Source: Acidobacteriota bacterium (lineage in GTDB: Bacteria; Acidobacteriota; Terriglobia; Bryobacterales; Bryobacteraceae). Taken from it: a DNA stretch of 42,817 bases. A program made the position numbers and the translations under genes. The DNA is taken from positions 1-42,817 of the forward strand of contig JACQZS010000272.1 of assembly GCA_016213725.1 (NCBI GenBank), given 5' to 3'. The notes beneath the pieces were generated by a model. That model searched no databases, was not told the DNA's origin, and saw only the letters and a program-made list of their open reading frames with translations. This document shows positions 1 through 42,817 of the stretch, piece by piece (positions within the stretch are counted from its first letter, which is position 1; each line of letters opens with the position of its first letter).

Positions 1-669
1 GGAGAGTGGGGGGAGGGCGGCGGCCTTTTCCTGGAAGTGGGGGAGCCAGCGCTGGCGTGGCGTGAGGGGAAGGTGAACTTCGTTGTAGGAGACGAAGGCA
101 AAGAAGGGTTTCGATGGATCGTGTTGCTCCAGGAATTTGAGAGTCGCGTCGGTGTAGCGCGAGCCGCCGGTGGGGTCGCGCGGGCCGTCGCCTTCGTCGA
201 TGTACTGGCTGAAGCCTTGGGCGAGCGGGGAATAGGGGCCCGCGCCGAGGTGCCATTTGCCGGCGTAGTGGGTTTGGTAGCCGTGCTGGCTCAGGATCTC
301 CGCGAAAGTGGTCTCTTCCAAGGGGAGTTGGTCCAGGTCATCGGGCGTTTTGAGTTTCCGGCCAGTGGAGGGCAGGCCGGGGAGGTAGTCTGTGAGGCCG
401 ATGCGCGCGGGGTAGCGGCCGGTCATGATGGAGGCGCGGGTAGGCGAGCAGACGGCGCCGGCGGAGTAGGCATTGGTGAAGCGGCAGGATGCGGAGGCGA
501 AGCGGTCGAGGTTCGGGGTTTCGTGGAAAGTGGAGCCGTAGGAGGGGAGATCGCTCCAGCCAAGGTCGTCGGCGAGGATGAAGAGGAAGTTGGGGCGCGG
601 TTTGGGCGCAGTCCAGGCGAGAGGCGTGGAAGCTGCCGAGGAGAGAAAGGCGCGGCGGGAAAGCGGCAT
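1..669 (-). CDS. Sulfatase (formylglycine type), C-terminus beyond window
   Basis: Exported arylsulfatase-family enzyme that would hydrolyse sulfate esters, probably on polysaccharide. The frame stays open to base 1, so 223 residues are visible of a family usually 450-550 long. It starts MPLSRRAFLS, a twin-arginine signal. Residues 28-40 (NFLFILADDLGWS) give the metal-binding Asp pair. CSPTR at 74-78 is the C-x-P-x-R signature whose Cys74 is matured to formylglycine. GKWHLG further on is another family signature. The ATG lies 22 bp after the stop of the ABC permease on the same strand, so it may be the last gene of that operon, although no clear ribosome site precedes it. Family assignment is firm; the substrate is unknown. 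A fucosidase gene lies 2.5 kb away. Confidence 0.93.
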   Translation of the reverse strand, partial: MPLSRRAFLSSAASTPLAWTAPKPRPNFLFILADDLGWSDLPSYGSTFHETPNLDRFASASCRFTNAYSAGAVCSPTRASIMTGRYPARIGLTDYLPGLPSTGRKLKTPDDLDQLPLEETTFAEILSQHGYQTHYAGKWHLGAGPYSPLAQGFSQYIDEGDGPRDPTGGSRYTDATLKFLEQHDPSKPFFAFVSYNEVHLPLTPRQRWLPHFQEKAAALPPLS

Positions 670-691
670 GTGGCAATGCTACAGCAAACCA

Positions 692-2392
692 TCAGGAGAG
701 ATGGAGCGGGTTGGCGGCGAAGGTGGGTTGTTCGTCGAAGATGATGGACCAGGGCTCAGAGGAGGCGGAGCGGCGGCGCCAAGCGAGGATGGCGAGGACG
801 AGGAGGAGGAAGAGGGAGACGCCGATGAAGGGTTGGGGGGAGGTGCGGGTGAGGGCGGCGGTTTCGAGGGCGCCGAGGAGGGTCATGGCGGCGCCGAATT
901 GGATGAAGTAGACGCCGAGGGTGACCCTGAGGTTGCCTTGTCCGGGGAGCCAGGAGCAGGTGAAGGGGATCTTGCGGAAACGGTGCATGAGGTATTGAAG
1001 GAGGATGGCGGACTCGAGGGCGAAGAACCAGGTATGGCCGAGGGCTTTGGGCAGGCCCCAGGAGAGGGCGTACAGGGGGAGGGGGGCGAGGGCCATGGGG
1101 AGGATGGCGACGATGACGAGGAGCTTGCGGGCGGCGAAGGTGACGGTGAGATCAGAGGGCGGGGCGGAGGTGCGGAAGATCCAGTTGGCGCGGAGTTCGA
1201 CGGGCAGGCTGAAGAGGACGCGCATACCGATGAGGAGGGCGGCGGAGATGGTGAGGGGGATGGTGCAGGTGAAGGGGGCGGGGTGGAGGGTGAATTTGGC
1301 GGGGCCAGCTGAAATGACAGAGGAGATACTGGAGAGGATCCAGCAGAGGGCGAGGCCGAGGTAGAGGGAGAGGAGGAGGCGGTGGTTGCGGTGGCGGAAG
1401 AGAGTACGGGCGGCGAACCAGAAGATGGCGCGCTGGCGGAGGTCGCGGAGGAGGGTGGCGTTGAGGGAGGTGGTGAAGGCGCGCAGGAGGAGGGACGGCC
1501 CGTGGTGAGAGAGGGGGAGTCCTTCTACGGCCTTGCGGAGGGCGCGGCGGTAGGAAGCGGCGTAGATCGAGAGGGCGCCCAGGACTGAGAGGGCGGCGGC
1601 GGGCAGGGCGAGGAAGGCGGTGTGGAAGGGGAAGGGCCAGATGCCGCCGGCGAGGGATTGCCAGAGATCGAGGAACCAGTAGGGCGGGAGCCATAGGGCC
1701 CAGTGAAGGTTGTGGCGCACGGCGACGATGGGGTTGGGAGTCAGGAAGAAGAGGGCGAAGGCGGCGAGGAGCCAGAGGATCTGGAGCAGAGAGGAGATCT
1801 GGAGGAAACGGCCGTAGGGCAGCACGGCGAGGAGGATGGCCTGGAGGAGGATGACGGAGAAGAACATGAACGCGGCCGCGGCGGAGACGCAGAAGAGGTG
1901 GGCGGCGGCGCGGCGCGCGAGATCGGAGAAGGAAGCGGAGGTGGTTTCGCAGAGGGGGAGGGCGAGGAGGGGGAGGAAGACGAGCGCGCTGAAAGTGACG
2001 GCGAAGAAGAGGAGGGTGGCGAAGAGGCGGGCGCGGAAGATGGCGGCGGGGCGGATGGGGAAAGGCGAGAGGACCATGGCATCGCGGCGGGAGGGGAGCA
2101 GGCCGTCCCAGGCGATGACGGTGAGCAGCGCGGTGACGGACATGGTGATGAGGAGCACGAGGAGGTTGTCGGAGATGTGGGCCTGCCGGAGGACGGAGAG
2201 CGGGATGCCGATGGAGGCGTAGCGGAAGGCGAAGAGGACGGAGAGAGTGAAGCCGAGCCCAGCGAGGAGGGCCAAGGTGGTGACGAAGAGCTGGTGGGGC
2301 TCGCCGCCGGCGGCGATGAGGTCGTTGTCGAGGAAGGAGTGGGTGAAGTGGCGGATGAGGCGCTGGGAGCGAAGCTGTTCGAGGCGGGTCAT
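692..2392 (-). CDS. ABC transporter permease, ABC-2-like polytopic membrane protein
   Basis: Membrane subunit of an ABC exporter, 566 residues. The sequence is dominated by long hydrophobic segments (roughly ten or more), among them residues near 35-60, 75-95, 120-150, 170-215 and several in the C-terminal half, separated by short Arg-rich loops. Its ATG overlaps the stop of the ATPase gene by 4 bp (ATGA), so the two are translationally coupled and surely form one transporter. No substrate is indicated. It is longer than typical ABC-2 permeases and I do not recognise a named subfamily. On the opposite strand long Glu/Gly-rich frames are open; they are codon-bias shadows. Confidence 0.88.
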   Translation of the reverse strand: MTRLEQLRSQRLIRHFTHSFLDNDLIAAGGEPHQLFVTTLALLAGLGFTLSVLFAFRYASIGIPLSVLRQAHISDNLLVLLITMSVTALLTVIAWDGLLPSRRDAMVLSPFPIRPAAIFRARLFATLLFFAVTFSALVFLPLLALPLCETTSASFSDLARRAAAHLFCVSAAAAFMFFSVILLQAILLAVLPYGRFLQISSLLQILWLLAAFALFFLTPNPIVAVRHNLHWALWLPPYWFLDLWQSLAGGIWPFPFHTAFLALPAAALSVLGALSIYAASYRRALRKAVEGLPLSHHGPSLLLRAFTTSLNATLLRDLRQRAIFWFAARTLFRHRNHRLLLSLYLGLALCWILSSISSVISAGPAKFTLHPAPFTCTIPLTISAALLIGMRVLFSLPVELRANWIFRTSAPPSDLTVTFAARKLLVIVAILPMALAPLPLYALSWGLPKALGHTWFFALESAILLQYLMHRFRKIPFTCSWLPGQGNLRVTLGVYFIQFGAAMTLLGALETAALTRTSPQPFIGVSLFLLLVLAILAWRRRSASSEPWSIIFDEQPTFAANPLHLS

Positions 2393-3153
2393 GACTGGAT
2401 GACCCCCATGAGGGAGTCGGCGGTGAGTTGGGGATCGCTGCGGAGGGCGAGTTGGGTGAAGATGGCTTCGAGGCTGGGAAGGGCCATGAGGGAGCGGAGA
2501 TTTTCAACGGAGTCGTGGGCGACGACCTTACCTTGGTAGAGGATGACGACGCGGGAGCAGACGCGCTCGACGGTTTCCAGTTCGTGGGAAGAGAAGAGGA
2601 CGGTTTTGCCGGCGGCGGCGAGGGACTGGATGAGGTGGCGGAGGACGAGGGAGGAGTGGACGTCGAGGCCGGAGAAGGGTTCGTCGAGGATGACGAGTTC
2701 GGGGTCGTGGAGGAGGGCGGCGGCGAGGAGGATCTTCTGGCGCATTCCTTTGGAGTAGGAGGCGATGGGAGTGAAGCGGTCTCCGTAGAGGTCGAACTGG
2801 CGGAGGAAGGCTTCGATTTTGGAGTAGAGGCGGGTTGGGGGGATGAGGCGGAGCTGGCCGGCGAGTTCGAGGTATTCGGCGCCGGAGAGCTGCGGGTAGA
2901 GGAAAGGCTCTTCGGGGACATAGCCGAGGATGGACTTGAAGGCGTCGGGGTCGCGGCGAATGTCGGAGCCTTGCCAGAGGATGGCGCCGCTGGAGGGGTC
3001 GAGCAGGCCGGTGATGAGTTTGACGGTGGTGGACTTGCCGCTGCCATTGGGGCCGAGATAGCCGGTGACGGCGCCAGGCGGCGCGCAGAATGAGACGGAG
3101 TCGATGGCGGGAATCCCAGTGAAGAGTTTCGATAAGTTGAGAACTTCCAGCAT
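2389..3153 (-). CDS. ABC transporter ATP-binding protein
   Basis: Cytoplasmic ATPase of an ABC-2 type exporter, 254 residues. Walker A is GPNGSGKST at 34-42, Walker B LVILDEP at 154-160, and the switch His lies in FSSHELETVERV. The ABC signature is degenerate: YSKGMRQK at about 134-141 instead of LSGGQ, as is common in CcmA/NatA-like exporters. The Q-loop position reads YVPEEP. The C-terminal 50 residues after VVAHDSVENLRSL are a short helical tail. It is first in an operon with the overlapping permease (692-2392) and possibly the sulfatase. It is divergent from the fucosidase gene with only about 70 bp between start codons. Confidence 0.95.
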   Translation of the reverse strand: MLEVLNLSKLFTGIPAIDSVSFCAPPGAVTGYLGPNGSGKSTTVKLITGLLDPSSGAILWQGSDIRRDPDAFKSILGYVPEEPFLYPQLSGAEYLELAGQLRLIPPTRLYSKIEAFLRQFDLYGDRFTPIASYSKGMRQKILLAAALLHDPELVILDEPFSGLDVHSSLVLRHLIQSLAAAGKTVLFSSHELETVERVCSRVVILYQGKVVAHDSVENLRSLMALPSLEAIFTQLALRSDPQLTADSLMGVIQS

Positions 3154-3223
3154 GGTGGGCGGCTCCTGAGTGGGGAGACACCGGTTGCTGGTGGAAGTTT
3201 CCAGGCGAATGTATGATTCACGA

Positions 3224-4474
3224 ATGACGCGGCGAGAGTTTACACGGCTGGCGGCGGTGGGGCCGCTTCGATTCGGCGACGGACGCGACTGGTTTTTCCA
3301 GAGGAGATTCGGGCTGTTTGTGCACTGGGGACTGTATTCGATCCGCGGGTACCACGAGCAGGAGCTTTATCGAAAGCGGCTGAAGCGGGAGGAGTATGAA
3401 CCGCTGATGAGGCAGTTTGACCCAGTGAAGTACCGGCCGGCGGAGTGGCTGGACGTGATGGAGCAGGTGGGCATGCAGTATGTGTGTTTCACGACGAAGC
3501 ACATCGACGGCTTCTGCATGTGGGACAGCGCGGAGACGGATTACAAAGTCACGCGCACACCCTACGGGCGGGACGTGCTGAAGATGCTGGCCGACGAGTG
3601 CCGCCGGAGGGATGTGCCGCTCTGCCTGTACTACTCAGTGGTGGACGAGCACCAGAAGAACTACCCGCACTCCGGACGGCCGTACGAGCTGGCCGGACCG
3701 CAGGCGGGGGACGAGCCGGACCTGGCGGCGTATCTCGAGTACGTGCGGCGGCAGGTGCGGGAGTTGTGCACGGGGTATGGGAAGGTGAGCGGGATCTGGT
3801 GGGATGCGAACGTACTGCAGGTGAGAGATGCTTCGATGCGCGCGATGATCCGGGCATTGCAGCCGTCGGCGGTGATCAACAACCGCGGTTTCGACGACGG
3901 CGATTTCGGGACGCCGGAGCGGGATTACGATCGCGGCATTGAAGGCGTGAGCGTGTTCCCGAAGCCGACGGAGGCCTGCGAATCCGTAGGCAGTCAAAGT
4001 TGGGGTTTCCGGAAGGATGAGGACTACTACAGCGCGAGTTATCTGAAGCGGAGCATTCAGAAGACGATGGCCAAGGGCGGGAACTATCTGCTGAACGCGG
4101 GGCCGAAGGCGGACGGGACACTGCCGGAGAAAGCGGTGAACGTGCTCGGCGAGGTCGGGCGCTGGTACAAGGCGGTGGAGGAGGGGCTGACGGCGGAGCC
4201 GGCAGGGCGGCTGACGCAGGATGCGAGGCTGCTGTTCACGAGACGGAACAAGACGGTTTACCTGCACATTACGGCGGAATTCGAATCAGAGGCGATCCTA
4301 TTGCGGCCGATGGCGGAAAGGCCATTGAAAGCCACGCTGCTGAACACAGGGAAAGAGCTGGAGGCGGAGGTGGCGGCACTGCCGAAGTTGTGGAACCAGA
4401 CGCCGGACCGTTGTTTGCGGCTGCGCGGGGTGCCGGAAGGAATGGCGGGCGCGGTGGTGAAGCTGGAGTTCTAG
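3224..4474 (+). CDS. Alpha-L-fucosidase, GH29 family
   Basis: Glycoside hydrolase releasing alpha-linked L-fucose with retention. The chosen start gives MTRREFTRLAAV, a Tat-like twin-Arg beginning although the usual hydrophobic core is nearly absent; ATGs at 3170 and 3209 in the same frame are alternatives. GH29 landmarks are GLFVHWGLYS, TTKHIDGFCMWDS (family KHHDGF-like block) and GIWWDAN, whose Asp (about residue 194 from this start) is the expected nucleophile. A C-terminal beta-sandwich-like segment follows LNAGPKADGTLP. About 416 residues, normal for bacterial GH29. The stop codon shares a CTAG with the convergent gene at 4471. A sulfatase 2.5 kb away suggests, without proving, attack on sulfated fucose-containing glycans. 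Confidence 0.92.
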   Translation: MTRREFTRLAAVGPLRFGDGRDWFFQRRFGLFVHWGLYSIRGYHEQELYRKRLKREEYEPLMRQFDPVKYRPAEWLDVMEQVGMQYVCFTTKHIDGFCMWDSAETDYKVTRTPYGRDVLKMLADECRRRDVPLCLYYSVVDEHQKNYPHSGRPYELAGPQAGDEPDLAAYLEYVRRQVRELCTGYGKVSGIWWDANVLQVRDASMRAMIRALQPSAVINNRGFDDGDFGTPERDYDRGIEGVSVFPKPTEACESVGSQSWGFRKDEDYYSASYLKRSIQKTMAKGGNYLLNAGPKADGTLPEKAVNVLGEVGRWYKAVEEGLTAEPAGRLTQDARLLFTRRNKTVYLHITAEFESEAILLRPMAERPLKATLLNTGKELEAEVAALPKLWNQTPDRCLRLRGVPEGMAGAVVKLEF

Positions 4475-5175
4475 TCGAGGGAGAAGACGAAGAGGCGGGA
4501 GGGGGAGTCTTCGGGGAGGAAGTAGAGGCGGTGGTTGACGAGGTCCATGCCTTCGTGGGTGAAGGCGGTGCCGCGATCTGTGAGTTGGAATTCGAGTGTG
4601 CGGGTGGGGGCGTAGGTGGCGGGATCGAGGAACTCGACGGCGCCGCCGGGAGCGGGCTTGGGGTGGAGGCCGGAGGCGATGATGGAGCCGTTGCGGAACT
4701 TGATGTCCTGGTAGCTGGTGCGGTTGGGGTTCAGGGATGTGGAGATGAGCTTGCCGGCGGGGGTGTAGCGATAGAAGGTGCGGGCGTCCCAGTTGGCGAG
4801 GATGAGGGCGTCGGGGGAGAGGGCGAGGGCGCCGACGTGATCGGGGACTTCGAAGGAGGAGATGAGATCGAGCGTCTTCTTGGAGCGGCGTTGAATGGAG
4901 GCGCGGGAGTTAGGGCGGTATTCGGCGACGGGGATCCAGAGCGAGGTGGCGTCGTGATCGAGTCCGCCGGGGTGGAAGAGATCGCCCTGTTGGACTTCGA
5001 CGGTGCGGAGGAGTTTGCCGGAGGGGAGCGCGAACTCCGAGAGCAGGCCTTTGCGGGCGGCGCGATCGACGCTGGTGACGAAGAGGCGATCGCCGTCGAC
5101 GACGATGCCCTGGACGTGGTGGAGTTCGGCCTGGAGGGCGATGGTCTGCAGGAGGGCGGCGGCGAGTAGGAGCAC
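4471..5175 (-). CDS. Secreted propeller-like protein, possibly DUF6454 family
   Basis: Function unknown. 234 residues from a GTG start, with a hydrophobic N-terminal signal (MLLLAAALLQTIALQA). The body has repeated short blade-like strands (GIVVDGDRLFVTSVD, GALALSPDALILANWD, GSIIASGLH, HRLYFLPED) typical of a beta-propeller or six-bladed NHL/SMP-type fold, and it ends with a HEGMDLV block before the last strands. My recollection is that this pattern fits the DUF6454 family; that is not verified. Its start lies 9 bp after the TonB-dependent receptor stop on the same strand, so it is probably cotranscribed with the receptor and acts in the periplasm or outside the cell. Confidence 0.75.
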   Translation of the reverse strand: MLLLAAALLQTIALQAELHHVQGIVVDGDRLFVTSVDRAARKGLLSEFALPSGKLLRTVEVQQGDLFHPGGLDHDATSLWIPVAEYRPNSRASIQRRSKKTLDLISSFEVPDHVGALALSPDALILANWDARTFYRYTPAGKLISTSLNPNRTSYQDIKFRNGSIIASGLHPKPAPGGAVEFLDPATYAPTRTLEFQLTDRGTAFTHEGMDLVNHRLYFLPEDSPSRLFVFSLD

Positions 5176-5184
5176 GCCTCGATT

Positions 5185-7359
5185 TTAGAAGATGCGGAAC
5201 GTGTAGCTGAAGCGGACGCCGCGCCCGATTTCAGGAGCGAAATCTTTGATGAAGGAGAGGTGGTTGAAGTAGAGGCGGTCGCCGAGGTTGAAGGTGTTGA
5301 CGGCGAAGGTGTGCATGACGTGCTGGCGGGTAAGGGTGTAAGAGGCGTTGATGTTGAAGACGGCGTAGCCGGCGGTGGCGGTTTCAGCGGGTGCGGTTTG
5401 CCACTGCTTGTTGGTGAGGATGACCTCGGGGCGGACGGAGAGGCTCTTCCAAAGCCAGTCGAAGCCGAGGCGGCCGCGGCCTGGGGGGATGCGAGGGAGG
5501 TTGAGGCGAGGGCTGGCGGTGAGGTTGGCATCGACGTAGTCGAAGCCGGAGAGGATCCAGAGGTTGTTCAGGAGTTTGTTCTGGGCGCGGAATTCGGCGC
5601 CGAGGAAGCGGGAGTCGTTTTGCAGGTACTGGTAGACGTTGAGGCCTTCCTGGACCGCGCCGGTGGGGTTCATATAGACGAAGTCGTGCATGCGGTATTG
5701 GAAGACGCTGGAATCGAGCCGGAACCGCTGACCGTGGTGCCGGAGGGAGAGTTCGAGTCCGTCTGCGCGTTCGCCTTTGAGGTTGGGATTGCCGATTTCA
5801 AAAGCGAGGTTTCCGGGGTGAGGCCCATTGTTGTAGAGTTCCTCGAGGGCCGGAGCGCGGTAGGAGTGGATGTAGTTGGCGACGCCGGACCCGTCGCGCC
5901 AGAGGGGGACGAAGAGGCCAGCGGAGGCGGAGAGGCCGTCGAAGGAGCGCCGGGTGAGGCCGTCCGGGGAGTAGCCATTGTGTTCGTAGCGGCCGCCGAA
6001 CTGGAATTTGACGCGGTCATAGCGAAGTTCTTCGAGGCCGAAGAGGGCGATGGAGTTTTGGTCGACGGGAGGAGTGAGGGCTTCGGCGCCGCGAGCGTCG
6101 TAAGCACGGTGCATGCCCCAAAGGCCGAAAGTGCCAGTGAGAGGGCCGCGCTTCTTCTGGTCGAAGGTTCCGCGATAACTGAACTGTTTATTGAAGAACT
6201 GGGTACCGATGACGCCGGCGTTGAGTTCCTTGTGAGTGTAGTCGGAGTAGTTGAGGTCGTACTGGAACTGCTCGAGGAAAGAGCCGAGTTGTTTGGCGGC
6301 GCCATTGAAGCGATAGGAGTTGCGGACCATGTTGAGGAGCGGGGCATCCGCGGGGTCCTGCGTGGGGATGCCGTAGGTGGTTTCGATGCGCTGGAAGTTG
6401 GAATTGAAAGTGTGGCGCACGCCGTAGCGGCCCGCGCCGATCTTGAAGTTCTCCATTTCGGTGGCGGAGTTGAGGATTTTGCCGGCGGGGGAGCGGTAAT
6501 CGCCGGTGCGCATTCCTCCGCCGGAGCCATAGAGGAGCCAATCTCCGCGGCCGTATTCAAAAGAGCCGGAGCCGCCGCCCTGGGAGTTGGCGGTACCTCC
6601 GACGCCGGTGATGGCGAGGTGGAGGCCGTCGTGCGGGTGCTGGTTGAGAATGTGGTGGTCAGTGAGGATGTTGACGACGCCGCCGATGGCGTTGGAGCCG
6701 TAGAGCAGGGTGGCGGGGCCCTTGACGACTTCGACGCGTTCGAGGTTGGAGGGATCGACGGGTTCACCGTGGTCGCCGGATTGGGAGGAAAGGGTGCCGG
6801 AGCGCATGCCATCCTGCAGGACGAGGACGCGGTCGCCGTCGAAGCCGCGGACAACAGGACGGGTGGTGCCGGGGCCGAAGGAGCGCTTGGCGACGCCGCC
6901 TTCGTTTTCGAGGAGATCGCCCAGCGACGTAGAGCCGCTCTTGGCGGAGAGTTGGTAGCCGTCGAGGGAGGTGACGCTCATGAACGACTCGGCGACAGTC
7001 TCGTCTTTGCCGGAAGCGGTTACGGTGATGGATTCGCGCAGAGGCGAAACACCAAGGGGAATGATGATCTCGGACTGCTCGCCGGCGACGACAGAGAGGA
7101 TGACCTTTTCTCCAGTGAGGGCGTGCATATGAGCGACGAGCGTGTAGCGGCCGGGGGGGAGGCCGCGAAAGGTGAACTCGCCCTTTTCGTCGGTTTCAGC
7201 GAGCCGCGAGCCGGGAGTGACGAGGACTGTCGCGCCATGGAGAGCGGCGCCGGATTCGGTGAGAGTAACAAGGCCGTGAATGGAGCCACTGGCAGGCGTC
7301 TGCCCAAGGAGAGGGTTCAGGAAGAGAGGCAAGGCCAGGACAATGGCGAGCTTAAGCAT
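5185..7359 (-). CDS. TonB-dependent outer-membrane receptor with carboxypeptidase-regulatory-like domain
   Basis: Complete 724-residue outer-membrane gated transporter. Order: signal peptide 1-20; carboxypeptidase-regulatory-like beta domain about 25-105; a TonB-box-like strand ESITVTA at 109-115; plug about 125-240 with RPVVRGFDGDRVLVLQDG and VEVVKGPATLLYGSNAIGGVVNIL; then a 22-strand-type barrel ending in FSYTFRIF, the C-terminal aromatic expected of barrel proteins. The plug segment QSGDHGEPVDPSNLERVEVVKGP and the following DHHILNQHPHDGLHL His-rich stretch recall ZnuD-type zinc receptors, so a metal ligand is a fair inference. Upstream, AAAAGAGA serves as ribosome site. The neighbour at 4471 is likely its operon partner. 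Confidence 0.95.
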   Translation of the reverse strand: MLKLAIVLALPLFLNPLLGQTPASGSIHGLVTLTESGAALHGATVLVTPGSRLAETDEKGEFTFRGLPPGRYTLVAHMHALTGEKVILSVVAGEQSEIIIPLGVSPLRESITVTASGKDETVAESFMSVTSLDGYQLSAKSGSTSLGDLLENEGGVAKRSFGPGTTRPVVRGFDGDRVLVLQDGMRSGTLSSQSGDHGEPVDPSNLERVEVVKGPATLLYGSNAIGGVVNILTDHHILNQHPHDGLHLAITGVGGTANSQGGGSGSFEYGRGDWLLYGSGGGMRTGDYRSPAGKILNSATEMENFKIGAGRYGVRHTFNSNFQRIETTYGIPTQDPADAPLLNMVRNSYRFNGAAKQLGSFLEQFQYDLNYSDYTHKELNAGVIGTQFFNKQFSYRGTFDQKKRGPLTGTFGLWGMHRAYDARGAEALTPPVDQNSIALFGLEELRYDRVKFQFGGRYEHNGYSPDGLTRRSFDGLSASAGLFVPLWRDGSGVANYIHSYRAPALEELYNNGPHPGNLAFEIGNPNLKGERADGLELSLRHHGQRFRLDSSVFQYRMHDFVYMNPTGAVQEGLNVYQYLQNDSRFLGAEFRAQNKLLNNLWILSGFDYVDANLTASPRLNLPRIPPGRGRLGFDWLWKSLSVRPEVILTNKQWQTAPAETATAGYAVFNINASYTLTRQHVMHTFAVNTFNLGDRLYFNHLSFIKDFAPEIGRGVRFSYTFRIF

Positions 7360-7509
7360 GGTCTCTTTTCTATTGTCAGGGTGTAGGGGCGGGGCCGTCT
7401 TGAGAAATCGTTCCAGCGGGCCCGATGAGGCGATGAGCGGGCCGGCAGGAGCGGCGGGCGGGCTGACGGGCTGAATCCAGCGGGCTTTGAGGGTAGTCTA
7501 AAGAGGACC

Positions 7510-7959
7510 ATGCCTCGATATTTCACGTTACAGCAGGCGCAGGATACTGTGGAGAAGCTGAGAGGAGTAATAAAGGCGGCCGTGGAGGTGCGAACCCGGC
7601 AGGCGGAAGCGGAGGGGGAACTCAGAGAGGCAGTGCAACGGGCGCAGGTGTTGGGGGGTGTGAGGCTGGATCCTGACCGGATGGCATTGCTGTCGAAGGC
7701 AAAGCAGCTGGCGGCGGTACGGTTGAGGGAATGCGTGGAGGCGATTGAGGAAAGCGGCGCGCAACTGAAAGACCTGGATGCGGGGTTGTTGGATTTCCCG
7801 ACGTTATACCGGGGTGCAGAGGTGTTGTTGTGCTGGAGGCTGGGGGAAGCGGGCATCGGGTATTGGCACGGCCTGGAGGAAGGATTCCGAGGGCGGAAGG
7901 CGATTGACCGGGACTTTCTGGATCACCACACCGGAGATGAGGAAGAGGGCGCCCGGTAG
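7510..7959 (+). CDS. DUF2203 family protein
   Basis: Small cytoplasmic protein of unknown function, 149 residues. It begins PRYFTLQQAQDTVEKL, has a long helical segment with a charged middle, and carries the family hallmark block GAQLKDLDAGLLDFPTLYRGAEVLLCWRLGE followed by IGYWHGLEEGFRGRKAID. This matches DUF2203 end to end in length and motif order. AAAGAGGA lies just before the ATG as ribosome site. The histidine kinase gene follows within about 25 bp, so the two may be cotranscribed. Confidence 0.9.
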   Translation: MPRYFTLQQAQDTVEKLRGVIKAAVEVRTRQAEAEGELREAVQRAQVLGGVRLDPDRMALLSKAKQLAAVRLRECVEAIEESGAQLKDLDAGLLDFPTLYRGAEVLLCWRLGEAGIGYWHGLEEGFRGRKAIDRDFLDHHTGDEEEGAR

Positions 7960-7984
7960 GGGAAGGGATATAATTCGTGCCACA

Positions 7985-10711
7985 GTGACTTCTATTTCGC
8001 CGGTAAAATCCTGGGCCCTGATGTGGGCAGTTGCGAAGCTAGCGATTTTGCTAGTGGGTGTGCCCGAGTCATGGGCCAAAGGGGAAGGGCCGCGGCCGGA
8101 GGCGGTGGCATCGGCTCACGCAGGTCACCCGGCGGAGCGAGTGGGGAACGTGCTGCTGCTGCACTCCTATCACTCGACGTATGAATGGACGAGTGAGGTT
8201 TCCCGAGGGATTTCGGCGGTGCTGGAGGCGGCACCGTACGAGATTGAGCTGTGGGCGGAGTTCATGGATGCGAAGCGGACGCTGCCCGAGACGCGGCGGG
8301 AGTGGATGAGGGACCTGCTACAGCGAAAGTACGGACGGATCCGTCTGGACCTAGTGATCGCCGTGGATGACGATGCGGCGGCCTACATGGCAATGGAGGA
8401 CAACGGCCTGCGGCGCGACATTCCAGTGGTGTATTGCGGAGTGTCGAGTCCGGAATTGATTCAGAGGCTTCCGAAGGAGCGGTTTACGGGGGTGCAGGAG
8501 ATCCACGGGGCGGGCGATTTTCTGTTGGCGCAGCGGTGGTTTTGGAGAGGTGAGGGCGTTCTGGTGCTGGTGGTGGACAATTCCCCTACGGGGAAAAGCA
8601 TGAAAGAACTGTATGCAAGGGCTCTGACGGAATTCCCGCGGGTGAAGCCGGTAATTCTGGACGGAGCCGAGCTCACGACGGAAGAGATCCTGGCGCGTTT
8701 GCGCGGTATGCCGGCGCCGGGCCTGGTGTTGCTGAGCGCCTTCACCCGAGATGTGAACGGAACGTATATCCCTCCCCAGGACGCTGGCCGGAAAATTTCG
8801 GAAGCGGCGCGGGCGCCGGTAGTGAGCCCGAATGTGAGCCAGTTAGGGCAGGGCCTCCTGGCAGGCAACGCGAACTCAGGATTCGCGCATGGAAAACTGA
8901 CCGGCGAGATGGCAGTCCGCATTTTGCGCGGCGAGCCGTTGGCGGAGATACCCAGGCAGCAGCATGGCAAGCTCTGGCTTGTGATTGACGACCGCGTGGG
9001 GAAACGGTGGGGCCTCAGGGCGAGCGACTATCCGCAGGATGCGATTGTCGTGAACGAGGAAGCGGGTTGGCGGAAGACCTATGCCGAGAATCGCAGACTG
9101 ATCTGGGCGATTGCACTGGGTTTTCTGGCACAGACGGCAGTGACGCTTGCTCTCGTGGTCATGATCGTCAGAAAGAGGAGGGTGGAGCAGGAACTGAGAG
9201 CAAGCCAGGCGAATGTGGAGCGAGCGCAAAAGATCGCCAAACTGGGGCATTGGGAGAGGGATGTCAAGACGGGGCGGCTGTACTGGTCCGACGAAGTCTT
9301 CCGCCTGTATGGGTATGAGCCGGGGAGTTTCGAACTAGATAGCAGGAAGCACCTGGAGATGGTGCATCCGGAGGACCGGCAAAGGGTGGAAGAGCTGATC
9401 GCGAAGTCGGATTTGAGTGGGAAAAGCCGGGTGCTGGAATTCCGGATCATACGCCGTGACGGTTCGGTGAGGCACATGCGAAGTCTGGGGGAATGGTCCA
9501 GGCGTCCGAATGGAGACACCCTGGTGGCGGGGGTGGTTCAGGACATCACTGAGTTGAGGGAGATGGAGGAGCATTTCCGGCACGCGCAGCGGGTGGAGTC
9601 GCTGGGGAACATGGCCGGCGGAATTGCACACGACTTCAATAATCTGCTGACGATCATCAACGGGTATTGCCAGATTCTGTTGCTGAAGATGGGGGCCGAC
9701 GATCCGAATCTGGCGAAGGTGAAGGAGATCCACAGAGCCGGGGAGCGTGCGGCGGCGCTGACGAAGCAGCTACTGGCATTCAGCCGCAAGCAGGTGATGG
9801 AGACGCGCGTGCTGGACCTGAACGAGTTAGTGGAGTCAGCGGAGGGACTATTGCGGCCCCTGCTGGGAGAATCGATCAGTTACAGGACGGAGTTGAGCGA
9901 GGGGCTGCACGCGGTGAAGGCCGATCCGTATCAACTGGAGCAGGTTCTCGTGAACCTCGTAGTGAACTCCAAGGATGCGATGGGAGACGGCGGGGTGCTG
10001 CTGATAGAGACCCGGAACGAAGACCTGGCTGGATTTACATCCTGGAATGGGTTGGAGATCGAGCCGGGTCCTTATGTGCGGTTGGTTGTGACCGACAGCG
10101 GGCATGGCATGAGCGAAGAGGTGCGCCAGCGGGTCTTCGAGCCGTTTTTTACGACGAAGCCGCAGGGAAAGGGCACCGGTTTGGGTTTGGCGTCGGTGTT
10201 CGGCATCGTGCGGCAAAGCGACGGCTATGTCTCTGTGGTGAGCCAGCCGGGGATGGGTACATCGTTCCATGTGCTGCTACCCGCGGCTGACGGGCAGGCG
10301 TCCATCGCGGAGGAGCGGACCGAGGCCTTACGGCCCGGAGAAGGGCGGATTCTGATTGTCGAGGACGAGGAACAGATCCGGACCCTGGCCGCGGCGGCGC
10401 TGACTGAGTTGGGCTACCGGGTGACTGCGGCGGCGGGTCCGCAAGAGGCCCTGATGATCGATTTCAGCAAATTGGGCACGCCTGAATTGCTGGTGGCGGA
10501 CATCGTGATGCCGGGCATGAGCGGGTTGGCGCTGGCGAAGAAGCTGCGGGAGCGGTGGCCGAGCCTCAGAGTGTTGGTGATGTCCGGGTATCCCGGGAGG
10601 GAGTTGGATCTGGAGGAACTGGGGGATGCCGCTTTCCTTGCCAAACCTTTCTTGCCTGCGGAGCTGGCGGACAAGGTGAGGGAGATGCTGGGAGGAGGCC
10701 GCAGCCGCTAA
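7985..10711 (+). CDS. Hybrid sensor histidine kinase with ABC-substrate-binding-like sensor domain
   Basis: Membrane-bound hybrid kinase of about 908 residues from GTG 7985; ATG 8021 is an alternative, and the frame is open further upstream. Domains: N-terminal signal/anchor ([16 protein letters not shown]), periplasmic ABC_sub_bind-like sensor about 50-340 ([49 protein letters not shown]), a membrane helix near 372-395, a PAS domain with PAC about 415-525 (ending [12 protein letters not shown]), HisKA with phospho-acceptor His549 in GGIAHDFNN, HATPase with [16 protein letters not shown] and GKGTGLGL, and a C-terminal receiver with DEEQ and phospho-Asp in VADIVMPG. No DNA-binding output and no partner regulator nearby. 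The transposon begins 59 bp after its stop. Confidence 0.93.
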
Positions 10712-10764
10712 CCTCGTGGCCTGCGGATGGACCGGAGCGAATGCTTGGAAGAGGGCGACGCCAG

Positions 10765-10770
10765 GTATGG
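10765..10770. repeat. Target-site duplication, left copy (GTATGG)
   Basis: Six bases immediately before the transposon left terminus. The identical GTATGG stands directly after the right terminus at 16695-16700, as expected for staggered cutting by a DDE transposase. Confidence 0.9.
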
Positions 10771-10797
10771 TGTAACGCTCCGCGATTTTCCCCCGCG
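10771..10797 (+). repeat. Terminal inverted repeat, left
   Basis: Pairs with 16668-16694 on the other strand: 7 perfect outer bases, 19 of 27 overall. A second block about 35 bp in (CGCTTTTCTCGAATTAAG) resembles one about 50 bp inside the right end (CGTTTTCTCAGATTCAG), probably subterminal transposase sites. Confidence 0.85.
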
Positions 10798-10834
10798 TAG
10801 CGAGCCGCTTTTCTCGAATTAAGTCCAGACTGAA

Positions 10835-10860
10835 CCGTCGCGATCGTGCGAACGCGACGG
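10835..10860. other. Stem-loop in transposon left end
   Basis: A perfect 8-bp stem CCGTCGCG / CGCGACGG encloses a 10-nt loop. It has no T tract, so it is more likely a protein-binding palindrome or a barrier to read-in transcription than a classical terminator. The rest of the 260-bp non-coding left end holds no gene. Confidence 0.5.
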
Positions 10861-10985
10861 ACTGCAGTTTGAATCACTGGCGGGATCGCACGGGATACCG
10901 ATAATCCCAGCCTCGCCCCCGGGTTTTGATTCCAGGGTAGGATGACGGGCGGAGAGCCCGACTGATATAGGCAGCCAGGCCCTCC

Positions 10986-11051
10986 CCTACACCCATTCAG
11001 GGAGTCTTGACCACTCCCGGAAAGGCGCCCATGCAGATCCTACACCCATTC
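10986..11051 (+). repeat. 13-bp direct repeat flanking the zinc-ribbon gene start
   Basis: CCTACACCCATTC occurs exactly at 10986-10998 and again at 11039-11051, 53 bp apart. The second copy is codons 3-7 of the zinc-ribbon gene. It could be a pair of binding sites for autoregulation by an element protein, or a relic of a small duplication. Confidence 0.6.
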
Positions 11052-11636
11052 GTCGGCTCGATCCAACAGTACGCCGAAGCGATCTCCGATCCCGAGCGCT
11101 ACCGCCCGGATCACTGTCCTCAATGCGACGCCAAACAGCCACTCACCGGGCATGGCTTTTATCGCCGTACGCTGGTCGATCCCGGCTTTGAGGGCGTGAT
11201 CCGCGTGCGCCGCTATCTGTGTCGCCTCTGCAAACGTACGGTCTCTTTGCTGCCCGAGTTCGCCCTGCCGTGGCTGCGGTTCAGCCTCACAGTGATCTCG
11301 CTTTTTCTGGTAGCGCGTCTGCTCCAGGGCCTCACCCTCGCGGCGGCCGCGCTGGCGGCATCGCAAACCGCTATGCCGTATCAGCGCGGGCAGTTCTGGA
11401 TTCGCCGTTTTCGAAGGCAAGCTCCCGCGCTTGCCGTGGCGCTGGCACCGCTCGCGGCACGAGTCACCGCGCCCGACTTTGTCGCCCGCGCGCTCGCCAT
11501 GCTGGAATCCGTCGGCTGGATCGCCGGTCACCGCTTCCTACTCTCCGAGCTGCGCGCTCACCTACTGGGCTGGCCGCGGTTTCTCGTTCCGCACGGGCGG
11601 CGCACCACGCTGGCGCCGGCGCTCCCCACCACCTGA
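11031..11636 (+). CDS. Zinc-ribbon transposon protein (DUF6431-like)
   Basis: About 201 residues from ATG 11031, which has GGAAAGG as ribosome site; a TTG at 11007 is a longer alternative. The N-terminal third is a zinc ribbon: HCPQC near residues 35-39 and LCRLC about 40 residues later give CxxC...CxxC. A hydrophobic helical segment (LRFSLTVISLFLVARLLQGL) and a basic region (FWIRRFRRQ) follow, as in the zinc-finger plus helix-turn-helix start of several transposases, but no DDE residues are present. From memory it resembles DUF6431, found next to DDE/ExeA pairs; that is not verified. First gene of the transposon operon, 73 bp before the transposase. A DNA-binding role in end recognition or regulation is inferred. 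Confidence 0.75.
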   Translation: MQILHPFVGSIQQYAEAISDPERYRPDHCPQCDAKQPLTGHGFYRRTLVDPGFEGVIRVRRYLCRLCKRTVSLLPEFALPWLRFSLTVISLFLVARLLQGLTLAAAALAASQTAMPYQRGQFWIRRFRRQAPALAVALAPLAARVTAPDFVARALAMLESVGWIAGHRFLLSELRAHLLGWPRFLVPHGRRTTLAPALPTT

Positions 11637-11709
11637 GGCTACACACACAACATTTGCCTTGAGCCAGCACGGCTTCCCGTCTTAGGCTTTGGGGCGGGAG
11701 AGAAAATCA

Positions 11710-13023
11710 GTGGATGACAAAGCCGAAAAACTCGCCCTCTTCCGCTACGGTCTGATCGCTTCGTTGGTCCTCGAGCCACTACCTCACGGCGAGCTCACGC
11801 GCCGCGCCGAGGAGATCGCGGCCCGCCATTACGACATCCCCGATTCTAAACGCCGCGCCGTCACCGTCGATACGCTGCTGGAATGGGCCAAGCGCTACCG
11901 CAACGGCGGCTTCGAGGCGCTGGCACCCAAACCGCGCCAGGATCGCGGCCAGTCGCGCACCATCACCCCGCAGCTGGCGGACCTGATCGAACGCCTCAAG
12001 CGCGAAAACCCGCATCGCACCGGCACCACGCTGCTGCGCGAACTGGCTCTGTCTTCCGGCCAGAACGAGGCGCCGCTGTCGGCCTCCACGCTGTATCGCT
12101 TCCTCAAACAGCGCGGCCTCTCGGAAAGGCAACTGCTGGCCCCGCCGGGACGCAAGAAGTTCGAAGCCGAACTCGCCAACCAGATCTGGCAGGCCGACAT
12201 GCTATTCGGCCCCTGGGTCACGCGCCCCGGCGGCGGTCGCAGGCAGGTGTTCCTGCACGCCACGCTGGACGATGCCAGCCGGCTCATCCCGCACGCGCAG
12301 TTCTATGCCAGCCAGGGACTCGACGCCGCGCTCGACTGCCTGCGTCAGGCCATCGCCGCACGCGGCATTCCTGTCCGCCTGTACATCGACAACGCCAAGA
12401 TGTACCGCTCGCCGCAACTGGCCCGCATTGCCGCCTCGATTGGCACGCTGATCATTCACTCGCGGCCTTACCAGCCCGAGGGGCGCGGAAAGATCGAACG
12501 CTGCTTTCGCACCGTCCGCGATCAATTCCTCGCCAACCTCGATCCCAAACGCCGGTTGACTCTCGAGGAACTCAACGATCGCCTCTGGGCCTGGATCGAC
12601 GGCGTGTATCACCGCTCCCAACACAGCGCCCTCGGAATGACGCCGCTCCTGCGCTGGCAGCGCGATATCGAGCATGTCCGCCAGCTTCCGCCCGCCACCG
12701 ATCTGCGCCGCCTCTTCTTCCATCGCCTCGACCGGCTGGTGCGCCGCGATTCGACGTTCCTGCTGCACAACCGCCTGTATGAAGCGCCGCCGCATCTGGC
12801 CGGCCAGACCATCGAAGCGCGCTACGATCCCCTCGATCCCACCGAGGTCGAGGTCTGGCACCAGGGACAACTCCAGGCCGCGGTGCACCCCCTCGATCCG
12901 GTCGTCAATGGCCGCCTGCCTTCCGCCCAGCCGACTGACGCTCCTAGGCCGGCGCCCACCGGAATCAATTTCGTCGAACTGCTCAACCACAACAAGGACG
13001 ACGACGAGGAGCCGCCATGGTAG
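11710..13023 (+). CDS. DDE integrase-type transposase (TniA/Mu-like)
   Basis: Catalyses strand cutting and transfer of the element. 437 residues from GTG 11710, which has GGGAGAG upstream; TTG 11689 is possible. The N-terminal 130 residues are helix-turn-helix domains (VDTLLEWAKRYRNGGFEAL, LSASTLYRFLKQRGLS). The rve catalytic core carries the acidic triad: Asp in IWQADMLFGPW, Asp in RLYIDNAKMY, Glu in EGRGKIERCFRTVRDQF. A C-terminal Mu-like beta-barrel follows (YEAPPHLAGQTIEARYDP, EVEVWHQG) and an acidic tail ends in EEPPW. Length and order match Tn5053 TniA/IS481 rather than IS21 IstA. The next gene starts inside its last codons (7-bp overlap). Confidence 0.93.
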   Translation: MDDKAEKLALFRYGLIASLVLEPLPHGELTRRAEEIAARHYDIPDSKRRAVTVDTLLEWAKRYRNGGFEALAPKPRQDRGQSRTITPQLADLIERLKRENPHRTGTTLLRELALSSGQNEAPLSASTLYRFLKQRGLSERQLLAPPGRKKFEAELANQIWQADMLFGPWVTRPGGGRRQVFLHATLDDASRLIPHAQFYASQGLDAALDCLRQAIAARGIPVRLYIDNAKMYRSPQLARIAASIGTLIIHSRPYQPEGRGKIERCFRTVRDQFLANLDPKRRLTLEELNDRLWAWIDGVYHRSQHSALGMTPLLRWQRDIEHVRQLPPATDLRRLFFHRLDRLVRRDSTFLLHNRLYEAPPHLAGQTIEARYDPLDPTEVEVWHQGQLQAAVHPLDPVVNGRLPSAQPTDAPRPAPTGINFVELLNHNKDDDEEPPW

Positions 13024-13817
13024 AAGCCTTCTTCGGTTTTAAGAAAACTCCATTCGGCGACAGCCCCGATCCCAAACAGTTGTTCCCGTCGCAGGCCTGG
13101 AACCAGGTCAAGGCGCGGCTGCAGTTCCTGGTCGATCATCGCGGCGCGGGCCTGATAACCGGCGAGGTCGGCTCGGGCAAGTCCACCGCCGCACGCAGCT
13201 TCACCGCCGGGCTCAATCCCAACCTCTTCAAGGTGATGTATCTGCACTGGACGCCCGGCTCGGCACTGGACCTGCTGCGCCAGGTGGCGCTTGAGCTGGA
13301 TCTGGAGCCGGCACACTTTCGCGGCGATCTCGCGCGCCAGATCTCACAGGCCATCGTGCGGCTCAATCAGAGCAAAAAGCAGCACCCTCTGCTCATCTGC
13401 GATGAGGCGCAGTTACTCTGCCATCCGGCCCTGGAACAGCTCCCGTTGCTGCTCAACTTCGACATGGATTCGTCACGTTACCTGACGCTGTTGCTCGTTG
13501 GCCAGCCGCTGCTGCGCCGCACCCTCTCCTTGCAGATGCACGAGCCGCTGCGGCAGCGCATCGCCGTGCAGTACCACCTGGAAGGTCTCTCACGCGAGGA
13601 GCTCGATGCTCATCTGGCGCACCAGTTGAAGGCCGCCGGAGTCACGCAGCCGCTGTTTGACGACACCGCCCGGCAGGCGCTCTATCAGGCCACCAAAGGC
13701 ATTCTGCGCAAAGTCAACAAGCTGGCCCTTACGGCACTGCGCCTGGCGGCGGCACGCAAGGCGCACCAGGTCGGCGAAGCGATCCTGCTGGACGCCACCA
13801 CGGAGGCGATGCTATGA
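13017..13817 (+). CDS. ExeA/TniB-like AAA+ ATPase of the transposon
   Basis: 266 residues. Begins FFGFKKTPFGDSPDP, the ExeA-type opening. Walker A is GEVGSGKST near 50-58, Walker B LLICDEAQLL (DEAQ), sensor-1 like LLLVGQP, and an arginine-rich LRQRIAVQYHLEGLSREE block precedes the C-terminal lid. In Tn7 and Tn5053 the matching AAA+ proteins (TnsC, TniB) form ATP-dependent filaments that select the target and activate the DDE transposase; the same job is inferred here. It overlaps the transposase by 7 bp and the next ATPase by 4 bp (ATGA), so the three are made together. Confidence 0.92.
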   Translation: MVEAFFGFKKTPFGDSPDPKQLFPSQAWNQVKARLQFLVDHRGAGLITGEVGSGKSTAARSFTAGLNPNLFKVMYLHWTPGSALDLLRQVALELDLEPAHFRGDLARQISQAIVRLNQSKKQHPLLICDEAQLLCHPALEQLPLLLNFDMDSSRYLTLLLVGQPLLRRTLSLQMHEPLRQRIAVQYHLEGLSREELDAHLAHQLKAAGVTQPLFDDTARQALYQATKGILRKVNKLALTALRLAAARKAHQVGEAILLDATTEAML

Positions 13818-14785
13818 AGCCCGCCGCAGCGGCTGTGATGTCGCTGGCGCAGTTGCTCGAGCAGCAGCCGGCGGCGCCGCCGCCCTGCTTGGTGGAACCG
13901 GGACTGTTGCCTCCGCAGGGCATCCTGTTCGTGGGCGGGGAACCCAAGGTCGGCAAGTCGCTGCTGGTGGCCAATCTGGCCCTATCGCTGGCTGCCGGCA
14001 CAGGTCGCATCGGGTTTCCCGTCCCAACGGCGCGCCGCGTCCTGGTCTGCCAGTTCGAGTTGCCCATTCCGCAGTTTGTCAGCCGTCTCGCCACGATGCG
14101 CCGCGTGCTGGGCGCGTCCGCCGACCAGCATCTGCTGGTGGACACGCGCACCGCCGGTCATCTGCTCAGCGCCCCTCAGGGGCTGGGTCATTTCGTGGCG
14201 GCAGCCAAGTCCGCCGCGGCCGAAGTCATTGTTCTGGACCCGCTCTATTCCACGCACGATCAGGACGAGAACGACACCCGCGCCATGGCGGCCTTATGTC
14301 AGTCACTACTGCGGCTGCGCGACGCATCGCGCGCCGCGCTGGTGGTGGTGCATCACGTGCGCAAATCGATTGGCCGCCACGAGATCGGCAGTGCCTTTCG
14401 CGGCTCCAGCGCTTTGCACGCGGTGGGCGACAGTTACTTGCTGGTCACGCGGCCGTCGCCGCAACTGGCGACCGTCGAACTGCGCTTCCAGTTCCGCTAC
14501 GCCGCTCCGCAGCCACCACGCCTGCTGGAGTTGAATCCGGAAACGCTGTGGTTCTCTTCCACGGGTGCGGCGCCCAGCCCCGCCGCCCCCCGCCGGAAAG
14601 TAGAGAAGACCGATCTGGCGCAGGCCATGGCGAACATCGGCGATTGGGCACGTTATAGCGAACTGCGCGGCGAGATCATGAATCTCACCGAGTGTTCCAA
14701 ACGCACCGCGCAGTTGGCCATCACCGAGGCCTGCCGTCAGGGCTGGATCGTGCAGGCCGACGGCCAGTATCGCCTCCCGCTGTAG
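13814..14785 (+). CDS. RecA-like ATPase (AAA_25/RepA type) with C-terminal wHTH-like segment, transposon protein
   Basis: 323 residues. Walker A is GEPKVGKS near residues 42-49, Walker B VIVLDPLYS, and VVVHHVRKS plus GSAFRGSSALHAVGDS are the later RecA-fold motifs seen in RepA-type hexameric helicases and AAA_25 proteins. After a Pro/Ala linker the last 65 residues (DLAQAMANIGDWARYSELRGEIMN through CRQGWIVQADGQYRLPL) look like a winged helix. This is not a TniQ, TnsD, TnsE or resolvase and it occupies the position where such target-selection genes sit in Tn5053/Tn7. ATGA overlap with the upstream ATPase. Role unknown: a second motor, a target selector or a replication loader are possible. Confidence 0.85.
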   Translation: MKPAAAAVMSLAQLLEQQPAAPPPCLVEPGLLPPQGILFVGGEPKVGKSLLVANLALSLAAGTGRIGFPVPTARRVLVCQFELPIPQFVSRLATMRRVLGASADQHLLVDTRTAGHLLSAPQGLGHFVAAAKSAAAEVIVLDPLYSTHDQDENDTRAMAALCQSLLRLRDASRAALVVVHHVRKSIGRHEIGSAFRGSSALHAVGDSYLLVTRPSPQLATVELRFQFRYAAPQPPRLLELNPETLWFSSTGAAPSPAAPRRKVEKTDLAQAMANIGDWARYSELRGEIMNLTECSKRTAQLAITEACRQGWIVQADGQYRLPL

Positions 14786-14881
14786 CTCAGCGGTGGGCGT
14801 CGATGTCCGCACGGGGTCGCGCCCGGGCGGATGCCCAGGGCCGATGCGACGGAGCTGGCTCCAAAGAAATCGGCCGCAACC

Positions 14882-14915
14882 ACCCTCCCGTGCCTCAGAT
14901 CGGGTGCGGGAGGGT
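14882..14915 (+). terminator. Stem-loop after the transposon operon
   Basis: Perfect 9-bp stem ACCCTCCCG / CGGGAGGGT with a 16-nt loop, about 100 bp after the last + gene and before the convergent cargo gene. No T run follows, so intrinsic termination is uncertain. The surrounding 233 bp (14786-15018) hold no gene. Confidence 0.5.
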
Positions 14916-15018
14916 TGCTCATTTGTGCAGCGGGCAGGCCGGATAAACAACACTAGGGTTTTGTCCGTTGGCCTGTATCAACACGCAGATCCCACCGTCA
15001 CAGGAACCTCGCTGCTTC

Positions 15019-16182
15019 TTATCGGGGGAGTACTTCCTCCACCCCACGCAGATCGGTGTGCGCCCGCATCCGCTCGGGAGTGTTGAAGCCGTCGCGCTGC
15101 AGCACTCGCACCGCGTCCCGCTCAGAACCGAACATCCGAGCCTGCCTCTCCTCACCGAGGACCGCGCGCAGGACCTCGCGATCCTCTTCGGACGCGGCGA
15201 TCCCGTGGAGAGGCCGTACGAAACGTTGCCGGCTGACCGGCCCCAGGTAGACGTAGCCGTCACAGTATTGGCGGAGCCGGAGTTCGGGATGGCCTTGGGC
15301 GTAGTAAGAGAACCGCTCGATCACCCCGTCGAATTCCTGATGCGAGGTGTCGAATCCGACTGGCGTGACGTGTGCTTGGAAAGCCTGGTCCAGGACTCCG
15401 CCGAACGGCAGGCAGAACGCCTGCCTATAGAGCAGGATCGGGACGCGGAAGAAGTGCCTTTTCGCTTCGGGGTAGTGCAGTTTAATAAAAAATGGGGACC
15501 GGTTGAACCTAACTTTCAGGTGGTGCCCGATTCGACGCGGCCCTTTGCTCGCCTCAAGCCCCGGCTCATAGTAGCTCGTGAAAGCGTGGTGCGTGCCGGT
15601 GTAAACCAGCATTTTCCCCCGTTCCGACACCGCGCGGTTTATGACCTCCGCCCCGACGCTGTCGTTGACGCCCCAGATGCCGATGATGCTAAGGCGCTGG
15701 CTGCCGCGGTTCACCTCCCATGCCTTTTGAAGGACCTCGTATAGCTCCTCGTAATAGAAGTACGGGGCCGCCGAGAATACGATCCGCCGGGCAAGGCGCT
15801 CGTCGAATGCCGCTCCCGCAAGCAGCCGGTCGATGGCGGACTGGCTCGACTGGCGGAACAACTCGATCGCCACTTGATGGACGCCCGCTCCCGGCAATTG
15901 CGGCAGCAGTCCGATCAGAAACTCGTAATGCTCCCTCACACGGTGTGGTTCTCCGAGCAATACGACCGGATGCTCGGTGAACCTGTGTAGCACATAGGTT
16001 GCTGGGGGTTCCCCGTGCGCCCGCAGCGCAGCAACGAACTCGGCCGTCTCGGCCTGGGACAGCACTCGATAGCTGGGAGCGCGGTTCTCGAACAGATAGA
16101 ACCCCCCTGCGACGACGAGTGCGCCTGCAGTGATCCAGCCAGTTAACTTGATTGCCAAACGCAGACGATGCATAGCACGCAT
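15019..16182 (-). CDS. Membrane-anchored Tiki/ChaN-like protein, transposon cargo
   Basis: 387 residues, oriented against the mobility operon. Start ATG 16182 has AGGA six bases upstream; a second ATG is three codons in. An N-terminal anchor (LAIKLTGWITAGALVVAGGFYLF) is followed by HPVVLLGEPHRVREHYEFL, a GExH motif as in the Tiki superfamily (ChaN, TraB, erythromycin esterase), then VHQVAIELF and, later, GKMLVYTGTHHAFTSYYEPG with a conserved-looking His pair. In that superfamily these acidic and His residues bind metal or haem or form the hydrolase site. The C-terminal 100 residues are not recognised. Inside the transposon boundaries but not a known transposition gene, hence cargo. Probably faces the periplasm. 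Substrate unknown. Confidence 0.7.
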   Translation of the reverse strand: MRAMHRLRLAIKLTGWITAGALVVAGGFYLFENRAPSYRVLSQAETAEFVAALRAHGEPPATYVLHRFTEHPVVLLGEPHRVREHYEFLIGLLPQLPGAGVHQVAIELFRQSSQSAIDRLLAGAAFDERLARRIVFSAAPYFYYEELYEVLQKAWEVNRGSQRLSIIGIWGVNDSVGAEVINRAVSERGKMLVYTGTHHAFTSYYEPGLEASKGPRRIGHHLKVRFNRSPFFIKLHYPEAKRHFFRVPILLYRQAFCLPFGGVLDQAFQAHVTPVGFDTSHQEFDGVIERFSYYAQGHPELRLRQYCDGYVYLGPVSRQRFVRPLHGIAASEEDREVLRAVLGEERQARMFGSERDAVRVLQRDGFNTPERMRAHTDLRGVEEVLPR

Positions 16183-16667
16183 AGTAGGTCCTACATATTC
16201 ATTATCCGAGTTCCGCGCCTCTTTATGCGCCTAAATAGCATCATAGACGCTGAACGCCGACAGGCGCCGATGTCCATCGTCGCGGCCGAAGCAAAGTGGC
16301 TTCCGGTTAGGAAATGGCGCACCGGAATGCGGGGCTCCGGCACCGCCCGGCGGTGATCAAATCCAGATTGCAGACCCAATCACTGCTCAGAGGTTCGCTA
16401 TCCCCCAAGGCCCGTGCCGCCATGGAATTCGTCCGTTGTGCCAGGAAAGAGCGCTGCATTTCTTTGGTGAAGCTCCCGAGCGGAGGCCCTGGGCTATAAA
16501 CGCGAAGACGCGCCCGGCCGCTTCTGCCGGGCGCTTCCAAATGAATTTCTCGGCGGGATACACGGTTGTGCCTACACAGGCGAGTATCCTATCCCTCCGC
16601 CGATTTCACACCCAGCCGGACCGGCAACTGAATCTGAGAAAACGGGCGCGAATTACCGTGAGAACTT
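16183..16667. other. Non-coding right arm of the transposon
   Basis: Nearly 500 bp between the cargo start codon and the right terminal repeat. I see no credible gene. It holds GTAGGTCCTAC (16184-16194, a near-palindrome overlapping the cargo ribosome site), a strong stem-loop at 16510-16534, and a CTGAATCTGAGAAAACG block near 16628-16644 that resembles, inverted, the subterminal block of the left end. Confidence 0.6.
16510..16534. terminator. Strong GC stem-loop in transposon right arm
   Basis: Perfect 9-bp stem GCGCCCGGC / GCCGGGCGC with a 7-nt loop, followed by TTCC rather than a T run. It could block transcription entering or leaving the element. Confidence 0.5.
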
Positions 16668-16681
16668 CGAGGGGAAATAAT
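16653..16681 (+). promoter_or_regulatory. Possible outward promoter at transposon right end
   Basis: TTACCG (16653-16658), a 17-bp spacer, then AATAAT (16676-16681; five of six to TATAAT). Transcription would begin near the terminus and run into the small secreted-protein gene at 16722, whose own upstream region the insertion has displaced. Confidence 0.4.
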
Positions 16682-16694
16682 GTGGCCCGTTACA
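16668..16694 (-). repeat. Terminal inverted repeat, right
   Basis: Reverse complement begins TGTAACGGGCC and matches the left end at 19 of 27 positions, the outer 7 being exact. Confidence 0.85.
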
Positions 16695-16700
16695 GTATGG
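16695..16700. repeat. Target-site duplication, right copy (GTATGG)
   Basis: Exact copy of 10765-10770, directly abutting the right CGTTACA terminus. Confidence 0.9.
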
Positions 16701-16721
16701 CAAATGAGAGGGGGCGGGCGT

Positions 16722-17111
16722 ATGATGGCATCCATGACACGAAACCTTCTTCTCGCTGTAGTGACCTTGTTGGCGCTGGCCGCCGGCGCGTTGGCGGCTG
16801 ATGTGACGGGAACCTGGGTGGCCCAAGTGCCGGGCCGGGACGGGAACATGATGGAGACGACTTTCGTCCTCAAGCAGGCGGGGGAATCACTGACGGGTTC
16901 GATGGAGAACCAGTTCGGGCAGCGGGAGATCAGCGACGGGAAGGTGAGCGGCGACGATTTGACATTCAACGTGTACATTGAATTCAACGGGAACAAGATG
17001 ACGTTGGCGTTTACGGGGAAAGCGGCCGGCAGCGAGATCAAGTTCAAACGGGAGCGGAAGGGTGGGGACGCGGGCCCGTCGAACGCGGAGTTTGTGGCGA
17101 AAAAGAAATAG
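16722..17111 (+). CDS. Small secreted beta-rich protein
   Basis: 129 residues from ATG 16722 (MMASMTRN...), preceded by GAGGGGGCGGG as ribosome site; ATGs at 16725 and 16734 are close alternatives. The open frame continues upstream into the transposon end, but those residues are not native. A signal peptide (LLLAVVTLLALAAGALA) is followed by VTGTWVAQVPGRDGNMMETTF, GESLTGSMENQFGQREISDGKVSGDDLTFNV and a Lys-rich tail. This repeated-strand pattern is common in acidobacterial exported proteins, lipocalin- or calycin-like in feel; no function is known. The transposon sits 27 bp upstream of the start codon, so its expression may now depend on the element. Confidence 0.82.
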   Translation: MMASMTRNLLLAVVTLLALAAGALAADVTGTWVAQVPGRDGNMMETTFVLKQAGESLTGSMENQFGQREISDGKVSGDDLTFNVYIEFNGNKMTLAFTGKAAGSEIKFKRERKGGDAGPSNAEFVAKKK

Positions 17112-17118
17112 GGCGAGA

Positions 17119-17988
17119 TCAGCCGAGTTCGTCGATGGAGCGCGGCCAATCCGCGCCGAGCAGGCGGGAGAGGGAACGGTCTGCCAGAAGGCGGCCGGAG
17201 GTCTGGCAGCGGGGGCAGTAATTGGTTTCGTTGGCGGCGTAGCGGATGCGCTGGACGGGGGTGGAACAGGCGGGGCAGGGGAGTTTGTAGCGGCCGTGGA
17301 CGGCCATTTCAGGGCGGAAGGCGGTGACCTTTTCCGGGAAGGCTCCGGCGGCCTGAGTGCGAAGACGGGCGATCCAGGCGGCGAGCGTTTCACGCGTGGA
17401 GCCGTAGAGGCGCCGGGCGTCCTCCGCGGGCAGTTTCTGCGAAAGGGCGACAGGGGAGAGGCGCGCGTGATGGAGGATTTCGTCGGAGAATGCGTTGCCG
17501 ATGCCGCTGAAGAGGTGAGGGTCGGTGAGGGTCCGTTTGAGTGTGTGGTTCTCGCGGCGCAAGGTGGCATCGAATTCTTCGAGGGTGCAGTGGAGGGGCT
17601 CCAGCCCGCCTGGGTTGAGGGCGAGTAGACCTTCCTCGCCCTGCGCGAGATGGAGGGAGGCGCGGTGTTGGGAGCCGGCCTCGGTGAGGTGAAGAACGCC
17701 GGATGAAAACGTGAAAGAGGCCAGCGGCCGGCCGGCCTTGCGGTTCCAGTGGAGGCGGCCGGCGATCATGAGGTGAAGGACGAGCCACGTGCTGTTTGCG
17801 CAGCCGAGGCCGATGCGTTTGCCGATGCGGCGGAAGGCTGTGACGGGCTGGCCGATGGCGGCAGAGAGGGGCGGTTGAACGGAGCGGAGGAGGAAGGGGG
17901 AGTTGAGGGCGATGTGCTCCAGGCTGGCGCCGCGGATGCGGGCTTCCAGTGCTTCCAGGTAGATCTCGATGTCGGGTAGTTCCGGCAT
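17119..17988 (-). CDS. Fpg/Nei family DNA glycosylase-AP lyase
   Basis: Base-excision repair enzyme removing oxidised bases and nicking the abasic site. 289 residues starting MPELPDIE; Pro2 is the Schiff-base nucleophile and Glu3 the catalytic acid. RRIGKRIGL supplies the conserved beta-turn Lys. HTLKRTLTDPHLFSGIGNAFSDEILHHARLSP is the helix-two-turn-helix DNA-binding segment. The C-terminal zinc finger CPAC...CPRC (CPACSTPVQRIRY, NYCPRCQ) is complete. The frame extends 36 codons further upstream but the MPELP start is decisive. It converges on the secreted-protein gene ending at 17111. Whether it prefers Fpg or Nei substrates cannot be told. Confidence 0.93.
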   Translation of the reverse strand: MPELPDIEIYLEALEARIRGASLEHIALNSPFLLRSVQPPLSAAIGQPVTAFRRIGKRIGLGCANSTWLVLHLMIAGRLHWNRKAGRPLASFTFSSGVLHLTEAGSQHRASLHLAQGEEGLLALNPGGLEPLHCTLEEFDATLRRENHTLKRTLTDPHLFSGIGNAFSDEILHHARLSPVALSQKLPAEDARRLYGSTRETLAAWIARLRTQAAGAFPEKVTAFRPEMAVHGRYKLPCPACSTPVQRIRYAANETNYCPRCQTSGRLLADRSLSRLLGADWPRSIDELG

Positions 17989-18186
17989 GGGGATGCACAA
18001 GCCAGGATAGCGCGGCGGGTGTGGAGGAGGAATCAGAGGGACGAAGAAGCACAGACACGAAGGAGAGGTGATTGGCGCGCAGAGCATTCGTCGCACTGAG
18101 GCTATGCGCTTCCCGGGTAGCGGTGCTTTTGGTGCCGGCTGGACTGGCGGACGCTGTCAGGTGAGTTGCCGGCAACGATGAAGGCG

Positions 18187-18212
18187 ATGAAAAGAGGGGA
18201 TGAAAAGAGGGG
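18187..18212 (+). repeat. 13-bp tandem repeat (two copies)
   Basis: ATGAAAAGAGGGG occurs twice head to tail, ending two bases before the -35 hexamer at 18214. The position suits an activator site or a replication-slippage relic. Confidence 0.6.
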
Positions 18213-18213
18213 A

Positions 18214-18242
18214 TTGACGCCGCTTGTGAGCTAATTCATACT
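18214..18242 (+). promoter_or_regulatory. Sigma-70-like promoter of the C11 peptidase
   Basis: TTGACG (18214-18219), 17-bp spacer, CATACT (18237-18242). Start of transcription is expected near 18249, about 33 bases before the ATG. The rest of the 293-bp gap 17989-18281 shows no gene. Confidence 0.6.
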
Positions 18243-18281
18243 CCGTGGTACCGCTTAGGCTGTGTCCGAGGAGGCTGGGTT

Positions 18282-21212
18282 ATGAAGAACTGGGCCGTAT
18301 TCTTTCTGTGTGTCTCACTGACTGCCGGCGTGAAGATCAACGAAGTCATGTTCAGGCCGGATGTGGCGAGCGCGGAGATGATGAGGAATCACGCTTGGGT
18401 GGAGTTGTGGAACAACGGTGAGGGTGAGGTGGACCTGAGCGGGTGGGTGATCTCGGCGTCGGACGGGGCTGGGGGGGCGTCGGCCAGGGCGCTGCCCGCA
18501 GTGCAGTTGCCGGCTGGAGCGTATCTCGTAGTGCATTTTGCCGAGGGCGAGAACCGCCTGGGCTTTGGCGACAACTCGGGCGATTACTACACAGGGGACG
18601 CGGCGAGCGGCGCGTATTTCCGGTGGGAGAGCGACGAGGTGGCTCTCTACTCGCCGGACGGGATCGTGGACTTCTTCAAATGGAAAACGGCCTTGTCGGC
18701 TTTTTCTCCAGGGGCGGCGTATGCGGATGCCGTGGCGGCGAAGATCTGGACAGAGCAGGCTGTGATGACGCACGACCAGATTGGCGCGGAACGGCTGGAG
18801 ATGCTGAGATCCGTGGAGCCCGGAGAGTCGATTGGGAGGGATGCCGGAGGGAGTGATTCGGATCTCGTATCGGACTTCGACGCGAACGGGGGAGTGTCCG
18901 GAATGGGGCCGACGCCGGGCCGGAGAAACCTGACGGCGGCGGGGATGGAAACTCGGGTGGACGGTGTGCAGGGCGCAGCGCAGGCGTTTGGCCGCAGGGC
19001 GGCTGACGCGGTGAAGCGCAAATGGACGGTGATCCTGTACATGAGTTCAGACAACAATCTCGAGAGCTATTTTTTCCGCAAGCTGTACCGGCTGCAGGAG
19101 AACCTGCCGGCAACGGAGGACGTGGCGTTTGTGACGCAATGGGATGCCAAAACGATTGCGCCTTCGACGTATCGGTTTCGAGTGGGCACGCCACGAGGAG
19201 ACAACGTGCTGACGACGATCGTGCCTGAAGGGCAGAACGCGGACATCGGCGAGCGTAACATGGGGGATCCCGCGGAACTGAGGGAGTTTCTGCAGTGGGC
19301 GGTGACGAACTATCCGGCGGAGAACTATGGGCTGATACTGTCCGGGCACGGAGACGGCTGGAAGGGCTATGGTCCGGACGAGAGTTTCGCGGGCGGCAAA
19401 CGGGTGCCGGTGGATACGCTATTCATGGGCGAGTTGACGACGGCGCTGGCGGGTCAGCGTTATGAGTGGATCGCTTTCGATGCCTGCCTGATGGCCGGTG
19501 TGGAGGTGGCGCATCAACTGAAGGACACCGCGCGTTATCTGCTGGCTTCGGAGGAGATCACATACGCGACGGATTTTCCTTACGAGAAGATGGCCGCGGG
19601 ACTGGCGGGCAACCCGGCGGTGGGCGGGGAGGAGCTTGCTCGATTCCTGTTCGACGAGATGTCCGTCCGGCAGACGGCGCAGGCGCCGGCGAACTGGGAG
19701 CTTTCGCTGGTGGATCTGGCTCAAGTGCCGGGACTGGTGACGAACGTCCGGGCCTGGGCCGATCTGCTGGCGCCGGGGATGTCGCTGCTGCAGAGACGGG
19801 ACGATCCAAACGACAATGTTCAGGTGCTGACCGCCTCTCAAGTGCGGGGGGCGGAGAAGTTCTGGGACAAGAACTTCATCGATCTGTATCACTTCACCGA
19901 TTTGATGAGGAGTTCAGGCGTACCTTCATGCCTGTTGAGTCCGACGCAGAGCATACTGGACCTGATCTCCAAGCGGGTGGTGCTGAAGGAGGGCCATGGC
20001 ACCAGCCACCCGAACGCGCATGGATTGCACATCTACTTTCCGCGGTACAGGATGCTGGCCAACGCGGTGGCGCCGAACCTGTTTCCGAACTTCCCGGAGC
20101 AGCCATACGACATGCCGTACTCGCGGACGATGGATGGATCGACGCCACTGGCGCATTTCGGGGTTCGGATGGATGCTCTGCCGTTGAAGGAGCGGGATCC
20201 GGAGACCGGTCAGGATTTCGAAATCGGCGCGTGGCCACTGCCGCAGTCGCCTGGATTCCTCTTCCCGAACGATACGGGCTGGTTCAAAGTGCTGGACCGG
20301 TTCTACCACCCCGCGGCGGACAACAAGATCCTGAGGGCAATTGCGCCGGACGGCAGCACGATTTTGCCGTCCACGAGTGGAGGCGGCGCGTGCGCCAACA
20401 GTAGCGATTCGATTTCGGCGCCAGTTGGTTCCACAGTGTACTTCTCCGGGGCGGGGTCGTCGGATGCGGACATGCCGGGCGATGGAAGCAACGTTAGGCC
20501 GCTGTACTACTTCTGGGATATGGACGACAAGAAAAACTGCGACGGGTGCCCTCAGCCTCAGACGGTACCTCCTGGCTCGGACGCCGGGCTGGCGGCGTCC
20601 AACAACATGGACGCAGACAGAGACCTGACCGATGCGCCGACGGATGACAAGGATGCGTCTGGCGTCTCGCCCTCGCGGGTGTGCACCGTGCCCGGCACGG
20701 TGCTGGTGACGCTGATTCCGTGGGACGACAACCACCTCATGCCGTACCACAACACTCTTCCGTCGGCGGCGTATGTGCATCCCCAGACGGGGCTGCACAC
20801 ATCCACGGTGAGCTGCTACTCCGCGCCTCCACCTTCCACCTGCACCGGCGGCGACTTCAACACGGACTTCAGGATCACGATAGATCGGGCGGGGCACAAC
20901 CCGTTCATTGGGCTGAGCGCAGCAACCTGGCTGTTGAATGTAATGATCTCCGGCACGATGGTGACCGTGACTGGCAACCAATCCGCCATTGCACGAACTA
21001 CCGGCACGATCGACACCGCCACCTGCACCTTCAATACGCAAGGGCTGAACACTGTGGCCGGGTTCCCCGGGATCGACACCAAGTTCAAGGACGTGAAGAT
21101 CAGCACTTCCGGCAACACGCGCACGATTTCCGGCACTTACGTGGCGGGCGAAGACGGCAAGCTGCCGCAGGGGCAGTCAGCGACCTATTCGATTTCCGGG
21201 ACGCTGAAGTAA
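18282..21212 (+). CDS. Secreted clostripain-family (C11) peptidase with lamin-tail domain
   Basis: 976 residues. Signal peptide 1-16; a lamin-tail (LTD) domain about 17-215 (KINEVMFRP, WVELWNNGEGEVDLSGW, YLVVHFAEG); the C11 catalytic domain about 245-640 beginning KWTVILYMSSDNNLE, with catalytic His356 in LILSGHGDGW and Cys402 in FDACLMAGVEVAH. A non-catalytic C-terminal half follows, with an Asp-rich, probably calcium-binding stretch (DADMPGDGSN, DMDDKKNCDG, NNMDADRDLTDAPTDDKD) and a beta-sandwich-like end repeating SGTMVTVTGNQS and GNTRTISGTY. C11 enzymes cut after Arg or Lys. LTD domains commonly mediate surface attachment or DNA contact. Tandem repeat and promoter lie directly upstream; ribosome site GAGGCTGGG. 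Confidence 0.88.
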   Translation: MKNWAVFFLCVSLTAGVKINEVMFRPDVASAEMMRNHAWVELWNNGEGEVDLSGWVISASDGAGGASARALPAVQLPAGAYLVVHFAEGENRLGFGDNSGDYYTGDAASGAYFRWESDEVALYSPDGIVDFFKWKTALSAFSPGAAYADAVAAKIWTEQAVMTHDQIGAERLEMLRSVEPGESIGRDAGGSDSDLVSDFDANGGVSGMGPTPGRRNLTAAGMETRVDGVQGAAQAFGRRAADAVKRKWTVILYMSSDNNLESYFFRKLYRLQENLPATEDVAFVTQWDAKTIAPSTYRFRVGTPRGDNVLTTIVPEGQNADIGERNMGDPAELREFLQWAVTNYPAENYGLILSGHGDGWKGYGPDESFAGGKRVPVDTLFMGELTTALAGQRYEWIAFDACLMAGVEVAHQLKDTARYLLASEEITYATDFPYEKMAAGLAGNPAVGGEELARFLFDEMSVRQTAQAPANWELSLVDLAQVPGLVTNVRAWADLLAPGMSLLQRRDDPNDNVQVLTASQVRGAEKFWDKNFIDLYHFTDLMRSSGVPSCLLSPTQSILDLISKRVVLKEGHGTSHPNAHGLHIYFPRYRMLANAVAPNLFPNFPEQPYDMPYSRTMDGSTPLAHFGVRMDALPLKERDPETGQDFEIGAWPLPQSPGFLFPNDTGWFKVLDRFYHPAADNKILRAIAPDGSTILPSTSGGGACANSSDSISAPVGSTVYFSGAGSSDADMPGDGSNVRPLYYFWDMDDKKNCDGCPQPQTVPPGSDAGLAASNNMDADRDLTDAPTDDKDASGVSPSRVCTVPGTVLVTLIPWDDNHLMPYHNTLPSAAYVHPQTGLHTSTVSCYSAPPPSTCTGGDFNTDFRITIDRAGHNPFIGLSAATWLLNVMISGTMVTVTGNQSAIARTTGTIDTATCTFNTQGLNTVAGFPGIDTKFKDVKISTSGNTRTISGTYVAGEDGKLPQGQSATYSISGTLK

Positions 21213-21370
21213 GCCGCGCCGGAGACCGGAGGCACAAAGGGAAGTAGCTGCGCTGAGGAACAAATGGCAACGATGCGGAGCGGCATGGCCTGAGGGTAGA
21301 CGCGCGACAAGCGGCTGGGACTCCCGCAGCAGCGGCGGACCGCTCAGCCGGCCAGATTCTCAGGCACGCG

Positions 21371-21389
21371 GCGGCGCGTCGAGCGCCGC
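21371..21389. terminator. Stem-loop between convergent genes
   Basis: GCGGCGC / GCGCCGC 7-bp stem with a 5-nt loop, in the 276-bp gap between the genes ending at 21212 and 21489. No T run, so only a weak terminator call. Nothing else is visible in the gap. Confidence 0.35.
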
Positions 21390-21488
21390 GCTACACTTTC
21401 CGGCCGCATTCGATTGCGGTGCTCATCCGCGACTCACTCCCGCCGGGCACGGGAACCCAATCGACCGCAGCCAAACGGGAATAGCGGG

Positions 21489-24400
21489 CTACTTCTCCTC
21501 CCAGTTGTCAGGCATCCGGATGGTGGTCTGGATGTGGATGGAGGGGCTGTTGCCAAGAGTATCCACATTAGCGGTGAGGGAGCCGGACGAGGCGCCTTTG
21601 GAGGTCAGCGGGGGCTGCGTGGAATTGATGGCGGCGCCGGAGGCGTAGCTCGTGTTGAATACCAGGGACGAGGGCGCCCCGTTGGTTGTGGCGTTGTACT
21701 TGACGTTAGTGAAAGCGTTCGGCTGCGTGCCGGCGGCACGGCCGGAGATGGAGGCGTTGATGACGATGTCCTGATCGTTATCGAACGACTGTTCCCTGGA
21801 GAAGTTCAGTTCAAAGTTACAGATGGGATGGCCGGGAGTGGAGGCATCGCGCTCGGTGTCCAGGGTGATGCTGAAATCAGTGGGATTGACGCCGATGGCG
21901 CGCAGTGTGCAGCGATTTGAGTCGATGGTTGCGGTGCGTGTCAGCGTCTGCCCGCGTTTGACGGCCTGCGCGCCGCCAGGGGCAGGGATGGTAGGGCCGG
22001 CCTGGCGGCTGGAGGTGACGCTGGTGACGGTGAGCGATCGTTTGGGTTTCCCCACCTGCACGGGGAAGGTGATGGGCGAGCCGGAGGTGCTGCGGCCGGC
22101 GCTTTGGCCGGAGCGGTCATAGAGGATGATCTCCGAGTAGTCGAGCCAGGCGTTGACCTGGGCATCACCTCCGGGGGCGCCGCCGCGGAATTTGTAAGTG
22201 CGCGTGTTGTCCTCCTCTTTCTCGCGGCGGCGGAGAATCTTGTAGGACTTCACGGTGGGGTTGACGTGTGCGAGTTCGCAGCGGCCCAGACGGCGTTGGG
22301 CGGAGCCGGGAAGGGACATCGAATTCGCCATCTGCTGGGCATAGTCAGCGAAGTCCTGGACGGACTTGCGCATCTCCGCCACCTTGGCCGCATACCAGGC
22401 ATCGACGGTGGCCGCGTTCTCGCCGCGGGCCTTGCGGGCGGCGGCGATCTCCTTGTAGCGCCTCTCGATGGGCGCCATCTGGTCATCGACGATCTTCTGT
22501 TTGTTCCAGTAGGGTTTGTAAGTGGCGAGAACGTTGCGTTCCACGGTCCTCCCGATGGGGACCGTGTCGCTGGGCCCCATCTCGATGCCGTCGATGACGA
22601 GGGGCGCAAGATAGCAGACAAGCTTGGTGGCCATGGAGGCGCGGTCGATCCAAGTGCTGACGATGCCGACGCCGGGCAGCTTGCCGGTGAGCTCGGCGAC
22701 ATTGCTGAGCCAGCCTTGGATTTGCTTCATGATGTTGTCTGTGGGTACGAAGCTGGCGGCCAGGCAGGACTTGTAGAGTTTGTCCTCGTCCTGGATGCAG
22801 GGACCCTGCTTGAAATCCGCGGAGCGGGCGTAGCTCTTGGCAGACAGGGTGGGGGAGGCGTCAGTCAGGGGCCCAGGGCCGTTGACGAGATGCATGAGGG
22901 AGAAGAGACGGCTGAGGTCGTCCCGGGTCACCGTGTAGTTTACCGGCGCGGAGAGCGGCGGCTGCGGTACTTGGGCGGAGCCAGTCGCCGCGATCTCGTC
23001 GGCGGCGCGGCGGAGCACGCCAAGGGCCTCATTGAGGGCCGCCTCTGCGGGGCCTGTCGAGGCGGCTCCTCCAGCGTCCGCGGTTTCGCCGATCATGGCG
23101 CGGCCGGCCTGATCGAAGAACGAAATGATCTGGCGCAACTCCTCCACAGGATCACTTCCGGCCGGCAGCGGCAGGATGGTGAATGGGATGGTGGATGTGG
23201 CTGTGCCCGCGATGTTCAATGCGATGGTACCCGCACCTGTCAGGTAGCCGGAAGCGGCTGCGGAGGACTGGATGAACGGCACGCGCACGCGGATGAGGCC
23301 GCCCTCCTGGATCTCCTCGATGCTGGCGATGGACTGGAGCTGTCCGCCGAAAGTGAAGTTGACGCCGCTGATGGCGGAGGCGTCCTCCACGGCTGAAGTC
23401 TGGATGCTGATCAATGCGCCAGGCGATGCCGAGGCGGGTGCAACGGAGGCGGGCCTGGGTGCGCCGACCGTGATGGTGAGCGGCTGACTGACGGTGCCGC
23501 AGGCATTGGCGGCTTCCAGGGTATACGTGGTTGTGGCGGCAATTGTGGCTGAAGACTCGCCGCTCAAGGGGACGGCGGTGCCGGCTGGCAGCAGCCGCGC
23601 CGTGTCCGCATCCACGCTCCAGGCCAGTGTGGATGTGCCGGCGGTGGCCAGAACGGGCGGGAAGGCGCTGAAGACGGTGATGACAGGCGCGGGGCAATCG
23701 TAGGGATCGTCCGGAACCGCCTGCGCGACTGAGGGGGCGGAGCTGCCGGGAAGCGAGGTTCTGGCTCCGGCGAGAGCCGAGCCGGAGGTGAATGCGATTT
23801 CCAGGATGGCTTCCGCCGGCCACTGGTTGCCTGGCAGGAGAGATTCCGGATCGAGGTCCACAAATTCATTGGGGCCGCGGGCGGGGCCATCAGCTTGTAA
23901 CACGAGATTGCCGTCGGGATCTTTCACGGCCAGCGAGGAGACCATGCCCGAGGGGCCGGCCTGCAGGAGGAATTGGGTGCGAGGCCCGCCCTCCGAATTG
24001 CGCACATTCAGAAGGCGAACGATGGTGCCGGGGGCTGTCAGATCTTCAGCGAGCCGGGCGGGGAGGGACTCTCCAAAGACTGCCGATCCATCCCTGAGCT
24101 GAAACTGGCGGGCGGCGACGAGAACCGTGGCTTCGGATTCAACGATGACCCCGGCCGAGGCGACAGTGGAGGCGCCGTAGAGAGTGCCGAAGAGGTCACG
24201 GATATCGAGGGTCTGGCGGGGGCCGACAGTGACTGTGGCCGGGGGCAGCGCGGTGTCGCCCGTTGGTTGAAGGGTTACTTGTGCCGGGGAGAACGCGAGG
24301 TTGAAAAGGCGCAGGTCGAACTGTTCGGAGAGGCCGTCGGCGGAATCGAGTTTGCGGGCGCCGCTGACGTACCACTTCACTGGGTCAGAGAAAGTGGGTT

Positions 24401-25100
24401 GAGCGAGCCGCACATCGGAGGGGCCCTGCCCGTTTTCGAGCAGCGCATAGCCGATGGCGCGGCCGGAGCGGACCAGGAAGTTCATCCGGGCCACTTGCGC
24501 GCCGGCCGGCACGAATGTGGAGACCGGCGCTTCCAGCGTCTGTTCCGGGCCGCTGAAGCTCTTGCGGCCCAGTTCGGCACCGGATTCATCAAAGGCGAGA
24601 ACGTCCACCTGGCTGACCGAGCCGATCAAGACCACTCCCGCAGTGAGAGTTTCCGTGCCGCCGGCCGCGGGCAGAGGGAGAGCAAAGGCGCTCATGCCAG
24701 CTTCGAGCACCGAGGATTGCGGCAGAGGCTGGAGTTCGGTTCGGCTGGAGGTATTCTCCGCGGTGCTGCTGCTCCAAGCCGAAAGGACCAGGGCCCGGCC
24801 GGCGTGGAGACGGAGCGTAGCGCGCCCCTGGTACGGGAACGCTGAGGTCAGCAGCGCATCGAGGCTCGCCATCTGGCCTGGCGCGACCGTCACCAGCTTT
24901 GGAGCAGGTGAAGCTGTGCCGGAGGAGGGGATGAGCGATAAGTCTACGTCCACCGGGGCATCGTTTGGATTGTAGATGCGTAAGTGGGTGTCGGCACGGG
25001 AAACTCCCGAATCACTGGAGGTGGCGGCAGGCACATACCAGTCGGCCGCCGAAGCAGTGGTCCACCCGATGAGAATGAAGAGACTCCCAAGACGTCTCAT
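21489..25100 (-). CDS. Large secreted protein with Ig/IPT-like repeats, function unknown
   Basis: 1203 residues with a signal peptide (SLFILIGWTTASA). The N-terminal 450 residues are beta-sandwich repeats of an acidobacterial type (THLRIYNPNDAPVDVDLSLIP, GRATLRLHAGRALVLSAWSS). About 470-550 is an Ig-like unit ending in LTITVGAP, and next is an IPT/TIG-like unit (SVAPASASPGALISIQTS through TATSTIPFTILPL). From about 655 the protein becomes helical (EELRQIISFFDQAG, AALNEALGVLRRAADEI), includes Cys-containing and Lys-rich helices (MKQIQGWLSNVAELTGKLPGV, APIERRYKEIAAARKARGE), then returns to beta strands. No enzyme motif is apparent. Probably a cell-surface or extracellular structural or adhesive protein. 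Confidence 0.8.
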   Translation of the reverse strand: MRRLGSLFILIGWTTASAADWYVPAATSSDSGVSRADTHLRIYNPNDAPVDVDLSLIPSSGTASPAPKLVTVAPGQMASLDALLTSAFPYQGRATLRLHAGRALVLSAWSSSTAENTSSRTELQPLPQSSVLEAGMSAFALPLPAAGGTETLTAGVVLIGSVSQVDVLAFDESGAELGRKSFSGPEQTLEAPVSTFVPAGAQVARMNFLVRSGRAIGYALLENGQGPSDVRLAQPTFSDPVKWYVSGARKLDSADGLSEQFDLRLFNLAFSPAQVTLQPTGDTALPPATVTVGPRQTLDIRDLFGTLYGASTVASAGVIVESEATVLVAARQFQLRDGSAVFGESLPARLAEDLTAPGTIVRLLNVRNSEGGPRTQFLLQAGPSGMVSSLAVKDPDGNLVLQADGPARGPNEFVDLDPESLLPGNQWPAEAILEIAFTSGSALAGARTSLPGSSAPSVAQAVPDDPYDCPAPVITVFSAFPPVLATAGTSTLAWSVDADTARLLPAGTAVPLSGESSATIAATTTYTLEAANACGTVSQPLTITVGAPRPASVAPASASPGALISIQTSAVEDASAISGVNFTFGGQLQSIASIEEIQEGGLIRVRVPFIQSSAAASGYLTGAGTIALNIAGTATSTIPFTILPLPAGSDPVEELRQIISFFDQAGRAMIGETADAGGAASTGPAEAALNEALGVLRRAADEIAATGSAQVPQPPLSAPVNYTVTRDDLSRLFSLMHLVNGPGPLTDASPTLSAKSYARSADFKQGPCIQDEDKLYKSCLAASFVPTDNIMKQIQGWLSNVAELTGKLPGVGIVSTWIDRASMATKLVCYLAPLVIDGIEMGPSDTVPIGRTVERNVLATYKPYWNKQKIVDDQMAPIERRYKEIAAARKARGENAATVDAWYAAKVAEMRKSVQDFADYAQQMANSMSLPGSAQRRLGRCELAHVNPTVKSYKILRRREKEEDNTRTYKFRGGAPGGDAQVNAWLDYSEIILYDRSGQSAGRSTSGSPITFPVQVGKPKRSLTVTSVTSSRQAGPTIPAPGGAQAVKRGQTLTRTATIDSNRCTLRAIGVNPTDFSITLDTERDASTPGHPICNFELNFSREQSFDNDQDIVINASISGRAAGTQPNAFTNVKYNATTNGAPSSLVFNTSYASGAAINSTQPPLTSKGASSGSLTANVDTLGNSPSIHIQTTIRMPDNWEEK

Positions 25101-25405
25101 ACGCCGAATTATAGGCGCATTCCACGCCGGTGCGAAGACCCCATGCCATGAGATAGAGGTGGCGGCGAAGGCCCGAGTTCGTGGCCCGCATTCACCCCGA
25201 GGACAGATGCCCAGTGGAGCAAGTGCACTTTAAGGATGCGCGAGCGGTAGGCGGCCGCACGGGCGCGAGTGTCTGTGCGGGCTGAGGCGGACGTGCGCAG
25301 GCGCAGGGCAGACCTGGTGCAATCAGCGTCTCTACGTTGGCGACAGCGCCTGGAGCAATGCGAGCCGCACCTGGCGCTCAGGATGTGCGCTGCCGGACCG
25401 GGAGA
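25101..25405. other. Gene-free interval
   Basis: 305 bp between the start codon of the large secreted protein and the stop of the next - gene. Frames open on the + strand lack ribosome sites and continue antisense into the neighbour. Nothing recognisable seen; the promoter of the large gene must lie here. Confidence 0.5.
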
Positions 25406-25894
25406 CTACCGCACCTGGACGTTGCCGCCCTCGATGGGCCTGGTGGGCGGGTCCCAGGAGGTGTCCGTGCAGGAAGGAGCGTCCCAGTAGAAAAACCACA
25501 CCAACGAGATTTCGTCGGGGGGCGCGTTCTTGCCTTCGCCATTGTCGACGACCTTCACCCAGACCGGCAATCCCTCAAAATCGGGGTTAGTCGTTCGTTC
25601 CACGACGCCAGTCATGCGGGCCACTTTGCCATCTACTACGTACAGGCAGTTGAGCTTGATGTGGGTGGTTGCGCCTGTTTCGCGATTCTGAATCTGGACA
25701 TGGCCCGAGGTGGAGTTGTCCTGATGAGTGACCGCATTGAACGTGAAGGTGCGATACATGGGCATTCCGTAGGAGTCAACTGTCTTTAACAGGCCGGAGC
25801 CTGTGGCCGAGGATTTCGGCGCCTCAGCCCAGCCAGGGAACGCGGTGACGGCTGCGAGGGCCGAGACCAGAAATGTTACTCGCCGTGAATGCAT
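25406..25894 (-). CDS. Small exported protein of unknown function
   Basis: 162 residues from ATG 25894, chosen because GAGGAGAA lies 6-8 bases upstream and a good signal peptide follows (RRVTFLVSALAAVTAFPGWA); the frame extends 22 codons further without such support. The mature part has strands YRTFTFNAVTHQDNSTSGHVQIQN, THIKLNCLYVVDGKVARMTGVV and VWVKVVDNGEGKNAPPDEISLVWFF with one late Cys. The pattern of a hydrolysis-prone DNGEG loop followed by DEISLVWF recurs in bacterial secreted post-SET-like small proteins of unknown role. No function can be given. A hairpin overlies its leader. Confidence 0.75.
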   Translation of the reverse strand: MHSRRVTFLVSALAAVTAFPGWAEAPKSSATGSGLLKTVDSYGMPMYRTFTFNAVTHQDNSTSGHVQIQNRETGATTHIKLNCLYVVDGKVARMTGVVERTTNPDFEGLPVWVKVVDNGEGKNAPPDEISLVWFFYWDAPSCTDTSWDPPTRPIEGGNVQVR

Positions 25895-25908
25895 GGGTCT
25901 TCTCCTCG

Positions 25909-25928
25909 CGGTGCAAGTCTCTGCACCG
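25909..25928 (-). promoter_or_regulatory. Leader hairpin upstream of the small exported-protein gene
   Basis: CGGTGCA / TGCACCG, a perfect 7-bp stem with a 6-nt loop, 14 bases before the start codon and beside its ribosome site. It could modulate translation. Confidence 0.45.
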
Positions 25929-25969
25929 AATTGCGGGCTAAGGCTGTCCATCGCCTGCACGGCCCGGCC

Positions 25970-25984
25970 GCATTACGGTAATGC
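25970..25984. promoter_or_regulatory. 15-bp palindrome, possible operator
   Basis: GCATTACGGTAATGC is a perfect 7-bp inverted repeat about a single centre base, about 75 bp upstream of the start at 25894. Symmetry and position suit a repressor or activator dimer; no regulator can be named. The rest of 25895-26262 shows no gene. Confidence 0.45.
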
Positions 25985-26262
25985 GTGATCTTCGCGAGGG
26001 TACTAAGTGAGGAAGACGCGAGAGTCATCGGGGATCTTACTGGGCTGTTGCGGCCTGGGAGGATGGGCGCTCTGCCGGGAAATCGGCCAGAGCCGGCTCG
26101 TGGAACGTCGCCCGCCCTCGCGCCGCCAGTGTGCAGGGCCGCGCTTCTCGGTACGAAAAGAGGTCCACGGCTTCAGGAGACATGACACCTCTCGCCGCCT
26201 CCTCCCGAGACAACGGTAACAATCCGGTCCGCGGGCAGCCATGTTCCCTTTGATGCCTTGCT

Positions 26263-26293
26263 CTTCTACAGGTAGAAGGGATATAGGTAGAAG
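26263..26293. promoter_or_regulatory. Probable PadR operator
   Basis: CTTCTAC-AG-GTAGAAG is a perfect 7-bp inverted repeat (26263-26278), and a further half-site GTAGAAG follows at 26287-26293, 15 bp on from the second arm. It ends just before the PadR ribosome site AAGGAGG. PadR proteins bind dyads at their own promoters, so autorepression of the PadR-permease pair is likely. Confidence 0.6.
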
Positions 26294-26311
26294 AAGGAGG
26301 TATTGGCACCA

Positions 26312-26659
26312 GTGGCTTTCCTGAAATGCGATCTGCCCCAGGGCACACTCGACCTGCTGATCCTGAAGATCCTCGACCTCGCGCCGGCTCACGGCTACGC
26401 CATCGCCCAGCGAATCGAGCAGGTCTCCTCATCCGCGGTCCGCGTGCCCCAGGGATCGCTCTATCCCGCGCTCCACCGCCTCGAGAGCCGCGGCTGCCTG
26501 AAGGCCGAGTGGAAAGACACGGAGAGCGGCCGCGAGGCGAAATACTACGCGCTCACCGCTCACGGCCGATCCCGGCTCAAGGCCGAGACCGAGGGCTGGC
26601 TCCGGCTCGCCGAGGTCATCGGCCTCGTCCTTGCTCTAGACCGCGAGGGTGCGCGATGA
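26312..26659 (+). CDS. PadR-family transcriptional regulator, acidobacterial type
   Basis: 115 residues from GTG 26312, 11 bases after AAGGAGG; TTG 26303 in frame is the alternative but only 2 bases from that site. The winged helix is canonical: LPQGTLDLLILKILDLAPAHGYAIAQRIEQ, then VPQGSLYPALHRLESRGCLKAEW and the wing ESGREAKYYALTAHG. A C-terminal helix for dimerisation follows. Its stop overlaps the permease start (ATGA). This PadR plus duplicated-permease pairing is a recurrent acidobacterial arrangement (the PadR subfamily was modelled as TIGR03433, from memory). Confidence 0.93.
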   Translation: MAFLKCDLPQGTLDLLILKILDLAPAHGYAIAQRIEQVSSSAVRVPQGSLYPALHRLESRGCLKAEWKDTESGREAKYYALTAHGRSRLKAETEGWLRLAEVIGLVLALDREGAR

Positions 26660-29253
26660 AACGCCGCGACCGTGATGCGGACCTGGAGCGCGAACTAGCC
26701 TTCCACCTGGACCAGCAAGCAGCGCGCCTCGCCGCGTCCGGCCTGGACGAAGCCGGTGCGCGCCGCCAGGCCCGCCTCGAACTCGGCCCGCTCGAATCCA
26801 TCAAGGAGGAATGCCGCGCCGCCCGCCCCTTCCACGGCCTGGAGCGCCTGTGGGCCGATCTCCTCTTTTCCCTGCGGTCTCTGCGCCACCATCCCGCCTC
26901 CACCGTCTCGATCATCGCCACCGTGGCCGTTTGCGTGGCCCTCAATACTGGCGTCTACACCGTAGTCGAGTCTCTCCTGCTGCGCCCTCTGCCTTTTGAC
27001 GACTCTGCCCGCATCGTCCTGATGGCCAATCAATATCCCAAGGCCGGCTTCTCCGACTCCGACAACAGCGCAGCGGGCGACTACACAGACCGCCGCGGCC
27101 GCATCCCGGCTTTCTCCGACATCGCCCTCGTGCGTTCCGCCTCCCACCCTCTCGAGTCCGGCGGCGCACTTCAGCAGCTCAAGGGCCTTGCCGTCACTCC
27201 CGGCTTCTTCCCCCTGCTTCGCGTCCAGCCCGCAGAGGGCCGCCTGCTCACCGAATCCGACGCCCGCGAAGGCTCCGAACGCGTCATCCTACTCACGCAC
27301 GAGTTCCGCCGCTCTCTCTTCGGAGACACCCCCGCCATTGGCCGAAAGGTCCGCCTCGGCGGCCTCACCACCACCATTGTTGGCGTCCTGCCGCCCGGCT
27401 TCCGCTACCTTTCCGGCTCCAACCGCTACTTCCTCCCCCTTCGTCTGGACCCGGCCTCCTGGCGCCGCCGCCACTCCAACGATTTCCAGTTGATCGCGCG
27501 TCTCCGCGACGGCGCCACCCTGCAGCAGGCCCAGTCGCAAGTCGATGCCCTCAACGTCCGGATGCTGGACGAAGAGGGCCAGTTGAAGCCGCTCATTATT
27601 CAGACCGGTTACCACTCCACGGTCCTCCCGCTCCACCAGCGCCTCGTCCGCGGCATCCGGCCCACGCTGCAACTCCTCTGGATCGCCGCCCTCCTGGTAC
27701 TCACCGTCGGCGCCGTGAACCTCGCCGGACTGGCCGTCGCCCGCGGCGGCGCCCGCGTGCGGGAGATGGCCACGCGACTCGCCCTCGGCGCCACGCGAGC
27801 CGATCTCGCCCGGCTCTGTCTCCTCGAAAACCTCATCCCCGCTCTGGCCGGCGCCGCCCTCGGCCTCACCGCCGCCCTCGCCCTGCTGCCCGCCCTCGAT
27901 CTCCCCGTCTTCGAAGGCATCGCGGCCGTCACTCCCTCCCCCACCGTGTTCCTCTACGCCTTCGCCGCCGCTCTCGCCGCCGGCGCGTTTGCCGGCATCG
28001 GCGCGGTTCTCCCTTTCACGCGCCTCGCCGTCGCCCACGAAATGAAAGAGGGTGGCCGCGGCGCCACCTTCCGAGGCTCCGGCCTGCGCCGCTGGCTGGT
28101 TGCCGCCCAACTGGCGCTTTCCTTCGTGCTCCTGCATGGCGCCGGCGTGGTCACCGCTTCTCTGCATCAGCTCACCGCTCAGGATCCCGGCTTCCACGTG
28201 GACGGCGTCTCCACCATCTCCACGGCCCTTCCCGGCTCGCTCTACCCAAGTGACAGCGCGGTCTCTTCCGCCATCCAGCGCGCTGTCCTCCAACTGCGCC
28301 AGGTTTCCGGTGTCCAACTCGCCTCCGCGGCGTCCGACGTGCCCTTCGCGCCCCGCTACAGCGACAGCGTCGTCATGCCTGACGGCCGCAAATCCCCGCT
28401 TGACGACTCAGCCATCTCTCCCGTCCGCCTCAAGGTCTTGCCCGGCTACTTCGAAGCGCTCGGAGTTTCACCTCTCCGCGGCCGCCTCTTCGACGCCCGT
28501 GACGGCGAACCGTCCCGCCGCGCCGTCATCATCGACCAGACCCTCGCCCGCCGCTTCTGGCCCGGACTGGATCCGGTCGGCCGCAAACTCGGCTATGCGC
28601 TCGATCCCCCCGAGAAGCTCATGACCGTCCTGGCTGTCGTGCCCTCTGTCCGCCTCCAGGACCTATCCGGCGCCGGCACCCCTCACGGCGTCTATTACGT
28701 TCCGTTCCAGCAGGAGCCGGAATCCACGGTCACCTTCCTCTGGCGAGGCTCCTCCGCTTCTGCCGACTCAGTCCGAAGTGCGCTTGCTTCGGCGCTTCCG
28801 GGCGCCGCCCTGTTCGATGCCTCCTCCCTCCCCTCCCGCCTCAACCTCACCCTCCAGCCCCAGCGTGACGCTCAAAGTCTCGTCGCGATTTTCGCCGGCG
28901 TGGCCCTCTTCCTCGCCGCTCTCGGCATCTACGGCCTGCTCGCCTTCTGGTTGGCGCAGCGCCGCCGGGAGATCGCCATCCGTCTGGCCCTCGGCTGCCG
29001 CCCCTCCGGGGTGGTCACGCTCCTCTTGCGGCACTCTCTGTCGCTCCTCGCGCTGGGCTTGGTGGCCGGCCTCGCCATCACAGTTCCGCTGCAGCCCTGG
29101 ATCGCATCCCGGCTCTTCGGCGTCTCGCGATTCGAGCCCCTGGTCACGCTCTCCGTCGCCGGGGTGCTCCTCCTGGCCGCCGCCCTCGCCATGGCCGCCC
29201 CCGTCTGGCGCGGCACCCGCCTGGAGGCAGGCCGCGTCCTGGCGGCGGACTGA
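26656..29253 (+). CDS. ADOP-type duplicated ABC permease (FtsX/MacB-like), no ATPase partner
   Basis: 865 residues. N-terminal cytoplasmic segment 1-80 (RDADLERELAFHLDQQAARLAASGLDEAGARRQARLELG) is the usual leader of acidobacterial permeases. Then a membrane helix near 85-110, a MacB-like periplasmic domain (SDIALVRSASHP, VTPGFFPLLRVQPAEGRLL, VILTHEFRRSLFG), three helices of a first FtsX domain (RGGARVREMATRLALGATRADLARL), a second periplasmic domain (VLPGYFEALGVSPLRGRLF) and a second FtsX domain (QRRREIAIRLALGCRPSGVVTLLL). Such acidobacterial duplicated orphan permeases (TIGR03434, from memory) lack an adjacent ATPase, as here. Substrate unknown. Codons end mostly in C, unlike + strand neighbours. 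Confidence 0.93.
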   Translation: MKRRDRDADLERELAFHLDQQAARLAASGLDEAGARRQARLELGPLESIKEECRAARPFHGLERLWADLLFSLRSLRHHPASTVSIIATVAVCVALNTGVYTVVESLLLRPLPFDDSARIVLMANQYPKAGFSDSDNSAAGDYTDRRGRIPAFSDIALVRSASHPLESGGALQQLKGLAVTPGFFPLLRVQPAEGRLLTESDAREGSERVILLTHEFRRSLFGDTPAIGRKVRLGGLTTTIVGVLPPGFRYLSGSNRYFLPLRLDPASWRRRHSNDFQLIARLRDGATLQQAQSQVDALNVRMLDEEGQLKPLIIQTGYHSTVLPLHQRLVRGIRPTLQLLWIAALLVLTVGAVNLAGLAVARGGARVREMATRLALGATRADLARLCLLENLIPALAGAALGLTAALALLPALDLPVFEGIAAVTPSPTVFLYAFAAALAAGAFAGIGAVLPFTRLAVAHEMKEGGRGATFRGSGLRRWLVAAQLALSFVLLHGAGVVTASLHQLTAQDPGFHVDGVSTISTALPGSLYPSDSAVSSAIQRAVLQLRQVSGVQLASAASDVPFAPRYSDSVVMPDGRKSPLDDSAISPVRLKVLPGYFEALGVSPLRGRLFDARDGEPSRRAVIIDQTLARRFWPGLDPVGRKLGYALDPPEKLMTVLAVVPSVRLQDLSGAGTPHGVYYVPFQQEPESTVTFLWRGSSASADSVRSALASALPGAALFDASSLPSRLNLTLQPQRDAQSLVAIFAGVALFLAALGIYGLLAFWLAQRRREIAIRLALGCRPSGVVTLLLRHSLSLLALGLVAGLAITVPLQPWIASRLFGVSRFEPLVTLSVAGVLLLAAALAMAAPVWRGTRLEAGRVLAAD

Positions 29254-29361
29254 TGCGGCGGTTCCCGCGGGGGTCAAGCCCCGGTGCGTCCTCCGCGCCA
29301 CCGGCCGGCATGAGGGGTGAAAACCAGCAGAATCTGCCCCTGCGGAGGCCCTTTTGAGGCT

Positions 29362-29376
29362 GAAAGCGGCGCTTTC
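29362..29376. promoter_or_regulatory. 15-bp inverted repeat upstream of the DUF507 promoter
   Basis: GAAAGC-GGC-GCTTTC, a perfect 6-bp dyad about 60 bp upstream of the -35 box at 29435. It may be an operator; no regulator can be named. Confidence 0.35.
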
Positions 29377-29434
29377 CAAAGATGGAGGCGGCCGCGCAAC
29401 TTCTGGGGGTGCTACGGATTACCCCTCGAATGAT

Positions 29435-29463
29435 TTGACACCCCCTCCGGCCCTTCCTATTCT
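29435..29463 (+). promoter_or_regulatory. Strong sigma-70 promoter of the DUF507 gene
   Basis: Consensus TTGACA (29435-29440), exactly 17 bp, then TATTCT (29458-29463). Predicted transcript start near 29470, giving a leader of about 32 bases. Confidence 0.75.
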
Positions 29464-29501
29464 GAAAGTTAGGCCCATCTGGAAGCACTTGGGCGCCCGG
29501 A

Positions 29502-30092
29502 ATGCTGATTGCCAAAGAATTCGTTGCCTACTTGAGTCGCCAGCTCGCTAACCGGCTGGACAGCAACATCATCGAAATCTCCAATCCAGCGGCCGTCGCT
29601 GAACTGATCAATACCATCGTGTTGGACGAACTGACGGTGGAGGACCGGTTGAACGACGAGGTGCGGGACCTGTTGGAACAGTACTCCGTGTACATGTCCA
29701 ACAACGGGATCAGCTACTCGGAGATGTTCCGCCGCATCAAGAACCAATTGGTCGCGCAGCGCAAGATCGTGCGGGCCAGCGGCAGGGACACCGGCGACGC
29801 AATGAAGCTGAGCCGGGACAAGATCAACGAGATTTCCCACAAACTGGTTGCCGGGCTGAGGAAGTCCCGCGACTGCCGGCTGCGAAAGGACGTGAACGAC
29901 GTCCGGCTGGAGCTGGTGAAGGTGGTCTCGGAAATCCTGTTGAACGAAGACAAGGCCGACAAGGCGGCGCGGCAAAAGATCCGCACTCTGAAGAAGGAAG
30001 TGCCAGAGGGCACGGAGGAGTGGGACATCCTGCACAAGCGATACTACGCCGATGAGCTGAAGAGCTACGGCATTGACCTCTCACACGGCTAA
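29502..30092 (+). CDS. DUF507 family protein, two domain copies
   Basis: 196 residues, cytoplasmic, highly charged and helical. The first half (LIAKEFVAYLSRQLANRLDSNIIEISNPAAVAELINTIVLDELTVEDRLNDEVRDLL) and the second (LSRDKINEISHKLVAGLRKSRDCRLRKDVNDVRLELVKVVSEILLNEDKADKAARQKI) are similar and each matches the short DUF507 unit, so this is the usual duplicated form. Function is not established. It has the best promoter in the window, which suggests steady expression. Ribosome site GGGCGCCCGG is weak. Confidence 0.88.
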   Translation: MLIAKEFVAYLSRQLANRLDSNIIEISNPAAVAELINTIVLDELTVEDRLNDEVRDLLEQYSVYMSNNGISYSEMFRRIKNQLVAQRKIVRASGRDTGDAMKLSRDKINEISHKLVAGLRKSRDCRLRKDVNDVRLELVKVVSEILLNEDKADKAARQKIRTLKKEVPEGTEEWDILHKRYYADELKSYGIDLSHG

Positions 30093-30139
30093 TTGCGCCG
30101 CGCCGCGTTTTACTTCACTCGGAAACTGGTTCGGATAAG

Positions 30140-31081
30140 ATGGCTGCGATGAGTCACGCACTAGTTGTCACCGGTTCGCTCAACATGGATTTCGTGGTGC
30201 AGGTGGAACGTCTGCCGGCACCCGGAGAAACGACGATGGGCGCCGGTTTCAAAATGATTCCTGGCGGGAAGGGCGCCAACCAGGCGTGTGCGGCGGGCCG
30301 TCTGGCGCAGGACGCCGTGGTGCGGATGCTGGGCCGAGTAGGGTACGATCCGTTTGCCGATCATCTGAAGGCGAGCCTGGCGGCGGCGGGCGTGGACGTC
30401 AGCCACGTCATCGCCACGCGCAGCGAGCCGACCGGCGTGGCTCTGATCTGGGTGGAGAAGGCGGGCCAGAACTCGATTGTGGTGGCGCCGGGGGCGAACG
30501 GCGAACTGACGCCGGCGGATATCGAATCGGGCAAGCAGGTTTATCACGGGGCAAGGTGCGCGCTGTTCCAACTGGAAACGCCTCTGGAGGCCGTGGCGGC
30601 GGCGCTCAAGGCCGCGCGCGCGGCGGGGGCGGAGACGGTGCTGGATCCGGCCCCGGCGCGTCCGCTGCCGGCCGAGGTGCTGGGCGGCGTGGATCTGTTG
30701 ACGCCGAATGAGAGCGAGGCTTGCATCCTGCTGGGCCGCGCGCCGGAACGGGTTGGATTCGCGGAAGCCGCGCGGATGGCGCTGGAGCTGCGGGGATTGG
30801 GTCCGAAGGCGGTGATCGTAAAGCTGGGCGACCAGGGCTGCTACTATTCGGGGCCGCTGGGCGAGATGGCGGTGGAAGGGTTCCAAGTGCAGGCGGTGGA
30901 CACGACTGCGGCGGGCGACACGTTCAACGGTGCGCTGGCGGTGGCGCTGACGGAGGGGCAGGAGATGCGGGCGGCGCTGCGCTTTGCCAATGCGGCGGCA
31001 GCGATCTCGGTGACGCGGCTGGGAGCGCAGGCGTCGATTCCCTCGCGGGCGGAAGTGGAAGAGTTCCTGTCTAAGGCTTGA
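30140..31081 (+). CDS. rbsK: Ribokinase, PfkB family
   Basis: Phosphorylates ribose, or a related sugar, at O5 using ATP. 313 residues; ATG 30149 is an alternative start. Diagnostic features are GSLNMDFVVQVERLPAPGETT near the N-terminus, GGKGANQACAAGRL at 42-55 (sugar-binding GGK-N), LLTPNESEA, and the C-terminal DTTAAGDTFNGAL with catalytic Asp260 and the anion hole. A ribokinase-like sugar lid is present (FKMIPG). No ribose transporter adjoins. Its end overlaps the convergent membrane-protein gene by 11 bp. Confidence 0.9.
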   Translation: MAAMSHALVVTGSLNMDFVVQVERLPAPGETTMGAGFKMIPGGKGANQACAAGRLAQDAVVRMLGRVGYDPFADHLKASLAAAGVDVSHVIATRSEPTGVALIWVEKAGQNSIVVAPGANGELTPADIESGKQVYHGARCALFQLETPLEAVAAALKAARAAGAETVLDPAPARPLPAEVLGGVDLLTPNESEACILLGRAPERVGFAEAARMALELRGLGPKAVIVKLGDQGCYYSGPLGEMAVEGFQVQAVDTTAAGDTFNGALAVALTEGQEMRAALRFANAAAAISVTRLGAQASIPSRAEVEEFLSKA

Positions 31082-32687
31082 GGCGGAGAACCGCCCAAGA
31101 GGCGTTCCGGTAAGCGGGCGTGACGCCGGCGGGGAGATTGCGCGGCTGGATGACGAGGTAGTCGATCCCGAGGTTGCGGTAATCCTCCAGCGGGCGGAGC
31201 GGCGGGCGCGCCTGGTTGGTGGCCTGCCAGCGCTTCCACCATTCAAAGCCGTAGTCGCGGAGGAGATTGGCCTGGCCGCCCGATTTCCAATCGACGTAAA
31301 GGCCGCGGAGGGAGTTGGCCCGGAAGACGCCGGGCTGGAGGCCGCGGGCGGTGTCGGGGAAGAAAAAGATGTCGTCGCGGGAAGTATTTGCCTCGGCCCA
31401 GGCAGCGGCGTTGTCCAGTTCCGGCGTGTGAAGCCGGGGAATGTAGCTGACGCCGGCCAGGTGGGGGATGAGGAAGAATGCCGATAGCGCGACCGGGAAC
31501 GCCGCACGGGGGTAGAGCGTGGCGGCGGTGGCGAGGGCAGCCAGGAGGAGGGTGACGGCGATCCGCGGCCAGTTGCCATCGAAGAAGAGCTGCACCACGA
31601 GGCCGTTGACGGGGATCGCGAAGACGATGAGGAACCATGCGCCGGTCTCCCACAAGCGCCGGGCGCGGGCGGCCTGCCAGGCGGCGGCAATGGCCAGGAG
31701 GCTGGCGAGAGCGGTGATGAAGAGCACCGCCCGGGCTGGCTGGAACTGCGGCATCAGGATCCACTTGCCCAGGTCCAGCAGGAGGTACTGCAGGGGGATC
31801 ATGGCGAGGCCGTAGATGAGGAGCGCGAGCGTGAGGAAGCGCGCTTCGGGCGTCATGAAGGCGCGGATGCGGCGCCAGGAGACGACGGCGGCCGCAAAGA
31901 GCAGCGGATATTGAAAGAGCCACTCCCGAGGCCATAAGGAAACCCAGTTGTAGGCGCCGCGGAACTTCTGGATGCGCTCGAGCTCCGGGGGGATCTGGCC
32001 GAGCCAGACCTGGCGGTCGGTTCCGTATGCCTGGAGGCCGGCGAAGAGGACCAGGCCGGCGGCCGCGGCGGCGATGGAGGCCTCCAGCGCGATGCCTTCG
32101 CGGCGATCGTGGGCGAAGCGCCAGTGGAGGACGAGACACAGCCAGAAAGGAGCGGTGGTGGTGGGATGGTAGAGAGTAGCTAAGACGGCAAGGAGCCCGG
32201 CCCACATCCAGCGGCGATGGACGGCCGCGCCGAGCGCCGCGATGATGATCAGAATGGCGAAGCCGCGCGGGACGGGTTCGTACTCCATGGTAAGCACAGC
32301 CGGGCCGTTGATGACGGCTCCGGCAGCGAAGACTCCGGCGGCCAGCAGTGCGCCTGAAGTGGGTAGGCCCAGAGCGAGAGCGATGCAGAACGCTCCGGCG
32401 ATTCCGGCCGCGCGGAAAAGAAACTGCTGAGTCTGGAGGATGGTTTGGAACGAGGCGCCGGTGAGGCGGCGGAGGCCGACGGCGATCTCGTCGTAGAAAG
32501 TGAACTTGACGTGGGGGCGGAGGGCGATTTCGTCGTGCGAGTAGAGGGTGTGATCGAATTGGCGTTCGAGGATGGGGATGTAAATCTGGGTATCGGACTG
32601 CAGCCAGGAGTGGCCTGGAAAGACGGTGAAACCGAGCAGCGCAAGCAGCAGGAAGGCGGACGCGAGAAGGAGATACCGCGGGATCAC
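31071..32687 (-). CDS. Polytopic membrane protein, GT-C glycosyltransferase-like
   Basis: 538 residues with about a dozen hydrophobic helices. The first periplasmic loop after helix 1 (HSWLQSDTQIYIPILERQF, with an Asp) and the long soluble C-terminal part (about 430-538: RLHTPELDNAAAWAEANTSRDDIFFFPDT, RNLGIDYLVIQPRNLPAG) are laid out as in GT-C lipid-linked sugar transferases and related membrane proteins. No specific family motif is certain. Its ATG overlaps the TPR gene stop by 4 bp, so they form an operon. Membrane location is certain, the transferase role is inference. Confidence 0.78.
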   Translation of the reverse strand: MIPRYLLLASAFLLLALLGFTVFPGHSWLQSDTQIYIPILERQFDHTLYSHDEIALRPHVKFTFYDEIAVGLRRLTGASFQTILQTQQFLFRAAGIAGAFCIALALGLPTSGALLAAGVFAAGAVINGPAVLTMEYEPVPRGFAILIIIAALGAAVHRRWMWAGLLAVLATLYHPTTTAPFWLCLVLHWRFAHDRREGIALEASIAAAAAGLVLFAGLQAYGTDRQVWLGQIPPELERIQKFRGAYNWVSLWPREWLFQYPLLFAAAVVSWRRIRAFMTPEARFLTLALLIYGLAMIPLQYLLLDLGKWILMPQFQPARAVLFITALASLLAIAAAWQAARARRLWETGAWFLIVFAIPVNGLVVQLFFDGNWPRIAVTLLLAALATAATLYPRAAFPVALSAFFLIPHLAGVSYIPRLHTPELDNAAAWAEANTSRDDIFFFPDTARGLQPGVFRANSLRGLYVDWKSGGQANLLRDYGFEWWKRWQATNQARPPLRPLEDYRNLGIDYLVIQPRNLPAGVTPAYRNASWAVLRLKP

Positions 32688-33367
32688 TTCTCGGGGGTCT
32701 TCTCCAATTGCTGCTTCGTCCAGACGCGGGCTGGATTGAGCTTCTGGCTCTGGCTGATGGCCTGCCGGGCATCCGCGTTGCGGTTCATTTTACGGAGGAC
32801 TATGCCTTTCCACAGCCACGCGTCGGCGTCCTTGGGGTCGAGTTGGAGGGCCTTGTCGATGTCTTTGAGCGCGAGGTCGGGCCCGCCGCCAAAGGAGGGC
32901 GGCAGGTAATAGTTGCCGACACCACGGCTGAGGTAGACGAGGGGAGACTTGGGGGAGAGTTCGACGGCCTTGTTGACTTCGTCCAGAGCGCAGCGGCCGT
33001 AGCGGAGGCCGGCGAGGGGATTGGCGGGGATGACCTGGCCGCAGAGGGCGCCGAGGACGCGGTGGTATTCGCCGGAGTCCGGCTTGAGGGCAACGGCCTT
33101 CTCGGCGGCGCGGATGCCGCTTTCGGCGGCGGACCTGGCGCCGTTCTTGTCGCGAAGCTCCATGGCGACTTCGGCGCGGACCAGCTCGTGGATGGCTGCC
33201 GAGTATAGCGCGGCGGGATCGTTCGCTTTGGCCTGAGCCGCGGCGGAGGCGTCGGCGGCGAGCTTGTCGAGGGCCGGCCGATCCTGCGCATCGCGAGCTT
33301 TGCGCAGGCCGGCGGGGAGGTCAGCGGCTGTTGCCGAGAGGACGGCGAAGATGAGAAGGCGTCTCAT
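32684..33367 (-). CDS. Exported TPR-repeat protein
   Basis: 227 residues with a signal peptide (RRLLIFAVLSATAADL). The body is helical TPR-like repeats: AALYSAAIHELVRAEVAMELRDKNGARSAAESGIRAAEKAVALKPDSGEYHRVLG, then YGRCALDEVNKAVELSPKSPLVYLSRGVGNYYL and LALKDIDKALQLDPKDADAWLWKGIVLRKM. It ends with a Lys-rich tail. Protein-protein scaffold in the periplasm is likely. First gene of a two-gene operon with the polytopic membrane protein (4-bp overlap). It starts 110 bp from the divergent TPR gene at 33478. Confidence 0.85.
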   Translation of the reverse strand: MRRLLIFAVLSATAADLPAGLRKARDAQDRPALDKLAADASAAAQAKANDPAALYSAAIHELVRAEVAMELRDKNGARSAAESGIRAAEKAVALKPDSGEYHRVLGALCGQVIPANPLAGLRYGRCALDEVNKAVELSPKSPLVYLSRGVGNYYLPPSFGGGPDLALKDIDKALQLDPKDADAWLWKGIVLRKMNRNADARQAISQSQKLNPARVWTKQQLEKTPEK

Positions 33368-33423
33368 GCGGTGAAACCAATATTCTACCGATGCCGGAGG
33401 GCGTTGGGGCGTTACTTTGTTTC

Positions 33424-33451
33424 TTGCGTTTGCTTCCGGCCGTGGGATAAT
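33424..33451 (+). promoter_or_regulatory. Possible promoter of the second TPR gene
   Basis: TTGCGT (33424-33429), 16-bp spacer, GATAAT (33446-33451); the start codon follows 26 bases later with GAGAGGCTGGG as ribosome site. Confidence 0.5.
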
Positions 33452-33477
33452 CGCTGGACAGAGAGGCTGGGACAGCG

Positions 33478-34395
33478 ATGAAGAGACTGGGAATCACGAT
33501 GTTGCTTTGCCTGGCGGCAGTGCAGGCGCAGCCGCCGCAGGGCGTGCAACCAGAGGCCGTCAAGCAAGGCCAGGCGCTAGCGCGGCAGGGAAAACTGGCC
33601 GAGGCTCTGGCGTTGTACAAGCAGGAGTTGGAGAAGACGCCCGATTCCATGGCGGCGTTGAACGCGGCGGGGGTGACGCTGGATTTGATGGGGCAGACCG
33701 CGGAGGCGCGGAAGTATTTCGCCAAGGCGATTGAAGCGGCGCCGGGCGCGCAGGGCAAAGCGGCGGCGCGCCGGGCCGTGGCGATGTCGTATGCCTTTGA
33801 CGGAGACTGCGCCAACACGGTGAAGTATGAGCAGATGGTGATGGAGCACTGGGTGGCGGAGAAGAACTTCTACCAGCAGGGCGAAATGGCAAATGAGGCG
33901 GCGCGGGTCTGTATCGACGCCGGGGATCTGAAGACGGCGGAGACGTGGTACCGGAAGGGTACGGAGCTGGGCTTGCAGGAGCCGAATATCGCGCCGGAGC
34001 GGGTAGCCTTGTGGAAGTTCCGGCTGGAGCACGCGCTGGGGCGTCTGGCAGCGCGGCGCGGGCAGAAGGCGCAGGCGGAGAAGCACGTGGCAGCGGCCAA
34101 GGCGCTGCTGGACGGCAGCCCGGAAATGTCGAAGCAGCAGGCGGTGTTCTTCCCCTACCTGGTTGGATACGTGGCGCTGTATACGGGCGATGCCGCGGGC
34201 GCGCTGGCTGAGCTGGCGAAGGCGAACCAGAACGATGCGTTCGTGCAGTGTCTGATGGGGATGGCGTATGAGAAGACCGGCGATAAGGCTCAGGCCCGGG
34301 AGATGTACGCCAAGGCGGGGAAAGTGACGGCGCACAATCCGCCGGCGGCGTTCGCGGTGCCGTTTGCGCGGAAGAAGCTGGCGCAGCTGAACTAG
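33478..34395 (+). CDS. Exported TPR-repeat protein
   Basis: 305 residues, signal peptide to about residue 18 (GITMLLCLAAVQAQ). Tandem TPRs: EAVKQGQALARQGKLAEALALYKQELEKTPDSMAALNAAGVTLDLMG and QTAEARKYFAKAIEAAPG; then a helical region with ARVCIDAGDLKTAETWYRKGTELG, LGRLAARRGQKAQAEKHVAAAKALLDG and AGALAELAKANQNDAFVQCLMGMAYEKTGDKAQAREMYAKAG. Likely a periplasmic or outer-membrane-associated scaffold. Divergent from the other TPR gene. The stop shares a CTAG with the following - gene. Confidence 0.85.
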   Translation: MKRLGITMLLCLAAVQAQPPQGVQPEAVKQGQALARQGKLAEALALYKQELEKTPDSMAALNAAGVTLDLMGQTAEARKYFAKAIEAAPGAQGKAAARRAVAMSYAFDGDCANTVKYEQMVMEHWVAEKNFYQQGEMANEAARVCIDAGDLKTAETWYRKGTELGLQEPNIAPERVALWKFRLEHALGRLAARRGQKAQAEKHVAAAKALLDGSPEMSKQQAVFFPYLVGYVALYTGDAAGALAELAKANQNDAFVQCLMGMAYEKTGDKAQAREMYAKAGKVTAHNPPAAFAVPFARKKLAQLN

Positions 34396-35204
34396 TTGGC
34401 GGGCGCGTCCGGGCAAGCGAGGGCTTGCAGGAGAGTGGCCGCGGCGGGGCAAGTGTGGTGGACGGCGTAGGCCAGGGCGAGGGTTAGGCAGAAGATGAGC
34501 AAGAAGGGGAGGCGCGTGGAACGCCAGACGCTGCTGGCCCAGCCTTCCTGCTCCGCGCGGCGGGCCGCGCCGGTGACGCAGCCGGCGAGCAAGGCGTTGC
34601 AGGCGATATCGGGCAGGATGGTGGGGGCCGCGTAGATGAGGTAGGCGCCGGAGGCGAAGATCACGGCCACCAGGATGGCGAGGGCGATGAGGATCCAGAT
34701 GCCCTCGTCGAAGTCGATGTCGAGATCGAGGCTGGGAAACCAGGAGCCGCCGGAAGAAGAGGAAGAGGGGAGGGAAGGGCCGGAGCCGGCGTCCCAGCTA
34801 CTGGAAGCCCCGCCTCCGCCGGAATCACCGCCCGCGAAGGAGAAAGAGGAGCCAGGCGAGGAGGAGGAGAGATCGATGGGGATGTTGCCCGCATCGAGGG
34901 ATACGCCGTCTGCCGAGGGGATTGGCAGCCTGCCCCCGGTGAGCACGTAGGCCACCCACAGCCGCGTGAGTCCGAAGAAAGTGAGATAGGCGAAAGCGAC
35001 GGCGATGGGGTAGCGCCAGAGGACGGAGTGGAGACCGGCCAGGAGGAGGAGTTTGCTGGAGACGAGGCCCGCCGCGGTGGTGGCGGTGAGCAAGAGGCCC
35101 ATGTGAAAGCGGACGAAGTACTGGCGGAGGATGCGCTGGCGGAAGCGCTGCGCGAAGCGGGCCGGCTGAACTGGACCGTTGCGGGGCACGACTTCTTTGG
35201 GCAT
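34392..35204 (-). CDS. Membrane protein with Ser/Gly low-complexity loop
   Basis: 270 residues. Two hydrophobic helices near 35-85, then a stretch of about 70 residues made almost wholly of Ser, Gly, Pro and Asp (LSSSSPGSSFSFAGGDSGGGG, ending DLDIDFDEG), then a helix IWILIALAILVAVIFASGAYLIY, a Cys-containing turn (LPDIACNALLAGCVTGAARRAEQEGW) and a final helix with a HTCPAAATLLQALACP tail. No family recognised. The Ser/Gly loop length suggests a flexible linker. Eight bases downstream of the MFS gene on the same strand, so cotranscribed with it. Confidence 0.75.
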   Translation of the reverse strand: MPKEVVPRNGPVQPARFAQRFRQRILRQYFVRFHMGLLLTATTAAGLVSSKLLLLAGLHSVLWRYPIAVAFAYLTFFGLTRLWVAYVLTGGRLPIPSADGVSLDAGNIPIDLSSSSPGSSFSFAGGDSGGGGASSSWDAGSGPSLPSSSSSGGSWFPSLDLDIDFDEGIWILIALAILVAVIFASGAYLIYAAPTILPDIACNALLAGCVTGAARRAEQEGWASSVWRSTRLPFLLIFCLTLALAYAVHHTCPAAATLLQALACPDAPAN

Positions 35205-35212
35205 GGATTCCT

Positions 35213-36418
<1,206 letters not shown>

Positions 36419-36432
36419 ACGGTGTTCCTAGG

Positions 36433-36810
36433 TTAAGGCAGTGGGGCCGGGCGCGCGATGAGGTGCAGGATGTTGCCGTCGCAGTCTTCGAAGAACACGA
36501 GGCGGTTGCCTTTGACGTCGAGCAGGCCGGTGAGGAAGTTGACGTCCTTGGCTTTGAGGTCTTCGTGGGCGGCGTCGAAGTCGGAGACCATGACGGCGAG
36601 GTGGCGGATGCCGGGGGTCTTCATTTTGGTGGGAACGGCATCGCCATCGGAGGGGATGAGTTCGAGCATGGCGCCATTGGGGGCCTTGACGAAGTAGTTT
36701 CCTTCATACTCGTAGTTGATGACGAATCCGAGCGTGTCGACGTACCACTGAGCGAGAGCGCGGGGGTCCGGCGAGGCGATGGCGGTGTGTTCCAGACCAG
36801 TGAACAGCAT
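36433..36810 (-). CDS. VOC-superfamily protein (glyoxalase/dioxygenase fold)
   Basis: 125 residues from ATG 36810; the frame is open upstream but antisense to the MFS gene. The fold is two beta-alpha-beta-beta-beta units: LEHTAIASPDPRALAQWYVDTLGFVINYEY with metal-ligand His8, and RHLAVMVSDFDAAHEDLKAKDVNF, then FFEDCDGNILHLI with a Glu/His-type ligand area. A single such domain dimerises to make the active site. The reaction (glyoxalase, dioxygenase or resistance) cannot be told. It lies 14 bp upstream of the MFS exporter start on the same strand, and its 5' end overlaps the divergent MFS frame. Confidence 0.85.
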   Translation of the reverse strand: MLFTGLEHTAIASPDPRALAQWYVDTLGFVINYEYEGNYFVKAPNGAMLELIPSDGDAVPTKMKTPGIRHLAVMVSDFDAAHEDLKAKDVNFLTGLLDVKGNRLVFFEDCDGNILHLIARPAPLP

Positions 36811-37966
36811 ACAAAAGAGTCTAGCAAGCCGGACGGCATTGCTCCGCATCGCGGCGGCGGAACTGCTGGCGATGGCGGTCTGGTTCTCGGCTTCGGCGGT
36901 GGCTCCGCGGATGGCGGAGGAGGTGCGGCTGGGCCCGGACGGGGCGGCATGGCTGACGATGGCGGTGCAGGCCGGGTTTGTGTTGGGAACGCTGGTTTCG
37001 GCGGTGTTCAACCTGGCGGACCGGTGGCCTTCGCGCTGGTTGTTCGCGGGCTCGGCGCTGCTGGCGGCGTGCTCCACATGGATGATCGCGTGGGGCGCGG
37101 GGCCGGCTGTGGGGTGGCGGTTTGCCACGGGCTTTTTTCTGGCAGGGGTCTACCCGGTGGGGATGCGGATGATGGCGACCTGGACGAAGGAGAACCGCGG
37201 ATTCGGCATCGGGCTGCTGGTGGGTGCGTTGACTCTCGGGACGGCGGCGCCGCATCTGCTGCGGCAGATTCTGGGATCTCGGGACTGGCGCGGGATTCTG
37301 ACTCAGGCGGCGCTACTGGCGGCGGTGGGCGGGCTGTTGGGGGCAGGGTGCAAAGACGGCCCTTACGCGGCGCGGCGGCCGAGGGTGGAGTGGCGCTATG
37401 CGGTTTCGCTGTTCCGGGAGCGGCCGGTGGTGCTGGCGAACCTCGGCTATCTGGGCCATATGTGGGAGCTGTACGCGATGTGGGCGTGGCTGCCGGTGTT
37501 TCTGGCGGAGAAAGAGCGGCGGTGGGGTGCGCTGTTGGCGTGTGTTGTGGTGGCCGCGGGCGCGCCGGCGTGCGTGTGGGCGGGGCGGCTTGCTGATCGC
37601 CATGGCCGGGCCATTGTGACCGCCGTGGCGATGGCGGTGAGCGGGGCCTGCGCGCTCGCGATGGGGGTGGCGCACGACGGGCCGCTTTGGTTCGTAGTGG
37701 CGCTGTGTGTGTTGTGGGGATTCGCGGTGATCGCCGATTCCGCGCAGTTCTCGGCGTGCGTGACGGAGCTGTGCGCGCCGGAGCACACGGGGACGGCGCT
37801 GACCGTGCAGACGTCGCTGGGCTTCCTGCTGACGATGTTGACGCTGTGGCTGGTGCCGTGGGCGCGGGCCCGCTGGGGCTGGAGCGTGGCTTTCTCCGGG
37901 CTGGCGCTCGGGCCGGCGTTCGGCGTTTGGGCCATGCTGCGGCTTAGGTCCGGTAGCTGGCGTTGA
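36779..37966 (+). CDS. MFS transporter (CynX/NarK-like)
   Basis: 395 residues by the longest start; GTG 36797 or TTG 36839 would avoid overlap with the divergent VOC gene. The sequence begins in earnest at ALLRIAAAELLAMAVWFSASAVAPRMAEEVRLGP and has about twelve helices. Loop motifs: GFVLGTLVSAVFNLADRWPSRW, YPVGMRMMATW (helix 4-5) and GRLADRHGRAIVTAV (second-half copy). The pattern resembles bacterial cyanate/nitrate-type uptake MFS proteins. Substrate not known. It ends 23 bp inside the convergent argJ gene. Confidence 0.85.
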   Translation: MAVCSRPVNSIQKSLASRTALLRIAAAELLAMAVWFSASAVAPRMAEEVRLGPDGAAWLTMAVQAGFVLGTLVSAVFNLADRWPSRWLFAGSALLAACSTWMIAWGAGPAVGWRFATGFFLAGVYPVGMRMMATWTKENRGFGIGLLVGALTLGTAAPHLLRQILGSRDWRGILTQAALLAAVGGLLGAGCKDGPYAARRPRVEWRYAVSLFRERPVVLANLGYLGHMWELYAMWAWLPVFLAEKERRWGALLACVVVAAGAPACVWAGRLADRHGRAIVTAVAMAVSGACALAMGVAHDGPLWFVVALCVLWGFAVIADSAQFSACVTELCAPEHTGTALTVQTSLGFLLTMLTLWLVPWARARWGWSVAFSGLALGPAFGVWAMLRLRSGSWR

Positions 37967-39101
37967 TGTCGATGTAGCCGTGGGTGTGGTCGCAGGTGTA
38001 GAAAGTGGCCTGGCCCTTGCCTTCGCCGGCGATCTGGAAGCGGATGAGGCAGTCCTTGGCGTCGAGCTTCCTGGTGAGCGCGGCTTCGTCCATGGGAGCC
38101 GCCAGGCCCTTCCGGCAGACCTTCACGCCTTGCAGCCAGATGTCCACCAGGGTGGGATCGAAGTCCACGCCGGAGTAGCCGGCGGCGCAGAGGATGCGGC
38201 CCCAGTTGGGATCGCTGCCGGCGATGGCGGTCTTCACCAGCGGAGAGTTGGCGATGGCGCGGGCGATGCGCGCGGCGGCGGCTTCGCTGGCGGCGCCGGA
38301 GACCTGGATTTCGACGAACTTCTGGGCGCCCTCGCCGTCGCGGGCGATCTGTTTGGCGAGAGACTGGCAGACCTCGTCGAGCGCGGCCTGGAAAGCGGCT
38401 TTCTTCGGCTGGATGCCGGAGGCGCCGGAGGCGAGCACGAGCAGGGTGTCGTTGGTGGACATATCGCCGTCCACGCTGAGGCGGTTGTAACTGCGCGCGA
38501 CGGCGGCTTTGAGATGGGCGCGGAGGGCGGCGGGCGGCATGGCGGCGTCGGTCATTACATAAGCGAGCGTGGTGGCCATGCCGGGGTGGATCATACCGGA
38601 GCCCTTGGTCATGCCGGCGATGCGGATGCCGCCACTTTCGGCGAAAGCCACCTTGCGGACCAGGTCGGTGGTGAGAATCGCATCGGCGGCGTCGAGAAAC
38701 CGGTCCGGGCTGAGGCCGGCGGCGAGGTCCGGCAGCGCGTCAGTGATGAGCTTGGGATTGAGTTCGACGCCGATGACGCCGGTGGAAGAGGATAAGACTT
38801 CGGCGGGCTTGCACTGGAGCGTCTTGGCGGCGGCGCGGGCCGTGGCGAGGGCGACGCGGTCGCCGGTGCGCGTGGCGCAGTTGGCGTTGCCGGCGTTGAC
38901 CAGCACGGCGCGGGCGATGCCGCCGGTTTCGGCGAGATGAGCGCGCGAGAGGCGGACGGGCGCGGCCTGCACTTTGTTGGTGGTGAAGACGGCGGCGGCG
39001 GAGGCGGGCTGATCGGCGAGGATCAGGGCCAGGTCGGGTTTGGCCACTTTGCGGATGCCCGCGTACAAGGCGGAGTAACGGAAACCGAGAGGCAGGTTCA
39101 C
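37944..39101 (-). CDS. argJ: Bifunctional ornithine acetyltransferase / N-acetylglutamate synthase ArgJ
   Basis: 385 residues. Transfers acetyl from N-acetylornithine to glutamate, recycling the acetyl group in arginine synthesis; some forms also use acetyl-CoA. The hallmark is the autoproteolysis block IAGMTKGSGMIHPGMATTLAYVMTDA: cleavage before Thr177 in MATTL makes the alpha and beta chains and exposes the Thr nucleophile. NAGNANCATRTGDR, STGVIG and DPNWGRILCAAGYSGVDF are conserved family blocks. Last gene of the aroC-def-fmt-argJ run: its ATG stands 3 bp after the fmt stop. Whether it is mono- or bifunctional is not visible. Confidence 0.95.
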   Translation of the reverse strand: MNLPLGFRYSALYAGIRKVAKPDLALILADQPASAAAVFTTNKVQAAPVRLSRAHLAETGGIARAVLVNAGNANCATRTGDRVALATARAAAKTLQCKPAEVLSSSTGVIGVELNPKLITDALPDLAAGLSPDRFLDAADAILTTDLVRKVAFAESGGIRIAGMTKGSGMIHPGMATTLAYVMTDAAMPPAALRAHLKAAVARSYNRLSVDGDMSTNDTLLVLASGASGIQPKKAAFQAALDEVCQSLAKQIARDGEGAQKFVEIQVSGAASEAAAARIARAIANSPLVKTAIAGSDPNWGRILCAAGYSGVDFDPTLVDIWLQGVKVCRKGLAAPMDEAALTRKLDAKDCLIRFQIAGEGKGQATFYTCDHTHGYIDINASYRT

Positions 39102-39104
39102 TTC

Positions 39105-40034
39105 TTAATGATCTCCCAAGAGGTCGTTGCCGGACAGACGCTGTCCGTTGAGGAAGGCGGCGGCGTCGACGCGCTTGCGGCCTTCGAGCTGGATTTCGAT
39201 GAGTTCGAGCGCGCTGCCGGCGCCGCAGGCGGCGAAGAGGCGGCGGGCATGCGAGAACAGCGTGCCGGGGATGGCCGGCGATTCGGCTTCGGCAATGCGG
39301 CAGCGCCAGACGTGGAAGCGCTGGCCGCGGAAGGTGGTCCAGGCGCCGGGCCAGGGGAGGAAGCCGCGGGCCCGGCTGTGGATGAGCGAGGCGGGCTGAT
39401 TCCAGTCGATGAGGCCATGCTCGCGAGTGAGGATGGGGGCGAGCGTGGCTTCGGCGTTGTCTTGGGGCGTGGGCTTCACGGTGCCGGATTCGAGGCCCGC
39501 CAGGGTCTCGATGAGCAGCGGGGCGCCAATGGCGGCCAGGCGGGGACCGAGTTCGAGCGCGGTCTCCTCGGGTCCAATGGGGGTCTCGGCTTTGAGGAGC
39601 ATGTCGCCCGTGTCCAGCCCGGCGTTGATCTGCATGGTGGTGACGCCGGTGACTGTCTCGCCGCTGGCGATGGCCCACTGGATGGGGGCCGCGCCGCGGT
39701 ACGTCGGCAGCAGGGACGCGTGGACGTTGACGATGCCGTAGCGGGGTAGATCGATGATCGATTGCGGAATGATCTGGCCGTAGCCGACGACGACCATGGC
39801 GTCCGTCTGGAGCGCGGCGAGTTCTTCGAGGCAGTGGCGGACGCGCTCAGGTTGGCGAACTTCAAGCTCCAGCCGGAGCGCGGCATCCTTCACCGGGGGG
39901 GAAGCAAACGACTGGCCGCGGCCTTTGGGGCGGTCCGGCTGGGTGTAGACGGCGGCGACACTGTGGCCGGCTTCGACCAGCGCCTCCAACGTGGGAACTG
40001 CGAATTGGGGCGTGCCGAGGAAAGCCAACTTCAT
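39105..40034 (-). CDS. fmt: Methionyl-tRNA formyltransferase
   Basis: 309 residues, the usual length. Transfers a formyl group from 10-formyltetrahydrofolate to Met-tRNAfMet for initiation. N-terminal Rossmann-like domain MKLAFLGTPQFAVPTLEAL; hydrolase-fold catalytic set Asn103, His105 and Asp144 in NVHASLLPTYRGAAPIQWAI and GLDTGDML. The positively charged loop RPKGRGQSFASPPVK contacts the tRNA acceptor. The C-terminal OB-like domain spans about 205-309. Ten bp after def on the same strand: formylation and deformylation are encoded together. Confidence 0.96.
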   Translation of the reverse strand: MKLAFLGTPQFAVPTLEALVEAGHSVAAVYTQPDRPKGRGQSFASPPVKDAALRLELEVRQPERVRHCLEELAALQTDAMVVVGYGQIIPQSIIDLPRYGIVNVHASLLPTYRGAAPIQWAIASGETVTGVTTMQINAGLDTGDMLLKAETPIGPEETALELGPRLAAIGAPLLIETLAGLESGTVKPTPQDNAEATLAPILTREHGLIDWNQPASLIHSRARGFLPWPGAWTTFRGQRFHVWRCRIAEAESPAIPGTLFSHARRLFAACGAGSALELIEIQLEGRKRVDAAAFLNGQRLSGNDLLGDH

Positions 40035-40044
40035 GGAAGGAAGG

Positions 40045-40560
40045 TTACTGCCATTCGCCGGCTTTTACCAGCTTGCGGATCTTGCGGCGGATGAGGTCGC
40101 GCTTGAGCAGCGAGAGGTGATTCAGGAACAGAACGCCGTCGAGGTGGTCGATTTCGTGCTGCATGGCGCGCGCGAGCAGCTCTTCACCGTCGACTTCGAA
40201 GGTGCCGCCCTCGACGTTCTGGGCACGCAGGCGGACCTTGGCGGCGCGTTTGACGTCTTCGCGGAAACCGGGGATGGAGAGGCAACCCTCTTCGCCCACC
40301 TGAGCGCCTTCCTTGACGATGAACTCAGGGTTGATGAGGACCAGTTTGGCGTTGGGGTCCTCGCCGGCGGAGGGGTCGATGACGGTCAGACGCTGAGAGA
40401 CGGCCACCTGCGGAGCGGCCAGGCCGACACCCTTGTTGGCGTACATGGTTTCGAACATGTTGTCGACGAGACTGCGCAGCTCGGGGGTGCCGAACTGGGT
40501 CACCGGGGCGGCCTTAGTCTCGAGGACCGGATCACCGTACTTTACAATGCGCAAAACCAT
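40045..40560 (-). CDS. def: Peptide deformylase
   Basis: 171 residues. Iron- or zinc-dependent enzyme removing the N-formyl group from new proteins. All three motifs are intact: GVGLAAPQ at 44-51, EGCLS at 91-95 (metal ligand Cys93) and QHEIDHLDG at 134-142 (ligand His residues and catalytic Glu). The C-terminal helix LLKRDLIRRKIRKLVKAGEWQ is of the type-1 form. Nine bp after aroC, ten before fmt. Confidence 0.97.
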   Translation of the reverse strand: MVLRIVKYGDPVLETKAAPVTQFGTPELRSLVDNMFETMYANKGVGLAAPQVAVSQRLTVIDPSAGEDPNAKLVLINPEFIVKEGAQVGEEGCLSIPGFREDVKRAAKVRLRAQNVEGGTFEVDGEELLARAMQHEIDHLDGVLFLNHLSLLKRDLIRRKIRKLVKAGEWQ

Positions 40561-40569
40561 ACTGAAACG

Positions 40570-41742
40570 TCAAAACTCCTTAACTTGTTGGATGTAGCCG
40601 TCGTAGTTTCGACGCGCCTCTTTGAGGGAATCGCCGCCAAATTTTTCTACCACCGCCTGGGCGAGGATGAGGGCCACCATGGCTTCGGCCACCACACCGG
40701 CGGCAGGCACCACGCAGACGTCGCTTCGCTCGTAGGCGGCAGAGGCCGGCTCGCGGGTCTCCAGGTCTACGCTTTCCAAGGGTTTGCGGAGGGTGGAGAT
40801 GGGCTTCAGCAGGCCCCGGACGAGCAGTTCCTGGCCATTGGTAATCCCGCCTTCCAGGCCGCCAGCCTTGTTGGCGCCGCGGTGGAAACTGCGTTGGGCC
40901 TTGTCGTAGTGGATAGTGTCCTGGACTTTGGAGCCAAAGACGGTGGCTGCCTCGGTGGCTTCGCCGATCTCTACGCCTTTGACGGCCTGAATCGAGAGGA
41001 TGGCCTGGGCGAGACGGCCGTCGAGGCGCGTGTCCCAGGCGATGTGGGAGCCGAGGCCGATGGGCAGCCCTTTGGCCCGGACCTCGAAGACGCCGCCGAC
41101 GGTGTCGCCGGTGCGGTAGGCTTCGTCGACCACGGCCTTCATGCGGGCCTCCGCTTCGGCGTCCACGCAGCCCAGGGTGATCTCTTCGCGCTGGGCATGG
41201 GCGGCAATCTCTTCCCAGGAGGCGGGCCGGCCGAGCTGGGCGGTGCCGGTCTGGATCACATGGCTGAGGACCTCGATCCCGAATTGGGCGAGGTATTGCT
41301 TCGCCAGCCCGCCGAGGGCGACGCGGGCGGTGGTTTCGCGGGCCGAGGCGCGCTCCAGGATGTAGCGGGCTTCAGGCAGGTTGTACTTGATGGCACCGGC
41401 GAGGTCGGCGTGGCCGGGGCGCGGCCGGGTGAGCGGTTTCTTCTTCTCGGCATCCCCGGGAAACGACTCCACGGGAAGAACTTCCGTCCAGTTCTTCCAG
41501 TCCCGGTTCTGGATGATCACCGCGATGGGAGCGCCGGTGGATTTGGAGTGGCGCACGCCGGTGACGATTTCGGCGGTATCGGTCTCGATCTTCATGCGGC
41601 CGCCGCGGCCATAGCCCTGCTGGCGGCGCCACAGCTCGCGGCTGATGGCGTCGATAGAGATAGGAACACCGGAGGGAAGACCGGTCAGAGTCGCAACCAG
41701 ACATTCGCCGTGCGACTCGCCGGCTGTCTCAAAACGCAACAT
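40570..41742 (-). CDS. aroC: Chorismate synthase
   Basis: 390 residues from ATG 41742 (MLRFETAGESHGECL); the frame is open 23 codons further but the conserved opening fixes the start. Converts EPSP to chorismate using reduced FMN, last step of the shikimate path. Family blocks present: GESHG, RRQQGYGRGGRMKIETD, GVRHSKSTGAPIAV, RASARETTARVALGGLAKQYL (signature), and later GRLAQAILSIQAVKGVEIG and GGITNG with GLLKPISTLRKPL. Ends YIQQVKEF. First gene of aroC-def-fmt-argJ. Confidence 0.97.
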   Translation of the reverse strand: MLRFETAGESHGECLVATLTGLPSGVPISIDAISRELWRRQQGYGRGGRMKIETDTAEIVTGVRHSKSTGAPIAVIIQNRDWKNWTEVLPVESFPGDAEKKKPLTRPRPGHADLAGAIKYNLPEARYILERASARETTARVALGGLAKQYLAQFGIEVLSHVIQTGTAQLGRPASWEEIAAHAQREEITLGCVDAEAEARMKAVVDEAYRTGDTVGGVFEVRAKGLPIGLGSHIAWDTRLDGRLAQAILSIQAVKGVEIGEATEAATVFGSKVQDTIHYDKAQRSFHRGANKAGGLEGGITNGQELLVRGLLKPISTLRKPLESVDLETREPASAAYERSDVCVVPAAGVVAEAMVALILAQAVVEKFGGDSLKEARRNYDGYIQQVKEF

Positions 41743-41756
41743 GAGAGTGAACTTTA

Positions 41757-41786
41757 ATGGTATCGGAGGGGTGGATGGAACATCAA
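41757..41786 (-). promoter_or_regulatory. Possible promoter of the aroC-def-fmt-argJ operon
   Basis: On the - strand TTGATG (41781-41786), 18-bp spacer, TACCAT (41757-41762). Start of transcription would fall about 8 bases before the ATG at 41742, so the message would be almost leaderless, in line with the lack of a clear ribosome site. Confidence 0.35.
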
Positions 41787-41836
41787 GCCAAGATGAGCCT
41801 GGAGAGTCCACAGAGGGTTAGTGAATTTTGTAACGG

Positions 41837-41850
41837 GGATTTCAAAATCC
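41837..41850. promoter_or_regulatory. 14-bp inverted repeat upstream of the second TonB-dependent receptor
   Basis: GGATTT-CA-AAATCC, a perfect 6-bp dyad, 75 bp before the start codon at 41926 in the divergent aroC/receptor interval. A regulator site is plausible. Confidence 0.4.
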
Positions 41851-41925
41851 TGGGCTATGCTTGAGTGAGTTTGCACCGGGGTCTTGTTCTACAGTCCAGC
41901 AACCACTGAGAGGTGAAGTATACAT

Positions 41926-42792
41926 ATGCGGTCGAATCTCCGCCTCGCCACGCTTTTCATCACTTGGGCCCTCGCCGTTTGGGGGCAGGCAGACGCCAAC
42001 AAATCGCAGCTATCCGGCACTGTGCTGGACCCGAAAGGGGCCGTAGTGCCCCACGCGGCCATCAAGCTAACCAACACGGCAACCGGTTCGATCCGGGAAG
42101 TCAGGTCGGGAGGCGAGGGCCAGTATCGGGCCGTCCAACTGGACCCGGGGGAGTACCAGATGGTGGTGGAGAGCCCGGGTTTTGCGGCCACCACCGTGAC
42201 AGGGCTCCAGCTCTCCGTGGGCGCGGCACTGAGCATAGACATCACCCTGCAGGTGCAGGCCACCACGCAGAGCATCGATGTCGCCGAATCGATGATCAAT
42301 GTAGAGCTGCCCGCGCCCTCGGCGATGATCACGAACCGCGCCATTCAAGACCTGCCCATCAACGGGCGGCGCTTCCACGACTTCGCGACTCTGACGCCGA
42401 CGGTGCAAGTGGAACCCTCGCGTGGACAGCTGTCGTTCTCCGGCCAGAGGGGCATCAACGGCAACATCATGGTGGATGGCGCGGACTACAACCAGCCGTT
42501 CTTTGGCGGCATTCGCGGCGGCGAGCGTTCGAATTTCAATTTCACCATCCCGCAGGGCTCGATCCAGGAGTTTCAGGCGGTGAGCGGCGGCTATGCGGCC
42601 GAGTATGGGCGCTCGACGGGTGGCGTGCTCAACGTGATCACCAAGAGCGGCACCAACGAAGTGCACGGCGGCGCGTTCTACCAGAACCGGGACCGGTCGA
42701 TGAGCGCGGACAATCCGATCTTCAGGCGCCAGCCTTCTCACTCAAATTGTCCACATAATACTTACTCTGGCCAAAAGCGATTGAGAGCATGA
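41926..42792 (+). CDS. TonB-dependent receptor, N-terminal part only, chimeric 3' end
   Basis: Signal peptide (LATLFITWALAVWGQ), carboxypeptidase-regulatory-like domain about 28-105 (SQLSGTVLDPKGAVVPHAAIKLTNTATG), a TonB-box-like TQSIDVAES, and a plug about 120-250 (LPINGRRFHDFATLTPTV, GQRGINGNIMVDGADYNQPFFGG, EFQAVSGGYAAEYGRSTGGVLNVITKSGTN). Acidobacterial Oar-like receptors of this type run to about 1000-1200 residues. Here the receptor sequence ends at about residue 270 (IFRRQ, near 42736); the last 17-19 codons to the TGA at 42790 are foreign and read out of a different gene on the other strand. AGGTGA serves as ribosome site. Broken gene or misjoined contig end. Confidence 0.88.
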   Translation: MRSNLRLATLFITWALAVWGQADANKSQLSGTVLDPKGAVVPHAAIKLTNTATGSIREVRSGGEGQYRAVQLDPGEYQMVVESPGFAATTVTGLQLSVGAALSIDITLQVQATTQSIDVAESMINVELPAPSAMITNRAIQDLPINGRRFHDFATLTPTVQVEPSRGQLSFSGQRGINGNIMVDGADYNQPFFGGIRGGERSNFNFTIPQGSIQEFQAVSGGYAAEYGRSTGGVLNVITKSGTNEVHGGAFYQNRDRSMSADNPIFRRQPSHSNCPHNTYSGQKRLRA

Positions 42793-42817
42793 ATTTCCCC
42801 TGGGGAGTACTTTCAAA
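42737..42817 (-). CDS. Large serine recombinase fragment
   Basis: Reading the - strand from the window edge, 27 codons give STPQGKFMLSIAFGQSKYYV then DNLSE. This matches the long-helix region just after the catalytic domain of large serine recombinases, where (S/T)PxGKFM...YYxDNLSE is typical. Both ends are missing: the gene would continue beyond 42817 upstream and is cut at about 42737, after which the frame stops in receptor antisense. Base composition is clearly AT-richer than the rest of the window. Identification rests on a short motif. Confidence 0.5.

Follow-up and report, generated by a model that had tools for sequence, protein, structure and literature searches.

An acidobacterial DDE transposon of a probably distinct AAA+-assisted group, with an optional RepA/DnaB-type ATPase gene and a conserved structured RNA at its right end

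The window analyzed here, a 42,817-nucleotide stretch of an Acidobacteriota genome (contig JACQZS010000272.1 of assembly GCA_016213725.1), contains a transposon of 5,924 bp (10771-16694) with TGT...ACA ends, which is very probably an insertion belonging to a separate group of AAA+-assisted DDE transposons. The analysis shows its ends, its target duplication, its genes, related elements that end in the same manner and, at the right end, a conserved structured RNA. The features of the element are as follows.

10765-10770, no strand: target duplication GTATGG, left copy (6 bp, exact)
10771-10797, + strand: left terminal inverted repeat TGTAACG..., similar in relatives
10810-10821, + strand: subterminal motif TTTCTCGAATTA, at +40
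11031-11636, + strand: DUF6431 zinc-ribbon protein, 201 aa, with weak resemblance to an ISL3-type zinc finger
11710-13023, + strand: DDE transposase, 437 aa, rve core and Mu-type C-terminal domain
13017-13817, + strand: AAA+ ATPase, 266 aa, AAA_22, with MuB and TnsC among its best solved relatives
13814-14785, + strand: RepA/DnaB-type ATPase, AAA_25, with a C-terminal helix-turn-helix-like part
14805-14929, + strand: structured RNA, 5' part (P1 hairpin 14806-14831, P2 5' arm from 14833, central hairpin about 14877-14917)
14930-16445, no strand: insert holding the cargo gene, absent from the nearest relative (borders approximate)
15019-16182, - strand: cargo gene, ChaN/Tiki-like (PF04187), 387 aa
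16446-16540, + strand: structured RNA, 3' part (inner arm 16458-16465, P2 3' arm to 16494, P3 hairpin 16509-16534)
16630-16641 and 16654-16665, - strand: two right-end subterminal motifs
16668-16694, - strand: right terminal inverted repeat ...CGTTACA
16695-16700, no strand: target duplication GTATGG, right copy (6 bp, exact)

Boundaries, core genes and relatives of the element

The two terminal repeats agree at 19 of their 27 outermost positions and at 17 of the first 24. When the two flanking search areas were simulated with a first-order Markov model, 0 of 1000 simulations produced TGT/ACA ends that matched at 17 or more of 24 positions and had a 6-bp duplication, and an equally good inverted repeat without a duplication arose in 23 of 1000; the exact ends and GTATGG duplications read from the letters in the first-pass annotation were thus borne out. 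A motif of the TTTCTCGAATTA kind lies at +40 in all nine elements compared (at most 3 mismatches), and the subterminal motifs may well be bound by the transposase. A single copy of the element was found in its own genome, an assembly of 341 contigs that is 88.8% complete. The empty site joined across a single GTATGG, which the same annotation had proposed to look for, did not turn up among the genomes of the family, 97 of 101 of which hold relatives of the right-flank gene. The end of the left-flank kinase had no match in the regions around that gene's two best outside homologues (G354 and G344); the best kinase match per same-genus genome was just 47-50% identical, and in G344 it lay on another contig. 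Phage origin was dropped, given that 8 of 50,697 phage records matched and none covered more than 80% of the query.

The genes in the order DUF6431, DDE transposase, AAA+ ATPase are found in the window and in the related loci L022, L051 and L019. The structure model of the zinc-ribbon protein is poor (mean pLDDT 59.9), the zinc-ribbon pattern count is 10 of 20, and DUF6431 had no match in the upstream genes of the Ectothiorhodospira or L024 elements. For the transposase, whose GTG start was picked by comparison, residues D163, D227 and E263 are invariant among 12 sequences, and its profile finds TnsB (E 1e-27; the best solved match) and IstA (7e-13). L028, L016 and L051 were each left out of a protein alignment. 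The profile of the AAA+ protein finds MuB (9e-12) and TnsC (8e-7). Since its gene follows the transposase gene in the relatives where both were available, and since the protein resembles MuB and TnsC, it looks like part of the machinery.

Relatives sharing the ends, as anticipated in the first-pass annotation, were found in both Acidobacteriota and Pseudomonadota, with a reduced gene set common to the two. Those without the RepA-like gene show target duplications of 4-6 bp, namely 5, 6 and 5 bp for 3,404-bp copies in Ectothiorhodospira haloalkaliphila (5 bp for the outer nested copy), 6 bp for L022 and 4 bp for the locus on Cupriavidus necator pBB2; among 16 closed copies whose flanks could be read, nine had no target duplication of at least 4 bp. 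The pBB2 locus (3,470 bp, TGTTACG ends) has the same three-gene core as the window element and differs from it in that neither a RepA-like gene nor the RNA was found there. DUF6431-DDE-AAA loci such as this one carry annotation but no element name.

A structured RNA at the right end

A structured RNA of about 220 nt was found in all 11 right ends of the window's clade that were folded. In its alignment 95.2% of 2038 cells are paired, and two-sided changes occur in 35 of the 54 modeled pairs; covariation was 0.371 against 0.150 after shuffling, a value reached in 0 of 500 shuffles. Because conservation follows the pairing, a coding explanation of this region was dropped. G.U cells outnumber A.C cells (174 against 25), which favors the gene strand as the RNA strand. 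There is a hint of a pseudoknot that would join the P1 loop to the junction following P2, both motifs being present in 24 of 41 rows. Rfam gave no match in the window at E 0.1 and, at the curated score, none over the RNA of 12 other loci, where sucA-II alone appeared, in two of them, at 21.9 and 21.1 of 70 bits. Searches for the RNA came up empty in other lineages of the element group, in four disturbed loci of the window's clade where the gene order of the L036 kind is broken (L038, L048, L136 and L138), and, with one 208-base query, in plasmids.

The cargo gene of the window element sits in a loop of this RNA, the helices of which are still able to pair. The nearest relative, L027 (4,470 bp), is 88% identical over the core and has no cargo, so that the cargo was taken to be a passenger and dropped as a part of the machinery. 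A TTGTGC direct repeat lies near both borders of the insert and may be due to chance.

The RNA also adjoins two other kinds of DDE transposase, ISNCY and another DDE transposase. Its most likely role is that of a regulator or scaffold that the transposon carries and that is produced from the gene strand, in the plainest case as a terminator or 3' end. That it is merely a strong transcription terminator, repeatedly picked up by transposons, is a possibility we take seriously and yet rather doubt: in the contexts classified the RNA lies past the 3' end of the neighboring gene, and many copies have a terminator-like hairpin followed by T-rich sequence, whereas its length, its conserved loop and junction sequences and its modeled pairs go far beyond what a terminator needs, and beside ISNCY and the other DDE transposase it lies on the strand opposite to the gene in 17 of 17 loci (main match). 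A tentative reading, nearly as likely as not, is that this RNA absent from Rfam is a functional part that three kinds of DDE transposon share within a single bacterial family, where it might regulate transposition or act as a guide or scaffold, and that a RepA-type helicase was in addition enlisted by some of these transposons to work with their AAA+ machinery.

An optional ATPase of the RepA/DnaB type

All five genes proposed in the first-pass annotation (zinc ribbon, transposase, AAA+ ATPase, RecA-like ATPase and cargo) are present, but the fourth is not a RecA recombinase; sequence and fold both point to the RepA/DnaB hexameric helicases. The protein resembles RepA of RSF1010 and DnaB-family helicases in sequence (E 5.5e-4) and in fold (E about 1e-9 to 1e-10, from a structure model of middling confidence with mean pLDDT 71.6, matching T7 gp4, RepA and DnaB), and departs from them in being encoded in a transposon that has no primase gene and in having an extra C-terminal part.

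The gene is optional in the group. It is absent from three closed members of the window's own clade (L034, L036 and L039), and thus not needed in general, nor did it turn up in L022, L051 or the copies from Ectothiorhodospira. These absences would fit a passenger without a role in transposition, such as a fragment from the replication module of a plasmid or phage; we hold this to be possible but somewhat improbable, as the gene keeps close company with the transposition genes. It begins within the last bases of the AAA gene, and three transposase lineages have it next to their DDE and AAA genes. Matches at E 1e-30 or better occurred in seven of 297 genomes, in six of which an AAA gene of the same type adjoins, five of these also having the transposase; in the seventh the locus is truncated at the end of its contig.

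Placement among DDE transposons and a proposed mechanism

With a DDE transposase and an AAA+ activator-type protein between mobile ends, the element belongs to the broad class of AAA+-assisted DDE transposons, and we read it as a member of an undescribed group within that class. The first-pass annotation had suggested a little-described group that brings along an accessory ATPase; a complete element of such a group is indeed present, but the ATPase is not one of its constant parts. Placement in a fully characterized family with the same four genes, which that annotation had named as refuting its reading, did not emerge from the libraries and open papers searched, and no description of the element group or of the RNA was found in the largely open-access literature searched. 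In the final tree, from which IS3 (frame broken), the truncated L056 and IS1202 had been removed as references, 26 related transposases formed one moderately supported clade (85/78) outside the Tn7/Tn402/Tn552 clade (100/99); IS21 grouped with IS481 at 84/42, and the tree leaves the branching order relative to these two open. Assignment to ISL3 or IS3 was dropped on scores far below the cut-offs.

An IS481- or IS21-type insertion sequence that acquired passenger genes, the AAA gene among them, is an unlikely account of the element. IS481 is a single-gene element. It gave the best NCBIfam score, and the window element shares with it a 6-bp duplication, the size mostly seen in IS481, and TGT...ACA ends, as reported for the related IS481EU (both according to PMC10045372). 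However, that score is 182 bits against a cut-off of 224, and the window element differs in the Mu-type C-terminal domain of its transposase and in having an AAA partner, a machinery-like one, within a four-gene core with extra genes. IS21 likewise combines a transposase with an AAA+ helper, but its transposase model scored 70 of 160 bits, below the curated score, no IstB model was among the 11 families listed at E 0.1, and the window AAA protein instead matches AAA_22 and MuB/TnsC.

Tn7 and Tn5053 (Tn402) have TG...CA ends and duplications of about 5 bp. They too combine a DDE transposase with an AAA+ partner, for which the window AAA protein is of the TnsC type. The earlier view of the element as Tn7/Tn5053-related is nonetheless too strong, and a Tn7/Tn5053-type transposon that lost TniQ, TnsA and resolvase is very unlikely despite the TnsB and TnsC matches, as TniA, TnsB and Tn552 transposases form their clade without the window's, a zinc-ribbon pattern occurs upstream of the transposase in none of seven reference loci (one with fewer than 200 bases to inspect), and the reduced gene set recurs in two phyla. 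As first noted from the letters, no TniQ, TnsA, TnsD, TnsE or resolvase domain is listed for the five proteins at E 0.1, whereas the R751 reference of Tn5053/Tn402 has both TniQ and a resolvase; the DUF6431 gene and the optional RepA-like gene set the window element further apart. The three Tn552 references compared also pair a transposase and an AAA+ ATPase without TnsA or TniQ, but their transposases group with Tn7/Tn402, and a resolvase-type recombinase adjoins in all three.

For the proposed group, we infer that the DDE protein would bind the terminal and subterminal motifs, pair the ends and link them to the target DNA at positions separated by 5-6 bp. By analogy with MuB, TnsC and IstB, the AAA+ protein may bind target DNA and recruit and activate the transposase, of which the zinc ribbon is probably a DNA-binding partner. 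Given that no TnsA-like second-strand nuclease was found, joining of the 3' ends would be expected, giving a cointegrate or being finished by replication. The optional RepA-like ATPase, to guess from its fold, would most likely act as a helicase, or help to load one, at the joined ends.

With this element the AAA+-assisted DDE transposons gain a compact group in which an added helicase-like ATPase is naturally present in some versions and missing from others, which makes the role of this protein directly testable. The more surprising part is the RNA common to several kinds of transposon. Guide or accessory RNAs occur in IS200/IS605, IS110 and CRISPR-bearing Tn7-like elements, and we are aware of no such RNA in plain DDE elements. 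Should it have a function, this RNA would prompt one to ask whether RNA control exists in a very large class of transposases.

Boundaries and gene content of the window transposon

The first-pass annotation had drawn a complete transposon between exact duplications, and its boundaries held: both ends start with TGTAACG, match at 19 of 27 terminal positions and are flanked by exact GTATGG, and ends plus duplication of equal quality were obtained in 0 of 1000 simulations of the flanking areas (the inverted repeat alone in 23 of 1000).

10771-16694: transposon, 5,924 bp, with exact GTATGG on both sides
10765-10770 and 16695-16700: exact copies of the GTATGG target duplication

One copy of the element was found in the source genome (a 341-contig assembly, 88.8% complete), and the proposed search for an empty site, carried out by comparing the window's flank genes in family (Bryobacteraceae) genomes, yielded none. 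Within the window clade, i.e., the transposons closest to the window element, a motif near TTTCTCACATTA lies at +40 at the left end of 9 of 9 elements and at +54 at the right end of 6 of 9 (each with at most three mismatches); since the spacing is fixed, this suggests putative sites that the transposase would bind.

Domain matches bore out the five-gene content that had been described. The plus strand encodes, in order, a DUF6431 zinc ribbon, a DDE transposase, an AAA_22 ATPase and an AAA_25 ATPase, and a ChaN/Tiki-like cargo gene lies on the minus strand. The transposase has an rve core and a Mu-type C-terminal domain, its residues D163, D227 and E263 are invariant across 12 aligned transposase sequences, and its profile matches TnsB (E 1e-27) and IstA (7e-13); it scored under the NCBIfam cut-off for every family listed (IS481, 182/224 bits; ISNCY_2, 80/250; IS21, 70/160). 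The AAA protein profile matches MuB (9e-12) and TnsC (8e-7), along with many further AAA+ proteins. DUF6431 was above the Pfam cut-off in the window and at loci L019, L022 and L051 (Cupriavidus pBB2), whereas the genes upstream at L024 and at Ectothiorhodospira L043 gave no match. A looser CxxC...CxxC pattern, which overlooks variants such as that of L022, occurs 5′ of the transposase at 10 of 20 loci of the transposon family (L021 doubtful; some loci have little upstream sequence) and at 0 of 7 references.

In the final tree of 36 transposases, a branch with support 85/78 sets the 26 from the window's group apart from all others. The Tn552, Tn402 TniA and TnsB types form a separate clade (100/99), and IS21 and IS481 are joined weakly (84/42), with a long-branch warning. 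This tree replaced an earlier one with three extra references, which had additional long-branch warnings. The transposon in the window is a genuine mobile element and belongs to an undescribed group of a known kind, in line with the annotation's suggestion of a "poorly described group". The source genome has one more DDE transposase, a distant one with 26% identity, at G000:C261 9418-10335 (L026).

Relatives and their target duplications

A contig scan gave 24 loci, 17 acidobacterial and seven from Ectothiorhodospira haloalkaliphila. Counting the source genome each time, the transposase was matched in 12 of 297 genomes of the phylum sample at E 1e-30, and its profile in 11 of 150 family genomes at 1e-60. 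The nearest element, L027 (4,470 bp), has the same four core genes without cargo and is 88% identical to the window over 4,172 aligned bases (76% in the right-end 259 bases), the window differing by an insert at ~14930-16445. A TTGTGC direct repeat at 14923 and 16436, near both borders of this insert, may be a duplication or chance.

Duplications of at least 4 bp are present in 7 of 16 closed copies, a set that excludes those with the same flanks, N flanks or a contig-end cut. A 3,404-bp Ectothiorhodospira version has GAAGG (5 bp), GCGGGC (6) and ACCCC (5) in three places, an outer nested Ectothiorhodospira copy has CCGGG (5 bp), L022 has CTCCCG (6 bp), and Cupriavidus pBB2 has a 4-bp duplication with a terminal match of 22/24. 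In Ectothiorhodospira L044 and L045 the inner 3,404-bp element is nested within an outer pair of like ends, and the outer pair of L045 has its own 5-bp duplication. No duplication of this length was found at the other nine closed copies (L017, L024, L027, L029, L034, L036, L039, L141 and the outer copy of L044); at L029 an alternative, weaker left end (14/24) would yield one of 5 bp. Because eight of these nine lie on draft-assembly contigs of 3.6-9.2 kb, and five contigs of the transposon family (L019, L021, L081, L135, L137) start or stop at most 2 bases from a candidate element end, chimeric assembly of repeats is a fair reading of the missing duplications; rearrangement adjoining the element may also account for them.

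The RepA-like ATPase

The description of the fourth gene product as RecA-like was right at the superfamily level and too coarse, since sequence and model matches point more precisely to the RepA/DnaB type. Among solved sequences, RepA of RSF1010 comes closest (E 5.5e-4). The predicted structure of the protein (from 15 sequences, mean pLDDT 71.6) matches T7 gp4, RepA, Twinkle and DnaB at E ~1e-9 to 1e-10; KaiC and RAD51-type proteins are likewise among the structural matches. The gene adjoins DDE and AAA genes in three lineages, namely the window clade, L019/L081, and L079/L140, whose transposases are ~26% identical to the window's. Any role of the gene in the element is putative. The distant third lineage (L079 2251-5972, L140 1683-4965) has a relative at a plasmid locus of Cupriavidus pauculus; L080 has both an AAA and a RepA-like gene and no transposase match. 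The RepA-like proteins split into two clades, and as those of L019/L081 cluster with the third lineage (93/81), the gene has probably been recruited or exchanged more than once. Three closed elements of 3.2-3.3 kb (L034, L036, L039) are without it; loss is likely in L034 and L036, which are nested in a subclade whose remaining members (L033, L135, L141) keep the gene.

A structured RNA at the right end

A strongly conserved non-coding stretch separates the last core gene from the right end in elements of the window clade. By inspection, a P1 hairpin and a long P2 stem are common to 11 of 11 minimum-energy folds; for 9 of the 11 window-clade right ends the better fold is that of the plus strand, and shuffle z-scores were -6.2, -4.0 and -4.7 for the three right ends tested. 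P1 is rebuilt from different sequence in L017, L029, L135 and L137, with its loop kept. Among 39 distinct RNA sequences, 95.2% of 2038 cells hold standard pairs, two-sided changes occur at 35 of 54 modelled pairs, and the covariation score is 0.371 versus 0.150 shuffled (0/500) and 0.05-0.08 for slid partners; these counts lean towards the model because the alignment was fitted to it, and the margin is still large. In this model-fitted alignment, 174 G.U versus 25 A.C cells favour the modelled strand. Rfam gave no match at curated scores. The RNA was also recognised at the right ends of L027, L028, L034 and L141; further window-clade loci without a match either stop short of the right end or are disturbed, the latter being L038, L048, L136 and L138. 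In the window the RNA is in two parts:

14805-14929: RNA, 5′ part
16446-16540: RNA, 3′ part

The covariance model matches 14805-15020 (70.6 bits) and 16366-16539 (54.0 bits), the cargo insert sits in the loop past the central hairpin, and a two-strand co-fold forms P1, P2, the inner arm, the central hairpin and P3. This cargo position may reflect either chance or tolerance of cargo there.

The RNA is present in 46 of 150 family genomes at E 0.01 (43 of these at 1e-5) and in 2 of 297 phylum genomes at 1e-5, the source genome among them, both searches having been run with stricter filtering, at the cost of weak matches. It was not found in the remaining lineages of the window's transposon group, nor in a further copy elsewhere in the source genome. 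Among the 30 RNA loci listed, six adjoin AAA/RepA genes of the window type in the same orientation, one has a window-type right end alone, 13 adjoin ISNCY-type transposases, four adjoin another DDE transposase (two on nearly identical contigs), and six have no match to the queries used. Two of the RNA-adjoining ISNCY proteins reach 407 and 353 bits (cut-off 250), and the third transposase kind is weakly IS481-like (33/224 bits). At all 17 ISNCY and other-DDE loci the main transposase match is antisense to the RNA, with one short piece in reverse orientation at L159. At L186, L188 and L193, among other loci, the RNA lies beyond the 3′ end of an ISNCY-type transposase gene and runs antisense to it; the third kind with adjoining RNA is seen at L183 3676-4929 and also at L165 and L167, and a group II intron lies near one RNA copy at L192 7164-7899. 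Any function of the RNA is putative. Its occurrence beside three kinds of transposase, its preferred strand and its conservation speak for a role linked to transposons generally, and not to the window element alone, with a terminator-type role as the simplest rival reading.
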